In this document: in pieces, positions 1 through 64,000 of the stretch
Numbering within the stretch: position 1 is the stretch's first letter
Layout: every line of letters starts with the position of its first letter
DNA from: Candidatus Nanopelagicales bacterium
GTDB lineage: Bacteria; Actinomycetota; Actinomycetes; S36-B12; UBA5976
Assembly: GCA_018402365.1 (NCBI GenBank)
Contig: JAGYJD010000004.1
Span: forward strand, 1-64,000
DNA length: 64,000 bases
Reading direction: 5' to 3'
Made by a program: the position numbers and the translations under genes
Notes under the pieces: model-generated
The model's database searches: none
The model's input: the letters and a program-made list of their open reading frames with translations, nothing else
What the model was told of the DNA's origin: nothing

Positions 1-2
1 TA

Positions 3-1397
3 ACTCATGATTCATCGCAAGTACAGGTGGGTGATTTATTTGTAGCACTTAGCGGCAAGTCAAAACACGGGGCAGATTTTGCGGCAAGTGCGATCGGTGC
101 AGGGGCTGTAGCAATCCTGACCGACGGTGTCGGAAGAACTATCTTGCGTGATGAAAGCAGAGTGCCGATATTAACTTTAGAAAATTTGCGATCTCATTTA
201 GGTTCTATAGCCGCAAAAATTTATGGGCATCCTTCTAAAAAACTTAAAGTATTTGCAGTTACAGGTACGAATGGAAAAACCACTACCAGTTGGTTACTCC
301 AGCGCGGCCTCTTAGCCGCAGGCATTCCTACTGCACTTTTTGGTACTGCTGGAATAAAAATCGGAGAAATAGAGATTGCTTCAGAGCGAACCACTCCAGA
401 GGCACCACAGTTGCAAGCCATGTTAGCTTTGGCAGTCGAGCAAGGAATTTCTGCGGTAGTTATGGAAGTTTCGAGCATTGCGCTAGCAATGAATCGGGTA
501 GAGGGAATTTGGTTTGAGTCGGTAGGGTTTACAAACTTAAGCCAAGACCATTTAGATTTTCACGGATCAATGGATGAGTATTTCAAAGTCAAGCAATTGC
601 TGTTTAGTAAAAAGTACAGCGACTTTGCCGTAATTTGTTTGAACGACGAATGGGGCCAACGACTTGCGGCAGAATGTGAAATTACAAAAAGTACTGTAGG
701 CACTGCCGAGTATGCAAATTGGAGACTGCATGACATTAGCCCAGCTTTGGGTCATGTTGATTTTAATTTAATTCCGCCTCATAAAAGTAAAATTGAAGTT
801 AAATTGGAATTTGCGGGAGCATTTAATGCCTTTAACGCGGCTTTAGCTATCGCCATGACCAGTCAACTTTCGATATCGCGAGAATTATTTTTGCAAGGCC
901 TTCGAAGCGCTCACGTCCCAGGAAGAATGGAGCCAATCTTGGTACCGGGAATGGCATTTGGTGTGGTGGATTATGCCCACACTCCAGCTGCCATCGAAGT
1001 CGTAATTGAAACGCTACGCACACAAACTCACGGAAAAGTTTTTGCTGTAATTGGGGCGGGCGGCAATCGAGACAGTAGCAAGCGCGCTTTGATGGGTGAA
1101 GCGGTGAGTAAAGCAGATCTGATAGTTGTAACTGATGACAATCCAAGAGATGAAGATCCAGCTTCAATACGTAAAGCCATTCTCAGTGGAATCGTTGACA
1201 AATCGAAAGCAGTTGAAGTTGCAGATAGAGCAGAAGCCATTCAATACGCAGTTTCTAAAAGCACTGAAGCTGACACTATTGTAATTTTGGGCAAGGGTCA
1301 TGAGACTTATCAAGAAGTAAAGGGTGAGCAGTTAGCTTTTTCAGATAGCGAAGTACTCAAAACTGCCTTGACTAAGGGAGTTTGGGCAAATGATTAA
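3..1397 (+). CDS. murE: UDP-MurNAc-tripeptide synthetase MurE (5' partial)
   Basis: Cytoplasmic ATP-dependent ligase adding meso-diaminopimelate to UDP-MurNAc-L-Ala-D-Glu. The frame is open from base 3 to the window edge. The residues before the GTG at 27 (DSSQVQVGDLFVAL) match the conserved MurE N-terminus, so the gene starts outside the window and GTG 27 is internal. Counted from GTG 27, the Mur-ligase P-loop TGTNGKTTT is at 79-87, VKQLLF holds the lysine that is usually carbamylated, and DNPRDEDP begins at 371. DNPR is the family signature for meso-DAP selection, so the wall is inferred to be DAP-type. murF overlaps its end by 8 bases. Product is certain; the true start is not visible. Confidence 0.96.
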   Translation, partial: THDSSQVQVGDLFVALSGKSKHGADFAASAIGAGAVAILTDGVGRTILRDESRVPILTLENLRSHLGSIAAKIYGHPSKKLKVFAVTGTNGKTTTSWLLQRGLLAAGIPTALFGTAGIKIGEIEIASERTTPEAPQLQAMLALAVEQGISAVVMEVSSIALAMNRVEGIWFESVGFTNLSQDHLDFHGSMDEYFKVKQLLFSKKYSDFAVICLNDEWGQRLAAECEITKSTVGTAEYANWRLHDISPALGHVDFNLIPPHKSKIEVKLEFAGAFNAFNAALAIAMTSQLSISRELFLQGLRSAHVPGRMEPILVPGMAFGVVDYAHTPAAIEVVIETLRTQTHGKVFAVIGAGGNRDSSKRALMGEAVSKADLIVVTDDNPRDEDPASIRKAILSGIVDKSKAVEVADRAEAIQYAVSKSTEADTIVILGKGHETYQEVKGEQLAFSDSEVLKTALTKGVWAND

Positions 1398-2811
1398 ACT
1401 TAGTCTTGAAAAAATTGCTGAGATAGTAAACGGCAAACTGGTAAATTCTTCAGCTTCTAAAACTATCGCCGCTGTCGCGATTGATTCCAACAAAGTAACG
1501 CCAGGAGCTTTGTTTGTGGCAATCGAAGGAGCTCGACAGGATGGTCATACTTTTATAGAAGAAGCTTTTGCTAATGGGGCAATAGTTGCCTTAGTTTCGA
1601 AACCAATTGCAGACTTTCCTCACATACTTGTAACAGAGAAGTCGCAAGCACCTGAAGATTTTTCACAGCCCACAATCTGGGCATTAGCAAAATTAGCAAA
1701 ATATGTTCATCAGAATTTGCCCCAGTTAATTACCGTGGCTATCACTGGATCTAGCGGAAAAACTACTACTAAAGATTTGGTGCTTCAATTAGGTGACTTA
1801 CTAGGCAGCACAATAGCAACAAAGGGGAGTGCCAATAATGAGATTGGAATGCCACTTACGGTGCTGGAATGCAACGATGACACTCGATTACTAGTTTTAG
1901 AAATGGGAGCTCGTCATAGCGGAAATATTGCATACCTTACAAATATTGCTAAACCCAACTTTTCAATTATTACACACATCGGAACAGCACACTTAGAGAT
2001 ATTTGGTTCTCAAGAGAATATTATTAACACTAAGGCTGAAATTATAGAAAATTTATCTGCCTCAGATTGGGCCATAATAAATTTAGATGACAATAACTCT
2101 AAGAAAGTGATCAACAAAACGCTAGCTAGCTTAGCAACTTTTGCAGTTGATAATGACGCTGACTTAATTGCAAAAAGTATTAGCACAAACGATCAGGGCA
2201 ACCCTAAATTTGAATTAGAGTTCAAAGGTCAGTCTTTCGAGGTAAAACTTAATTTAGTTGGCAATCACAATGTTTACAATGCAATGGCAGCTGCCTTGCC
2301 ATTTTTGTTAAGTGGGGTAAGTCTTGAAAAGGTAGCAGCGAGATTGAATTCATCTAAAGCTTTGAGTAAGTGGAGAATGGAATCAACCCAACTTAAGAAT
2401 AATATTCTCTTAATAAATGATGCTTACAACGCAAATTTAGAATCGATGAGCGCAGCCTTGCAAGCACTAGCTCAAATCGGAAATCAACGAAGAAAAATAG
2501 CAATCTTGGGGGAAATGAAAGAATTAGGTGAGAAGAGTCAATCCTTTCATTTTGCGATCGGAGAATTAACTGCAAAAATGAAAATTGACCACCTATTGGT
2601 CGTAGGTGGGGGCGCGCAGCAGATTATTGAAGGTGCGCGAGCAGATGAATCTTGGTCAGGGGAGGCAACGCTACATGAAAATAACCAGACTTTATTCAAT
2701 CATGCGAAAGAATTGCTTAGTGAAAACGACGTGGTTTTAATTAAAGCATCTCGCTCGGTGGGGCTAGAAGTTGTGGCAAAAGAACTTATCGAAATTAAAG
2801 GTGAGGCATGA
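1390..2811 (+). CDS. murF: UDP-MurNAc-tripeptide--D-Ala-D-Ala ligase MurF
   Basis: Adds D-Ala-D-Ala to UDP-MurNAc-tripeptide, the last cytoplasmic step before lipid I. The 473 residues are normal for MurF. An N-terminal Mur-ligase domain (VAIDSNKVTPGALFVAIEG, about 29-47) precedes the central ATP-binding domain with TGSSGKTTT at 119-127 and the NDAYNANLESM motif typical of MurF. The SSGKTTT form of the P-loop distinguishes it from MurE (TNGKTTT). The ATG lies inside the end of murE (8-base overlap) and its stop overlaps mraY by 4 bases, so translation is probably coupled through the cluster. Confidence 0.96.
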   Translation: MIKLSLEKIAEIVNGKLVNSSASKTIAAVAIDSNKVTPGALFVAIEGARQDGHTFIEEAFANGAIVALVSKPIADFPHILVTEKSQAPEDFSQPTIWALAKLAKYVHQNLPQLITVAITGSSGKTTTKDLVLQLGDLLGSTIATKGSANNEIGMPLTVLECNDDTRLLVLEMGARHSGNIAYLTNIAKPNFSIITHIGTAHLEIFGSQENIINTKAEIIENLSASDWAIINLDDNNSKKVINKTLASLATFAVDNDADLIAKSISTNDQGNPKFELEFKGQSFEVKLNLVGNHNVYNAMAAALPFLLSGVSLEKVAARLNSSKALSKWRMESTQLKNNILLINDAYNANLESMSAALQALAQIGNQRRKIAILGEMKELGEKSQSFHFAIGELTAKMKIDHLLVVGGGAQQIIEGARADESWSGEATLHENNQTLFNHAKELLSENDVVLIKASRSVGLEVVAKELIEIKGEA

Positions 2812-3878
2812 GATTAATTATTCTGGCTGGGGTACTGGGAATGGTCTTCACTTTATTTTTTACTCCAATTTTAATCAAGGCTTTACAGCGTCGCGGCAGA
2901 ACTCAAGCAATTCGGATTAGTGAAAACGGAATCAATTACCCAGAACACCAAAACAAAATAGGAACACCTTCGATGGGTGGAGTGGCAATTTTGGGTGGAA
3001 CAGTCGTGGGTTATGCCGCAGCACATCTTTATGTAATGCGACCACCCTCTTATTCGGTGATGTTGGCCTTTCTCTTAATGGGTGGCCTGGCGCTGGTGGG
3101 ATTTTTAGATGACTACTTGAAAATCTATAAGCAAAATAGCAGGGGTATACGCGCTCGTACCAAACTTTTAGGACAAGCGGTAGTGGCGGTTTTATTTGGT
3201 TACGCGGCCATAAATGGTGAAAATGCAAATGGATTTACTCCAGCTAGCACTTCTATAAGTTTTGTGCGAGACACATTAATCGTTTTGCCAATAGGGTTAT
3301 TTTTAGTCTGGGTTTGGTTTTTAGTTACCTCCATGACCAATGCGGTAAACCTGACTGACGGGTTAGATGGCCTGGCAGCGGGAGCCTCAATTTTAACTTT
3401 TGCCGGTTATGTTTTAATCTCTGTTTTTCAATTTAATCAAAGTTGCGCAGTTGAGGCAACTGCTTTCTGTTATACAGTGCGAGATCCACTAGATCTGGCG
3501 GTCTTTGCCGCCGCAATTGGGGGATCACTAATTGGATTTCTTTGGTGGAACACCAGCCCAGCAAAAATTTTTATGGGAGACACTGGCTCACTCGCGTTAG
3601 GTGGAGCGATTGCTGCTTTAGCAATTTTTACTAAAACTCAACTTTTAATGGCGCTAATGGGCGGTTTGTTTTTAATAATTACTGTTTCGGTGGTGATGCA
3701 GGTTTCTGCTTTTAAATTGACGGGTCGAAGAGTCTTGAAAATGGCACCTCTACACCACCATTTTGAGATGTCGGGCTGGCCTGAAATTCAAATAGTCGTG
3801 AGATTTTGGGTTATTCAAGGAATTATGTTGGCAAGTGCGCTAGCAATTTTTTATGCAGAATGGGTCAGGTTTATCTAG
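2808..3878 (+). CDS. mraY: Phospho-MurNAc-pentapeptide transferase MraY
   Basis: Polytopic inner-membrane enzyme that transfers phospho-MurNAc-pentapeptide to undecaprenyl phosphate, forming lipid I. All family signatures are present: MGGVAI (about 56-61), the Asp pair in LDDYLK (101-105), NLTDGLDGLA (181-190), FMGDTGS (255-261) and the histidine cluster PLHHHFE (314-320). Length is 356 residues, usual for the family, with about ten hydrophobic segments. Joined to murF by an ATGA overlap. Its stop overlaps or abuts the murD start (TAGTGATG). Confidence 0.97.
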   Translation: MRLIILAGVLGMVFTLFFTPILIKALQRRGRTQAIRISENGINYPEHQNKIGTPSMGGVAILGGTVVGYAAAHLYVMRPPSYSVMLAFLLMGGLALVGFLDDYLKIYKQNSRGIRARTKLLGQAVVAVLFGYAAINGENANGFTPASTSISFVRDTLIVLPIGLFLVWVWFLVTSMTNAVNLTDGLDGLAAGASILTFAGYVLISVFQFNQSCAVEATAFCYTVRDPLDLAVFAAAIGGSLIGFLWWNTSPAKIFMGDTGSLALGGAIAALAIFTKTQLLMALMGGLFLIITVSVVMQVSAFKLTGRRVLKMAPLHHHFEMSGWPEIQIVVRFWVIQGIMLASALAIFYAEWVRFI

Positions 3879-3880
3879 TG

Positions 3881-5293
3881 ATGACGCGTAATACAGATTT
3901 TGCAGAAAAAAACGTGGTAGTCGCCGGTTTAGGTATTGCGGGATTTGCGGCAGCAGATGCTTTAGCTGATTTAGGTGCAAATGTAACAGTTTATGATGAA
4001 ACTTCGAATGAGAACATGAACGAGCGGGCACAAATATTAGATGTGCTCGGTGTGAAAGTATTTTTAAATTGGAAAAATGATTTACCCACTAATCTCGATC
4101 TGGTAGTGGCTTCCCCTGGCCTAGCACCAAGCCACCCTTGGTTTAAGGCCGCGCAAGCCAAAGAGATTCCGATTTATGGGGAGCTGGAGCTGGCTTGGCG
4201 GCTGCGTCCACTGGAGAACCCGGCTCCTTGGTTATGTGTGACGGGCACAAATGGAAAAACCACCACCACTTTAATGCTGGCAAGTATTTTGAAAGCTAGT
4301 GGTTTAAAAGTGGAGGCGGTTGGAAACATAGGTGACTCAATTGTGAGTGCAGTAATGAACCCTACGCCTGCTCAAGTTTTGGCGGTAGAAGTTGGCGCAC
4401 CACAGCTTCCTTTCACTTATTCAATGTCACCGGAATCTGCAGTGGTTTTAAATCTGGCACAGGACCATGTTGATTTTTTTGGAAGTTTTGAAAATTATCG
4501 AAACGCGAAGGCGAGGGTTTATCACCAAACTAAAAATTCTTGTATATACAACGTGCAAGATCTTGAGACAGAAAAGATGGTGGCAGCAGCAGACGTGGTT
4601 GAAGGCGCTCGTGCAATTGGCTTTACGCTCTCAGTTCCGAGCCCTTCGATGCTGGGTGTGATTGATGATTGCCTAGTAGATAGGGCATTTATAGAAAACC
4701 GGAGTGATTACGCGCAAGAACTTGCAACCTTTGATGACATAAAGCCTTTTGCACCACACAATGTCGCCAACGCGCTAGCCGCCGCTGCGCTCGCCCGGTC
4801 CATTGAAGTAGCTCCGGCCTTTGTGAAGCAAGGGTTAAGAGAATTTGAGCCAGCGCCTCATCGAATATCTTTGGTGCGAGAGCACAACGGTGTTTCATTT
4901 ATTGACGATTCAAAAGCCACTAATACTCACGCGGCTGACACATCATTGAACGCTTATCAAAGTGTGATTTGGATTGCTGGGGGATTAGCAAAAGGTCAAG
5001 ACTTTTCTGAATTAATTATCAGGCATTCGCAAAAGATAAAGGCAGTAGTACTTTTGGGTAAAGATAGAAATCTAATAAGGTCTGCCTTTCAAAAGATCGC
5101 CCCCCAAACACCAATTTATGAGATTTCAGAAACTAATGAAACTGCAATGAGGCAAGTGGTAGATATCGCAGCTGATGTGGCACAAAAAGGCGATGTAGTT
5201 TTATTAGCTCCTGGTTGCGCTTCATGGGATATGTTTAAAGACTACAAAGCGCGCGGCCAAGCTTTTGAGCAGGCGGTACAAAATTTAAAATGA
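3881..5293 (+). CDS. murD: UDP-MurNAc-L-alanine--D-glutamate ligase MurD
   Basis: Adds D-Glu to UDP-MurNAc-L-Ala. The N-terminal nucleotide-sugar domain begins VVVAGLGIAGFAAADAL. The ATP P-loop TGTNGKTTTT is at 121-130, and the C-terminal domain has the MurD motif DDSKATNTHAA. I place the start at ATG 3881; GTG 3878, in frame and sharing a base with the mraY stop, is equally possible. The open frame extends to 3806 inside mraY, but those extra residues resemble no MurD N-terminus and were rejected. About 470 residues, usual length. ftsW overlaps its end by 4 bases. Confidence 0.95.
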   Translation: MTRNTDFAEKNVVVAGLGIAGFAAADALADLGANVTVYDETSNENMNERAQILDVLGVKVFLNWKNDLPTNLDLVVASPGLAPSHPWFKAAQAKEIPIYGELELAWRLRPLENPAPWLCVTGTNGKTTTTLMLASILKASGLKVEAVGNIGDSIVSAVMNPTPAQVLAVEVGAPQLPFTYSMSPESAVVLNLAQDHVDFFGSFENYRNAKARVYHQTKNSCIYNVQDLETEKMVAAADVVEGARAIGFTLSVPSPSMLGVIDDCLVDRAFIENRSDYAQELATFDDIKPFAPHNVANALAAAALARSIEVAPAFVKQGLREFEPAPHRISLVREHNGVSFIDDSKATNTHAADTSLNAYQSVIWIAGGLAKGQDFSELIIRHSQKIKAVVLLGKDRNLIRSAFQKIAPQTPIYEISETNETAMRQVVDIAADVAQKGDVVLLAPGCASWDMFKDYKARGQAFEQAVQNLK

Positions 5294-6453
5294 CTAAGAC
5301 TAAAAAAACCGTAAAAGCACAAAATATATTTTATGCAATTTTAATCTCAACTCTGAGTCTTTTAGTATTGGGCTTGGTGATGGTACTGTCCGCATCTACT
5401 CAAATTTCATTTTTACAAACTGGCAATCAATACGATATTGCCTTGCGTCAATTACTTTTTTCTGGTGTGGGCATAATTCTAATGCTAACTATCTCTAGAT
5501 TGCCACTAACCTTTTTTTATAAATGGGCAAATGTTGCCATTGGATTAGCGTTTGTCTTGCTAGTGATGGTATTGATTCCAAGCATTGGTATTTCAGTTTC
5601 TGGTCAAAGAAATTGGATTGAAATATTTGGGCCGTTTCGTTTACAACCCAGTGAATATGCAAAGTTAGCACTAGTAATTTGGGGAGCTTGGGTCTTGAGT
5701 AAAAAGGTTGAAAAGAAAGAACTAACTTGGAAAGAGCTATTGACCCCTGTTTATTGGGTTGGTTTAGTAATCACGGCGCTAGTGGTTGCCCAAGGGGATG
5801 TGGGAACAGCTTTAATTATCTTGCCAATCGTGCTAGCAATTTATTACTCGGCGGGCGCACCCTTGATCTTTAATTTTGTTAACGCCTTACTTGGTGTCTT
5901 AGCAATCATGGTTCTAACAATCCAAGCTCCTTATCGGATGCAACGTTGGATCTCTTGGCTTGATCCCGAAGCTGACCCGGAAGGTGCGGGCTGGCAAATC
6001 ATTCAAGGCCAGTACGCCTTAGCTGAGGGTGGAATTTTCGGCTTAGGTTTGGGTGCTTCTAAACAAAAATGGGGATGGCTTCCGGCGGCACACACTGATT
6101 TTATTTACGCAGTAATTGGTGAAGAGTTGGGTCTAGTAGGTACTTTTTTTGTTCTGTTTCTGTTTGCAATTTTAATTATTTCTATTATTACTTTAGCGAG
6201 ACGCACAAAAAATAATTTTACGCGCATTTTTGCTTTTGGCGTTGCGGGTTGGATTTTGATTCAAACTTTAATTAATTTAGGTGGAGTATTAGGATTGCTG
6301 CCAATTACTGGAGTACCGCTACCTTTAATTTCTTATGGAGGCTCGTCTTTAGTATTTATCCTGGTGGCACTTGGGGTTTTGTTAGCTTGCATTCGACATG
6401 AGCCGGGAATGAAAAGTAGAAAAGTAAACTCCAAGATGGCGAGTAGGGCATGA
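5290..6453 (+). CDS. ftsW: Septal peptidoglycan glycosyltransferase FtsW (SEDS family)
   Basis: SEDS-family membrane glycosyltransferase that polymerises lipid II at the septum with its partner class B PBP. The 387 residues carry about ten membrane segments, the N-terminal LVMVLSAST-type helix, and the family signature GVPLPLISYGGSSL at 341-354. Its position between murD and murG is the classical place of ftsW rather than rodA. ATGA overlaps with both neighbours. The short basic C-terminal tail has nothing recognisable. Confidence 0.95.
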   Translation: MTKTKKTVKAQNIFYAILISTLSLLVLGLVMVLSASTQISFLQTGNQYDIALRQLLFSGVGIILMLTISRLPLTFFYKWANVAIGLAFVLLVMVLIPSIGISVSGQRNWIEIFGPFRLQPSEYAKLALVIWGAWVLSKKVEKKELTWKELLTPVYWVGLVITALVVAQGDVGTALIILPIVLAIYYSAGAPLIFNFVNALLGVLAIMVLTIQAPYRMQRWISWLDPEADPEGAGWQIIQGQYALAEGGIFGLGLGASKQKWGWLPAAHTDFIYAVIGEELGLVGTFFVLFLFAILIISIITLARRTKNNFTRIFAFGVAGWILIQTLINLGGVLGLLPITGVPLPLISYGGSSLVFILVALGVLLACIRHEPGMKSRKVNSKMASRA

Positions 6454-7526
6454 GTGCTATCGCGTTAGCTGCAGGAGGTACCGCTGGTCATATCGAGCCA
6501 GCTTTAGCAACGGCGAGAGCCATAATGAAACAAAAGCCGGATGCAGAAATTTACTTAATCGGTACGCCTAAAGGGCTAGAATCAAAGTTGGTACCTAGCG
6601 CAGGATTTCGTTTAGAACTTGTTAATGCCAGTGCCTTTCCAAGAAGCTTTTCGTTGCAAACAATTCTGTTTCCATTAAAGTTTTTTACCTCACGCGCTCA
6701 GGCAATCAAAGTTTTAAAAGAGAATCAGACCGCCCTGGTAATTGGTTTTGGCGCCTATGTTTCATTTCCGGTATATCTAGCCGCTAAGAAATTAAAAATC
6801 CCGGTTATCATTCATGAAGGCAATGCCAAGCCGGGAATTGCTAATAAATTCTTTTATAAGCAGGCTAAATATGTTTTTCAATGCTTTGAAAATTCATTAC
6901 CGGGGGCTGAAACTATTGGAATGCCGTTGCGTGAGTCAATCTCAAATATTGCGCTAACCGACGCTCGCTTAGAAGGTTGCGAACTCTTTGGATTAGATCC
7001 AAAAAAACCTACAATTTTAGTATTTGGTGGCTCACAAGGTGCTTTAAAGATAAATAAGGCACTAACTGAAGTAATTGGCTTAATAACTGCTGCCGGATTT
7101 CAAGTGCTTCATGCGGTTGGCCCAAATAAACAAATAGAAAAAACTTTAGATATTTTTCCGGATTATTATCCGGTCTCTTATATAGATCGAATGGATTTAG
7201 CATATGCAGTTGCAGATTTAGTGGTGAGCCGGTCTGGTGCGATGACGGTCTCTGAAGTAACTGCCTTAGGAAAGGTGGCAATTTTTGTGCCTTTTCCGAG
7301 CGGAAACGGGGAACAAAGCGAAAATATTCGTGAACTCGTTGCCAGTGGTGCTGCTATCACTATTTCTGACGCTGAACTAACGGGCGAGAAACTCTTAGGA
7401 ACCGTACTTGACTTATTCAAATCGGACGAAAAACTAACCCAGCTATCTAAAGCCGCAACCAAGTTTGGTCGGCGTGACGCTGACCGAATATTGGCGAGGA
7501 AAGCACTAACCTTGTTAGATAAATAG
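6450..7526 (+). CDS. murG: UDP-GlcNAc:lipid I GlcNAc transferase MurG
   Basis: Peripheral membrane GT28 enzyme that turns lipid I into lipid II. The glycine-rich GGTAGH at 9-14 is the N-terminal MurG signature. HEGNAKPGIANK corresponds to the usual HExNxxxGxxNk acceptor-side loop, and the C-terminal donor domain has VFGGSQGA and SRSGAMTVSEVTALGK. The 358-residue length is normal. Its start overlaps ftsW by 4 bases and it is separated by 17 bases from murC. Confidence 0.96.
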   Translation: MSAIALAAGGTAGHIEPALATARAIMKQKPDAEIYLIGTPKGLESKLVPSAGFRLELVNASAFPRSFSLQTILFPLKFFTSRAQAIKVLKENQTALVIGFGAYVSFPVYLAAKKLKIPVIIHEGNAKPGIANKFFYKQAKYVFQCFENSLPGAETIGMPLRESISNIALTDARLEGCELFGLDPKKPTILVFGGSQGALKINKALTEVIGLITAAGFQVLHAVGPNKQIEKTLDIFPDYYPVSYIDRMDLAYAVADLVVSRSGAMTVSEVTALGKVAIFVPFPSGNGEQSENIRELVASGAAITISDAELTGEKLLGTVLDLFKSDEKLTQLSKAATKFGRRDADRILARKALTLLDK

Positions 7527-7543
7527 AAACAGAGGAGTTAATT

Positions 7544-8938
7544 GTGACGTCAAGTATTTCGCTTGACGATGTGCACATTCTAGGTTTGGGTGGAGCAGGA
7601 ATGAGCGGGATTGCCAGAATTTTGGTAGCCCAAGGTAAAAGTGTTAGCGGTTCAGACCTGAAAGAGTCTCGTCGATTAACAGCTTTAAGAAACTTAGGTA
7701 TTGAAGTTTTTCTCGGTCATAAAAAAGAAAATGTAAAACCAACTAAAACAATTATTGCTTCTACTGCAATTAAGTCAAGCAACATAGAAATTTTGGCAGC
7801 AACAGAGCTAGGTCTTAAAATTTATTCTCGAGCTGAAGCATTGAGTGCAATCACGAGAGATTTTAAATCTATCGCGGTTTCTGGTACCCACGGAAAAACC
7901 ACCACGACTTCTATGGTGACGGTCATGCTACAAGGTTGCGCTAAGGACCCCTCATTTGTTATTGGTAGCGAACTAGCCGAAACTGGAGCGAACGCTCACT
8001 TGGGAGATAGTGATTTATTTGTGGTGGAGTCGGATGAATCAGATGGCTCTTTTTTACATATGAGCCCGAGTGTGGCGGTAGTTACTAACGTGGAAGCAGA
8101 TCATCTTGATTATTGGAGAGAGTTTGAAAGATTAGAAAATGCTTTTTTAGAATTTGTTTTAAAAGTCAAAGACAAACAAGGATTTGCCGTAATTTGTGTA
8201 GACGATAAGGGTGGACGACTATTAGCTGAAAAGGTGCAAAAAAAAATAGAAATGATCACCTACGGTCAATCAAATTCCGATCTCCAGATCACGCAAGTCA
8301 CCCCAGGCCTACCGGGATTTGATTTTAAACTTAAATTTAAAGGTAAAGATTTGGGTGACTTCTCTCTGTCGGTTCCTGGTTTACATAATGTTTTAAACGC
8401 CACTGCGGCAGTGGCAGTAGGACTAGGTCTCGAGCTGGATTTAGACCTAATTAGAAATGCGCTTAAGGGTTTTACAGGAACGAGAAGAAGATTCGAATAT
8501 CGTGGCAGTGTTCGTGGAGTAAGGGTTTTTGATGACTACGCCCATCACCCCACCGAAATTACCGCCACTTTAAAGGCGGCTAGGGATGTTGTAGAAAACG
8601 GCAAGCTGATAGTTGCTTTTCAAGCCCATCATTACTACCGGACAGCATTGTTCAACAAAGAATTTGGTGAGTCTTTAGGGTTGGCAGATATTGCAATTGT
8701 GTTAGAGGTCTTTGCACCTGGTGAAGAACCAATCCCGGGTGCCAGTGGACAAACTATGGCCTCCTTTGTTCCGTTACCCAAAGACCAAGTTGTATTTGAG
8801 CCATCTTGGTCACGCGTAGCCTCACGATTGGTGGAAAGAGCAGAACCCGGTGACATCATCATGACTTTGGGGGCCGGGGACATTGGGATGTTAGGCGAAG
8901 AAGTCTTGAATTTATTGCAACAAAAATTTAATGGATAA
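7544..8938 (+). CDS. murC: UDP-MurNAc--L-alanine ligase MurC
   Basis: Commits UDP-MurNAc to pentapeptide synthesis by adding L-Ala. The N-terminal Rossmann segment HILGLGGAGMSGIARIL is at about 11-27, the P-loop SGTHGKTTT at 113-121, and the C-terminal motif DDYAHHPTEI is specific for MurC. GTG start at 7544 behind a good ribosome binding site (AGAGGAG at 7531-7537, 6-base spacer). This is one of the few genes in the cluster with its own clear site rather than an overlap. 464 residues, normal. Confidence 0.96.
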   Translation: MTSSISLDDVHILGLGGAGMSGIARILVAQGKSVSGSDLKESRRLTALRNLGIEVFLGHKKENVKPTKTIIASTAIKSSNIEILAATELGLKIYSRAEALSAITRDFKSIAVSGTHGKTTTTSMVTVMLQGCAKDPSFVIGSELAETGANAHLGDSDLFVVESDESDGSFLHMSPSVAVVTNVEADHLDYWREFERLENAFLEFVLKVKDKQGFAVICVDDKGGRLLAEKVQKKIEMITYGQSNSDLQITQVTPGLPGFDFKLKFKGKDLGDFSLSVPGLHNVLNATAAVAVGLGLELDLDLIRNALKGFTGTRRRFEYRGSVRGVRVFDDYAHHPTEITATLKAARDVVENGKLIVAFQAHHYYRTALFNKEFGESLGLADIAIVLEVFAPGEEPIPGASGQTMASFVPLPKDQVVFEPSWSRVASRLVERAEPGDIIMTLGAGDIGMLGEEVLNLLQQKFNG

Positions 8939-8950
8939 AAAGAGGATTCT

Positions 8951-9625
8951 TTGATTACCGGCAGGGCTAAAAAGTTACTCTTTATATTTTTTATAATTTT
9001 AGTTTTTACTGGGATTGGAATTTATTTAGCATACTTCTCAAGTTGGTTGCTGATAAGAAATGTTACCGTGACAGGGATTGAGCGGCTTTCGCAAGATGAG
9101 GTCAGATCCGTAGCGCAAATTAAGCTAGAGAGCCCTATGGTCGACTTAAATTCTGAAGAGATCATTTCGCGAATTAGGCAAATCGATACTGTGTTGAATG
9201 TTGAAGTTCGCAAAGGCTGGCCCGATAGCGTCGTAATAGCGATAGAAGAGCGAGTGCCAATCGCACTGACAGATTTAGCTGATGGTAGATATCTTGTTGA
9301 TGAAACTGGAAAAGCCTTTCGTCGAGCGGGTCCAGACGATGTACATCTATTTGTTTTTGCCCCTAACGAAACGGCTCGCGGATTGGCAGCACGAGTTTCA
9401 CGGGAGATGCCGGATTGGCTAGTGGGAGATATCAATCGCATCGAAAGTTTTGATGCAAAAAGAGCGACTGTGATCCTAAACTCGGGTAGAAGAATCCTCT
9501 GGGGGGACGAATTTAAATCCCAAGATAAAACTGCAGTGCTGCTGGTACTACTAAGAACCAATGAGGGGGATATAGATATCTCGACGGTGGAAGTACCAGT
9601 GTTAAAGGTGCCGGTCGCAGACTAA
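8951..9625 (+). CDS. ftsQ: Cell division protein FtsQ/DivIB
   Basis: Bitopic divisome protein that links early and late division proteins. A short cytoplasmic tail precedes one membrane segment (about residues 8-29). A POTRA-type domain follows (RNVTVTGIERLSQDEV onward), then an FtsQ beta domain with VRKGWPDSVVIAIEERVP. TTG start at 8951 close behind AGAGGA (8941-8946). The last gene of the first wall block: its stop overlaps the stop of the opposite-strand aldehyde dehydrogenase. In most actinobacteria ftsZ follows directly; here it lies 7.3 kb away. Confidence 0.92.
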   Translation: MITGRAKKLLFIFFIILVFTGIGIYLAYFSSWLLIRNVTVTGIERLSQDEVRSVAQIKLESPMVDLNSEEIISRIRQIDTVLNVEVRKGWPDSVVIAIEERVPIALTDLADGRYLVDETGKAFRRAGPDDVHLFVFAPNETARGLAARVSREMPDWLVGDINRIESFDAKRATVILNSGRRILWGDEFKSQDKTAVLLVLLRTNEGDIDISTVEVPVLKVPVAD

Positions 9626-11118
9626 AAATCGCTGGTGGCGACGTATTTAACTTCTAAGTATTCGTCTATCCCTTCGTAGCCCCCTTCGCGACCAAGCCCA
9701 GATTGCTTTACCCCACCAAAAGGTGCTGCGGGATCTGAAACTAATCCACGATTAAGCCCGATCATTCCCACCTCTAATTGTTGAGAGACTCTTAAACCCC
9801 GCGCTACATCTTTTGTATAGATATACCCAGCCAATCCATATTCACTTTGATTTGCCCATTTGAGGGCTTCGAATTCATCTTTTACTCTAACCACTGCCGC
9901 TACTGGTCCAAAAATTTCATCAATCACAACTTGCGAAGTGGCAGGAACATCACCCAGCACGGTAGCGGGAAAGAAACTACCGGGGCCATCGTTAACTTCA
10001 CCGCCAGCGGATTGCTTTGCGCCACTTGCAATAGCAGCTTTTACCATTTCAGAAATTGTTTTAACCGCCTTACGATTTATTAGCGGAGCTAAAGTAGTTG
10101 CTTGATCACTGCCATGGCCTGGCCGTAGCGCTCTCATTTTTTCAGATAACTTCTGAACGAAGGAATCATGAACTGCGTCCTGTACAAAAAAACGATTAGC
10201 GGCAGTACAAGCTTGGCCACCATTTCGCATTTTAGCTAACATCGCTCCCTCAACCGCCAAGTCAAGATCGGCATCGTCAAGCACAATAAAAGGTGCATTA
10301 CCGCCAAGTTCCATTGAGCAATTTAAGACTCGATCGGCAGCTTGATGTAGCAAGAGTTTTCCGATTTGTGTAGAACCAGTAAACGATAATTTTCTGATTC
10401 GATTATCGCTCAAGGCGGCACTGGTAAGCACAGAAGATTTATTTGTTGGAAGAATGCCACAAATACCTGCGGGAAGGCCAGCTTCCAAAAGTAGTCTTCC
10501 GATTAGCAATGCTGTTAGTGGCGTCTCTTGAGCTGGTTTTAGAATTGCCGCCGCACCTGCAGCAATGGCAGGACCAACCTTTCTGGTAAACATGGCGGCT
10601 GGAAAGTTCCACGGAGTGATTAAAAAAGCTATACCCACCGGTTGGCGAAAAGTTAAAATCTTATTTTGTCCACTCGGTGCAGTTCTAAAAGAACCATCAA
10701 TTCTTACGGCTTCTTCGCTGAACCATCTAAAAAATTCTGCAGCGTACAAAGTTTCGGCTTTGGCATCGGTTATGGTTTTACCATTCTCGAGCGACATCAC
10801 TAGTGAAATCTCGTCTGCTTGCTGGATCATTAGCTCATAGGCTTTTCTTAAAACCTCAGCGCGCACTCTGGGTGCGGTCTTAGCCCAAATTGGCTGCGCA
10901 AAAGCGGCGGCAGTTAAAGCTTTTTCTAAATCTGTTTCATTTGCGTTTGCAACTAAAGTTAATACTTCGCCATTAGCGGGATCGTGCACTGCGAAAGGTT
11001 CATCGCTGCCGGACACGAAACCTTCACCAATCAATAACCCAGTCGGGATGCTAGCCATTAATTCCGAGGTCTTAGCTTGATTCGGATTTTCCACTGAACG
11101 AGGAAGGGTCGAGGTCAT
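9622..11118 (-). CDS. gabD: Succinate-semialdehyde dehydrogenase-type aldehyde dehydrogenase
   Basis: Aldehyde dehydrogenase superfamily, most like NADP-dependent succinate-semialdehyde dehydrogenases that feed succinate to the TCA cycle. Seen: PWNFPAAM (169-176), Lys194 in LKPAQETP, the FTGST turn (247-251), the general-base glutamate in MELGG (Glu270), the catalytic Cys304 in [11 protein letters not shown], and the C-terminal [15 protein letters not shown]. 498 residues, slightly long at the N-terminus. ATG behind AAAGGA. No GABA transaminase is adjacent, so the exact substrate is inferred from family resemblance only. Convergent with ftsQ, sharing stop codon bases. Confidence 0.85.
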
Positions 11119-11141
11119 GAGGGTTTCCTTTGTTTTGCTAA

Positions 11142-12986
11142 CTAAAAGGGTACCGAACCATCATCAGATTCAACTTCACGAAGGGAGGCCATCAACCCTA
11201 AAGCTCTAGCAAGTTGTTGATCTTGATTGAGGTTTAAATCGGCTTCAATGATTTCCCCAGTATTGGTATCAACGCTAACGCCCTGATATCTGGTTATTCG
11301 ACTGTCGGTATTGGCGAATTCACACCATTTGGACACCGAGCACCAGTTGCAGGGTGGGTTTTGGGTAGGAATAAATTCTTTATCGTTAATCCAAAAATCT
11401 GCAGCTTGCGCTAATTTTTGCCAAGCCAAACTAGTTATTAATGGGTCGGAGATATCGAATTCGATCAAAGTAGCAGAATCTTTGGTTAAAATTTCTAATT
11501 CAACTCTTCGCTTAGCTGCTTGACTCCACTCTTGTGGGATATTTGGAAGATTTTTCACTCGATTCATTAAAACTATTGCTAAAGGTATTTGCGGGTAAAT
11601 ATCTAAAAAAGCTTCAGGTGAGACTTCGTAATTTTTATCTGTTGATTTAGTCTCTCGCCAAACTAGAGTATTTTTTGCAAAATAAATCAAATCTGGCCTA
11701 GTGCCAACTAAACTTTGAGAATCAGAATCCATCACCCACATCTCGACTTCATTTTTAAGTTGGGTGCCGCTCTTAATTGGGCAAGTCTTAAGATGATGCC
11801 TTAGGTACGCTTCACTTGCTGCTACTTGTTCAGAATTCCAAGCTAATTTATTTGCAATTTCCCCAAAATCTTTTTCACTTGGTAAGTCGGATTTTTGGCA
11901 AGCTTGATTTCTTTTATGAGCCTCTTCAATCCAGGCATGAACCGAAAGACCCCGCTCTTGGTGGACTGTCGAAAGTTGCGGTAATGAAGGAAGTGATAAT
12001 TCGTGTTGCAAAAAGTAGGCATGATTACATCTGAGATAAGTATTTAACTTTGATGGCGAAAAACTCTTTACGCTTTCTGAAGTATTTATAACGCCCAGGA
12101 GTCCCGCTACGGTTGGTAAAGTGGGGCAAACAGGATTAGCTCTACATTTAAGACATTCTGATGAAACTTTTTGTTCACCACCCACAAGTCGCGAGCTGAT
12201 TAAGCTGTAAAAATCCTCATTAGGCAAGTCAAGATTGGTAAGGGATTCATCAAAAATTAATTTTTGGCTTCCGTCCAGTACTCCTAGCTCTCGAATTCTT
12301 ACTTGCTCAGGTGCCGGCCAAATACCATTCAAAGCTTGGGTGGGGGAGCGAAAATCCATACCACTATTCGCCTCACCTTGAGTTAAGACTTTTACAATCG
12401 CAGCAAGTCGATTTGGATTAATGGTACTTTTTCCAGCGGAGTGCATCTTTAACATCCGAAACTCGCGCACTTTGAAATCTGTTGTCGTTAAATAAAACCC
12501 CCAAGCGAACCACTCAACACTTTGACTTGAGTTACTAAAGGCAATGGGATCTATTAATTGTGTGAAAATATCTTCACTTTCAGCATTAGCTTTAAGCCAG
12601 GCGGAAGCGAAGCCACCTACTGCGTCTGCTAACCATTTTTCAGTGGCTGGGTGTACTGGACTTCTACTTTGCGAAATCTGCTCAGAAAGTGATTGCGAGA
12701 TGAATTCGTCTAATTGGTCTTCATCAAACAAAAGTCCCTTTGCATTGAAACTAGTAACGAAGGCATCTTTAAGTAAGCCCAGGGGAAAGCTTTGAAAATT
12801 CTCACTCGAATTTTGACTAAAGGTCTTACTAACCTTGGTAGTGGGGCGTGACTTTAGGGCAAAATTATCCAGACAAAGCTTTTCATTTGCTACTCCAATT
12901 TGGGTGGCGCTCAATCTAATGAATTCACCTGGTTGATAGATAAAGCTGGGATGCCAAGCGGGAATTTCAATCTCAGACTTAGTCAT
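11142..12986 (-). CDS. Two-module RecB/AddB-like PD-(D/E)XK nuclease with two four-cysteine sets
   Basis: No named gene recognised. Taking ATG at 12986 gives 614 residues. An upstream in-frame start at 13037 would lie 59 bases inside the preceding gene and adds a segment unlike any domain. The C-terminal half is a RecB-family nuclease: SPSKLNTYLRC (Cys320), His350, Asp432 in GTRPD, ETK at 445-447, Gln466, then CxxCx5C at Cys546, 549 and 555. The N-terminal half has the same frame, LSATQI plus Cys38 and then Cys278, 281 and 287 with identical spacing, but I see no D...(D/E)XK core. It looks like a tandem duplication in which the first copy lost catalysis. No helicase motifs. A DNA end-processing or repair role is inferred. 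Confidence 0.7.
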   Translation of the reverse strand: MTKSEIEIPAWHPSFIYQPGEFIRLSATQIGVANEKLCLDNFALKSRPTTKVSKTFSQNSSENFQSFPLGLLKDAFVTSFNAKGLLFDEDQLDEFISQSLSEQISQSRSPVHPATEKWLADAVGGFASAWLKANAESEDIFTQLIDPIAFSNSSQSVEWFAWGFYLTTTDFKVREFRMLKMHSAGKSTINPNRLAAIVKVLTQGEANSGMDFRSPTQALNGIWPAPEQVRIRELGVLDGSQKLIFDESLTNLDLPNEDFYSLISSRLVGGEQKVSSECLKCRANPVCPTLPTVAGLLGVINTSESVKSFSPSKLNTYLRCNHAYFLQHELSLPSLPQLSTVHQERGLSVHAWIEEAHKRNQACQKSDLPSEKDFGEIANKLAWNSEQVAASEAYLRHHLKTCPIKSGTQLKNEVEMWVMDSDSQSLVGTRPDLIYFAKNTLVWRETKSTDKNYEVSPEAFLDIYPQIPLAIVLMNRVKNLPNIPQEWSQAAKRRVELEILTKDSATLIEFDISDPLITSLAWQKLAQAADFWINDKEFIPTQNPPCNWCSVSKWCEFANTDSRITRYQGVSVDTNTGEIIEADLNLNQDQQLARALGLMASLREVESDDGSVPF

Positions 12987-13875
12987 CGAAAGGTAGTCCG
13001 CTCTCTTGCGGCAAGTTGCTACGAACTCTTTTTTCAAGACCTAATTGCACTAATTGCTGATTCGACGCTTCGCTGCCGGGGGTAGGGGCATCGGAGTTTC
13101 TTGCAGGGCAAACTTTTTCAAAGGCACAATACCGACAGAGCGGACCAGTTTTGGCAACCCAAGCCTTGCGCTCTAGTGCAACTTGCATGTTGCCTCTCGC
13201 GTTAACTAAATCTAAAAGTGCCCGATCAAGTGCATTTGGATACGTTGGGCGGACTACCCGATCAGCGGAGCCTAAGTAGATCAACTCGACTTCATGCACT
13301 GTCTCACCTTGAATTTTTAAACCTGCTGCGTAAAGCATCACTTGTCGTAAGGACTCCGGCAAATACTTTGCCGCGGGCTTTTTACCAGTCTTATAGTCAC
13401 TTATTCGTGTTAGCGGTTTTCTGGTGATCCGATCTAACCGCCCATAAAGTTTTACATCTTTGACAATTGCCGTAACGGGCCGCTCTAGATCCTCTATTAG
13501 AACTTCCACCTGACTGGGATCTTCTAATTTAAAATAATTAGAGAGCGAGTCAGCGCTGCGTTGTTTTAGTACGCCAATAGTTCCATCGGTTAGCCAAGAT
13601 TGATGAACTGAGATGGTATTTGCGCCAACTTCACGCAGTAAATCCCATGCCATGGCTTTATCGCGCTCTACTTTTGGCAACTTCATCAAATTTTCTAAAA
13701 CATCATGAACTAAGCTGCCAATGATTTGCGGAAGCTGTGGTGGTTCACGCCAGCCAGCAACCGAAGAGAACCAATAGCTCAATTCACATTTTTCAAAGGT
13801 GCTGAGTTGACTGGGTGAGAGGTGGGCCGGCAACGCCGAACCAACATCCTCAACTGCCACCGTCATTTCGACCAT
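12979..13875 (-). CDS. RecB-family PD-(D/E)XK exonuclease with four-cysteine iron-sulfur-type staple
   Basis: A single RecB/AddB-type nuclease module of 298 residues. SPSQLSTFEKC gives Cys30; then His57, GRLD with Asp148, DYK at 160-162, Gln178 in RQVMLY, and CRYCAFEKVC with Cys247, 250 and 256. Cys plus CxxCx5C is the arrangement that holds a 4Fe-4S cluster in AddB- and Cas4-like nucleases. Stand-alone actinobacterial proteins of this type are annotated as RecB family exonucleases and have no settled role. The C-terminal tail ends ESGLPFDD. It is read just before the two-module nuclease (8-base overlap), so the two probably act together. No clear ribosome binding site precedes ATG 13875. Confidence 0.78.
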   Translation of the reverse strand: MVEMTVAVEDVGSALPAHLSPSQLSTFEKCELSYWFSSVAGWREPPQLPQIIGSLVHDVLENLMKLPKVERDKAMAWDLLREVGANTISVHQSWLTDGTIGVLKQRSADSLSNYFKLEDPSQVEVLIEDLERPVTAIVKDVKLYGRLDRITRKPLTRISDYKTGKKPAAKYLPESLRQVMLYAAGLKIQGETVHEVELIYLGSADRVVRPTYPNALDRALLDLVNARGNMQVALERKAWVAKTGPLCRYCAFEKVCPARNSDAPTPGSEASNQQLVQLGLEKRVRSNLPQESGLPFDD

Positions 13876-13930
13876 GAAATGCAGTATCCCTTCAATTACT
13901 CTCGAACGCGATTAACTTGTGCTCAGAGTA

Positions 13931-15310
13931 CTAAATTGCTTTTACGGCCGCGATTACTTTGGTAAGCGAATCTTTTGCATCACCAAATAAAAGTGTGGTC
14001 TTGTCGTTAAAGAGCAGTTCATTGTCGATCCCAGCAAAGCCTGGACGCATTGAGCGCTTCATGAATACAACTTGTTCGGCTTGGTCAACATTTAATATAG
14101 GCATTCCATAAATTGGAGAGTCAGCATCGGTGCGAGCGGCGGGGTTAACTACATCGTTAGCACCCACTACTACCGCTACATCGGTAGAAGCAAATTCTGA
14201 ATTTATTTCATCCATCTCTTTAAGCTGATCGTAGGGAACATCTGCTTCTGCTAGCAAAACGTTCATGTGTCCAGGCATTCTTCCGGCTACTGGGTGAATA
14301 GCGTACTGAACTTCAATTCCTTTACTCATTAATAAGTCAACTAGTTCTCTTAGTGATTGCTGAGCTTGGGCAACTGCCAATCCGTATCCAGGAACGATAA
14401 TGACGCGAGAGGCGTAAGCCAACATAATTCCGATGTCATTTGGTTGTGCGGATTTAACAGAGCGATCTTCTTGCGAGTTAGAGATTTTTTGAGCAGTTTT
14501 GGTGAAAGCACCAAAAAGTGTGTTTGTCAAAGGTCTTCCCATGGCTTGCGCCATCAAACGGGTGAGCAAAGTTCCCGAAGCTCCAACTAAGGTACCTCCA
14601 ACTAACAACAAGACGTTTTCAAGTACATAACCCATGCCAGCCACCGATAAGCCAGTGAAAGCATTCAGCAAACTAATTACGATCGGAACATCAGCGCCAC
14701 CAACAGGCAAAACAAATAAGATACCCAAAACTAAAGCCAGAACAGACAAAGTCCACATTGCCCAAGCAGTTGGATCAACAATTAAATAACCAGCAAGTGC
14801 CAAATTAGCTAAAGCAACTCCGATAGTGATAAAGCGCCCCAGAGGAATAATCACAGGTCGTGAGGTCATTAATTCTTGAAGCTTTAAAAATGTCACAATC
14901 GAACCAGTAAATGCGACGCCGCCGATAATGATGGTTAGTACCGTTGCCACTAAGGCAATCGGAGAGGTGTAAATGGATCCAGTGAGAAATTCAATTACCG
15001 CAACCGCCATCGCAGCTCCACCGCCAGCGCCGTTAAAAAGCGCAACCATTTGAGGCATCTGCGTCATTTGAACTTTCTTGGCCGCAAAGTAACCCAAAAG
15101 TGAACCAACCACCATGGCAATCAAAATTATTTCAACATTTTGAATATTGTTTATAGCAAAGAACACCACAACCGTGGCCACGATGGCGCCGATGGCACCC
15201 ACGCGATTACCCAATCGAGCAGTCTTGGGGCCAGAGAGAGCTTTGAGCGCCAATATGAAAGCAACTGCCGCAACTAAGTTAATTAGTTCTGTCCAAATTG
15301 GAGGATTCAC
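13931..15310 (-). CDS. pntB: NAD(P) transhydrogenase subunit beta PntB
   Basis: Membrane and NADP-binding part of proton-translocating transhydrogenase, which uses proton motive force to reduce NADP+ with NADH. The N-terminal two thirds are strongly hydrophobic (dII helices, including YFAAKKVQMTQMPQMVALFNG). The last 180 residues are the soluble dIII domain with VIIVPGYGLAVAQAQ and VVVGANDVVNPAA, which bind NADP. GTG start overlaps pntA2 by 4 bases. 459 residues, usual. NADPH supply for amino acid and nucleotide synthesis is the likely role. Confidence 0.95.
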   Translation of the reverse strand: MNPPIWTELINLVAAVAFILALKALSGPKTARLGNRVGAIGAIVATVVVFFAINNIQNVEIILIAMVVGSLLGYFAAKKVQMTQMPQMVALFNGAGGGAAMAVAVIEFLTGSIYTSPIALVATVLTIIIGGVAFTGSIVTFLKLQELMTSRPVIIPLGRFITIGVALANLALAGYLIVDPTAWAMWTLSVLALVLGILFVLPVGGADVPIVISLLNAFTGLSVAGMGYVLENVLLLVGGTLVGASGTLLTRLMAQAMGRPLTNTLFGAFTKTAQKISNSQEDRSVKSAQPNDIGIMLAYASRVIIVPGYGLAVAQAQQSLRELVDLLMSKGIEVQYAIHPVAGRMPGHMNVLLAEADVPYDQLKEMDEINSEFASTDVAVVVGANDVVNPAARTDADSPIYGMPILNVDQAEQVVFMKRSMRPGFAGIDNELLFNDKTTLLFGDAKDSLTKVIAAVKAI

Positions 15311-15603
15311 GCTTTATCCTCAACCTTCTTTTTAGGTTTGAACAGATCTAGCATTCGATCGGTGACCACAAATCCACCCACCATATTGATGGCAGATAGC
15401 ACAATGGCAATAGCGCCTATTGTTAATTCCACTGCACCCTCCGCATGAGAGGTGACAATGATGGCTCCCACCAAAATAATTCCATGGATAGCATTAGCGC
15501 CACTCATTAGCGGGGTATGCAAAACCGTTGATACCTTTGAAACAACTTCATATCCAACAAAAATACTTAGTATAAAGATGGTCAAGAGGGCTAATTGATC
15601 CAT
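15307..15603 (-). CDS. pntA2: NAD(P) transhydrogenase subunit alpha part 2
   Basis: Small membrane subunit (98 residues) with three hydrophobic helices, equivalent to the C-terminal membrane part of one-piece PntA. The segment TVLHTPLMSGANAIHGIILVG is the conserved helix of this family, with an ending rich in lysine (KPKKKVEDKA). Its ATG abuts the pntA1 stop exactly. The alpha subunit is therefore split into two genes, as known from Rhodospirillum rubrum. Confidence 0.93.
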   Translation of the reverse strand: MDQLALLTIFILSIFVGYEVVSKVSTVLHTPLMSGANAIHGIILVGAIIVTSHAEGAVELTIGAIAIVLSAINMVGGFVVTDRMLDLFKPKKKVEDKA

Positions 15604-16740
15604 TTAGTTAGACCCTTCATTTAGTTCTTGCTTTACAAAATCATTTACAACTTCTCCGTCTAAGATCAGGGCTGATCCTTTCAACACTTCATCGTTAAGG
15701 TCGACTGCTAATTTTTCATCTTTTACACAAAAGCCCAAAAGCGAAACAATGTTTCCGCTATAGAGAAATGAAGCATCGGGGCTCATTTGACTTGGGATGT
15801 TTGCCCCACCCCAGACCTTGATGCCAGCGACTTCAATGATTTCACCCGGCACCGAACCTTCAACATTTCCACCACTTTCAGCGGCCATGTCCGCGACCAC
15901 ACTTCCGGGGCGCATCGTTTGCAACATGGAGCTAGTTACTAGGCGGGGAGCAGGTCGGCCCGGTACCGCTGCGGTGGTAATCAATAGATCACTGGCGGTG
16001 ATGAAAGGAGTTAACAACTCTTGCTGTAAACGAGATCGCTCTTCGTTGAGCTCTCGCGCATAGCCACCCTGACCCTCTAGCGGTGGTAAATCTAATTCAA
16101 TAAATGTTGCACCAACAGATTTCACTTCATCTTTTGAAGCAACTCGTACGTCGTATCCAGAAACCACTGCACCAAGTTTTTTAGCGACACTCATTACCTG
16201 TAGGCCAGCAACACCAGCTCCAAGTACTAGCACTTTTGCCGGACGGATTGTTCCGGAGGCAGTCATTACCAAAGGAAACATTCTCTGACTTAAGCTCGCA
16301 GCCTTTAACATCGTGTGATAGCCAGCAACTGTTGCTTGAGAAGTTAGAGCATCGGCTGCTTGCGCGCGTGAAATTCTGGGTAAGAAATCGAAAGAGAGCA
16401 AAGAAACTTTTTGAGTTATGGCGGCTCTTATGCTGTCTAAATCTCTTTTGGCTTGAGCAAAAGAAACTAAAAGTGTTTTTGGCAAAAGTTTTCCGATTTG
16501 TTCTTTTGTTAAGGGGTTTACACTCACCACACATTCAGCTTGAGAGAGCGCTGCATCAATGTCGGTAATCACGGTGGCACCGGCTTGTTGGTAAAGCTCA
16601 TCAGATTGCAAGCTGGCCTCACCAGCTCCCGCTTGGATCTGGACTGAGAAGCCTAAAGCTTGTAGCTTGCTAACAACCTGGGGAACAACGGCAACCCTTT
16701 TTTCACCTGACTTGAGTTCTTTAACTACTAGCAGCTTCAT
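15604..16740 (-). CDS. pntA1: NAD(P) transhydrogenase subunit alpha part 1
   Basis: Soluble NAD(H)-binding subunit (dI) related to alanine dehydrogenase. It begins LVVKELKSGEKRVAVVPQVV. The Rossmann segment is VLVLGAGVAGLQVMSVAKKLGA (about 170-190), followed by the mobile-loop region containing GYARELNEE. The 378 residues cover dI only; the membrane part is in pntA2. First gene of a three-gene operon pntA1-pntA2-pntB. A weak promoter candidate lies upstream in the 242-bp gap shared with ftsZ. Confidence 0.93.
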   Translation of the reverse strand: MKLLVVKELKSGEKRVAVVPQVVSKLQALGFSVQIQAGAGEASLQSDELYQQAGATVITDIDAALSQAECVVSVNPLTKEQIGKLLPKTLLVSFAQAKRDLDSIRAAITQKVSLLSFDFLPRISRAQAADALTSQATVAGYHTMLKAASLSQRMFPLVMTASGTIRPAKVLVLGAGVAGLQVMSVAKKLGAVVSGYDVRVASKDEVKSVGATFIELDLPPLEGQGGYARELNEERSRLQQELLTPFITASDLLITTAAVPGRPAPRLVTSSMLQTMRPGSVVADMAAESGGNVEGSVPGEIIEVAGIKVWGGANIPSQMSPDASFLYSGNIVSLLGFCVKDEKLAVDLNDEVLKGSALILDGEVVNDFVKQELNEGSN

Positions 16741-16982
16741 AAAGAAGATTGCACCCTTCGCTTTTTGTCATTGCTAACCATAGGCCCCAGAATATTAAAC
16801 GCAAATCAGAACCCCGGGTGGATGCGGGAGTTTAACTCTGACTGTATATATAGATTTGATCAAAGACACGCCGAAAGGCTTGCTTGCTTATAGTCGTTTC
16901 ATTACCTAGGTTCTGTGGGCTTTATAAAAGGCAAAAGTTTAAGGCTCAACTAAAGGTTTAGATTTAACAAAGGGGCAATAGC
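16741..16982. promoter_or_regulatory. Divergent pntA1/ftsZ intergenic region
   Basis: The largest gap in the window (242 bp). It must hold promoters for both directions. For ftsZ the best -10 seen is TATAGT at 16889-16894, giving a leader of about 80 bases; no good -35 stands at 17 bases. A second AT-rich box TATATATAG is at 16845-16853. Just before the GTG start is an A/G-rich binding site, AAAGGGG (16970-16976). No reading frame of interest and no repeat was seen. Confidence 0.5.
16777..16804 (-). promoter_or_regulatory. Candidate promoter of pntA1-pntA2-pntB
   Basis: On the minus strand TTGCGT (-35) and TATGGT (-10) are separated by 16 bases, followed about 35 bases later by the pntA1 ATG. 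GAAGGG upstream of the ATG could serve as ribosome binding site. Matches to consensus are partial (3 and 4 of 6), so this is only a candidate. Confidence 0.35.
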
Positions 16983-18140
16983 GTGGTAGCACCGCAAAAT
17001 TATCTAGCGGTAATAAAGGTCGTTGGCATTGGCGGTGGTGGAGTAAATGCCATAAATCGCATGATCGAAGTTGGCGTCAAAGGTGTTGAATTTGTGGCAA
17101 TTAATACTGACGCGCAAGCTTTGTTAATGAGTGATGCGGACGTAAAGCTCGATATTGGTCGCGAATTAACTCGCGGCCTGGGAGCGGGCGCTGACCCTTC
17201 TGTGGGACGCCAAGCAGCAGAAGATCACATTGAAGAATTAAGTGATGTGCTGCGTGGGGCGGATATGGTTTTTGTCACCGCGGGCGAAGGCGGTGGCACC
17301 GGAACTGGTGGCGCTCCGGTAGTGGCTCGGATAGCTAGAGAATTAGGTGCGCTAACTATTGGCGTCGTCACAAAGCCATTTAATTTTGAAGGTCAACGCA
17401 GAATTAAGCAAGCAGAGATCGGCGTGGAAGAACTTCGCAAAGAAGTTGACACTCTCATCGTAATTCCAAACGATCGCCTTTTAAGTTTGTCAGATAAAAC
17501 GATTTCTATGCTAGAGGCATTTAAGCAAGCAGATCACGTTCTCTTGCAAGGCGTTAGTGGCATAACAGACTTAATTACAACTCCTGGATTAATTAATCTT
17601 GATTTTGCAGACGTAAGAAGCGTGATGAAGGACGCGGGAAGCGCTTTGATGGGAATTGGTTTGGCTCGCGGTGAAAGTCGTGCAGCAGAAGCTGCCCGAA
17701 ATGCCATAGCTAGCCCGCTACTTGAAGCCAGTATTGATGGTGCTCGCGGCGTGTTACTTTCGATTGCGGGGGGTTCAGATTTAGGTCTCTTTGAAATAAA
17801 TGAAGCAGCTCGCCTAGTAGCGGATGTGGCACATGCAGAAGCAAACATAATTTTTGGAACAGTAATCGATGACACTTTGGGCGACGAAGTTCGTGTGACA
17901 GTAATTGCCGCAGGATTTGATGCTTATGAGCCTTCAAATCGACCTTGGAGTCCAGCAAGTCAAGAGGTAGAAGCCAGCGATGATCCCGAAATTCCTGATT
18001 TTGTTAATGCAAATGAAGATACCGGGCCGCAACCAGTAATTTCTACAGAATTCGATCCGGCAGTACCAGCTACACCTCGTCGGGTTGTTTTTGATGACAC
18101 CAGCGATGACGAGTTGGACGTCCCTGATTTTCTTCGGTAG
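16983..18140 (+). CDS. ftsZ: Cell division protein FtsZ
   Basis: Tubulin-like GTPase forming the Z-ring. [13 protein letters not shown] at about 15-27 begins the GTP-binding domain, the tubulin signature GGGTGTGG is at 103-110, and the synergy loop lies in the region around 205-215. A variable acidic linker leads to the conserved C-terminal peptide [10 protein letters not shown] (376-385), the docking site for SepF and other partners. GTG start with AAAGGGG upstream. ftsA is absent, as usual in actinobacteria; SepF four genes on is the membrane tether. Confidence 0.97.
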
Positions 18141-18142
18141 TA

Positions 18143-18865
18143 ATGAATGAAATCGCTGCGTTAGCAAAAGGAAGTTTTGACGGAGCAAGTTGGTTAATCA
18201 CAGCCCGGACAGGCGGAGTGTCCAAAGATCAATTCGCCCAAACTAATTTTTCTTTGAATGTAGGGGAAGACTCTAAATTAGTGCAAGTGAATCGAAGCCG
18301 GCTAGCCGCACAAATCGGTAAACCCATTACCTTTGCAAAAGCAATTCATAGCAAGAATCTTGCGTGGGTAGATGAAAAATCTAGTGATGAGATCGCTGAA
18401 GTTGATGGATTAATCACCTCATCAAAAAACCGAGCGATAGCAACATTAAGTGCAGACTGTGCAACAGTCTTAATTTTTGCCTTAGGGGTAAAAATCATTG
18501 CAACTTTACATGCGGGGTGGAAGGGGATGAGTGATGGAATTTTGCCAAAAACTATTTATGAACTTCGAGCGGTGGGTGCTAGAGAAATCAAAGCACTAAT
18601 CGGACCAACAATATGTGCAGAGTGCTATGCGGTCAGCGAAGACCGGTACCGTGAGGTAAAGACGAAAGTACCGGCTGCTTGTTTTATAAATAAACAAAAT
18701 GAATTTGCAATTGATGTAAGAGCAGGTTTAGCCTGGCAACTATTAAATGAAAAAGTATCTTTTGACAATGTTTTAATATGCCCTTTTGAAGACGAGAATG
18801 CCTACAGTTTTAGAAGAGACCACAAAACAGGACGGATGGCTAGCGTGATTTGGTTAAATAATTAA
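18143..18865 (+). CDS. pgeF: YfiH/LACC1-family protein (PgeF-like)
   Basis: Member of the multicopper-oxidase-like YfiH family (polyphenol oxidase/purine nucleoside phosphorylase activities reported; PgeF in E. coli removes peptidoglycan editing errors). The three zinc-ligand positions are visible: His69 in AIHSKN, Cys106 in SADCATVL and His123 in HAGWKG, followed by IGPTICAECYAV. 240 residues, usual. Two bases after ftsZ, its standard place in actinobacterial and Gram-positive division clusters. Confidence 0.88.
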   Translation: MNEIAALAKGSFDGASWLITARTGGVSKDQFAQTNFSLNVGEDSKLVQVNRSRLAAQIGKPITFAKAIHSKNLAWVDEKSSDEIAEVDGLITSSKNRAIATLSADCATVLIFALGVKIIATLHAGWKGMSDGILPKTIYELRAVGAREIKALIGPTICAECYAVSEDRYREVKTKVPAACFINKQNEFAIDVRAGLAWQLLNEKVSFDNVLICPFEDENAYSFRRDHKTGRMASVIWLNN

Positions 18866-19558
18866 ATGGACAGAAAATCAGAATTACTAAGCAATCTCAC
18901 TAACGTGCAGAAGAAAGTATCCGCAGCGGGAGCCCGGGCAAGTAGAGCTGAAGGTGAGATCACCTTAATCGCGGTGACAAAGAATTTTCCGAGCAGTGAC
19001 GTCGAGCTTTTAGCTGAAATTGGCATAAATGATGTCGGTGAAAATAAAGATCAAGAAGCCAAACAGAAATCTAAAGAGACTAAAAGCAAACTTGTCTGGC
19101 ATTTTATCGGTCAGTTGCAATCTAACAAGGTTAAATCTGTGGTTAGTTATGCAGACTATGTGCACTCAGTAGACAGATTAAATTTAGCAAAAGAAATTAG
19201 TAAACAATGTGTGGCAATTAATAAAGAGATTCAGGTATTTATCCAAGTTGACCTAGGGGAGGATAATCAAAATCGCGGAGGAGTAGCTCCGAAATCGCTT
19301 CCTCTGTTAGCCGCCGAAATTGAGACACTTCCCAAAGTCAAGTTGGTTGGACTAATGGCGGTGGCACCGCTGAATACTGCGCCCGCGGATGCCTTTGAGA
19401 AGCTAGTAGAGATTCGAGCTGGTTTTTTGCAAGACCACCCCCAAGCTCGACTACTGAGCATTGGAATGAGCGATGACTTTGAAACCGCAATTGAATTTGG
19501 TGCGACACACCTGAGAATTGGCTCTTTATTGCTAGGGGTAAGGCCTGATTTGAGGTAA
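18866..19558 (+). CDS. PLP homeostasis protein, YggS family
   Basis: Pyridoxal-phosphate-binding protein of the YggS/PROSC family, which buffers free PLP and has no known catalytic reaction. The PLP lysine is Lys39 in LIAVTKNFP. GENKDQEAKQK, WHFIGQLQSNK and the C-terminal GMSDDFETAIEFGATHLRIG are family signatures. The ATG follows the previous stop directly. Position between the YfiH gene and sepF is conserved in Gram-positive bacteria. Confidence 0.93.
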   Translation: MDRKSELLSNLTNVQKKVSAAGARASRAEGEITLIAVTKNFPSSDVELLAEIGINDVGENKDQEAKQKSKETKSKLVWHFIGQLQSNKVKSVVSYADYVHSVDRLNLAKEISKQCVAINKEIQVFIQVDLGEDNQNRGGVAPKSLPLLAAEIETLPKVKLVGLMAVAPLNTAPADAFEKLVEIRAGFLQDHPQARLLSIGMSDDFETAIEFGATHLRIGSLLLGVRPDLR

Positions 19559-19604
19559 TGTCTCATTAGTCACAGGGGCAACAGAGGTATCTCAAGGGGG
19601 GCTT

Positions 19605-20105
19605 ATGCCTAGCGCAGTGCGCAAAATGGCCGTTTATTTAGGCTTAGTTGAAGACAACCGTGAATTCGACGAATATGAAGAAGAATTTTCTTACGAATCA
19701 AATCATGCATCAGAAGTAGTTTCCGCCCCAGCTCGATTTTCACGTCAACCGATCTCTTACGGAGCCAATGCTTTGGCTGAAAAAGTTGAAGTAAACCCCC
19801 GTCAATTTAAAGCCGAATCGGTTGGGATTTCTCGAATAACCACCCTGCATCCTCGTTCATATAACGAAGCGCGTCGGATCGGCGAGGAATACCGGATGGG
19901 TGTTCCGGTAATTATGAATTTGACTGATTTGGACGATACTGATGCCAAGCGGATTGTGGACTTTGCAGCTGGTTTAGTTTTTGGTCTAAAAGGATCAATC
20001 GAAAAAATCACTACTAAAGTCTTTTTGCTTTCTCCAGCGAATGTGGACCTAGGAGCGGCGGCCAGAGCGCAGCTTGAAGGGGACGGGTTTTTTAACCAGT
20101 CCTGA
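19605..20105 (+). CDS. sepF: Cell division protein SepF
   Basis: FtsZ-binding membrane tether that replaces FtsA in actinobacteria. A short N-terminal amphipathic stretch (MPSAVRKMAVYLGLVED) and an acidic spacer precede the globular SepF domain from about residue 75: YNEARRIGEEYRMGVPVIMNL and RIVDFAAGLVFGLKG. ATG 19605 follows a G-rich ribosome binding site (AAGGGGGG). An alternative in-frame ATG at residue 8 would remove part of the amphipathic helix and is less likely. Confidence 0.95.
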   Translation: MPSAVRKMAVYLGLVEDNREFDEYEEEFSYESNHASEVVSAPARFSRQPISYGANALAEKVEVNPRQFKAESVGISRITTLHPRSYNEARRIGEEYRMGVPVIMNLTDLDDTDAKRIVDFAAGLVFGLKGSIEKITTKVFLLSPANVDLGAAARAQLEGDGFFNQS

Positions 20106-20145
20106 GTTAGGGAACCAAAACTTTATATAAGGTAACCTATTCTCA

Positions 20146-20421
20146 ATGGGAGCCATACTTTACACCGTCTTATACCTTTATTTTTGGATAATGATTGGGC
20201 GCTTGGTCGTTGATTATGTTCAGATTTTTTCTCGTACCTGGACTCCAAGTGGAGGAATGCTAGTAGTAGTTGAGGCTGTCTACAGTATTACTGATCCACC
20301 ACTAAAGTTTTTCAGACGTTTCATTCCTCCTTTGCGATTGGGAGCAGTCTCTTTAGATTTAAGTTTTATTGTTGTGATCATTCTCTTGCAAATTGCAATG
20401 GGAATTGCAAGAGGTCTCTAA
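20146..20421 (+). CDS. YggT family membrane protein
   Basis: A 91-residue protein with two hydrophobic helices and the family core (LVVDYVQIF, YSITDPPLKFFRRFIPPLRLG). YggT proteins sit next to sepF in many Gram-positive genomes; their molecular role is not settled. Only a weak ribosome site is seen. TAACCT lies 7 bases before the ATG, so a leaderless transcript is possible. It ends 13 bases before divIVA. Confidence 0.9.
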   Translation: MGAILYTVLYLYFWIMIGRLVVDYVQIFSRTWTPSGGMLVVVEAVYSITDPPLKFFRRFIPPLRLGAVSLDLSFIVVIILLQIAMGIARGL

Positions 20422-20434
20422 CTCAGGAGAAGCT

Positions 20435-20896
20435 ATGGCACTGCGTCCACAAGATATAGAAAATGCGAAATTTGATGTAAGACGCCTTCGTGGAGGTTAT
20501 GACATTGAACAAGTTGATCAGTTCTTAGATTATTTACAAGCCGAGATCACCTCTTTGCAATCGCAGATAATTTCAACTCAAAGTACAGCTAGCGTTGCAA
20601 TGCTTAGTGAGGTTTCAAATCAAGAACCTGCCGAAATTTTGGGATTAGCCCAACAAGCATTAAAGGCAGCCAACAGTGAGGCTGAAAGAGTTGTTCGTGA
20701 CGCCAGAGCTCGTGCGGCCAGCATTACTTCTACGGTTGAAGCTGAAAGAAAAGCGATTGAATCCGAAGTGCAAAAACTTGAAGCCATCGAAACTGAATAT
20801 CGCAGACGATTGAAAGATTGGCTTAGTGGAATGTTGCAGGATTTAGATTCTGCAAATGAGCTAACTGCTGCAGAGAATGATTCTCTAGAATCCTAA
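20435..20896 (+). CDS. DivIVA-domain protein (Wag31-like)
   Basis: Coiled-coil polar/septal organiser. The N-terminal DivIVA domain is clear (LRPQDIENAKFDVRRLRGGY, then DIEQVDQFLDYLQAEI), followed by a long heptad-rich helix (about 65-140) and an acidic end. I use ATG 20435 because AGGAG (20424-20428) stands 6 bases before it and the protein then starts at the DivIVA domain; a longer frame from 20393 would overlap yggT. At 153 residues it is much shorter than mycobacterial Wag31. Its stop overlaps the ileS stop on the other strand. Confidence 0.88.
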   Translation: MALRPQDIENAKFDVRRLRGGYDIEQVDQFLDYLQAEITSLQSQIISTQSTASVAMLSEVSNQEPAEILGLAQQALKAANSEAERVVRDARARAASITSTVEAERKAIESEVQKLEAIETEYRRRLKDWLSGMLQDLDSANELTAAENDSLES

Positions 20897-23800
20897 TTCG
20901 ATTTTTGTAGCCAGATAACTAGCTCTAATTCAGTTTCGGTGGCGGTAGCGGCGCTAGCTAGGGCTGAATTCTCAAAGGATACTGCCAGCACTTCTTGACT
21001 AATCTCAGTTTTATGGGATTCGATCGCCGCTAATAGTTCAGCGTTACGGGTTTGGTAATGGATTGAAATTCTGTCTGAAACATCAAAACCAGAAAGTTTT
21101 CGATTCTCTTGGATTAGTCTGATGACTTCACGTGAAAGCCCCATCGCTTTTAATTCAGGAGTAAGAGTTAGATCCAGCGCTACCGTGGCCGCATCTGCGC
21201 TGGCGACTGCCCAACCTTCTCGGGGAGTTTCGGTGATTATTAGATCGTCTAATAAAACTTCTAGCGGCTCACCATTAACTTCAAGAGATAATTTCTTTTT
21301 TAGTCTGATTTGCTCAACCAACTCGGCGGTGAAATTCTCTTTTATATATTGGGCAATTAAGTTTGTGCGAGCTCCGTAGCGGGTGCCAAGACTTCTGAAA
21401 TTTGCTTTCACACTCACATCTACTAAATCATCCGCTTGCTCGATACTTTGCATTTGCAGGATGTTGAGCTCCTCAGGCAGGTGATTTTTTACTTCAGCGG
21501 GCACTTCCCCCCATCCAGCTGCCGCGATTAAAGCCCGCGAGAGGGGTTGGCGATTTTTAATCTTTGACTCAGCTCGCGCACTTCTGCCTAATTCAACTAA
21601 GTCTCTTACTAGCTGCATCTGGGTTAGTAGGGTTTCATCAATTTCTTTGCTTTCAAAAATTGGCCAATTTGCCAAATGAACTGACTCAGTATTTTTTTCA
21701 GAGGTAGTTCTAAATAGATCTTGCCAAATTCGTTCGGTTATAAAAGGCACAAAGGGAGCCATAATCAGAGTGAGGGTCTTTAAACTTTGATGAAGAGTTG
21801 CAAGTGCGTCTGGGTCGCCGTCCCAAAATCTTCTTCGACTGCGTCGCACGTACCAATTAGATAAATCATCAACTGCTTCTGCTAAAAGTTTGCCAGCTCT
21901 CTGGGTATCAAATTGATCTAATGCTTCAGCTGCTTTATTAGCCGCTTTGTTAGTTAGCGAAATAATCCAGCGATCTAAACTAGGCCTTTCGCTCACCGGG
22001 TGTGCTTTTGCAATAAAGTCACCGTCACTTAATCGTCCGTAAAGCGATAAAAATGAGGCGCTATTGAGAAGCGTCAGTAGTACTTTTCTAGTGACTTCAC
22101 TAATCGCGGCATGACCCAATCTTCGAGCCTGCCAAGGCGATCCGCCCGCCAACATAAACCAGCGAACAGAATCAGCCCCATGCTGATCCATCAAGGGGAT
22201 TGGCTCGAGCACATTTCCTAGATGCTTGGACATCTTTCGTCCCTTTTCATCCAAAATATGCCCTAGTGCTAACACGTTTTTATAAGAGCTTTTTTCAAAC
22301 ACTAAAGTTCCGATTGCCATCAGGGTGTAAAACCAACCGCGAGTTTGGTCAATCGCCTCGCAAATAAAATCTGCTGGGTAGTTTTGGTTAAATATGTCTT
22401 GATTTTTTTGCGGGTAAGCAAGCTGCGCAAAAGGCATCGATCCGGAGTCGTACCAGCAATCAATTACTTCAGGCACTCTTTTTGCTTTACTTTTACACTG
22501 CGGGCAGGAAATCTCAATCTCATCTACAAAAGGGCGATGAGGATCTAGTTGCGTGACGTTGTTTCCTGAAAGCTCACTTAACTCACCTAACGAACTAATC
22601 GCAGTTTGATGGGAGTTTTCACAAATCCAGATCGGAAGTGGAGTTCCCCAATAGCGATTTCGAGAAAGCGCCCAATCAACATTGTTATTCAGCCAATCAC
22701 CATAACGACCATGCTTAATGGTTTCAGGAAACCAGTTAGTTTTTTCATTTTCTGCGAGTAGCTGCTCTTTTACGGCGGTGGTTTTGATGTACCAAGCTGG
22801 TTGTGCGTAGTACATCAGTGGAGTTTTACATCTCCAACAATGTGGGTAGGAGTGTTGGTAAGGCTTCTCTTTAAAAAGTAATCCATTTTGCGTTAGATTT
22901 TTGATGATAGTTTTATCGGCGTCTTTGAAAAACTGGCCCTTAATCAGCTCGAATGAATCGTCGAAAACACCATCCGGCAGGACTGGATTAATAACTGGTA
23001 ATGAATTAAGACGACAAGTCTTCATATCGTCCGCACCGAAAGCCGGAGCCAAATGCACGATTCCAGATCCATCACTGGTTGTAACGAAATCCGCCGCTAA
23101 TACAGAATGAATTTTACTATCACTAAATTCTTTGAATTGAGCTAAATCAAAAGGTGGTTGGTAATTAATTCCAATTAAATCTTTACCCTTAAATTCCTTT
23201 AGAATCTTAAATTCTTCAAAAAGATTCGAAACTAATTCTTTTGCTACTACATATTGCTCGTCCTCAAAAGCGACTACTAAATAGTCAATCTCTTCACCAA
23301 CAGCTACCGCAGTATTGCTAATTAAAGTCCATGGCGTAGTGGTCCAAACCAGAAGTGAAATATTTTTAAATTCTTCAAGTAGAGAACTATTGAGTATCTT
23401 GAACTTTACATAAATAGATCTATCCACCACATCTTGATAGCCCTGCGCAACTTCATGATCGCTTAATCCGGTTCCGCACCTTGGACAATACGGCGAAACT
23501 CTAAAATCTTGAGTTAGTAATCCTTTTTTATGAATCTCTGCTAACGACCACCAAACTGATTCAATGTATTGCGGGCTCATGGTCCAATAAGCCTGATCAA
23601 AGTCGACCCAATAACCCATCCGGTCTGTCATTTGTGTGAAGGCATCCACATGACGCAAAACAGATTCCCTACAAGCATTATTAAATTCAGCTACACCATA
23701 TTTTTCGATGTCACTTTTACCTGTGAATCCCAATTCTTTTTCAACCGCTAGTTCCACTGGAAGCCCGTGACAGTCCCATCCAGCTCTTCTGGGAACTTGG

Positions 23801-24030
23801 TATCCCCGCATGGTGCGATAGCGCGGAAAGACGTCCTTGAATACTCGCGCTTCTACGTGATGCGCTCCGGGCAATCCGTTGGCAGTGGGAGGGCCTTCGT
23901 AAAAGATCCAGGTCGGTGAGTCAGACCGACTTGCCACTGATTTTTCAAAAATGGCTTCGGCTTTCCAAAATTCTAAAACTTGATGCTCTAGTGCTGTGAG
24001 GTCAACCCGAGTACCAATCTCTCGGTACAT
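20893..24030 (-). CDS. ileS: Isoleucyl-tRNA synthetase, IleRS2 type with altered HIGH motif (GAHH)
   Basis: Charges tRNA-Ile. 1045 residues. Start ATG 24030 with GGGAGG 6 bases upstream. The order is class Ia: PPTANG (47-52), an altered signature G55-A56-H57-H58 where other IleRS have HxGH, WDCHGLPVE, the editing-domain region with TTPWTL, KMSKH at 599-603, and the anticodon-binding and C-terminal domains. The length, C-terminal form and PPTANG context fit the IleRS2 (eukaryote-like) class, which tolerates mupirocin. The gene sits where actinobacteria usually have ileS (between divIVA and lspA) but is inverted. It is certainly an IleRS; the class call is from pattern reading. Confidence 0.95.
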   Translation of the reverse strand: MYREIGTRVDLTALEHQVLEFWKAEAIFEKSVASRSDSPTWIFYEGPPTANGLPGAHHVEARVFKDVFPRYRTMRGYQVPRRAGWDCHGLPVELAVEKELGFTGKSDIEKYGVAEFNNACRESVLRHVDAFTQMTDRMGYWVDFDQAYWTMSPQYIESVWWSLAEIHKKGLLTQDFRVSPYCPRCGTGLSDHEVAQGYQDVVDRSIYVKFKILNSSLLEEFKNISLLVWTTTPWTLISNTAVAVGEEIDYLVVAFEDEQYVVAKELVSNLFEEFKILKEFKGKDLIGINYQPPFDLAQFKEFSDSKIHSVLAADFVTTSDGSGIVHLAPAFGADDMKTCRLNSLPVINPVLPDGVFDDSFELIKGQFFKDADKTIIKNLTQNGLLFKEKPYQHSYPHCWRCKTPLMYYAQPAWYIKTTAVKEQLLAENEKTNWFPETIKHGRYGDWLNNNVDWALSRNRYWGTPLPIWICENSHQTAISSLGELSELSGNNVTQLDPHRPFVDEIEISCPQCKSKAKRVPEVIDCWYDSGSMPFAQLAYPQKNQDIFNQNYPADFICEAIDQTRGWFYTLMAIGTLVFEKSSYKNVLALGHILDEKGRKMSKHLGNVLEPIPLMDQHGADSVRWFMLAGGSPWQARRLGHAAISEVTRKVLLTLLNSASFLSLYGRLSDGDFIAKAHPVSERPSLDRWIISLTNKAANKAAEALDQFDTQRAGKLLAEAVDDLSNWYVRRSRRRFWDGDPDALATLHQSLKTLTLIMAPFVPFITERIWQDLFRTTSEKNTESVHLANWPIFESKEIDETLLTQMQLVRDLVELGRSARAESKIKNRQPLSRALIAAAGWGEVPAEVKNHLPEELNILQMQSIEQADDLVDVSVKANFRSLGTRYGARTNLIAQYIKENFTAELVEQIRLKKKLSLEVNGEPLEVLLDDLIITETPREGWAVASADAATVALDLTLTPELKAMGLSREVIRLIQENRKLSGFDVSDRISIHYQTRNAELLAAIESHKTEISQEVLAVSFENSALASAATATETELELVIWLQKSN

Positions 24031-24045
24031 CTGGAGCCTCCCATC

Positions 24046-24076
24046 AAAAAACTAACCTTCGTTAGCCTACGCGTAG
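24046..24076 (-). promoter_or_regulatory. ileS leader with palindrome and small hairpin
   Basis: Reading toward ileS: a perfect 10-bp palindrome CTACGCGTAG (24067-24076), then a 5-bp hairpin CTAAC-GAAG-GTTAG (24052-24065) followed by six T (24051-24046), then the ribosome site GGGAGG and ATG. The hairpin plus T-run resembles a very weak terminator. The palindrome could be an operator between ileS and lspA. There is no room for a T-box in the 56-bp gap. Confidence 0.35.
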
Positions 24077-24079
24077 TCT
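24074..24079 (+). promoter_or_regulatory. Candidate -10 box for leaderless lspA
   Basis: TAGTCT stands 7 bases before the lspA GTG (24087), the distance expected when transcription starts at the start codon. No Shine-Dalgarno sequence is seen before this GTG. No convincing -35 is present. Confidence 0.4.
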
Positions 24080-24086
24080 GTCAGAT

Positions 24087-24595
24087 GTGACTTTATCCTC
24101 CAGTGCTGCTCAAAAAAAAGTTTTAGTGATTGCTTTCATATTGCTGGCACTCGATCAATTCACCAAATTTTGGGCAGTTTTAACTTTAGAAAATCGCCCC
24201 CGGATTTCACTGATACCTGCCTTGATCGGGGAGGGAGGTCCATGGGTCTCACTCACGGTAACGAGTGAAACACGGGAGCTGCTTTTAGTTTTGGTTCGAA
24301 TTTCACCTTCATTTTTAGTGCGTTAGCAATCTTTGTAATTGGTTTAATAGTTTATTTGAGTAGAAACTTCACTAATAAGTATTGGATAATTACTTTGGGG
24401 TTAATGATGGGGGGAGCTGCCGGAAATCTAAGTGATCGTGTATTTCGAGCTCCAGCCAATTTTCAGGGTGGGGTAGTTGATTTTATTGCAGTTGAAAAAT
24501 TTGCAGTTTTTAATGTGGCTGACATCGCGATAACGCTTGCCGCAATCGGAATATTTTTGCTCACGCTTTTTAAAGTTGATGAGAAAGCGAAATAA
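24087..24595 (+). CDS. lspA: Lipoprotein signal peptidase LspA (frameshifted)
   Basis: Membrane aspartyl protease that removes signal peptides from diacylated prolipoproteins. The gene is read in two frames. Frame one (24087 to about 24270) has the N-terminal LDQFTKFW motif. Frame two, to 24595, has NTGAAFSFG, GGAAGNLSDR and FNVADI, which hold the two catalytic aspartates. The break is at GTGAAACACGG near 24265-24272: adding one A (SENTGAAF) gives one 169-residue protein with every LspA motif in order. As written, frame one runs into unrelated residues and stops at 24326. A sequencing/assembly deletion is the likely cause; a real mutation is possible. rluD-type gene follows after 3 bases. Confidence 0.85.
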
Positions 24596-24598
24596 ACC

Positions 24599-25513
24599 AT
24601 GGAATATTTAGTACCAGATAACATGGTTGATACTCGGTTAGACCAGTTTTTAGCCAGCGTGAGTGAAGTATCGCGAACTAAAGCAGTTGAGTTGATTTCT
24701 TTGGGTCAAATTCAGGTCAATGGCAAAAATGTTGACAAATCTTATCGAGTTCAGGCACTGGATCAAATAACAGCAAATTTAGAATTGCCGAAGACCCAAA
24801 TGCTCGATATTCCACCAATTGAACCAATTAAAATTTTTTATCAAGATCAAGATCTAGTAGTGATCGATAAGCCAAAAGATGTTGCGGTGCACGCCAGTGT
24901 TGGTTGGAGTGGCGCTACGGTGGTAGCTGGATTAAAAGAATTAGGAATCTTTCCGGCGACTAGCGGAGCACCTGAGCGACAAGGAATAGTTCAGCGTTTG
25001 GACGCCGGCACCACTGGGGTGATGGTGGTGGCCTTAAGTGAAGTCGCGTATTCCAGATTGAAAAATCAATTTAGATCGAGAGAAGTGACCAAGCTCTACC
25101 ATGCCTTAGTGCAGGGTCACCCCGATCCCAGCGAAGGCACCATTGATGCACCACTGGATCGCCTGGTTGGTCAAAGTCATAAATTTGCCGTGATCGCAGG
25201 AGGAAAGCCCAGCGTTACGCACTACCGAACTTTAGAATCTTGGGCGCATGCCTCATTGCTAGAGGTAAAATTAGAAACTGGAAGAACTCATCAAATCCGT
25301 GTTCACATGCAAGCAATTCGCCACCCTTGCGTAGGGGATGCCTTGTATGGCGCAGACCCAACCCTCACCAAAAGGTTGGGACTCGATCGTCAATGGCTAC
25401 ATGCTTTTGAAATCAGTTTTATTCACCCCATCACCAATGAGCCGTTAACCTTTAATTCTTCGTATAGTGAGGATTTGGCAAAAGTTTTACAATTGCTTAA
25501 CGAGAGTTATTAA
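24599..25513 (+). CDS. Pseudouridine synthase, RluA/RluD family
   Basis: Isomerises uridine to pseudouridine in RNA, probably 23S rRNA. An N-terminal S4 RNA-binding domain (DTRLDQFLASV...IQVNGK, about 11-43) is followed by the catalytic domain with VVIDKPKDVAVH and the catalytic Asp135 in QRLDAGTTG. The C-terminal part has LETGRTHQIRVHM. 304 residues, usual for RluD-type enzymes. The lspA-rluD order is widely conserved. The exact target uridines cannot be told from sequence alone. Confidence 0.92.
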   Translation: MEYLVPDNMVDTRLDQFLASVSEVSRTKAVELISLGQIQVNGKNVDKSYRVQALDQITANLELPKTQMLDIPPIEPIKIFYQDQDLVVIDKPKDVAVHASVGWSGATVVAGLKELGIFPATSGAPERQGIVQRLDAGTTGVMVVALSEVAYSRLKNQFRSREVTKLYHALVQGHPDPSEGTIDAPLDRLVGQSHKFAVIAGGKPSVTHYRTLESWAHASLLEVKLETGRTHQIRVHMQAIRHPCVGDALYGADPTLTKRLGLDRQWLHAFEISFIHPITNEPLTFNSSYSEDLAKVLQLLNESY

Positions 25514-25532
25514 AGTCTCAGACACTCGATTT

Positions 25533-25561
25533 TTGCGCCTTGGGCAACTTTTTCGTATAAC
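25533..25561 (+). promoter_or_regulatory. Candidate dnaE promoter
   Basis: TTGCGC (25533-25538) and TATAAC (25556-25561) with a 17-base spacer, in the 112-bp gap after the pseudouridine synthase gene. The -10 matches 5 of 6, the -35 only 3 of 6. Confidence 0.5.
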
Positions 25562-25625
25562 TGACTAGTCTTGGAGCATTGTGGAAGCCTAGATTTTGAA
25601 AAATTTGTTAGCAGGGAGTTTGTCG

Positions 25626-28600
25626 GTGTCTAATTCGGACTTTGTGCATTTGCATGTACATACCGAATATTCAATGTTAGATGGCGCAGCGCGCATAAAT
25701 GAACTAATGGATGAAGTTCAAGTTCAAGAGATGTCGGCCATCGCCATTACTGATCACGGATATCTTTATGGAGTTTACGATTTTTATAAAGCCGCTAAAG
25801 CGCGCGAGATAAAGCCAATTATTGGGGTGGAAGCATATTTTGCGCCCCAAGGCAGAACCACCCGCGCGCCCATTGAATTTGGACTCGGGGTAAAAAATTC
25901 TGAAGATGAAGAATTTGCCGGAAAGGGCAAGGCCGCCTACACCCACATGTCGCTCTGGGCGTCAAACAATATTGGTTTAGCAAACCTATTTAGAATTTCT
26001 TCTCAAGCTAGCTTTGATGGTTATTACCATAAGCCGCGGATAGATGAAGAGTTGTTGATTAAACACGGTAAAGGACTAATCGGCACCACAGGATGTCCTT
26101 CGGGTGAAGTTAATCGCTGGCTGCAAGCTGGAGAAAAAGAAAAAGCATTAGCGGCGGCGGCTCGAATGCAAGATATTTTAGGTAAAGAGAATTATTTCGC
26201 CGAGCTGATGGATCATGGGTTAGAGATTGAACGCAAAACTATGCCGGCCTTAATTGAAATAGCAAAAAAACTTAATTTACCCTTGGTGGCAACAAATGAT
26301 TTACACTACGTGAAGGCTGAACATGCACCAATTCACGAAGCTCTGCTTTGTATCGGTACCAGATCAACTTTAGACGATCCAAATAGATTTAAATTTGACG
26401 CGCAAGATTTTTATTTAAAATCCGCCCAAGAAATGAGACAACTCTGGAAGGAGTTTCCAGAAGCTTGTGACAATACGCTTTTAATCGCAGAGAGGTGTGA
26501 GATTGAGATAAAAGAAGGTGCGAATTTAATGCCCTCCTTTGAAGTTCCTGCCGACGAAACAGAAGCTAGCTGGCTAGAAAAAGAAGTAATGCGAGGATTA
26601 AAACAAAGATTTCCACAAGCTGTACCAACTGCTCATTTGTCGCAAGCAAAATATGAGCTAGCGGTAGTAGAACAAATGGGTTTTCCTAGTTACTTTTTAG
26701 TTGTTGCCGACCTAATCCGACATGCTAAGGAAAATGGAATCAGAGTTGGACCGGGTCGTGGTTCAGTAGGAGGAGCGGTAATTGCTTATGCGCTTGGTAT
26801 TACTGAACTAGATCCCATTGAACATGGATTGCTGTTTGAAAGATTCTTAAATCCTGAACGTATTTCTATGCCAGATATAGATATTGACTTTGACGAACGT
26901 CGTCGTTCAGAAATGATTAAATACGCAACTGATAAGTATGGATCAGACCACGTAGCGCAAATCGTGACATACGGAACCATCAAAGCCAAAGCAGCTATTA
27001 AAGATGCGGCAAGAGTATTAGGTTACCCGTTTGCGGTGAGCGACAAAGTTACGAAGGCTCTGCCGCCAGCAATTATGGGTAAAGATATTTCATTAAAAGG
27101 AGTATTCGATAAAAAAGACTCTCGTTATTCTGAAGCTTCAGCCTTAAGAGATTTATACAAGGCTGATGCAGATGTAAAAAGAATTGTTGATACGGCTAAG
27201 GGTTTTGAGGGATTAAAGCGACAGCCGGGGGTCCACGCAGCTGGAGTAATTCTGTGCCGTGAGCCATTACTTGATGTTTTGCCGATGTGGCGACGTGAGC
27301 AAGACGATTCGGTTATCACGCAATTTGATATGGGTGCATGTGAATCAATGGGTTTATTAAAAATGGACTTTCTTGGCCTTAGAAACTTAACAGTTTTGGA
27401 CGATTGTTTAAATTTAATGCAGATCCATCAAATAAAAACTTAGTGTTGGAAGAGCTAGAACTAAACGATTCTAAACTTATGAACTCTAGCAAGGGTGACA
27501 CTTCTTTAGGGGTATTTCAATTAGATGGTGGGCCTATGCGTTCACTATTGAGAGCCATGCAGCCGGAGGAGTTTGAACACATCAGTGCAGTCCTAGCCCT
27601 TTATCGACCCGGACCAATGGGGGCAGGCGCACATATCGATTATGCAGAGCGAAAAAATGGACGCAAAGCTGTAATCCCAATTCATGAGGAATTAAAAGAA
27701 GTACTAGATGAAATTTTAAAAGACACCTACGGTTTGATTGTCTACCAAGAACAGGTAATGGAAATTGCCCAAAAAGTAGCAGGTTACTCACTGGGTGCGG
27801 CTGATTTATTACGCCGGGCTATGGGTAAAAAGAAAAAAGAGATTTTAGATAAAGAATTTATCCCGTTTCGCGATGGGATGATAAAAAATAACTATTCCCC
27901 AGAAGCCATAAAGACGCTTTGGGATTTATTGGTTCCTTTTTCTGATTACGCATTTAATAAGGCTCATACTGCTGGCTATGGTCTAGTTTCTTATTGGACG
28001 GCGTACCTAAAGGCGAATTATCCTGCTGAATACATGAGTGCAGTCTTGACCAGCGTTAAAGATGATAGAGATAAATTAGCAATTTATTTAAACGAATGTC
28101 GACGTATGGGAATTCAAGTTTTGCCGCCAGACGTTCAGCTTTCAGCGGCAGAATTTGCTCCTAGTGAAGGAAACATTCGATTTGGGCTATCAGCCATAAA
28201 AAATATTGGATCAGCAGTTGTGGAGTCGATCTTAAAAACTCGCAGCGAAAAGACTAAATTCGAAGATTTCTCAGATTTTCTAGAGAAAATCGAGGCTCAA
28301 GTTTGTTCAAAACGAATAATCGAGTCCCTAATCAAAGCCGGGGCCTTCGATTCGATTGCCCCATCTAGAAAAGGATTGCTAAGTATTCACCTAGAAGCGG
28401 TTGAGCAGGCGGTAGAACTTAAGCGTGCCCAGGCGATTGGTCAATTTGATTTATTCAATGACACCAATGAGGGAAAAACGATAAGTGGCTTTAACTTGGT
28501 GATTCCTGAAGGCGAGTGGGAAAAGTCAACACTGCTTAGTTTCGAAAGAGAAATGTTAGGACTTTATGTAAGTGATCATCCTTTGTTTGGAGTCGAGCAC

Positions 28601-29152
28601 ATTCTTGATCAAAACAGTGATATTCCGGTCTCTGAATTAGCTAGTGATGAAAGAGCAGACGGACAAGTTTTAAGTGTGGCGGGATTAGTAACTGCAGTCA
28701 ACAGAAAGATCACCAAGCAAGGAGCAGCTTGGGCGATTGTTACTTTAGAAGACTTAGCAGGCGTAAGTGAAATTATGGTTTTTCCGCAGGTATATCAGCA
28801 GGTCGCCACTTTGTTGCATGAAGACGCAATTTTAACCTTTAGAATTCGAATGGATTTACGAGAAGAGGATAACCCTCGAGTTGTTGCTCTCGAAGTTTCA
28901 CAACCAGATTTAAACAAGCAAAGAACTGGACCCATTATTCTTAAGTTACCAGTAGTTAAGTGCACCCCAGAAGTAGTTGACTCAATTAAAGCGGTTTTGC
29001 AGAGCCATCCAGGAACCAGCGATGTTCATCTTCATTTGAGTAATAACGGAAAAACTACAGTCTTGAAAATCGATGACAAATTAAAGGTTGATCCAACACT
29101 GTCTTTGTACGCGGACTTGAAAGCCTTATTAGGCCCGGCAGCGGTCGCTTAA
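25626..29152 (+). CDS. dnaE: DNA polymerase III subunit alpha DnaE (frameshifted)
   Basis: Main replicative polymerase. I choose GTG 25626 because AGGGAG (25613-25618) stands 7 bases before it; upstream TTG codons lack this. The N-terminal PHP domain begins HLHVHTEYSMLDGA. The palm has GPGRGSVGG and the catalytic aspartates in PDIDIDF (417, 419, 421). Near residue 595 the frame breaks: the first frame ends at 27443, and the rest (fingers, helix-hairpin-helix, OB fold) is in the -1 frame to 29152. One extra A in TTTAAATTT (27407-27415) restores a 1175-residue protein reading DDCLKFNADPSNKN. The same spot is a slippery heptamer (T TTA AAT). Only one alpha subunit is seen, so it should be essential. 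Confidence 0.9.
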
Positions 29153-29817
29153 TTAAGACTTATAGAAAAACTAGTCAAATAGGGTGCGGGGATGCTCGGA
29201 ATTTCTTCAAGCAAAATTGATTCTCGATTGAAGATTTTTATCAATTTTGAAAGTTTTTCTTTTGCAGAATTCATTTCTAATAATTGTTGCTGCTCCTGAA
29301 CATTGCCAGACAAAGTAGTGATTAATAAATTAGCTAAGGCTCCAGCTTGACTTGGCAATTGCGCATAAGCCGCTTCGGTAGTTTCACCGATAACTCTTAG
29401 GTAATTTAAGTAAGAGCGCATGGCATGTGAAATTAATTCATCAGGAGCTTGGGTTTCAGCTGGGGGTAAAAAATTAACTCTTGCCATTAAATAAGGTGCG
29501 CGGGCGGGTAATAGCTCTTCTAGCGAGAAGCGGTCAGCGCCTGTGGTTACCAAGTCGAAGTTACCCTCCGCAAGGTGCTTAATCTTTCTAACTTTTGCCA
29601 TAGTCCCAATCTGATGGAGTGCTGGCGTGTTAGAGGTACCAACTTCCCAGCCAGCCTTTATGGCTATTACTCCAAATCTTCTCTCTGGCTCAGGTAACTG
29701 CAGCAGATCAGTGACTAACTGCCGATATCGAGTTTCAAAAATATGAAGCGGCAAACTCATGCCAGGAACCAAAACTGTTGAAAGCGGAAAAATTGGAATT
29801 AGTTCAAAATCGCTCAT
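29149..29817 (-). CDS. Stand-alone LON substrate-binding domain protein
   Basis: 222 residues matching only the N-terminal substrate-binding domain of Lon protease: ELIPIFPLSTVLVPGMSLPL, HIFETRYRQLV, FGVIAI, and later a helical part with ANLLITTLSG. No AAA+ or protease domain. Such single-domain proteins are common in actinobacteria and have no settled function. Convergent with dnaE, sharing TTAA at the stops. ATG 29817 has no ribosome binding site but has a -10 box 7 bases away, so it is probably leaderless. Confidence 0.88.
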   Translation of the reverse strand: MSDFELIPIFPLSTVLVPGMSLPLHIFETRYRQLVTDLLQLPEPERRFGVIAIKAGWEVGTSNTPALHQIGTMAKVRKIKHLAEGNFDLVTTGADRFSLEELLPARAPYLMARVNFLPPAETQAPDELISHAMRSYLNYLRVIGETTEAAYAQLPSQAGALANLLITTLSGNVQEQQQLLEMNSAKEKLSKLIKIFNRESILLEEIPSIPAPYLTSFSISLN

Positions 29818-29824
29818 GACTCTT

Positions 29825-29854
29825 AGAATAAGAGCAGTTTGCGAATTAGGCCAA
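29825..29854 (-). promoter_or_regulatory. Promoter of LON-domain gene (leaderless)
   Basis: On the minus strand TTGGCC (29854-29849), an 18-base spacer, and TATTCT (29830-29825), which ends 7 bases before the ATG at 29817. This geometry puts transcription start at or next to the start codon. It shares the 54-bp gap with the hisD promoter. Confidence 0.55.
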
Positions 29855-29865
29855 TCAAGTAGACT
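29839..29865 (+). promoter_or_regulatory. Promoter of the his-trp gene run (leaderless hisD)
   Basis: TAGACT (29860-29865) lies exactly 6 bases before the hisD ATG, and no Shine-Dalgarno sequence is present. Possible -35 boxes are TTGCGA (29839-29844, 15-base spacer) or TTTGCG one base upstream (16). Start of transcription at the ATG is expected. Confidence 0.55.
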
Positions 29866-29871
29866 TGAATC

Positions 29872-31167
29872 ATGATACAGACTTTAGATTTTCGAGTTAA
29901 GGGCGAGAAAGAGTCACTCGCCTTACCTAGAGCGATTATTAACATAGAAGAGGTAAGTGCTCAGGTAAAAGAAGTGATTCTTGATGTGAAAAATCGTGGT
30001 GATGAAGCCGTGGTTTTTTGGAATGAAAAATTTTCAGCAAGCAAACAAACTGATTTGCGGGTGCCGCAAGCTGTAATCGATCGCGCTTTGGCGGCTAGCA
30101 GCCAAGAATTAATTTCTGCCCTAAATGAAGCTATTTCAAGAGTAAAAAAATTTCACCAAATTCAAACCAGAAGCGAGCAAAGTATCGAAGTTGCTGCAGG
30201 TGGAGTGGTAAGCATTGACTGGCTGCCTATGGCACGAGTTGGTTTATATGTTCCGGGAGGTGCAGCGGTCTACCCCTCAAGTGTGATTATGAATGTGGTA
30301 CCTGCACAAATCGCTGGAGTTGAATCGATTGCAGTTGTTTCACCAGGGCAATTAGATAACGAAGGATGGCCTCACCCCGCCATCTTGACAGCTTGTGCAC
30401 TTTTAGGTGTGAGCGAAATCTATGCCGCGGGGGGATCGCAAGCTGTTGCCATGATGGCGCACGGTACCGAGAGTTGCAAAAAAGTTAATTTGATTACTGG
30501 CCCAGGAAACATTTATGTAACCGCTGCGAAGCGTTTGGTACGGGGAGCAGTAGCAATAGATTCTGAAGCCGGACCAACCGAAATTGCAATTTTGGCAGAT
30601 GAAACTGCAAACGCTAGTTGGGTGGCGGCGGATTTAATAAGTCAGGCTGAACACGATATTTCTGCTGCAAGTATTTTAGTTACCGATAGTGAAAAACTAG
30701 CGCAAGAAGTTTTAGAAGAATTGAGAATTCAAGTTGCGAATACCAAACACGCAGAGCGAATTTCTAAAGCTTTAGCAGGTATTCAAAGTGCCATAATTCT
30801 AGTTAAGGATCTCACGCAAGGCTTGGAGGTAATTAACGAATACGCCGCCGAGCACTTAGAAATCCAAACGCGAGATGCAGCGGCAGTAGCAAAGAAAATA
30901 AAGAACGCAGGGGCAGTTTTTGTAGGCCCCTTTGCGCCGGTTTCATTGGGTGATTACTTGGCAGGAAGCAACCACGTATTACCTACCGGAGGATGCGCTT
31001 GCCATTCCTCTGGATTGAGTGTTCAAACTTTTTTACGGGGCGTTCAATTTATTAATTACGATAAGGCTGCTTTAGCACAAGTTAAAGACGCACTAAAAAT
31101 TTTAGCTGAAACCGAAGATCTACCAGCTCACTCTCAAGCAGTTGAAGTGAGATTTGAAAACAACTAA
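29872..31167 (+). CDS. hisD: Histidinol dehydrogenase HisD
   Basis: Zinc enzyme that oxidises L-histidinol to histidine in two NAD-dependent steps. GLYVPGGAAVYPSSVIMN, the nucleotide region with ITGPGNIYVTAAKRLV, the zinc/catalytic region SQAEHDISAAS, and NEYAAEHLEI match the family. 431 residues, usual. First gene of the his-trp run; leaderless by the position of its -10 box. hisC follows with no gap. Confidence 0.96.
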   Translation: MIQTLDFRVKGEKESLALPRAIINIEEVSAQVKEVILDVKNRGDEAVVFWNEKFSASKQTDLRVPQAVIDRALAASSQELISALNEAISRVKKFHQIQTRSEQSIEVAAGGVVSIDWLPMARVGLYVPGGAAVYPSSVIMNVVPAQIAGVESIAVVSPGQLDNEGWPHPAILTACALLGVSEIYAAGGSQAVAMMAHGTESCKKVNLITGPGNIYVTAAKRLVRGAVAIDSEAGPTEIAILADETANASWVAADLISQAEHDISAASILVTDSEKLAQEVLEELRIQVANTKHAERISKALAGIQSAIILVKDLTQGLEVINEYAAEHLEIQTRDAAAVAKKIKNAGAVFVGPFAPVSLGDYLAGSNHVLPTGGCACHSSGLSVQTFLRGVQFINYDKAALAQVKDALKILAETEDLPAHSQAVEVRFENN

Positions 31168-32289
31168 ATGTCTAATATTGAAAACACTAAGGTAAATCCA
31201 AAACTTCCCTTAAGTAAAAGATTTAAAAACAGCCAGCCTTATGGTGCTCCAGTGTTAGATCTAGAACTGAAGTTGAACACCAATGAAAACCCGTATCCTT
31301 TGCCAGCTGAAGTTAAAGCCGAAATTTTAGAGGAACTTTCGCAAAAGTTAGATGCAGTAAATAGGTATCCAGACCGATTGCAGGTCGAGGCGAGGACAGC
31401 CTTAGCAAAGTACCTGTATGAAATTACTAATGTCGCGATTTCACCAACTCAAGTCTGGGCAGCAAATGGGTCTAATGAAATTATAAATCAAATTTTGCTG
31501 GCGTTTCACGATCCAGGTGAGATCGCATTAGGTTTTGAGCCGAGTTATTCCATGCATAAGATAATTAGCGAAGCGGTGGGATATCGATATCAAGCAGTAC
31601 CAAGAGGCGATGATTTTTCAATTGATTTTGAAAAAGCACTGAGTGTCATAAAAAGAGATAATCCCAGAATAATTTTTATAACGACTCCTAATAACCCAAC
31701 CGGCACTTCGACTTCACTCGGGGATATTGAAAAAATCTTGCAAGTTGCAACTCAAAGCGTTCTGATTGTGGATGAAGCGTACGGAGAATTTTCTACAGAG
31801 CCCAGTGCAATTTGCTTGATTGAAAAGTATCCGAATCTGATTGTTTCGCGAACTATGAGTAAGGCTTTTGCTTTTGCTGGCGCCCGCATTGGATATGCGG
31901 TTGCACAACTAGAGACATTGGCGGCGCTGGGCTTAGCGCGGCTTCCCTATCACCTTTCCACCCAAAGTCAGGTGCTTGCCAAGGTAGCTCTAGGTAATTA
32001 TCAATTATTGCAAGGTCAAGTGCAAAAAATAATTAAGTCTAGAAAATTTCTAATGCAGCAGTTACGAGAGCTTGGTTTAACCGTAATTGAGAGTGACGCA
32101 AATTTCTTTTTATTTGGTGAATTCACCTCATCCCAGCACGCCTGGCAGGCGTTGGTTGACGAATCGATTCTGGTGCGAGATGTGGCGATAGCGGGATTCT
32201 TACGAATTACAGTGGGAACAGAACAGGAATCGCACCTGTTTATTGAGCGCTTAAAGGGCTTACTGAATAATAAGATAATTCTCAAATAA
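31168..32289 (+). CDS. hisC: Histidinol-phosphate aminotransferase HisC
   Basis: Fold-type I PLP aminotransferase using glutamate to convert imidazole-acetol phosphate to histidinol phosphate. The N-terminal LNTNENPYPLP motif, FITTPNNPTG, VDEAYGEF and the PLP lysine (Lys232 in TMSKAFAFAGARIGYA) are present. 373 residues. ATG directly after the hisD stop. A role in phenylalanine or tyrosine synthesis as well is possible in this family, but the location argues for histidine. Confidence 0.94.
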   Translation: MSNIENTKVNPKLPLSKRFKNSQPYGAPVLDLELKLNTNENPYPLPAEVKAEILEELSQKLDAVNRYPDRLQVEARTALAKYLYEITNVAISPTQVWAANGSNEIINQILLAFHDPGEIALGFEPSYSMHKIISEAVGYRYQAVPRGDDFSIDFEKALSVIKRDNPRIIFITTPNNPTGTSTSLGDIEKILQVATQSVLIVDEAYGEFSTEPSAICLIEKYPNLIVSRTMSKAFAFAGARIGYAVAQLETLAALGLARLPYHLSTQSQVLAKVALGNYQLLQGQVQKIIKSRKFLMQQLRELGLTVIESDANFFLFGEFTSSQHAWQALVDESILVRDVAIAGFLRITVGTEQESHLFIERLKGLLNNKIILK

Positions 32290-32301
32290 AGAAACGGAAT
32301 C

Positions 32302-32889
32302 ATGAAAAGAATTGCTACGGTCTCAAGAAAGACTAAAGAAAGCCAAGTTTCAATTGAATTGAATCTAGATGGCGCAGGGATTAACGAAATTGATACCCAG
32401 ATTCCTTTCTATGACCACATGTTAAGTCAACTAGCTAAACATGGTCTTTTTGATCTAAAAGTTAAAACTGTTGGTGATGTAGACGTTGATGAGCACCACA
32501 CAATCGAAGATACTGCTTTGGCGCTCGGTCAAGCTTTCAGTGAGGCTTTAGGTGAAAAGGCGTCGATTCGTAGGTATGGGGATGCCACGGTGCCTTTGGA
32601 CGATGTTTTGGTGCGCGCGGCGGTGGATCTCTCTGGCCGCCCTTACTTGATACATAAAGAACCAGAGATGGCGCCGATGATTGGTAGCTATGACACAACT
32701 TTGAACAAGCACATCTGGGAATCTTTTGTCAATCAAGCAAAAATTACGTTGCACATTGAAGTCTTAGACGGAAGAAATGCTCACCACATAGTGGAGGCAC
32801 AATTTAAAGCTGTTGCCCGAGCACTACGCACCGCATGTGAAATTGATCCAAGAGTTTCAGGAGTGCCCTCAACCAAGGGTTCGTTATAA
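32302..32889 (+). CDS. hisB: Imidazoleglycerol-phosphate dehydratase HisB
   Basis: Manganese enzyme that dehydrates imidazoleglycerol phosphate. The two internally repeated metal motifs DEHHTIEDTALALG and NAHHIVEAQFKA are visible, with FYDHMLSQLAKHG between the start and the first. 195 residues: the dehydratase domain alone, without the phosphatase fused in enterobacterial HisB. Confidence 0.96.
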   Translation: MKRIATVSRKTKESQVSIELNLDGAGINEIDTQIPFYDHMLSQLAKHGLFDLKVKTVGDVDVDEHHTIEDTALALGQAFSEALGEKASIRRYGDATVPLDDVLVRAAVDLSGRPYLIHKEPEMAPMIGSYDTTLNKHIWESFVNQAKITLHIEVLDGRNAHHIVEAQFKAVARALRTACEIDPRVSGVPSTKGSL

Positions 32890-32894
32890 ATCTC

Positions 32895-33530
32895 GTGAAT
32901 GACGTAGTTGTTCTTGATTACGGATTTGGAAATGTCCGTTCAGTGCTACGCGCTGTTGAAAAAAATAAGGCAAGCGTAAAACTTTCTGCTGATTTTAACG
33001 AAGCCCTCGAGGCCAAAGGATTAATCATTCCTGGAGTGGGGGCTTTTGCTGCCTGCATGAAAGGGCTAGAGCAAGTTCGCGCTAATGAAATTATTGATAG
33101 ACGACTAGTCGCAAATAAACCTGTCTTGGGAATTTGTGTAGGAATGCAGGTGATGTTCGAATCGGGTTGGGAACATGGAATCAAGAGTGAGGGGTTGGGC
33201 CAATGGCCAGGAATAGTAGATCAAATAAATGCGCCAGTTTTGCCTCACATGGGTTTTAATTCGATTGAAGTTGCGATTGGGTCAAAAATGTTTAGTGAAA
33301 TAGCGCAAGAACAATTTTATTTTTTGCATAGCTTTGCTGCTAAAAAACTAGAGTTTAGAGACTCTTCTAAAATTATCAACCCATTAATTCACTACGCAAC
33401 TCACTTTGAGCAATTCATAGCGGCAGTAGAGAATGGTCCACTGTGGGCGACACAATTTCATCCTGAAAAATCTGGGCCAGCTGGATTGAAATTAATAAAT
33501 AATTGGTTGGAGACATTGGATGAAAAATAG
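32895..33530 (+). CDS. hisH: Imidazole glycerol phosphate synthase glutaminase subunit HisH
   Basis: Class I glutamine amidotransferase that feeds ammonia to HisF. Starts at GTG 32895 ([14 protein letters not shown]). Catalytic Cys81 in GICVGMQ; the His-Glu pair is in QFHPEKSG near the C-terminus; the PHMGFN segment is HisH-specific. 211 residues. Overlaps the next gene by 11 bases, the longest overlap in this run. Confidence 0.95.
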
Positions 33531-34257
33531 ATTGCAGCTGTTGCCTGCAGTTGATGTGTCCGAGGGTAAAGCAGTGCGGCTAACTCAAGGAGCGCGTGGC
33601 ACAGAAGAAGAATTCGGTGAGCCCTTAGCGGTAGCGCTTGCTTGGCAAAATATGGGAGCGGAATGGATCCATCTAGTTGACCTTGACAGAGCTTTTGGAA
33701 CTGGAACTAATTTTGAAACTCTTTCGAGGGTGGTAAAAAAATTAGACATTCAAGTTGAAATCTCTGGTGGCATTAGAGATGACGAGTCGTTGAAACAAGC
33801 TTTAGCTACCGGTGCAGTCCGGGTTAATTTAGGAACAGCTGCTTTAGAAGATCCAGAATGGACCGCGAAGGTAATTTCTCAATACGGCGAAAAGATTGCC
33901 ATCGGGCTAGACGTTCGGGGCAATACACTGAGCGCTCGAGGTTGGACAAAAGACGGGGGAGATTTATTTGAAACCTTGGAGCGGTTAGAACGCGATGGTG
34001 CTGCTCGTTATGTCGTTACCGATGTGACTAAAGATGGAACTTTAAAAGGAGTTAATACAAACTTACTGCGAGAAATAGCTGAATTTACAAAAAAGCCGTT
34101 GGTGGCCTCGGGCGGAATTGGAAGTTTACAAGATATTGAAGACCTTTTATTGCTCACTGAAATTGGAGTCGAGGGCGCAATTTTAGGAAAGGCACTTTAC
34201 GCAAATAAATTTACTTTGGGTGAAGCTTTAGCAATTGCCAATCGGATAACTTTATGA
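33520..34257 (+). CDS. priA: Phosphoribosyl isomerase A (HisA, probable dual HisA/TrpF)
   Basis: (beta-alpha)8 isomerase acting on ProFAR in histidine synthesis. [21 protein letters not shown] and the region [14 protein letters not shown] are typical of the actinobacterial PriA form, which also isomerises phosphoribosyl anthranilate. Asp12 and the Asp of GLDVRG are the likely acid/base residues. There is no trpF in the adjoining trp cluster, which supports the dual role. That role is inference; plain HisA is the alternative. 245 residues. Not to be confused with the primosomal priA at the window end. Confidence 0.9.
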
Positions 34258-35030
34258 CCCTGTCAAAAAGAGTGATTGCGTGTCTAGATGTAAAGAATGG
34301 AAAAGTTGTAAAGGGAGTAAATTTTGAAAATCTTGTTCAAATTGGAGACCCGGTGGTATTCGCAGAAGCTTACGCTGGGGCTGGCGTAGACGAATTGGTT
34401 TTTTTAGATGTAGCAGCCAGTGTAGAAAATCGTAAAACCATGATCGAAGTAGTCGAGCGAACTGCTGAAAATGTTTTTGTTCCACTTTGTGTGGGAGGGG
34501 GCATAAGTTCAGTCTCCGATGTTTTACTGTTGCTTAAAGCTGGGTGTGACAAGGTTTCAGTCAATACTTCCGCTGTGAAAAATCCCCTTTTGATTTCACA
34601 AATAGCTGAAAAATTTGGCTCTCAAGTAATAACACTTTCGATAGATGCAAAAAAAGGAAATTCAGAAAGCGGTTACGTAATTACCACTCACGGTGGAAAC
34701 AAAACGTTGGAGTTAGACGCAATTAAATGGATCACCCAAGCAATTGAATTAGGTGCCGGAGAGATATTACTCAACTCTATAGATGCCGATGGAACAAAAC
34801 ATGGATTTGATTTAGAGATGTTGCGCTTGGTGCGGGAAGTTTGCACCGTACCTTTAATTGCCTCAGGCGGAGCCGGGCAAGTCTCTGATTTTGCGCCAGC
34901 GATTATGGCTGGAGCTGATGCAGTTTTGGCGGCCAGTGTTTTTCATTCAGGGCAAATAACCATCGACGAGGTCAAGAAAGACTTAGTCTTAAATAAGATT
35001 CCCGTGAGATACAGCCCGCAAACTAACTGA
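34254..35030 (+). CDS. hisF: Imidazole glycerol phosphate synthase cyclase subunit HisF
   Basis: Uses ammonia from HisH to make IGP and AICAR. Asp12 in [12 protein letters not shown] and the second catalytic Asp in [12 protein letters not shown] are present, along with CVGGGISS and ASGGAG phosphate-binding loops. 258 residues. ATGA overlap with the isomerase gene. Confidence 0.96.
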
Positions 35031-35040
35031 AGAACTTGCA

Positions 35041-35409
35041 ATGCGGCAAAATAGGACCATGGAGTCGTCACTTAATGAATTTCTTTCAACTTTAAAATTT
35101 AATACCGATGGGCTTATTGTAGCGATTGCGCAAGATGAATCTTCAAAAAAAGTTTTGATGCAGGCATGGATGAACAAGGATTCAATCATAAAAACTATTC
35201 AGACTAAGAAAGTAACTTATTTTTCTCGCTCACGCAATCAACTCTGGATCAAGGGCGAAACCAGCGGAAATGGGCAGGAACTTATTCGAATTTCGGCTGA
35301 TTGTGATGGAGATAGTTTACTTTTAACGGTTAAGCAAAGTGGACCTGCTTGTCATACCGAGCAAGAAAGTTGTTTTGATGCGGGAAGTGCAATAGAGCGA
35401 GTGCAATGA
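35041..35409 (+). CDS. hisI: Phosphoribosyl-AMP cyclohydrolase HisI
   Basis: Opens the adenine ring of PR-AMP. MQAWMN, TYFSRSRNQLWIKGETSGN and the metal-binding DCDGDSLLL plus CHTEQESCF are the family signatures. Single-domain enzyme (122 residues); the hisE pyrophosphatase domain is not fused and not nearby, and hisG is also outside the window. Start is ATG 35041 or ATG 35059; neither has a strong ribosome site. Overlaps trpE by 4 bases. Confidence 0.94.
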   Translation: MRQNRTMESSLNEFLSTLKFNTDGLIVAIAQDESSKKVLMQAWMNKDSIIKTIQTKKVTYFSRSRNQLWIKGETSGNGQELIRISADCDGDSLLLTVKQSGPACHTEQESCFDAGSAIERVQ

Positions 35410-36929
35410 AGCAATATAAGTTTGGAGAGATATATCCACAGCTAGAGCAGTTCACTCAGTTGGCAAAAAATTCAAAAGTTATCCCGGTAGTTAAGCGAGT
35501 TTTGGCTGATACTTTTACCCCAATTGGGTTGTATCAAAGCTTGGCACAGAATCGCCCAGGCACTTTTTTGTTGGAATCTGCCGATGGAACCCACAGTTGG
35601 TCTAGGTACTCGTTCGTTGGAGTTAATTCAGCTGCCATGTTGCAAGATGTCGCTGGGGTAGCCAAGTGGAGTGGTCGTATTCCAGTAGGCGTGCAATTAA
35701 ATGGTGAGTCTATTGCAGTGCTGCGACAGAGCATTAAATTTCTTTCGGGCGAAACGCTTCCGGATTTACCTCCGCTCACTGGGGGCTTAGTCGGCTATTT
35801 GGCCTACGACATCGTCAGGCATTTTGAGAAGATTCCTGCTTCAAATCCTGATCAATTACAGGTTCCTAATCTCGCAATGTTGCTTGCTACAGATTTTGCA
35901 GTACTGGACCATTCCAATGGAAGCGTTTGGTTAATTGCAAATGCCATTAACTACAACGGCACTGAAAGTGGAGTAATTGATGCTTGGAGTGATTCAGTAT
36001 CTCGTTTAGAAAAAATGGAAGCCGATCTTGCTAAGCCGGCAACATTAAAAACTAGTGGTATGAGTAAAAGTGAAAAATCCTTTGATCGTCAAATTTCAAG
36101 CGAGGAGTTTGAATCAAAAGTTGGTCGGGCAATTAAGTACATTGAAGCAGGCGATGCCTTTCAAATAGTGCTTTCGCAAAGATTTACCAAACCAACAAGC
36201 GCTGACGCTTTTGAAGTTTACCGATCGTTACGGGCCACCAACCCAAGTCCATATATGTTTTTCCTACGAATTCCAACTGAAGATCTTTCTGCGGTTAGCT
36301 TTGACATTGTGGGATCCAGCCCAGAGGCGTTGGTAACTGTAAAAGATTCAATGGCGAAAATGCATCCAATAGCTGGTACGCGGCATCGGGCGGAAGATCC
36401 TGAAGAGGATGATCGGGTAGCTGCCGATTTACTCAACGATCCAAAAGAAAGAGCCGAACATTTAATGTTGGTTGATTTAGGAAGAAATGATTTAGGTCGA
36501 GTTTGTAAAGCTGGTTCTGTGAAAGTGGCGCAGTTTATGCAAGTGGAAAAATATAGTCACGTTATGCACTTGGTTTCAACTGTTGTGGGGGAGTTAAAAC
36601 CCGAATTCTCTAGTCTTGATGTCTTACGCTCAACATTTCCTGCCGGCACTCTTTCAGGTGCACCAAAAGTTCGAGCAATGGAAATCATCGATGAACTTGA
36701 AGAAGTGCAGCGGGGCATTTATGGCGGGGCGGTCGGCTACTTTGATTTTGCGGGAGACATGGATTTTGCCATAGCGATCAGAACTGCAGTTTTGAAAGAC
36801 TCGATAGCGTATGTCCAGGCAGGGGCAGGAATTGTGGCTGATAGTAAAGCGCTAAATGAGGATGTGGAGTGCGCCAATAAAGCGGCAGTAGTGATGGCGG
36901 CAGTGAATGCGGCCGAGGGCTTTAAGTAA
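35406..36929 (+). CDS. trpE: Anthranilate synthase component I TrpE
   Basis: Converts chorismate and ammonia to anthranilate. The N-terminal domain carries LLESADGTHSWSRYSFVG (inhibitor-binding region; the LLES motif binds tryptophan in family members, so feedback inhibition is likely). The chorismate-binding domain has IVGSSPEALV, PIAGTRHR, DLGRNDLGRV and GGAVGYFDF. 507 residues. The ATGA overlap with hisI joins the his and trp genes. TrpG, TrpD and a separate TrpF are not in this cluster. Confidence 0.95.
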   Translation: MKQYKFGEIYPQLEQFTQLAKNSKVIPVVKRVLADTFTPIGLYQSLAQNRPGTFLLESADGTHSWSRYSFVGVNSAAMLQDVAGVAKWSGRIPVGVQLNGESIAVLRQSIKFLSGETLPDLPPLTGGLVGYLAYDIVRHFEKIPASNPDQLQVPNLAMLLATDFAVLDHSNGSVWLIANAINYNGTESGVIDAWSDSVSRLEKMEADLAKPATLKTSGMSKSEKSFDRQISSEEFESKVGRAIKYIEAGDAFQIVLSQRFTKPTSADAFEVYRSLRATNPSPYMFFLRIPTEDLSAVSFDIVGSSPEALVTVKDSMAKMHPIAGTRHRAEDPEEDDRVAADLLNDPKERAEHLMLVDLGRNDLGRVCKAGSVKVAQFMQVEKYSHVMHLVSTVVGELKPEFSSLDVLRSTFPAGTLSGAPKVRAMEIIDELEEVQRGIYGGAVGYFDFAGDMDFAIAIRTAVLKDSIAYVQAGAGIVADSKALNEDVECANKAAVVMAAVNAAEGFK

Positions 36930-36956
36930 AGTCGTAACATCGAGAGAGGAGTCTGA

Positions 36957-37145
36957 GTGAACGCAGAACACGGACATACCCCAGCCGCTTGGACCGGGAC
37001 GATATTAATTATTTTAGCCTCACTGATTTCAACACTGGGAGTTATTGTTGGCAACTGGGCAGCTTTTTGGGGCGGTATCGCCTTAGCTGCAGTAGGTGCT
37101 TTAATTTGGGTTGTGTGGGAAAAATCTAGCAAAGTCAAGAGTTAG
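36957..37145 (+). CDS. HGxxPAAWT-family small membrane protein
   Basis: 62 residues: a short N-terminus with [10 protein letters not shown], then two hydrophobic helices (about 14-32 and 36-53) and a basic end. The HGxxPAAWT motif defines a small actinobacterial membrane protein family of unknown function (annotated DUF6704) that usually sits in the trp cluster, as here between trpE and trpC. GTG start with GAGAGGAG 7 bases before. The larger tryptophan-associated membrane protein often found beside it is absent. Confidence 0.85.
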
Positions 37146-37153
37146 GAACAGTA

Positions 37154-37963
37154 ATGTCCGTGCTTGATGAAATTGTTGCGGGCGTTCGTGAGGATTTCAC
37201 ACGTAGACAAAATGAAGTTTCGTTAGATGATTTAAAAAAACTTTCAGAAAAGCGAGAAAAAACGCTTGATCCCTTTGTGGCGCTAAGGCAATCGGGAGTA
37301 GCAGTAATTGCCGAAGTTAAACGATCTAGCCCCAGTAAAGGTGAGCTAGCTGAAATAAAAGAACCTGCAGAATTGGCTAAAGCTTATGAGGCGGGAGGGG
37401 CGCATTTAATTAGCGTGCTAACTGAAGAGCGTAGATTTTTAGGTAGCCTCGAGGACCTTAGCAAAGTTAGAAAGTCCGTTGACATACCTGTTTTACGTAA
37501 AGACTTTATTGTTTCGTCATATCAGTTATGGGAAGCTCGCGCTTACGGTGCTGACCTAGTTCTACTAATTGTCGCAGCCTTAGATCAACAAGCACTAGTC
37601 AGTTTGATTGAGCGAGCAGAAAGTATCGGCCTTACTCCCTTGGTAGAGGTGCATGAAGAGCACGAGGTAGCCAGAGCAATGGATGCTGGAGCAAAAATTA
37701 TTGGCATTAATAGTCGAAACTTAAAGACGCTGGAAATTGATCCAGAAACATTTGCACGATTGGCACCCTTGATCAACAATGGAGCAGTAAAGATTGCTGA
37801 AAGTGGGATCTCAGGACCTCGCGACCTGATGAATTACGCAAATTTGGGCGCCGATGCAGTGTTGGTGGGGGAAAGCTTGGTTAAGGCAGCCGATCCAAGA
37901 TTGGCGGTGCACGAACTGGTCACCGCTGGCGCGCACCCTTCGGTAAAACAGGGCAGAATCTAG
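37154..37963 (+). CDS. trpC: Indole-3-glycerol phosphate synthase TrpC
   Basis: Closes the indole ring from CdRP. Family motifs: [59 protein letters not shown] and AESGI, which hold the phosphate-binding and catalytic lysines and glutamates. 269 residues, monofunctional, without a fused TrpF domain. Three bases before trpB. Confidence 0.96.
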
Positions 37964-37965
37964 TC

Positions 37966-39174
37966 ATGACATTAAGCGCCGAAAATCTAAGAGTTGATTC
38001 CGCAGCGGGACATTTTGGCCCATATGGGGGAAGGTTTGTACCCGAGGCATTAATTAGCGCCCTCGAAGAACTTGATTTGGAATACCACAAGGCGATACAA
38101 GATCCCGAATTCAATCAAGAACTTTCAGGTCTGCAAAAAAATTACGTAGGACGACCCAGCCCCTTAACAGAGGCTAAGCGTTTTAGTGAGTATGCCAAGT
38201 TGAGAGTTTTTTTAAAACGGGAGGATCTCAATCACACGGGATCTCACAAGATAAATAATGTTTTGGGCCAAGCACTACTAACGGTACGGATGGGCAAAAA
38301 GCGAGTAATTGCAGAAACTGGCGCAGGCCAACATGGGGTTGCCACGGCAACGGCGGCTGCTCTTTTTGGTCTTGATTGTGTGGTTTACATGGGAGAAGAA
38401 GACACTCAAAGGCAAGCCTTGAATGTTGCCAGGATGAAACTTTTAGGAGCAGAAGTAATTCCAGTTACCACTGGCACACGAACTTTGAAAGATGCAATTA
38501 ACGAAGCTATGCGAGATTGGGTAACAAATGTCGAGACCACTCACTACTTACTAGGAACAGTTGCTGGTCCACATCCCTTTCCAACAATGGTGCGTGATTT
38601 TCATCGCGTCATGGGAGTTGAAGCAAGAGAGCAAATTTTAAACCAAGCGGGAAGATTACCTGAAGCGATTGCGGCCTGCGTGGGGGGCGGTTCAAACGCT
38701 ATCGGAATCTTTCATCCCTTTATTGACGATGAGACTGTGCAACTGCATGGTTTTGAGGCGGCTGGTGATGGAGTAGCAACTGGAAGACATGCCGCGACTT
38801 TGACGGGTGGTTCACCTGGAATCTTGCATGGAACAAGAAGTTATGTGTTGCAAGATAAAGACGGCCAAACTTTACCGAGCCATTCAATTAGTGCCGGGCT
38901 GGATTATCCCGGTGTTGGTCCCGAGCACGCTTGGCTGAAAGATATTAAGCGCGCTAGCTACCATCCCATTACTGATACCGAAGCGATGGATGCTTTTTCA
39001 CTTTTGAGTAAGACGGAAGGAATCATTCCAGCCATAGAGACCGCTCACGCCTTAGCAGGAGTATTAAAGATCTCTGATCAATTTAAGCCGACCGACATAG
39101 TTGTTGTTAATTGCTCTGGCAGAGGCGATAAAGATGTCGAAACTGCTGCAAAGTGGTTTGGGCTAAAAATATAA
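37966..39174 (+). CDS. trpB: Tryptophan synthase beta subunit TrpB
   Basis: PLP enzyme joining indole and serine. The N-terminal [12 protein letters not shown], the PLP lysine (Lys95 in HTGSHKINN), the substrate loop AETGAGQHG, and the phosphate loop GGGSNA are all present; the C-terminal SGRGDKD motif closes the domain. 402 residues. The GRFVPEAL form is the standard TrpB1 type that pairs with the adjacent TrpA. Confidence 0.97.
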
Positions 39175-39178
39175 CTCA

Positions 39179-39973
39179 ATGAATTCTATTTTAGAGGTTT
39201 TTAAAAAGACCAAAGTTGAAAATAGGGCTGCCTTAATCGCCTACCTTCCCGCAGGCTTTCCCAATAAAGAAAAATCGAGTGAAATTTTGCGATTGATTCT
39301 TGATAATGGAGCTGACATGGTTGAGGTTGGTTTACCTTATAGCGACCCATTAATGGATGGCCCCACAATTCAACAAGCAGTAGAAATTTCATTAGAAAAT
39401 AAGACCTCTATTGACGATTGTTTTCAAATAGTAAAAGAGTTATCGACCAGTAAAAAACCAGTGCTAATAATGAGTTATTACAGTCCTATCGAAAAGTATG
39501 GGGTAAGTAAATTTGTAGAGAATTTTGCCTTAGCAAATGGCGCTGGCGTGATAACTCCTGATTTAACCATTGAAGAAGCTGGGCCTTGGATTTTGAAAAC
39601 AACCGAGCAAGAGATAGCTCGGGTGTTTGTAGTGGCCCCTTCGAGTAAAGCAGCACGCTTAACCAAAGTCGCTAGTGAAGTGACTGGATTTGTTTATGCT
39701 GCTAGTTTGATGGGTGTGACCGGAACTCGCGCTCAGGTTTCATCTAAAGCCGAAGAATTAGTAGCAAATTTAAGAAAAACAACCGACTTGCCTATCGCAG
39801 TTGGACTGGGAGTTAGCACGCCAGCTCAAGCCAAAACTGTGGGCGCTTTTGCTGACGGGGTAATAGTGGGTAGTGCATTTGTCAAAATTTTGTTAGAAAA
39901 CAGTGATTTCGAAAAGGCGAAAACTCTAATTGTAGAATTAACGCAACAGTTGCGAGCGGCTTTACCACGCTGA
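39179..39973 (+). CDS. trpA: Tryptophan synthase alpha subunit TrpA
   Basis: Cleaves indole-3-glycerol phosphate and passes indole to TrpB. Catalytic Glu49 and Asp60 fall in VEVGLPYSDPLMDGP, at the positions known for the family. The C-terminal half has FVYAASLMGVTGTR and VGLGVST phosphate loops. 264 residues. Last of the trp genes; 43 bases before the next gene. Confidence 0.96.
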   Translation: MNSILEVFKKTKVENRAALIAYLPAGFPNKEKSSEILRLILDNGADMVEVGLPYSDPLMDGPTIQQAVEISLENKTSIDDCFQIVKELSTSKKPVLIMSYYSPIEKYGVSKFVENFALANGAGVITPDLTIEEAGPWILKTTEQEIARVFVVAPSSKAARLTKVASEVTGFVYAASLMGVTGTRAQVSSKAEELVANLRKTTDLPIAVGLGVSTPAQAKTVGAFADGVIVGSAFVKILLENSDFEKAKTLIVELTQQLRAALPR

Positions 39974-40016
39974 GAATGATTTATTAATAAGATTTAAGAC
40001 TAACGAGGAGATAAGC

Positions 40017-40805
40017 ATGGCACGTGCGGACGAGATAAAAAATAAAGCTGCGGAAGAAAGAAAAGCCATGCAAGCGGCAGAAGCCAAGCGCACCCGAAAT
40101 ATTCAGCTAATTGGTGGTGTAGTGATTTTGGCTATCGTTGCAGCAATTATTTCGCTGGCAGTTTGGGCTAGAGGCGAGGCTGATACCGCAAATACCCCAG
40201 TGGCTCCTTTAGAAGAATTTGTAACGGACGCTGCCTTACCCAAAGGCGCTGTTGCTGAATTGGGATATGGCCTACAAATTAATGCAGCCCCTGGTGCTCC
40301 CACCTTCGCTTTATATGAGGACTTTCAATGTCCTGCTTGTGCAAGCTTTGAAGCCACCGGGTTTTCCACTGTGTTAGAGAGCGCCAATCGCGGCGAGATC
40401 GAATTATTTATTCATCCAATGATTTTCTTAGACAGAAATCCTTCTGCTAAAAATTCATCCTTACGTGCCACTATGGCTTTTGGGTGCGCTGCTGATCAGG
40501 ATAAAAGTCTGGAGTATCACTCAGGCGTGTTTACCTTGCAACCTGGTGATGGTTCAGGTTGGACCGATAATCAATTGCTGGATTTAGCTCAAACCATCGG
40601 CATTGAAGGGGAAAACTTCACTGACTTTGAATCATGCTTTACTTCACAGAAGTATCGGGATTGGGCGAGAAATTCTCAGTTGGCCGCAAGCTTGCGGGGA
40701 GTGCCAGGAACACCTGGAGCCTTCTTAAACGACCAATTAATCGATTCGAGTATTTTAAATGATTCAGCAACTTTGCAGAATTTAATTAGTGCAGCTAATA
40801 ATTAA
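40017..40805 (+). CDS. Membrane-anchored DsbA-like thiol oxidoreductase
   Basis: Thioredoxin-fold protein (Thioredoxin_4/DsbA family). A charged cytoplasmic N-terminus with coiled-coil character (1-29) is followed by one membrane segment (about 30-50) and an extracytoplasmic domain with the active site C105-P-A-C108 in DFQCPACASF. The cis-proline loop is GVPGTPG. ATG with CGAGGAG upstream. The substrate is unknown. Its stop shares a base with the start of the VIT1 gene (TAATG), so the two are probably translated together. Confidence 0.88.
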   Translation: MARADEIKNKAAEERKAMQAAEAKRTRNIQLIGGVVILAIVAAIISLAVWARGEADTANTPVAPLEEFVTDAALPKGAVAELGYGLQINAAPGAPTFALYEDFQCPACASFEATGFSTVLESANRGEIELFIHPMIFLDRNPSAKNSSLRATMAFGCAADQDKSLEYHSGVFTLQPGDGSGWTDNQLLDLAQTIGIEGENFTDFESCFTSQKYRDWARNSQLAASLRGVPGTPGAFLNDQLIDSSILNDSATLQNLISAANN

Positions 40806-41514
40806 TGGGAATTAATCTGGACGAAAACCATCGCGACATAACAGGCGGATGGTTGCGTCCGGCTGTTTTTGGTGCGATGGATGGTTTAGTTTCTAATTTG
40901 GCGCTGATGGTTGGGGTAGCCGGTGGAAGTGCCGCGGCTGGAGCTTCAACCAACCAAGCTGTGATTTTAGCGGGAATAGCGGGACTCTTAGCCGGTGCTT
41001 TTTCTATGGCGGCAGGTGAGTACACCTCAGTTGAAAGTCAATCAGAATTAGCCGAAGCGGAAGTTGCAAAAGAATTAGCGGCAATCAAAAATCACCCAGA
41101 ACAAGAAATACAAGAACTGGCAAAGATGTTTGAAAAGCAAGGAATGAGTAGCGAAACTGCACTATTAGCTGCTAGCGAGGTAAGTCAAGATGAAAGTAGG
41201 CGCTGGCCTTGCATTCTCGTCTTGAATTTGGGGTTGATGTTGATAATTTACCAAGCGGAACGGTTGCCGGGGTCGCTTCATTTGTGTCATTTGCAGTTGG
41301 TGCGATCATTCCTCTACTGCCTTATGTTTTTGGGGCTACCGGCATTATTCCCACGGTGATAATTTCTTTGGTAGGGCTTTTTATACTGGGGGCAATGGTG
41401 TCCTTAGTCACCATAAGAACCTGGTATTTTTCGGCGATTCGTCAGCTTTTTATCGGAGCCGGCGCGGCCTTGGTAACTTGGTTTTTAGGCAACCTGGTTG
41501 GCGGAATTCTCTAG
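40805..41514 (+). CDS. VIT1/CCC1 family iron/manganese transporter (frameshifted)
   Basis: Vacuolar-iron-transporter family membrane protein. The N-terminal frame (40805 to about 41200) has VFGAMDGLVSNLALMVG, FSMAAGEYTSVESQ and the glutamate-rich helical domain that binds metal in family members. The C-terminal frame, to 41514, has HSRLEFGVDVDNLPSG and three membrane segments ending at FLGNLVGGIL. The join is at GAAAGTAGGCGC (41191-41202): one added A gives DESKALALHSRLEFG and a single 236-residue protein. As written, the first frame runs on to 41359 through unrelated residues. Either a sequencing deletion or a recent loss-of-function mutation. Confidence 0.82.
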
Positions 41515-41588
41515 CTGGTTGTATTCTTTTGTTTAGGCCAATGTTGTCCTAGTTGTAAGTAAAAAAAACAATTAATAGGAGTTGCGCC

Positions 41589-44500
41589 TTGGCATTTCCA
41601 CTTGGCTTACCAAATGCGATTGGCCTCTACAATCCGGCAGAAGAGAAAGACGCCTGTGGGGTGGCGATGGTGGCTACCCTAAACAAAGTTGCCACTCATG
41701 AAATTGTCAAAAATGGAATTTTAGCTTTAAAAAATTTAGAACACCGAGGCGCCTCGGGTGCAGAAGTAGAAACCGGAGATGGCGCAGGGATTTTAATTCA
41801 GTTGCCTGATGAATTTCTTAGAGCTGTAGTTGACTTCGAGTTGCCAAGTGAAGGTCATTATGCGGTGGGAATGGCATTTTTGCCTCAAGATCACAAAAAA
41901 ATCTTAGAAGTAAAAGAAGCAATGTCAAAAGTCGCCGAGGTCGAAGATCTAAAGATTTTAGGTTACCGCAAAGTGCCTGTTGATCCATCTGGACTTGGTA
42001 AAACTGCGGTAGCTGTGATGCCTAACTTTGAAATGGTCTTTATTGCCAGTAAGCAAAATGATTCTCAGATCACTTTAGATAGAAAAGTATTTCCATTCAG
42101 AAAAATCATCGAGCGAGAAAATGAAATATACTTTGCATCTCTTTCGGCTCGAACTCTTGTTTATAAAGGGATGCTCACTACCGGTCAATTAGATGCATTT
42201 TTTATCGACCTCAGAGATACTCGAGTAAAATCTAAGATTGCACTGGTGCATGCAAGATTCAGCACAAATACTTTTCCATCCTGGCCACTAGCTCACCCCT
42301 ACAGGTTTATTGCTCACAATGGTGAGATCAATACTGTTAAAGGAAACAGAAATTGGATGCAAGCTCGCGAAAGCCGTATCTCATCTAGTTTCCTTCCAGG
42401 CGAAATAGAAAGATGTTTCCCAATTATCACTAAAGAAATGAGTGACTCAGCTTCGTTTGATGAAGTTTTAGAACTTTTGCATTTAGCGGGTAGAAGTTTG
42501 CCTCACGCTGTGTTGATGATGATTCCAGAAGCTTGGGAAAACAATCCTGAAATGGATTTAGAAAAGAAAGCTTTTTACGAATTTCACTCTACTTTCATGG
42601 AGCCATGGGATGGCCCAGCCTGCGTTACCTTTACTGATGGAGATTTAGCAGGAGCGGTGCTAGATAGAAACGGATTGCGTCCAGGGCGTTTTTGGGTGAC
42701 CGATGACGGAATAGTGGTGCTCGCTAGTGAGAGTGGCGTGTTACCGGATTTAGCAAAGAACGTAATTCGTAAAGGTCGGTTGCAGCCCGGAAAAATGTTT
42801 TTAGTTGACACTGTAAATGGAAGAATTATCGAAGATGAAGAAATCAAACGTGAACTTGCACAAGCAGAGCCATATCAAGATTGGGTGAAGGCCGGAATAG
42901 TTCATCTAGAGGACTTGCCAGATCGCGAACACATTGAACACACTCGTTCCTCAGTGGTACGACGCCAGCAAACTTTTGGATACACCGAAGAAGAGTTGCG
43001 TTTAATTTTAAGCCCGATGGCCCAGTCTGGCTTAGAGGCGCTGGGATCGATGGGGTCGGATACTCCAATCGCAGCGTTGAGCGAAAAGCCTAGATTATTA
43101 TTTGACTACTTCAGCCAGTTATTTGCGCAAGTAACTAATCCACCGCTGGATGCAATACGAGAAGAAATTGTGACTTCGCTAAGCAGCGCGCTAGGTCCGG
43201 AGGGAAATCTTTTAAGCCCGAGCGCAGAGCATGCGAATCAGGTGGTTTTACCCTTTCCGGTAATTGATAACGACGAATTAGCGAAATTACTTCACATCAA
43301 TAAAGACGGTAAACGGGCACAATTTGCCGCTACCAAAATTTCTGGGCTTTATTATGTAAACGGAGCTGGCGCAGCTCTTGAAAAACGTCTCAACGAAATA
43401 TTTGATGAAGTGGATCGTCATATTGCTGCTGGTAAAACGCTTTTAATTCTCTCTGACCGCGATAGCGATATGGATCATGCCCCGATCCCATCACTACTAC
43501 TAACCGCAGCGGTCCATCATCACTTAATTAGGACTAAAAAGCGCACGCAAATCGGGCTTTTGGTTGAGGCAGGAGATGTGCGAGAGGTTCACCACGTAGC
43601 CTTGTTAATTGGATACGGCGCGGCAGCTGTTAACCCTTACTTGGCGATGGAAACAGTAGAAATTTTGGCAAAGCAAGGTCGGTTGGTGACAGTTCCACCT
43701 GAAAAAGCCGTTCGCAATTTAGTTAAAGCTTTAGGTAAAGGTGTTTTAAAAGTAATGAGCAAGATGGGAGTTTCTACTGTTGCCTCTTACAGAGGTGCGC
43801 AGATATTTGAAGCTATTGGCCTCTCAAATGAATTAATTGATAAATACTTCACTGGAACAACTAGTCGGTTGGGTGGAGTTGGCATCGAAGTGATAGCCCA
43901 AGAAACAACGGCTAGACATGATGTGGCCTACCCTCCAAATGGAATCTCTCAATCACATCGTGAATTAACTATTGGCGGAGAGTATCAATATCGGCGAGAA
44001 GGTGAACCTCATCTTTTTGATCCAGAAACTATTTTTAGACTTCAGCATTCAACCTCTTCTGGTCGCCAAGAGATTTTCAAAGAGTACTCACAAAGAGTTG
44101 ATGATCAAGCAAAACGTCTAATGACAATTAGGGGTTTGTTAGAGCTCAAAACCGGAGTTCGTCCCGCCATCGATATTGAAGAGGTTGAGCCGGTTTCAGA
44201 AATAGTTAAAAGATTTTCAACTGGGGCGATGAGTTATGGATCTATCTCGCTAGAGGCGCATGAAACTCTCGCAATGGCAATGAATCGCCTCGGTGCTAGA
44301 TCAAATACCGGTGAAGGTGGGGAAGACTCTGAAAGGTTTTACCCAAAACCAGGTGAAGACTCAAAGAGAAGTGCCATTAAGCAAGTTGCCTCGGGACGCT
44401 TTGGTGTAACAAGTGAATATTTAGTAAATGCCGATGACATTCAAATAAAGATGGCGCAAGGTGCAAAGCCAGGGGAGGGTGGTCAATTACCCGGTCACAA

Positions 44501-46118
44501 AGTTTATCCCTGGATTGCAAAAACTCGCTTTTCCACGATAGGAGTGGGATTAATTTCACCTCCCCCTCACCATGACATCTATTCGATTGAAGATTTAGCT
44601 CAACTAATTCACGATCTGAAAAATGCTAATAATCAGGCAAGAATTCATGTAAAACTGGTTGCCGAGGTAGGAGTGGGAACTGTTGCCGCAGGAGTTTCAA
44701 AAGCTCATGCTGATGTAGTTTTAATTTCGGGTCATGATGGTGGCACCGGAGCTAGTCCACTAACTTCTTTAAAGCACGCTGGTGCACCTTGGGAATTAGG
44801 TTTAGCAGAAACACAGCAAACTTTGATGCTGAATAATTTACGAGATCGAATTGTGGTTCAAGCTGACGGTCAACTCAAAACCGGTAGGGACGTAGTAATT
44901 GCAGCATTATTAGGAGCTGAAGAGTTTGGATTTGCGACCGCTCCATTGGTGGTAATGGGTTGCATCATGATGCGGGTTTGCCATTTAGATACTTGTCCGG
45001 TGGGAATCGCTACGCAAAACCCACTTTTGCGAGAAAAGTTTAACGGACAAGTGGACCACGTAGTTAATTTCTTTAATTTTATCGGGCAAGAAGTTAGGGA
45101 GTATCTAGCTGCGCTTGGCTTTAAGAGTCTGGATGAGGCAGTGGGACAGGTTGAGTATTTAGATAGTAAAAATGCTGTCTCTCACTTCAAGGCAAAAGGT
45201 TTAGACCTAGCGCCAATTTTGCAAGCACCTAGCGAATACCAAGGCGCGCGGAGGTGCATCCAAAAGCAGGATCACGGTTTAGAAAAAGCGCTGGATAATG
45301 AGTTGATCGAGGTCTGCCAGAAAGCGATCAAAAATCAAGAAGTAGTTAGAGCTCAATTTGAGATTTTTAACTTCAATAGAACAGTTGGAACAATGCTGGG
45401 TAGTGAAGTTACTAGGCATCACCCCAATGGATTGCCAGATGGAACTATTGATTTAACCTTTACCGGCAGTGCGGGACAGTCTTTTGGTGCTTTTGTTCCC
45501 AAAGGTATAACGCTCCGCCTGGAAGGTGACGCCAACGACTATTTGGGCAAGGGACTTTCTGGCGGAACCTTAATCGTGAGACCTGATCGCACAAGCAAAT
45601 TTGTAGCAGAAGAAAACACTATTGCTGGAAACGTGATCGGGTACGGAGCAACAACTGGTGAAATCTTTATTCGTGGACAAGTGGGCGAACGTTTCTGTGT
45701 GAGAAACTCTGGCGCTATGGCCATTGTTGAAGGAATTGGCGACCATGGTTGTGAGTATATGACTGGCGGACGGGTAATTGTGCTTGGTAAAACTGGAAGA
45801 AATTTTGGTGCTGGAATGAGCGGAGGAATCGCTTATTTATTAGACGTTGATGAATTTGCAGTAAATCTTGAGATGGTTGATATTGAACAACCGGAGGCCG
45901 CAGATATTGAATTTTTAAGAACGCAATTAAAGCGCTTCAACGAAGAGACCGAGTCAGAACCAGCTAAAAAAATGCTTGCGGTTTCAGATACTGAACTAGG
46001 TCAAAGGTTTGCAAAAATAATGCCAAAAGATTACAAGCGCGTGCTGAATGCACAGCGGGCAGCAGAGATTTCTGGCGAAGATCCAGTAAAAGCAATTATG
46101 GAGGCAGCGCGTGGGTGA
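41589..46118 (+). CDS. gltB: Glutamate synthase large subunit GltB
   Basis: GOGAT alpha subunit: makes two glutamates from glutamine and 2-oxoglutarate. TTG start with AGGAG 7 bases before. A 22-residue propeptide precedes Cys23 ([10 protein letters not shown]), the nucleophile exposed after cleavage. The central and FMN-binding domains follow ([37 protein letters not shown]). The 3Fe-4S cysteines are 1125, 1131 and 1136 (CHLDTCPVG), and the C-terminal glycine-rich beta-helix has GEIFIRG and GHDGC-like turns. 1509 residues, usual. It overlaps gltD by 8 bases. Confidence 0.97.
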
Positions 46119-47568
46119 TCCAAGAGGATTTATTACCAATAAACGAGAGACCCCTAAAAGACGTCCAGTTGATTTGAGACTTCTCGATTGGAAAGAGGTC
46201 TATGAACCATTCGATCCTGCCGAATTAAAAAAGCAAGCAGGTCGCTGCATGGATTGCGGAATTCCTTTTTGCCATAACGGCTGTCCACTTGGTAACTTAA
46301 TTCCTGAATGGAATGATCTGGTTTATCGGGACGCTTGGGCCGAAGCTAGTGATCGGCTGCATGCCACTAATAATTTTCCGGAATTTACCGGTAGATTGTG
46401 TCCGGCACCTTGCGAAACTGCTTGTGTGGTGGCAATTAATAGTGATGCAGTAACAATAAAACAAGTTGAAGTAGAGATTTCAGATCGCGCGTTTCGCGAT
46501 GGTTATATAAAACCACTACCGCCAGAGAGATTGAGCGGTAAGACGGTTGCAGTTGTTGGTTCTGGTCCTGCCGGATTAGCAGTGGCCCAGCAATTGGCCC
46601 GAGTCGGCCACACTGTTGCAGTCTATGAAAAATCTGATGCACCGGGTGGATTATTGCGCTACGGAATTCCCGAATTCAAAATGGAAAAAAAGCATTTAGA
46701 TTTGAGATTGGAACAATTAAAAGCCGAAGGAGTTAGATTTCGTTGCGGAATTGAACTAGGTGTGGATATCTCTTTGTCAGATTTAATGCAGCGCTACGAC
46801 TCTGTGGTGTTAGCTATCGGCTCCACTATTTGGCGAGATTTGGACATAAGCGGACGCGAGCTAAAAGGTATATATCAAGCCATGGAGTATCTACCATTCG
46901 CGAATCAAGTTGCTAATGGATCCTTAGAGAAAAGTCCAATTGATGTAGCTGGAAAAGACGTAGTGATTATTGGTGGCGGGGATACCGGAGCGGATTGCCT
47001 TGGCACGGTACATCGCCAGAAAGCAGCAAAGGTGACTCAATTAGAAATTATGCCAGAGCCAACACTTGAGCGAAGTGAAAATCAACCATGGCCCACTTAC
47101 CCCACAATCTTTAGAATCTCTAGCGCCCATGAAGAAGGCGGGGAGCGACTCTACTCCGTCAACACTCAAAAATTTATTGGTTCCGACGGAAGGGTAACTG
47201 GTTTAGAGCTTAGTGAAGTTGAATTTAAAAACGGAACTTTTCAATCGGTGGCTGGTACCACAACGATATTGAAAGCTGATTATGTTTTTCTGGCAATGGG
47301 TTTTACAGGACCTGACGTGAAATGGCTGAATTCAGATATTGAAGTGGAACTAGATCAACGCGGCAACATAGCGCGCGATGATAAATTTCAAACCAATCAA
47401 GAGGGTGTATTTGTTTGTGGCGACGCTGGAAGAGGACAATCTCTCATCGTTTGGGCAATTGCAGAGGGTCGCTCATGTGCAAGAGCAGTTGATGAGTACT
47501 TAATGGGATCATCCCAATTACCATCACCCATTACGCCCACGGATCGACCATTGATGCTGACTCGATGA
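46111..47568 (+). CDS. gltD: Glutamate synthase small subunit GltD
   Basis: FAD/NADPH-binding beta subunit that passes electrons to GltB. The N-terminal cysteine set [16 protein letters not shown] with CPAPCETAC later holds two 4Fe-4S clusters. Two nucleotide-binding folds follow: [18 protein letters not shown] (FAD) and [15 protein letters not shown] (NADPH). A C-terminal [10 protein letters not shown] segment completes the flavin site. GTG start inside gltB. 485 residues. Confidence 0.96.
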
Positions 47569-47577
47569 GTCACGTCT

Positions 47578-47583
47578 TAGAAT
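47578..47583 (+). promoter_or_regulatory. -10 box for leaderless pyk
   Basis: TAGAAT ends 6 bases before the pyk GTG (47590), and the 21-base gap after gltD has no Shine-Dalgarno sequence. The geometry fits transcription starting at the GTG. The -35 region is poor. Confidence 0.5.
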
Positions 47584-47589
47584 ATCCTC

Positions 47590-49017
47590 GTGCGTAGAGC
47601 AAAAATTGTAGCAACTTTAGGCCCCGCCACCGATGATGAAACTGTGTTAGTTGGGCTTATCAATGCGGGAATGAATGTAGCCAGACTCAACATGAGTCAC
47701 GGTGACATTAGCGATCACCAAAGACGATTGGGATCGATTCGTAAAATATCTGAAAAACTAAATAAACCAGTGGCGGTGCTTGCTGATTTGCAAGGACCAA
47801 AAATCCGAGTGGGTAGATTCAAAAACGGAAGCGAGAATTTGCAAGAGGGAGCGACTTTCTCGGTAACGATAAAAGAAATCGAAGGTACTAGTGAAATAGT
47901 CTCGACCACTTATGGCGGTTTGATTGCTGATGTTTCTATTGGTGACGATTTACTGATTGATGATGGGCGAATTAAGTTAACTGTAAAGAACAAAACCATT
48001 GACACCTTGGAGTGCTTAGTAATCGAGGGAGGTGTTATTTCAAATAACAAGGGCTTGAATTTACCAGGAGTTTTGGTGGGCGTCCCGGCATTGAGCGAAA
48101 AAGATGAAATAGATCTCAAGTGGGCTTTGCAAAATGAGGTGGACTGGATCGCACTATCTTTTGTTAGAACGGGCAAAGATATTGAACGGGTGCAAGAGAT
48201 TATGCGTGAAACTAACACTTGGGTACCCACAATTGCAAAAATAGAAAAACCACAAGCGGTTGAAAATTTGGATGAAATTTTAGAAAAATTTGATGGAATC
48301 ATGATCGCCCGTGGGGATCTTGGGGTTGAACTTCCACTTGAAATGGTGCCCCTTGTTCAAAAAGATGCCATCACTCGCGCTCGTAACGCGGGCAAGCCGG
48401 TAATTGTGGCAACTCAGTTACTTGACTCGATGATAAGTGCCTCTAGACCTACCCGAGCTGAAGCTAGCGACGTAGCAAATGCGATTTTGGATGGTGCCGA
48501 TGCATTGATGCTGTCAGGTGAAACGAGCGTAGGAGTAAATCCGGTGCTGGTGGTGTCGACCATGGCAAAAGTGATAGAGCATGTTGAGAGCGAAGCCTTA
48601 GATAAGTTAATTAAATTAGAACCACAAACTCGAGTCTCAGTTGCCAGAGCCTTGACCGCTTCGGCAATTGTGGTGGGTGAATTTATCGGAGCGAAATACC
48701 TAGTTGCTTTTAGTGAAACCGGAAGAAGTGCTCGACTGATGGCAAGACATCGCTCAAAGATTCCAATTCTCACCTACACACCCCTACCAAAAGTCTTAAG
48801 GCAACTTTCACTAATTTGGGGAGTAACCGCATATTTAGTTGGGGTAGTGCATCACACCGATGAAATGGTTGACTTAGTTGATCGCGATTTATTGGCCCGG
48901 GGATATGCGAAAGAAGAAGAATTGGTTGTGATTGTGGCTGGAGTGCCACCTGGAATCCCTGGTACCACCAACGGTATGCGGGTCCACAAAGTTGGGTTCG
49001 GTTCGAAAGAGGGTTAG
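47590..49017 (+). CDS. pyk: Pyruvate kinase
   Basis: Makes pyruvate and ATP from PEP. MRRAKIVATLGPATDDE start, NMSHGD, VLADLQGPKIRVGRF, the metal-binding TIAKIEKPQAVEN, the signature MIARGDLGVELPLE and the ATP-side ATQLLDSM are in order; the C-terminal allosteric domain ends GTTNGMRVHKVG. 475 residues. GTG 47590 with a -10 box 6 bases before it and no ribosome site, so probably leaderless. It sits between gltBD and the pyr operon, where pyk supplies carbon but has no direct pathway link. Confidence 0.96.
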   Translation: MRRAKIVATLGPATDDETVLVGLINAGMNVARLNMSHGDISDHQRRLGSIRKISEKLNKPVAVLADLQGPKIRVGRFKNGSENLQEGATFSVTIKEIEGTSEIVSTTYGGLIADVSIGDDLLIDDGRIKLTVKNKTIDTLECLVIEGGVISNNKGLNLPGVLVGVPALSEKDEIDLKWALQNEVDWIALSFVRTGKDIERVQEIMRETNTWVPTIAKIEKPQAVENLDEILEKFDGIMIARGDLGVELPLEMVPLVQKDAITRARNAGKPVIVATQLLDSMISASRPTRAEASDVANAILDGADALMLSGETSVGVNPVLVVSTMAKVIEHVESEALDKLIKLEPQTRVSVARALTASAIVVGEFIGAKYLVAFSETGRSARLMARHRSKIPILTYTPLPKVLRQLSLIWGVTAYLVGVVHHTDEMVDLVDRDLLARGYAKEEELVVIVAGVPPGIPGTTNGMRVHKVGFGSKEG

Positions 49018-49053
49018 TAATACCCTTGTGTTAAAGTTTGAAAAGTAAGACAT

Positions 49054-49087
49054 CCTTTAAGTTCGTCCTGTGAGGCGAAGAAGGAGG
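49054..49087 (+). promoter_or_regulatory. PyrR-binding RNA hairpin overlapping the pyrR ribosome binding site
   Basis: Loop TCCTGTGAGG (49066-49075) enclosed by TTCG/CGAA (49062-49065 and 49076-49079). UCCxGxGAGGC is the conserved loop recognised by PyrR in Gram-positive pyr operons. Outer pairing CCTT (49054-49057) with AAGG (49081-49084) would bury part of the AAGGAGG site (49081-49087) for pyrR. With UMP or UTP, PyrR should stabilise this hairpin and stop translation, as described in mycobacteria. A possible extended -10 (TGTTAAAGT) is at 49029-49037. Confidence 0.75.
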
Positions 49088-49091
49088 TCGA

Positions 49092-49622
49092 GTGAAAACT
49101 CACCTTGCGTTAGAAAGTCCCGATATTTCTCGGGCAATTGTTCGCATCGCACATGAAATTTTAGAAAATAACAAAGGCTCAGAAAACCTTCTTATTCTTG
49201 GTATCCCCTCTGGCGGAGTACCTTTGGCAAATCGAATAGCAAAAAAAATCTCAGAAATAGAAAACCGCGACGTTAAGTGCGGGGTACTAGATATCACGCT
49301 CTATCGAGACGATGTGAGATTAAGACCGGCGCGAACTCCTCAAGAAACTCAAATACCTAACAATAAAGTCGATGCCATGATCGTGGTTTTAGTTGACGAT
49401 GTGCTTTTCTCAGGTAGAACCATTAGGGCAGCGTTAGATGCACTCACCGCACTTGGAAGACCAAAAAAAGTTCAGCTGGCGGTGTTAATTGATCGCGGGC
49501 ATAGAGAATTACCTATCAGACCAGATTATGTCGGAAAAAATTTGCCAACTTCGCAAGAGCAATCAATCAATGTAAAGCTAAGTGAAATTGATGGGATTGA
49601 CGAAGTCGAGGTGACATCTTGA
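49092..49622 (+). CDS. pyrR: Pyrimidine operon regulator PyrR
   Basis: RNA-binding regulator and uracil phosphoribosyltransferase family protein. The PRPP loop [21 protein letters not shown] (about residues 97-117), [15 protein letters not shown] and [21 protein letters not shown] are typical of PyrR. 176 residues. GTG start behind AAGGAGG with only a 4-base spacer. That site is covered by the PyrR-type hairpin, so the protein probably represses its own operon. Its end overlaps pyrB. Confidence 0.95.
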
Positions 49623-50551
49623 AACACCTTTACAGCATCAATAATTTGTCGAAATCTGAAGCAATTTCGATCCTAGACACTGCAAAAAGTATGGCAGAAG
49701 TTGGTGGCAAAGCTGTCAAAAAACTACCCACTTTGCTAGGTAGGACAGTTGTAAATTTATTTTTTGAAGATTCAACCCGAACTAGAATTTCTTTTGAAGC
49801 AGCAGCCAAAAGGCTCAGTGCAGATGTTATTACTTTTAGCGCTAAAGGCTCTAGCGTCTCTAAGGGTGAAAATTTAAAAGATACTGCCCAAACCCTGGAA
49901 GCAATCGGCGCGGACGCGGTAGTAATTCGGCATTGGGCGAGTGGTGCAGCTGAAACTTTAGCGCAATCGAATTGGATTAATGCCAAAGTAATAAATGCTG
50001 GCGACGGTACTCATGAGCACCCAACCCAGGCACTTTTAGACGCCTTCACCTTGCGAGAAAGTTTGGCCCCGAATCAAAAGGATTTATCGGGTTTAAAGAT
50101 AGGCATCGTAGGAGATATCTTGCACTCGCGAGTAGCGCGCAGCAATGTCTTACTTTTAAATTTATTAAATGCGCAATGTGTTCTCATCGCGCCACCTACC
50201 CTTCTTCCGATCGGGATCGAGAATTGGAATTGCCAATACTCCTACGATTTAGATTCACAGTTGGCTGAATTGGATGCGGTAATGATGTTGCGGGTGCAGC
50301 AAGAGCGGATGAACGCAGCATTCTTTCCGAGTACTCGTGAATATTCACGAGATTTTGGATTAAATTCCACTCGACTCTCGCAAATGAAACCACAATCTCT
50401 AGTACTACATCCTGGACCCATGAATAGGGGAATGGAAATTACTGCCGAGGTCGCTGACAGCAATCAGTCAGTAATTCGTTCACAAGTCACAAACGGAGTA
50501 AGTGTGAGGATGAGTGTTTTGTACCATTTACTAAGCGGGGATGCAGCGTGA
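49619..50551 (+). CDS. pyrB: Aspartate carbamoyltransferase catalytic subunit PyrB
   Basis: Condenses carbamoyl phosphate with aspartate. The carbamoyl-phosphate loop [11 protein letters not shown], the KGENLKDT lysine loop, and HPTQALLD with LRVQQERM are the family signatures. TTG start overlapping the pyrR stop (TTGA). 310 residues. No regulatory PyrI subunit is present. Confidence 0.96.
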
Positions 50552-51831
50552 GTCTATTACTCTCAAAAGTTAATGTTTATGGCGAAGCAGCTAAAGATAT
50601 TTTGGTAAACGGTGGTGAAATCGTAGAGATTAAATCACCAGGTGCAATAAGTAAAGCCGATAAAGTTTTAGATTGTACAAACAAAGTATTACTCCCAGGT
50701 TTAGTTGATTTACATACTCACTTGCGACAACCCGGACGAGAAGATGCGGAAACCATTCTGTCGGGTGCTCGTGCTGCTACACGTGGTGGTTACACCGCGG
50801 TTCATGCGATGGCGAATACCGATCCGGTGGCAGATAGCGCTGGAGTCGTAGAACAAGTTTTTGGCTTAGGTGAAGATACTCAATTAGTGTCGGTTTATCC
50901 GGTGGGCGCAGTCACGGTTGAATTAGCAGGGAAACAACTTGCAGAATTAAAAGCGATGGCAGATTCAAAAGCCCAGGTGCGAATTTTTAGCGATGACGGA
51001 AAATGCGTAGAGGATTCTGTCATCATGAGACGTGCTTTGGAGTACGTAAAAGCTTTTGACGGAGTCATTGCCCAACATGCTCAAGAGGGCCGCCTTACAT
51101 TAAATGCACAAATGAATGAATCTGCACTTTCGTCAACCTTAGGTTTAACCGGATGGCCAAACGTTGCCGAAGAAGCGATAGTGGCTAGGGATATATTACT
51201 TTGTGAATTAGTAAATTCTCGATTACATATCTGCCATGCCTCAACTCGGGGAACGGTTGAATTATTAAAACGGGCAAAAGAAAAAAAGATAAATGTAACA
51301 GCTGAGGTTACCCCGCATCATCTGTTGCTTGATGAAGAGTATGTAAAGGGTTATGACCCAGTATTTAAAGTTAATCCACCACTGAGGCATCTTGACGATG
51401 TGATTTCGTTGCGAAATGCTTTAGCTGAGGGAATCATCGATGTAGTGGCAACTGACCATGCACCACACCCTAAAGAAGATAAAGAAACCGAATGGGCTGC
51501 TGCTGCCTTTGGGATGTTAGGCCTTGAAAATGCCTTATCTGTGGTTTCTACCGTGATGGTGCATGGGCAGAACTTTTCATGGCGAGATGTGGCGCGAGTA
51601 ATGAGCGAGAAACCGGCTGAGATCGGCAGAAAGCCAGAGCACGGTCAAAAAATTAGTGAGGGCGCTAGGGCAAACTTGTGTCTTGTAGATCCTGAGGTGG
51701 AATTTATTGTTAATGCTGGTACGTCAGTTTCTTTGAGTCGAAATAATCCATATCAAGGAATGAAATTTAAAGGTAAACCTGTCGCGACAATTTTTAAAGG
51801 AAATTTGACATATCAAGAGGGTGGTAATTAG
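50548..51831 (+). CDS. pyrC: Dihydroorotase PyrC
   Basis: Zinc amidohydrolase closing the dihydroorotate ring. Metal motif [10 protein letters not shown] near the N-terminus, [19 protein letters not shown], and the catalytic Asp in [12 protein letters not shown]. 427 residues, type I dihydroorotase as in other Gram-positive pyr operons. GTG start overlaps the pyrB stop by 4 bases. The catalytic residues look complete, so it is not one of the inactive PyrX homologues. Confidence 0.95.
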
Positions 51832-52964
51832 TGACTTCTTTTTTTGCTGGTGAAAAAAGTGCAAAATTTGTTTTAGAAGATGGGCGCTTTTTTGAAGGTC
51901 AAGAATTTGGCGCAACTGGTGAAACATACGGAGAAGCCGTTTTTGCTACAGGCATGACTGGGTATCAAGAAACTTTAACTGATCCCTCTTATTACAAACA
52001 GATCGTAATCCAAACCGCACCTCATATTGGAAATACTGGGATCAATGACGAGGACGACGAGTCTGAGAAAATTTGGGTGGCCGGTTATGTAGTTAGAGAT
52101 CCCTCGCGCATTGCTTCAAATTGGCGAAGCAACCGCTCGTTAGATGATGAATTAAAAAAACAGCAAATTATCGCGATTAGTTCTATCGACACTCGAGCTC
52201 TGACTAGACATTTAAGAGATAAGGGAGCTATGCGTGCTGGAATCTTTTCTGGTGAAAGCGCAAACATGCCGGTGGATGAATTGATAGCAAAAGTGAAAGC
52301 TGCTAGTGGTATGAAGGGGGCAAATTTAACAGATGCGGTTAGCATAAAAAAACCGTTTATAGTGCCGGCAGTTGGCGAGAAAAAATTTCAGGTTGCAGCA
52401 ATTGATTTAGGTATGAAGACAAATATTTTGAGACATTTAGCAAAGCGCGGCATCGAAACCCATGTTTTGCCTGCTAGTAGCTCTGCGGCCGAGGTCTTAG
52501 CTGCCGGTAAGGATGGAGTTTTTTTATCAAATGGTCCAGGGGACCCAGCAACTGCTAGTCATCTAGTTATGGTGACAAAGAAAATTTTAAGCGAAAAAAA
52601 ACCTTTATTTGGAATTTGTTTTGGAAATCAAATCTTAGGTAGAGCCTTGGGATTAGACACTTATAAATTAGTTTTTGGACATCGAGGTCAAAATCAACCA
52701 GTGATTGATACCGACACTGGCAAAGTTGAAATCACAACTCATAATCATGGTTTTGCTGTTAAAAGTGAAGAGGCAAAATTTAACACAGAATTTGGGGAAG
52801 GTGAGGTCACTCATCGCTGCTTGAATGATTCAGTAGTTGAAGGACTAAGAGTTAAGGAAGCGAAAGCCTTCAGTGTGCAGTACCACCCAGAAGCGGCTGC
52901 GGGGCCACATGATGCAGATTATTTATTTGATCGATTTGTAGAATTAATGGAAGAGACGGTTTAA
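51831..52964 (+). CDS. carA: Carbamoyl-phosphate synthase small subunit CarA
   Basis: Glutaminase subunit of carbamoyl-phosphate synthase. The N-terminal domain has [15 protein letters not shown] and [17 protein letters not shown]. The class I amidotransferase domain has LSNGPGDP, the catalytic Cys263 in GICFGNQ, and [11 protein letters not shown]. 377 residues. GTG start shares a base with the pyrC stop; carB begins at the last base of its stop. Confidence 0.96.
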
Positions 52965-55900
52965 TGCCAAAACGTGATGACATCAAGTCGGTTTTAATTA
53001 TTGGTTCTGGGCCGATCGTGATCGGTCAAGCTTGTGAATTTGATTATTCTGGAACTCAGGCATGTAAAGTTTTGAAACAAGAGGGCTTGCGAGTTATCTT
53101 GGTGAATTCCAATCCCGCAACAATCATGACCGATCCACAGTTTGCTGACGCTACTTATGTTGAGCCAATCAATCCAGAAATCGTTGAAAAGATAATTGCT
53201 AAAGAACGCCCGGATGCTTTGTTGGCAACCCTGGGGGGACAGACGGCGTTAAACACCGCGATGGCGCTTAATAAAAATGGTGTTTTAGAAAAATACAACG
53301 TTGAGTTAATCGGAGCTAATGTTTCAGCAATCGAATCCGGAGAAAATCGTGAGGTTTTTAAAACTCTCGTTAATAAAATTGGCGGAGAATCTGCAGCGAG
53401 CAAAATATGCCACAACTTAGAGGATGTTTTATTAGGTGCCAGCGAGCTCGGTTATCCGTTAGTGGTACGTCCTTCCTTTACTATGGGTGGCGCCGGTTCG
53501 GGATTTGCAAATAATGAAGATGAATTAATTAAAATTGCTTCAGCAGGACTAGCTGCCTCGCCCACTAGTGAAGTTTTGCTTGAAGAAAGTGTGATGGGTT
53601 GGAAAGAATATGAACTTGAATTAATGAGAGATCGAAATGACAACGTTGTGGTCATTTGCTCTATTGAAAATCTAGATCCGATGGGTGTTCATACCGGTGA
53701 CTCGATCACCGTAGCTCCCGCGGTGACCTTGACTGACCGTGAATATCAAGTAATGAGAGACATGGCAATCAAGGTAATTCGTGAAGTTGGCGTTGATACC
53801 GGCGGCTGCAACATCCAATTTGCCATAAATCCGCAAGACGGTCGGATGATTGTGATCGAGATGAATCCAAGAGTTTCGCGTTCAAGTGCTTTAGCCTCGA
53901 AAGCTACAGGATTTCCGATTGCCAAAATAGCGGCTCGACTGGCTTTGGGTTACACGCTTGATGAGATACCAAATGACATAACAAAAATGACCCCTGCCTC
54001 ATTTGAACCGACCTTGGATTACATAGTGGTTAAAGTACCTAGGTTTGCTTTTGAAAAATTTCCCCAAGCAGATCCTGTGCTAACGACGCATATGAAGAGC
54101 GTGGGTGAGGCTATGGCGATAGGAAGAAACTTTACTGAAAGTTTACAAAAAGCCTTAAGAAGTCTTGAAAAGAAAGAAAGTATTTTTAGCTTTGAGGAAG
54201 AAGAGACTGATGTAGCAGCATTGATTAAAAAGGCCATGATCCCAACCGATGGACGATTAAAAACTGTACAGAGGGCGCTGTTTCTCGGGGCAAGTATTGA
54301 TCAAATGTTTGAAGCAACAAAAATCGACCCTTGGTTTTTAGACCAAATTCAATTTATTAATGAAATTGCTAGGGAGATAAAGAATTTAGGTAAATTATCG
54401 GTTGAAATGATTCAGTTTGCTAAGCGTCATGGTTTTAGTGATATGCAAATAGCAGCTATTTTAGACACGAGCGAGACGCAAGTACGTCAATTTAGGCATC
54501 AGAATAATTTGCGTCCGGTCTTCAAAACTGTTGATACTTGCGCTGCTGAGTTTAAGGCCTACACCCCGTATCACTATTCCACTTGGGATGAAGAGAGTGA
54601 ATTGGAAACGTCCGATCGCAAAAAGATTGTCATCTTAGGATCGGGTCCAAATCGTATCGGCCAAGGAATCGAATTTGATTATTCGTGTGTGCATGCGGCA
54701 CAAACCTTGTCAGAAATTGGCTACGAAACAATCATGATCAACTGTAATCCGGAGACTGTTTCAACTGACTATGACACTTCTGACCGTTTATTTTTTGAGC
54801 CTTTAACGTTAGAGGACGTGCTTGAAGTAATTCAAGCTGAATCTGCCTCAGGAGAGTTAGTAGGAGTCATCGTTCAGTTAGGTGGGCAAACTCCGCTGGG
54901 TTTAGCACAAGGATTAAAGGACAATGGAGTAAAGATTCTGGGTACCGATCCATCCGCTATTCATGCGGCGGAGGATCGAGGAGCGTTCGGTGAAGTTCTC
55001 AAAAAGGCTGAGTTATTGGCTCCAGCACATTCAACTGCCCGAAGCTTTTTGGAAGCAAAAAAAATTGCTAAAGATATCGGATATCCCGTACTAGTTAGAC
55101 CCTCTTACGTACTAGGGGGACGCGGTATGGAAATTGTTTATGACGAAGAGATGTTAGAAGGCTTCATTGAGAAAGCAACTGCAATTGCTCCAGAACATCC
55201 AGTACTGGTTGATAGATTTTTGGACGACGCCTTAGAACTTGATGTAGACGCACTTTTTGATGGTGAGGAGCTTTTTATTGCAGGAATCATGGAACATATA
55301 GAAGAAGCGGGTGTTCATTCTGGAGACTCCGCCTGTGTGATCCCGCCAATCTCACTTTCAAGTCAAGACATTGAAAATATTGCGATGAGCACTTTTAAAT
55401 TGGCGGTTGGAATCGGAGTAAAAGGATTAATGAACGTGCAATTTGCACTTCACGAAAAGCAGCTTTATGTGCTCGAAGCAAATCCGCGAGCTAGTAGGAC
55501 GGTTCCGTTTGTGGCTAAAGCAACTGCTACGGCAGTGGCAAAAGCTGCCAGCCGAATTATGGCCGGAGAGAGCATCAAAGATTTACAAAAGGCAAATGTT
55601 TTGCCTCGCTTTGATGTAACTACCAAATTATCTAAAAGTCCGATTGCAGTTAAAGAGGCAGTCCTACCGTTTGGTCGCTTTCATGGCGTAGACACTGTTT
55701 TAGGTCCAGAAATGAAATCAACTGGTGAAGTTATGGGTATTGACCATAGTTTTGGAATGGCATTTGCAAAATCGCAAAGTGGCGCATATGCCAGTGGGTT
55801 ACCAACTAGTGGGTCAATCTTTGTTTCTGCTGCAGATCGCGACAAATTAGATATGAAAGATTCAATTAAAAATCTATCCGATTTAGGTTTTAAAGTTTAT

Positions 55901-56242
55901 GCCACCAAAGGCACTGCTGAATTTTTGGAAAGTTATTCGATCAAATCAGAAGTTTTGAGAAAACATTATGAAGGTGAAGTGGCCGGACAGAAAACTACCA
56001 TCCAAGCAATAAATGAAGGACTGATAGATCTAGTTATAAATACCCCATTTGGAGTGGGGCCGCGAGTTGATGGATATGAAATCAGAACTGCGGCCACAAA
56101 TAAAGGCGTCCCAATCATCACTACAAGTCAAGGATTAAAAGCTGCAGCTATGGGGATAGTGGCATTACGAAATGACGGAATGCAGGTTGAAAGTTTGCAG
56201 TCGCACGCTAGCACCATCGAAAAAGCGAGAGCCCTTCTCTAA
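52964..56242 (+). CDS. carB: Carbamoyl-phosphate synthase large subunit CarB
   Basis: Two homologous ATP-grasp synthetase halves make carbamoyl phosphate from bicarbonate, ammonia and two ATP. First half begins [21 protein letters not shown], second half [20 protein letters not shown] (around residue 555). Grasp motifs [20 protein letters not shown] and [19 protein letters not shown] are present, and a C-terminal MGS-like allosteric domain ends the 1092 residues. No break or fusion. Confidence 0.97.
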
Positions 56243-57087
56243 TGCCGATACAACACCAAGCCAGCGTAATTTCAAATACCCGAACTGGTGCTTATCAATT
56301 ACTAACGTTGACCGCGGGCGAGATACCGAAAGAATTTAAACCAGGGCAGTTTGTAACTTTGGCGATTGACGGCTTAAGTAGTGGATTAATTTTAAGAAGA
56401 GCTTTTAGCATTTATCAAGCTCAAGACAGAGGTGTTTACGGCGGAACGATTGACTTGGTAGTAGCCGCTCACGGTGAAGGAACCAAATGGATCACTCAAT
56501 TAAAAAGAGATGACTCAGTAAATATAGTTGGTCCGCTTGGTAAACCATTCTCTATTCCAAAAGATGCAGTTTCTTGTGTGTTGATAGGGGGAGGCTACGG
56601 GGCAGCGCCACTTTTTCGGTTAGCAGAAGCTTTAAGATCTCGCGGCTGCAGAGTTGATTTTATTCTGGGAGCTCAAAATAGCGAAAAGCTTTTTGGAATT
56701 TTGGAAGCTAGAAGACTTGGGCACAATGTACTCATAACTACTCAAGATGGTTCGAGTGGTCATCAGGGTTTAGTAACAGATGTTTTACCGGACTTAATCG
56801 CGAAGGCGGATTCTCAAGTTATATATTCGTGCGGCCCAATGCCAATGTTGCAGGCAATCACAAAGATTGCTCAGGCTCATCAAATTTATTCGTTCACTGC
56901 AGTTGAAGAAGCAATGGCATGCGGTATTGGAGTGTGCATGACTTGTGTGCTTCCGGTAATTGGTGACGATGGCGTGACTCGAATGGTGCGCTCTTGCGTT
57001 GAGGGACCCACCTTCAAGGGCGAGCGAGTTCGTTGGGATGAAGTTGGAACGATCCCGCCAGATACTTACGGAGCAGGTAACCAGTGA
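56242..57087 (+). CDS. pyrK: Dihydroorotate dehydrogenase electron transfer subunit PyrK
   Basis: FAD and 2Fe-2S subunit of class IB dihydroorotate dehydrogenase, passing electrons to NAD+. The ferredoxin-reductase FAD domain has ILRRAFSIYQ, the NAD-binding part CVLIGGGYGAAPLF, and the cluster ligands are Cys227, 232, 235 and 252 (ACGIGVCMTC...RSC). 281 residues. Adjacent and overlapping pyrD, which is the matching class IB catalytic subunit. Confidence 0.93.
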   Translation: MPIQHQASVISNTRTGAYQLLTLTAGEIPKEFKPGQFVTLAIDGLSSGLILRRAFSIYQAQDRGVYGGTIDLVVAAHGEGTKWITQLKRDDSVNIVGPLGKPFSIPKDAVSCVLIGGGYGAAPLFRLAEALRSRGCRVDFILGAQNSEKLFGILEARRLGHNVLITTQDGSSGHQGLVTDVLPDLIAKADSQVIYSCGPMPMLQAITKIAQAHQIYSFTAVEEAMACGIGVCMTCVLPVIGDDGVTRMVRSCVEGPTFKGERVRWDEVGTIPPDTYGAGNQ

Positions 57088-58028
57088 TGGTTATGAAAAC
57101 AAAAAGTGGATTGATAGATATGAGCTGTAATTTTTTTGACGCAAAACTGCCAAGCCCAGTTTTCACGGCGTCTGGCTGTGCTGCCAGTGGTAAAGAGCTC
57201 TCTCAATTTATGGATCTAACTACCATCGGCGGCATTGTTACTAAAAGCGTTATGTTGGAGGCGAGAGCGGGCCGGGCGACACCACGCATGAGTGAGACTC
57301 CTAGCGGGATGCTCAACGGAATCGGCCTGCAAGGGCCAGGAATAGATGCCTTTTTAGAAACGGACTTGACTTGGTTAAATGAGAAAAAGATTGCCACAGT
57401 AGTTTCCATAGCTGGTAACACAGTAGAGGAATTCTCAAAACTAGCATTTAAGTTAAAAAATAGATCTGACATATTGGCGATTGAAGTAAATATTTCTTGT
57501 CCCAATGTTGAAAATAGAAACAAGGTGTTTGCCTGTAATCCGGTCACTGCACAAGAAGCAATTAAAGCGGTAAAGAAACACATCTCAGACATACCACTTT
57601 TGGCAAAACTCTCACCTGACGTGACTGACATAGTCGAGATTGCTGACGCATCAATTAAAGCAGGTGCGAATGGATTGAGCCTTATTAATACGCTACTGGG
57701 AATGGTGATTGACACCAAAACTTTTAAGCCAGTGCTAAGTGGGGGAACAGGTGGACTTTCAGGTCCTGCGATTCGTCCGGTAGCAGTCCGGGTGATTCAT
57801 CAAGTTCGGGCGGCCTTTGAAGACATATTTATTTTGGGTTCTGGGGGATTGCGCACTGGAAGCGATGGGCTGGAATTTATTGCCGCCGGTGCTAACGCGT
57901 TATCACTAGGTACCATTATTTTTAACGATCCAACTAGCCCAGTGCGAATTCATAATGAAATGGCGGAGCACTTGACGGCACTAAACAAGACGTCTCTAGC
58001 GCAAGTTAGAAACATGGCTCATGATTAA
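57084..58028 (+). CDS. pyrD: Dihydroorotate dehydrogenase, class IB catalytic subunit PyrD
   Basis: FMN enzyme oxidising dihydroorotate to orotate. Class I features: TASGCAASGKEL near the start, and a cysteine as the active-site base (Cys139 in EVNISCPNVENR), where class II enzymes have serine. Together with PyrK this makes the NAD-linked class IB form. GTG 57084 (4-base overlap) or ATG 57087 are both possible starts. 314 residues. There is no N-terminal membrane helix, as expected for class IB. Confidence 0.94.
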   Translation: MMVMKTKSGLIDMSCNFFDAKLPSPVFTASGCAASGKELSQFMDLTTIGGIVTKSVMLEARAGRATPRMSETPSGMLNGIGLQGPGIDAFLETDLTWLNEKKIATVVSIAGNTVEEFSKLAFKLKNRSDILAIEVNISCPNVENRNKVFACNPVTAQEAIKAVKKHISDIPLLAKLSPDVTDIVEIADASIKAGANGLSLINTLLGMVIDTKTFKPVLSGGTGGLSGPAIRPVAVRVIHQVRAAFEDIFILGSGGLRTGSDGLEFIAAGANALSLGTIIFNDPTSPVRIHNEMAEHLTALNKTSLAQVRNMAHD

Positions 58029-58716
58029 AAAAGCACCAATCGCTTTAGCGCTGGACGCCCCAGACTTAGCTACTATGAAACATTGGGTGGTTGCGACAAA
58101 TACCTATCTTTCCTGCATGAAAGTTGGATTAGAGACATTTCTTCATAGTGGGCGTGAAGCTACTAATTTAGTCAGAGAGTATTCAGAGGGATGTGATCTT
58201 TTTTTAGATTTAAAACTTCATGACATTCCGCAAACTGTGGCAAATGCCGCTCGCGCCATAAAGGATGTAAAGCCTGAGTTTCTTACCGTGCATGCGGCGG
58301 GCGGACCAGCAATGATTTCAGCAGCAGCGGAGGCCCTGCCAGAGACAAAAATAGTTGCGGTAACGGTATTGACCTCACTTGATGAAAGTGACTTAGCGCC
58401 ATTTGGGGTTAGCGACATAAAGCAGTTGACTCGAGAGTTAGCTAAGCGAGCGGTAGCAGCGGGAGCTCGGGCCTTAGTTTGCAGCCCACATGAAGTAGCT
58501 GAAATTAGGGCGACAGTGGGTAAAGAGGTAATTTTAATAACACCCGGGGTACGTCCCTCAGACTCAAATTTGGGAGATCAAAAAAGAGTAATGACACCAA
58601 CAGATGCCCTAAAGGCAGGAAGTGACCTTTTGGTAATCGGTAGACCGATAACAGAAAGTAAAAATCCGGGTGAAAGTGCGCGAAAAATTGCCGAAAATTT
58701 AACTAATATAGTTTAA
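58021..58716 (+). CDS. pyrF: Orotidine-5'-phosphate decarboxylase PyrF
   Basis: Last step to UMP. Catalytic DLKLHDIPQTVANA holds the Asp-Lys-Asp set; TVHAAGG and ITPGVRPSD are the phosphate-binding regions. 231 residues, the bacterial group I type. ATG lies 8 bases inside pyrD. No pyrE is in this operon. Confidence 0.95.
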   Translation: MIKKAPIALALDAPDLATMKHWVVATNTYLSCMKVGLETFLHSGREATNLVREYSEGCDLFLDLKLHDIPQTVANAARAIKDVKPEFLTVHAAGGPAMISAAAEALPETKIVAVTVLTSLDESDLAPFGVSDIKQLTRELAKRAVAAGARALVCSPHEVAEIRATVGKEVILITPGVRPSDSNLGDQKRVMTPTDALKAGSDLLVIGRPITESKNPGESARKIAENLTNIV

Positions 58717-58745
58717 TATTCAAACCTATTCGTTAGGAGTTATTT

Positions 58746-59057
58746 GTGGTGCCACATTTAACGCTCGAAGAGCGAAGAGCTGCTTTAGTCAAGGCAGCTG
58801 AGGCCCGCAAATTTAGAGCTGGGATTCGTGAACAATTAAAAAATAAAGAAATAGCCTTGCTTGACATTCTAGAGAGAGCAAAAAGTGAAGAGCGTCTTGC
58901 GAAAATGAAAGTAATTTCGCTGTTAGAGGCTCTACCAAAAGTCGGAAAAATTAAAGCTGCAAAGTTTATGGAGAAAGCAAAAATTGCTTCATCAAGAAGA
59001 ATTAAAGGTTTAGGGGAACACCAATTGGCAGCCTTAATTAAAGAATTTTCTGAGTGA
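58746..59057 (+). CDS. mihF: Integration host factor, actinobacterial type (MihF)
   Basis: Small basic nucleoid-associated DNA-binding protein, unrelated to the E. coli IHF pair. 103 residues: an N-terminal helix PHLTLEERRAALVKAAEARK, then a helix-two-turn-helix-like core with LLEALPKVGKIKAAKFME and RRIKGLGEHQLAALI. GTG start with AGGAG at 58735-58739. Its place before gmk and rpoZ is conserved across actinobacteria. Confidence 0.93.
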   Translation: MVPHLTLEERRAALVKAAEARKFRAGIREQLKNKEIALLDILERAKSEERLAKMKVISLLEALPKVGKIKAAKFMEKAKIASSRRIKGLGEHQLAALIKEFSE

Positions 59058-59605
59058 GTAAAAATTTATTTGTGATCGCCGGCCCGTCTGGAGTAGGTAA
59101 GGGCAGTTTAATTAAAAAATTAATTTCCACAGATCTTAATTACACACTTTCGGTCTCGGCTACTACTCGTCCTGCTAGAGCTGGTGAGGTACATGGAACA
59201 GATTATTTTTTTATGACAAAGCAAGAATTTGATAAATGCATTCTCGAAAATGGTTTTCTAGAATGGGCTGAATTTGCCGGCAATAAATATGGCACCCTTA
59301 TTTCAGAAGTAGACTCGCAATTAGCGCTCGGTAAAAAAGTTATTTTGGAGATTGAACTGGCTGGGGTAAGGCAAGTAAAAAAACTTAGATCTGATGCAAA
59401 ATTCATTTTTATAGCACCCCCGTCGCTTGAGATTCTCCAGCAACGGTTAGCGGGACGGGGTACTGAGAATCCAGCTGAGATCTCTGACCGTATTTTGATT
59501 GCAAAGGATGAACTAGCGGCACAGGGTGAATTCGATTTTGTGCTTATAAATGACGACTTAGCAGGAAGTTTTGAGCGACTGCTAAACTTCTGTGAGTTGG
59601 ATTAA
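59054..59605 (+). CDS. gmk: Guanylate kinase Gmk
   Basis: Phosphorylates GMP to GDP. P-loop GPSGVGKGS at 10-18, the GMP-binding [21 protein letters not shown], and GTLISEV are in order. 183 residues. GTG start overlaps the mihF stop by 4 bases. With rpoZ and coaBC it forms the common gmk-rpoZ-coaBC run. Confidence 0.96.
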
Positions 59606-59627
59606 TCATAAGAAACCAGAGGTCTTT

Positions 59628-60050
59628 GTGGCTATAGCTCGCACCGGAGGAATTACCCATCCGCCAATCGATGAATTACTAGACGTTGCCAAGAGCAAGT
59701 ATCAATTGGTTATTTATGCAGCCAAACGTGCTCGTCAAATTAATGCTTACTACTCACAATTAGGTGAAGGTTTGCTGGAATATGTGGGTCCGCTTGTTGA
59801 AACACAACTACAAGAGAAGTCACTTTCAATTGCCTTGCGAGAAATCAATGCTGGACTTTTAACTTCAGAAGCAGTGGATCCTGAAGTCTTAGCAGCTGAG
59901 CAATTAGCAATGGAGCAAAGAAGATTAGCGGCACAGCAGGCAGCAGCTCGCTACGATGGTGATTACGACATGAATTTTGATGCCACACCAGATGTTGCAA
60001 CCGGAGTGCCGGTTGTAGAAGAAACCGAAACTGACCCTTTCAGCGCCTAA
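59628..60050 (+). CDS. rpoZ: RNA polymerase omega subunit with acidic C-terminal extension
   Basis: Small RNA polymerase subunit that helps assemble beta prime. Core residues 1-82: [45 protein letters not shown] 59628 is chosen because AGAGG stands 5 bases before it; an in-frame GTG at 59592 would overlap gmk by 14 bases. The tail (about 83-140) is Ala/Gln/Glu-rich, then acidic, and ends TETDPFSA. That makes the protein longer than most omega subunits. Confidence 0.93.
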
Positions 60051-60053
60051 CGA

Positions 60054-61259
60054 ATGAAAGAGGCCACCCAAGTGGTCAATCAAGTGCCTAATGTAGTTAT
60101 TGCAGTAACGGGTGGAATTTCTGCATATAAAATTGTTGAAGTTATTCGATTATTAAAAAAAGAAAACTTCACAGTGCAAGTGGTGACAACAGAATCAGCA
60201 CTAAAATTTGTTGGCGAAGCAACTTGGTCCGCAATCAGCGGACGCGAGGTTGTTAGTTCCATTTGGGATGAAACTAAGAATGTTTCACATGTGCAGTTGG
60301 CTAAGCAGGCTGACTTAGTAGTGGTAGCACCTGCCACCGCTGACACTATTTCAGATCTAGCCCAAGCTAAAGCTAACAACGCCGTGAGCGCATTAGTGTT
60401 GACTACCACAGCGCCAGTAATGGTATTTCCTGCAATGCATACGCAAATGTGGGAGCATCAGGGAACAGTTGAAAATATTGAAACTTTAATAAAAAGAAAT
60501 CTTATGGTTTTTTCACCCGACAAAGGGCCACTCACTAGCGGAGATGAAGGCGTAGGAAGACTGCCGGCGCCAAGTGAAATTGCTAAATTAGTTGTAGATC
60601 ATTTCAAGGCAGAAGTAAAACCAAAGATATTAATATCGGCTGGTGGGACAAAAGAATTTATCGACTCGGTTAGGTATTTAACTAACGCTTCAAGTGGCAG
60701 ACAGGGATTGGCGCTAGCACAAAGCAGTGTAGCGAGAGGCTTTGATACAACCTTAGTATCGACTAAAAAATTTCATGGCGGTTGGAACTTGATTGATGTG
60801 ACCAGTGCCGATGAGATGCTGGCAGTTATGAAGAAAGAAATGCTCAATCATGACATTATAATTATGGCGGCGGCAGTCTCGGACTGGAAAGTTAAACAAA
60901 AAGCATCAACCAAAATAAAAAAGAGTGATTCAAACTGGAATCTAGAATTAGTGGCCACTACCGATATTCTTACTGAATTAGCCCAGTTAGCCAAGCCAAC
61001 TCAAGTGGTGGTGGGATTTGCGGCTGAAACTGCGCCAGAGCTAAGCACTTTAGTATCTCTAGCCCAAGAGAAACTAGCTCGAAAAAGAGTGGACATGATT
61101 TGCGCCAACGATGTCTCCGCCGGAAAAGTATTTGAACAAGATTCTACGCATCTATTTTTAATTAAAGAAAATTCAGTGGACGATATTGGTGAAATGAGCA
61201 AATTAGCAGCGGCAGGCAAAGTGTTGGACCAAGCGGTCCAAATCTTCATCAATAAATAA
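60054..61259 (+). CDS. coaBC: Bifunctional phosphopantothenoylcysteine decarboxylase/phosphopantothenate-cysteine ligase CoaBC
   Basis: Two steps of coenzyme A synthesis. The N-terminal flavin decarboxylase domain has AVTGGISAYKIVEVIRLLK, and VFPAMHTQMWEH, where PAMNxxMW is usual (His here instead of Asn). The C-terminal ligase domain has ISAGGTKEFIDSVRYLTN with ASSGRQG, and MAAAVSDWK. 401 residues. The PAMH variant removes the asparagine that is commonly conserved at that point; worth noting, as that residue contributes to catalysis in characterised enzymes. Confidence 0.93.
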   Translation: MKEATQVVNQVPNVVIAVTGGISAYKIVEVIRLLKKENFTVQVVTTESALKFVGEATWSAISGREVVSSIWDETKNVSHVQLAKQADLVVVAPATADTISDLAQAKANNAVSALVLTTTAPVMVFPAMHTQMWEHQGTVENIETLIKRNLMVFSPDKGPLTSGDEGVGRLPAPSEIAKLVVDHFKAEVKPKILISAGGTKEFIDSVRYLTNASSGRQGLALAQSSVARGFDTTLVSTKKFHGGWNLIDVTSADEMLAVMKKEMLNHDIIIMAAAVSDWKVKQKASTKIKKSDSNWNLELVATTDILTELAQLAKPTQVVVGFAAETAPELSTLVSLAQEKLARKRVDMICANDVSAGKVFEQDSTHLFLIKENSVDDIGEMSKLAAAGKVLDQAVQIFINK

Positions 61260-61281
61260 CCAATAATCCGTGGCGGCGCAC

Positions 61282-61330
61282 TAGGCTGTAGCCTAAAGTT
61301 GTCCGGTCGAGTCCGACCTTGTGTGATAAT
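61282..61330 (+). promoter_or_regulatory. metK upstream region: two dyads and an extended -10
   Basis: TAGGCT-GT-AGCCTA is a perfect 14-bp dyad (61282-61295). GGTCG-AGTC-CGACC is a 5-bp stem with 4-base loop (61305-61318). TGTGATAAT (61322-61330) looks like an extended -10 for metK. The dyads lie where a regulator would bind over or above the -35. An RNA element is the other possibility. No known SAM riboswitch was recognised. Confidence 0.45.
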
Positions 61331-61354
61331 TCGCTACTTACTGAAAGGTATTTC

Positions 61355-62551
61355 GTGTCTAGATTATTCACTTCAGAGTCGGTTACCGAAGGTCATCCTG
61401 ACAAGATTTCGGATCAAATCAGCGATGCAATTTTGGACGACATGCTTCGTCAAGACCCAGAAAGTCGCGTGGCCGTTGAAACTCTGATCACCACAGGCCA
61501 AGTACATGTGGCAGGTGAAGTTACGACTAGCGGATACACCGATGTAGCTGAAATTATTCGACAGGTAGTTATCGATATTGGTTATGACAGTTCGGTAAAA
61601 GGATTTGATGGCAACTCGTGTGGTGTTTCAATTTCAATCGGTAAACAATCACCAGATATTGCTCAAGGGATTGATGATGCGCTGGAAGAGCGTGAAGGCT
61701 CAGCTGATCCCATTGACAGTCAGGGTGCGGGGGATCAAGGCTTAATGTTCGGTTACGCTTGCAATGACACTTCGGTTTTACTTCCTCTGCCTATCTTTTT
61801 GGCGCATCGACTCAGTGAGCAGCTCACTAAGGTTCGCAAAGATGGAACACTTAATTATTTACGACCAGATGGAAAAACCCAAGTAACGATTGAATATGAT
61901 GAAAATAATCAACCAGTCAGACTTGATACGATAGTAGTTTCAAGTCAACATGCACAAAATATTGATTTAGATAAAACCTTAACCCCGGATATTAAAAAAT
62001 TCGTAGTTGAACCTATTTTAGCGACGCATGGTTCTCGAATCGATATTTCGAATTATCGACTACTGGTAAATCCCACTGGCAAGTTTGAAATCGGTGGCCC
62101 AATGGGTGATGCGGGATTAACTGGCAGAAAAATCATCGTTGATACCTACGGCGGAATGGCTCGTCACGGTGGGGGCGCTTTTAGTGGAAAAGACCCAAGC
62201 AAGGTAGATCGCTCTGCCGCCTATGCGATGAGATGGGTGGCTAAAAACGTAGTTGCGGCAAAGTTAGCCGATCGTTGTGAAGTTCAAGTGGCTTACGCAA
62301 TTGGCAAAGCCCAACCAGTCGGTGTTTTTGTGCAAACTTTTGGCACCGGCGTGATGAGTGATGAAAAAATAGGCGAAGCAATCTTGGCAGTCTTTGACCT
62401 ACGGCCAGCAGCCATAATAAGAGACCTAGATTTAAAGAGACCTATTTATCGGCAAACTGCTGCCTATGGTCACTTTGGAAGAGAAGGCAAGGATTTCACT
62501 TGGGAGCAAACCAACCGAACAGATCAACTTCGCAAAGCATTAGGAGTATAA
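61355..62551 (+). CDS. metK: S-adenosylmethionine synthase MetK
   Basis: Makes SAM from methionine and [21 protein letters not shown], the hexapeptide GAGDQG with LMFGYA, and [19 protein letters not shown] are the family signatures. I choose GTG 61355 ([16 protein letters not shown]) because AAAGG (61344-61348) is 6 bases before it and the protein then matches the usual N-terminus; a longer frame from 61319 crosses the promoter region. 398 residues. Confidence 0.96.
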
Positions 62552-62556
62552 GCTCA

Positions 62557-64000
62557 CTGCATTTTGCAAAAGTTGTTCTGGATTCTGCGGTACCTCACTT
62601 GGATAGGGAATTTGACTATTCGATTGGGCAAAATCATCTTAAACAAATTCAAGTCGGATCAAAAGTAGCAGTGAACTTTGGAAGGCAAACGTTAAATGGT
62701 TGGGTAGTAGAGATATTCACCCAGTCGCGATTCGCTAATAAAATTTCTGAAATTAAAAAAGTTATAGGAATATTTCCTACCCTTAAGCCAAACGTCTTGC
62801 AGCTGGCTCGCTGTGTAGCCAGCTATTACGCAGGTAACTTGAGTGACGTTCTTAGATTTACTATTCCACCCCGAAATGCCAAGGCTGAGAAAGATCAGTT
62901 GCAAGAATCATCAATTTCGTATCCAGAATTGAAACCTGATTTATCGATGATTGAGGCTGGGTGGGCTTTAGAAAATAGAATAGGCAGATTCACAAAAGCT
63001 GCCATACTTTTACAAAGATTTGATGACTGGCAAAACTTCGCTATAGCCTTAACCAAAACCGCTATCTCACAGCAAAAAAATGTCTTGATAATAGTTCCTG
63101 AAAACAGTCAGGTGCTTTCACTGCTCAAGCGTTTTGAGTCAGAGCTACCACAGTTACTGATAGCCCAACTCAGTTCCGAGATGCCAGCCGCAGAACGCTA
63201 TCGAGACTTTTTAAGAATTTATTTTAATCAAATACACCTGGTGATCGGAACACGTAATGCAATATTTGCACCCATTGAGAATTTGGGACTTACAATAGTT
63301 CTTAATGAGTATTCCGATCTTTTTGAATCACCGCAGGCGCCTTATTGGCAAGTAAGCAAAGTTGCTCAATTACGTTCTGAAATCGAAGATTCTTGTCTGA
63401 TTTACCTAGGGTCTAGTTTTTCGGTCGATCTTTATTCCCAAATCAAAGGTGCAAACGTCAAATTATTGAAATCTATTTCAGATCAAACGCAGAAAGTGTC
63501 GGTTACTCATGATACTGAATCTACAAATATCTCAAAAAGCAGGTTTTCTTCGACAGTTTGGCAGATTCTTAATGCAAGCAAAGAGGGTCCAGTCCTAATA
63601 CAAGTTCCACGTAAGGGACATGCGGGACTACTTAGGTGCAGTTCGTGTTATCGCATTTCTACTTGTAGTAAGTGCGGAGGCTCTTTACGAATTATGCACT
63701 CAACTGAAAAACCCAATTGTTCCCGTTGCGGCAGACTGCATCTTGATTTCACCTGCCAGGTTTGTAAATCGCAAAATTATAAAGTGTCTCAACCCGGACA
63801 AAGCTCTATTCTTGCCGAAATCGGAAAAATGTTCCCGCAGCGAATTTTGCTCTCATCTAGCGGACAAAAAAGATTATATGAAGTCAAACATCAACCATCA
63901 ATCATTGTCAGCACTCCTGGCGCCGCTCCTAAGGTACCCGGTGGGTATCGCGCGATAGTGGTCTTAGATGCCATGAGCCAGTTTGCCAGGCCAACACTAA
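62557..64000 (+). CDS. priA: Primosomal protein N' PriA, helicase-less actinobacterial type (3' partial)
   Basis: Replication restart protein; the frame runs out of the window. The N-terminal domain begins AKVVLDSAVPHLDREFDYSIG. The zinc-binding cysteines are in CSSCYRISTCSKCGG and CSRCGRLHLDFTCQVC. Where PriA helicases have a Walker A loop and DExH box I see neither (KTAISQQKNVLIIVPENS and VLNEYSD instead), as in other actinobacteria, where loss of helicase activity is assumed. Start unclear: CTG 62557 with AGGAG 10 bases before, or TTG 62500 with AAGGA 6 bases before, which overlaps metK by 52 bases. No ATG or GTG fits. Confidence 0.85.
   Translation, partial: MHFAKVVLDSAVPHLDREFDYSIGQNHLKQIQVGSKVAVNFGRQTLNGWVVEIFTQSRFANKISEIKKVIGIFPTLKPNVLQLARCVASYYAGNLSDVLRFTIPPRNAKAEKDQLQESSISYPELKPDLSMIEAGWALENRIGRFTKAAILLQRFDDWQNFAIALTKTAISQQKNVLIIVPENSQVLSLLKRFESELPQLLIAQLSSEMPAAERYRDFLRIYFNQIHLVIGTRNAIFAPIENLGLTIVLNEYSDLFESPQAPYWQVSKVAQLRSEIEDSCLIYLGSSFSVDLYSQIKGANVKLLKSISDQTQKVSVTHDTESTNISKSRFSSTVWQILNASKEGPVLIQVPRKGHAGLLRCSSCYRISTCSKCGGSLRIMHSTEKPNCSRCGRLHLDFTCQVCKSQNYKVSQPGQSSILAEIGKMFPQRILLSSSGQKRLYEVKHQPSIIVSTPGAAPKVPGGYRAIVVLDAMSQFARPTL

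Follow-up and report, generated by a model that had tools for sequence, protein, structure and literature searches.

A PprPDDEXK-type tandem nuclease paired with a second nuclease, outside pPIWI-RE operons and with an SSB-like C-terminal tip

Two overlapping genes and their three nuclease modules

The window, the whole stretch of 64,000 nucleotides analyzed here, comes from the 1.34-Mb draft genome (47 contigs, 88% complete) of Candidatus Nanopelagicales bacterium. It carries two genes on the - strand, gene 1 (12979..13875; 298 aa) and gene 2 (11142..12986; 614 aa), whose stop and start, respectively, overlap by 8 bp (12979..12986, TTTCGATGACTAA). Translational coupling is likely, and in relatives the two genes likewise overlap or nearly abut. 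The start of gene 2 was set at the ATG at 12986 rather than at an upstream TTG at 13037 because relatives have the same start. As named from reading of the translations, pntB (13931-15310) lies upstream of gene 1, and an aldehyde dehydrogenase gene followed by ftsQ and murC lies downstream of gene 2; an adjacent pPIWI-RE REase (domains Y/REase) or DinG-type helicase gene is absent from this neighborhood. Candidate promoter and terminator sites for the pair occurred at chance level only. SOS control was rejected, as no LexA-like box lies near the genes and the one site with two mismatches (44846) is at chance level.

Gene 1 encodes a PD-(D/E)XK nuclease with a full catalytic set (H57, D148, D160-Y-K162, and Q178) and four cysteines (C30, C247, C250, and C256), all of them the same in 16/16 homologs. 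It is matched by Pfam PDDEXK_1 (E 7.7e-28), and its structural model (pLDDT 90) has AdnA (1.9e-8) and then ACE1 (1.8e-7) as nearest folds in Foldseek. The protein is a relative of the common actinobacterial RecB-family exonucleases, and a solo form of it exists in another genus of the same family. A separate, more distant RecB-family exonuclease paralog occurs in addition to the pair in five genomes of the window's own genus, scoring ∼75–140 bits with the gene 1 profile compared to 395–527 for the paired gene 1. A Cas4 identity was rejected, with 42.8 bits against the curated Cas4 model (cut-off 65; gene 2 had no match), and phage Cas4/RecB proteins are only weakly similar to gene 1. One relative carries a second gene 1 copy truncated to its first 168 residues (L036:4445-5020, the same as G006:C1 and L124:1875-2453) directly upstream of the intact pair, which is either a recent duplication or an assembly error.

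Gene 2 consists of two such modules in tandem. Its C-half (11310..12089; residues ∼300–559) is intact, with H350, D432, E445-x-K447, and Q466 present in 24/24 homologs and a Pfam PDDEXK_1 match at 308–556 (E 9.1e-19). The N-half (12099..12986; residues ∼1–296) has no match in that search. Its catalytic His, Asp, and Lys are gone: neither a His nor an Asp is conserved at the corresponding sites of the 24 homologs, which mostly have E-x-R/H for E-x-K, these positions having been placed by model secondary structure and motif spacing, with single-residue matches somewhat uncertain. The cysteines of both halves (C38/278/281/287 and C320/546/549/555) are nonetheless invariant in 24/24 homologs at 23–40% identity, C555 being missing in one homolog only, where the contig end cuts it off. 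Judged from the aligned homologs, cysteine conservation in both genes is far beyond chance.

In profile comparisons with hhalign, the C-half aligned with gene 1 at a probability of 97% and with the N-half at 62% (E 7.5e-5), whereas only the cysteine segment of the N-half aligned with gene 1; the fold assigned to the N-half therefore rests on the comparison of the two halves and on the model of gene 2. In that model (pLDDT 84.5, pTM 0.84), helices and strands follow one another in the N-half as they do in gene 1. For gene 2, Foldseek again places AdnA (2.8e-7) and then ACE1 (1.6e-5) nearest, while phmmer against the PDB returned no sequence relatives. By these sequence and model comparisons, the N-half is a degenerate copy of the PD-(D/E)XK module. 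An earlier note on this DNA had described two overlapping genes with three modules of this cysteine spacing, two of them keeping the D…(D/E)XK core and one seemingly having lost it, and had staked its reading on a PD-(D/E)XK fold in the first half of the large protein. The gene positions and every listed cysteine proved exact, and its reading of one dead and two live RecB/AddB-like modules is right, gene 1 and the C-half being the intact ones.

Family, distribution, and the C-terminal tip

Gene 2 belongs to a family already present in PADLOC, matching PDLC02423 (PprPDDEXK) over residues 106–557 (E 8.8e-48). Among 39 genomes (the window's own and 38 relatives, which are titled Nanopelagicales or uncultured actinobacteria and are mostly metagenome-assembled), 13 carry gene 2, each time right after gene 1, and the pair sits at a single chromosomal spot next to pntB in its own genus and one other. 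PIWI-RE (RNaseH_pPIWI_RE, PF13032) was found in 0/39 of these genomes, including the 88% complete own genome. Across the class the distribution is patchy, as a profile search detected the gene 2 family in 27 of 395 genomes, and viral contigs contained no gene 2 relatives; a phage origin was rejected on the latter ground and on the weak likeness of gene 1 to phage proteins.

In an unrooted tree of 48 gene 2 proteins, the window's branch (branch A; 21 rows, support 94/86) has gene 1 directly upstream in 21/21 loci. Group B comprises 14 gene 2-like copies, each followed by a pPIWI-RE REase gene (14/14 loci) and then, in the 12 operons checked by profile, by a DinG-type gene; in the other two, that place is occupied by an ORF 1209 or 1289 aa long. 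PIWI-RE was present in both group B genomes tested as positive control (G199 and G284), and gene 1 is absent from the PIWI-RE loci. The window's branch and the PIWI-RE branch are separate, with support of 95/95 in this tree and 100/99 in an earlier, smaller one, and the dead N-half occurs in the PIWI-RE branch as well. As a side observation, the actinomycete pPIWI-RE island (L049-L057, L192, L195, L197, and L200) is a four-gene unit with the tandem PDDEXK gene first.

The remaining copies are few. Group C holds two plasmid copies whose neighbors encode a hypothetical protein and an ImmA/IrrE protein, group D three solitary copies from large genomes, and group E seven solitary copies that fall within the PIWI-RE side of the tree but lack PIWI-RE partners; L190, an outlier, is a distant gene 2 copy that also has a gene 1-like neighbor, in addition to the 21/21 paired loci. 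Two observations stand apart from the pair itself. An actinomycete plasmid cassette (L155:8536-12107, NZ_CP110616.1; L154:8824-12526, NZ_CP108380.1) combines a PprPDDEXK-like nuclease, a ∼265-aa hypothetical protein (with a weak PIN match in one of the two), and a convergent ImmA/IrrE peptidase gene, and may be an undescribed defense or mobile-element module. Within the PIWI-RE branch, a chromosomal, solitary, and tip-less PprPDDEXK-like gene (L191, L193, L199, L201, L202, L204, and L205), frequently close to one particular short, conserved gene, is apparently an escaped or domesticated copy. In addition, a record titled Bifidobacterium breve (L038, CAMATO010000024.1) carries a gene 2 nearly identical to a copy from a Nanopelagicales MAG (with terminal branches of 0.009 and 0.026), and its title is probably wrong.

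The most informative feature of gene 2, overlooked in the earlier note, is its C-terminus (11145..11309), where a linker containing a VDxxTGEII segment, with a tail modeled at low confidence (pLDDT 46, then 30 for the last residues), leads to an SSB-like end. In the intact proteins of branch A, the terminal residue is F in 20/20, preceded by P in 18/20 and by a hydrophobic residue (I/L/V/F) in 20/20, with acids before it (e.g. DDDIPF, DEDLPF, TDDVPF, DEEFPF, and DEEFAF); the motif is weaker in the window's own copy, which ends in SDDGSVPF. The linkers ahead of it vary in length and are barely alignable, the VDxxTGEII segment being common. Scanning the DNA of the 39 genomes for [DE][DE]-hydrophobic-P-F-end gave 20 matches, of which 11 mark the end of gene 2 and no more than a few others the end of any gene, compared to 23 matches in all for a reversed-pattern control. 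The termini of host SSBs are of the same style (EEPPF, DEPPF, or DEAPF), and similar tips occur in group D (DDDAPPF, DDTPPF, and EADPPF) and in a Rhodococcus plasmid copy (DEDEPPPF). Caution in reading a function from such a motif is advised by DdrB, whose SSB-like C-terminal motif turned out to be unnecessary for radioresistance (PMC3834827). Separately, a phage-like protein of ∼200 aa that is unrelated in sequence (L033, G031:C73:13802) also ends in SDDEIPF.

None of the 14 PIWI-RE copies, whose operons include a DinG-type helicase gene, has the tip, and it is also missing from group E, L154, and L190. This agrees with a link between tip absence and an operon helicase, but the events behind the correlation that are independent of each other are few, and group E, L154, and L190 depart from it. 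On the tree, the distribution is consistent with an early origin of the tip in the family and its loss upon entry into the PIWI-RE operon, although on an unrooted tree separate gains are also possible.

Proposed function and alternatives

Features read directly from the sequences, namely the modules, their dead or live residues, the coupling of the pair, and the distribution of the tip, suggest a reading of nuclease activity, Fe-S content, complex formation, docking, and substrate to which we give a probability of about one half: the pair would be a helicase-free RecB-type nuclease complex that docks on host SSB partners via the SSB-like tip. Both products would form one complex with no motor of its own, in which gene 1 acts as the active DNA-end nuclease, probably with an Fe-S cluster, the N-half of gene 2 is a dead module retained for its Fe-S-type scaffold and probably also for binding DNA, and the C-half is the live nuclease; this joining of dead and live modules resembles the pairings in other RecB-type machines. 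We propose that gene 2 carries the tip because the complex lacks a motor. On its disordered linker, the tip could dock on host proteins that bind SSB tips (candidates are RecO, RecG, PriA, RecQ, and DnaG), several of which are helicases (PMC10164576, PMC10018359), and so bring the complex to single-stranded or stalled DNA, possibly with borrowed helicases. Its work would then be to trim ends or gaps, either in replication or repair intermediates or in DNA that enters the cell. A role in DNA maintenance is suggested by the constant chromosomal position and the tip, and one in defense by the sister branch together with the plasmid copies.

The latter evidence leads to a possible but somewhat doubtful alternative, a reduced anti-invader nuclease, in which the PprPDDEXK family processes invading DNA together with either PIWI-RE or gene 1 and the tip targets replicating plasmid or phage DNA. 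The sister branch is indeed the first gene of pPIWI-RE operons, ACE1 is among the closest folds, plasmid-borne members adjoin an ImmA/IrrE protein, and occurrence in the class is patchy; in Synechococcus, moreover, a Cas4-like nuclease and Ago both restrict the RSF1010 plasmid (PMC10653904). However, in its own genus the pair keeps a fixed place by pntB and the cell-division cluster and adjoins no mobile or defense genes, viral contigs lack relatives, and the pair is kept in small genomes of 1–1.3 Mb.

The tip itself could be read differently. Acidic C-termini of SSB-type proteins can compete with DNA for basic clefts, and gene 1 has a short LPF near its C-terminus in the window's own genus, so that the acidic-P-F end of gene 2 might be an autoinhibitory flap over the DNA-binding cleft of the nuclease, or a docking site for gene 1, instead of an SSB mimic. 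We consider this quite unlikely, as the SSB-style order with a free C-terminal Phe is kept in copies without an adjacent gene 1 (L196, L198, L203, and L155). Least probable by far is a decaying remnant of a PIWI-RE operon that has lost PIWI, DinG, and REase, as the shared family and the inactive N-half might suggest, because copies in the PIWI-RE branch likewise have a dead N-half, the branches are well separated, the constant partner gene 1 is absent from PIWI-RE loci, and live residues invariant at ∼30% identity indicate strong selection on gene 2.

Returning to the SSB-docked nuclease complex, we tentatively extend it to the family, though we consider this wider reading less likely than not: a motorless tandem nuclease of Fe-S type with an SSB tip mimic may borrow helicases or mediators, the mimic being lost on recruitment to DinG-bearing pPIWI-RE operons. 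If true, this would be a general route to a resection or defense nuclease without a dedicated motor, and a tip acting like that of SSB would make gene 2 a nuclease that recruits a helicase in trans. The same tandem nuclease serves in a PIWI-RE defense operon in large actinomycetes and in a tipped two-gene unit in small freshwater actinobacteria, linking two fields. With such an SSB-like action of the tip, this simpler relative could also serve to study what the uncharacterized PDDEXK gene does in pPIWI-RE systems.

Comparison with known systems

PD-(D/E)XK modules with Cys…CxxCx5C are common to gene 1, gene 2, and AdnAB, AddAB, and RecBCD, but, unlike those enzymes, neither gene 1 nor gene 2 contains a UvrD-type helicase domain. 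The absence of a helicase partner put forward in the earlier note thus holds for the operon and not for the genome, where AdnAB-like (C46) and UvrD-like genes lie on other contigs; with AdnAB present, the idea that the pair replaces it was rejected. Stand-alone actinobacterial RecB-family exonucleases share superfamily and size with gene 1. The E. coli SSB tip (DDDIPF) shares with gene 2 the acids, a hydrophobic residue or Pro, P, and the terminal F, but sits on an OB-fold protein, whereas that of gene 2 sits on a nuclease.

ACE1, an Argonaute-associated Cas4-family protein (PDB 9IAB and 9IAC), resembles both genes in fold, and its association with a PIWI protein resembles that of gene 2's sister branch; it is, however, a single module of ∼266 aa with 12–19% identity to the pair, and is named for pAgo, not PIWI-RE. 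Closest is the PprPDDEXK of pPIWI-RE systems, which has the same tandem architecture of dead and live modules as gene 2 and is homologous over most of its length, but gene 2 instead pairs with gene 1, carries the tip, and has no PprRE or DinG neighbor. We found no paper using the name PprPDDEXK, and pPIWI-RE was described by Burroughs et al. (2013) as a three-gene island, with RecB and Cas4 unmentioned (PMC3702460). The earlier note's view that this is not a described system therefore stands for the pair, of which we found no description, and is incomplete for the large protein, which PADLOC-DB already lists as a pPIWI-RE PDDEXK component. The gene 2 family and the superfamily of gene 1 are thus already known; what is new is that a tandem nuclease of the PprPDDEXK type occurs apart from PIWI-RE, is constantly coupled to a second nuclease, and ends in an SSB-like tip.
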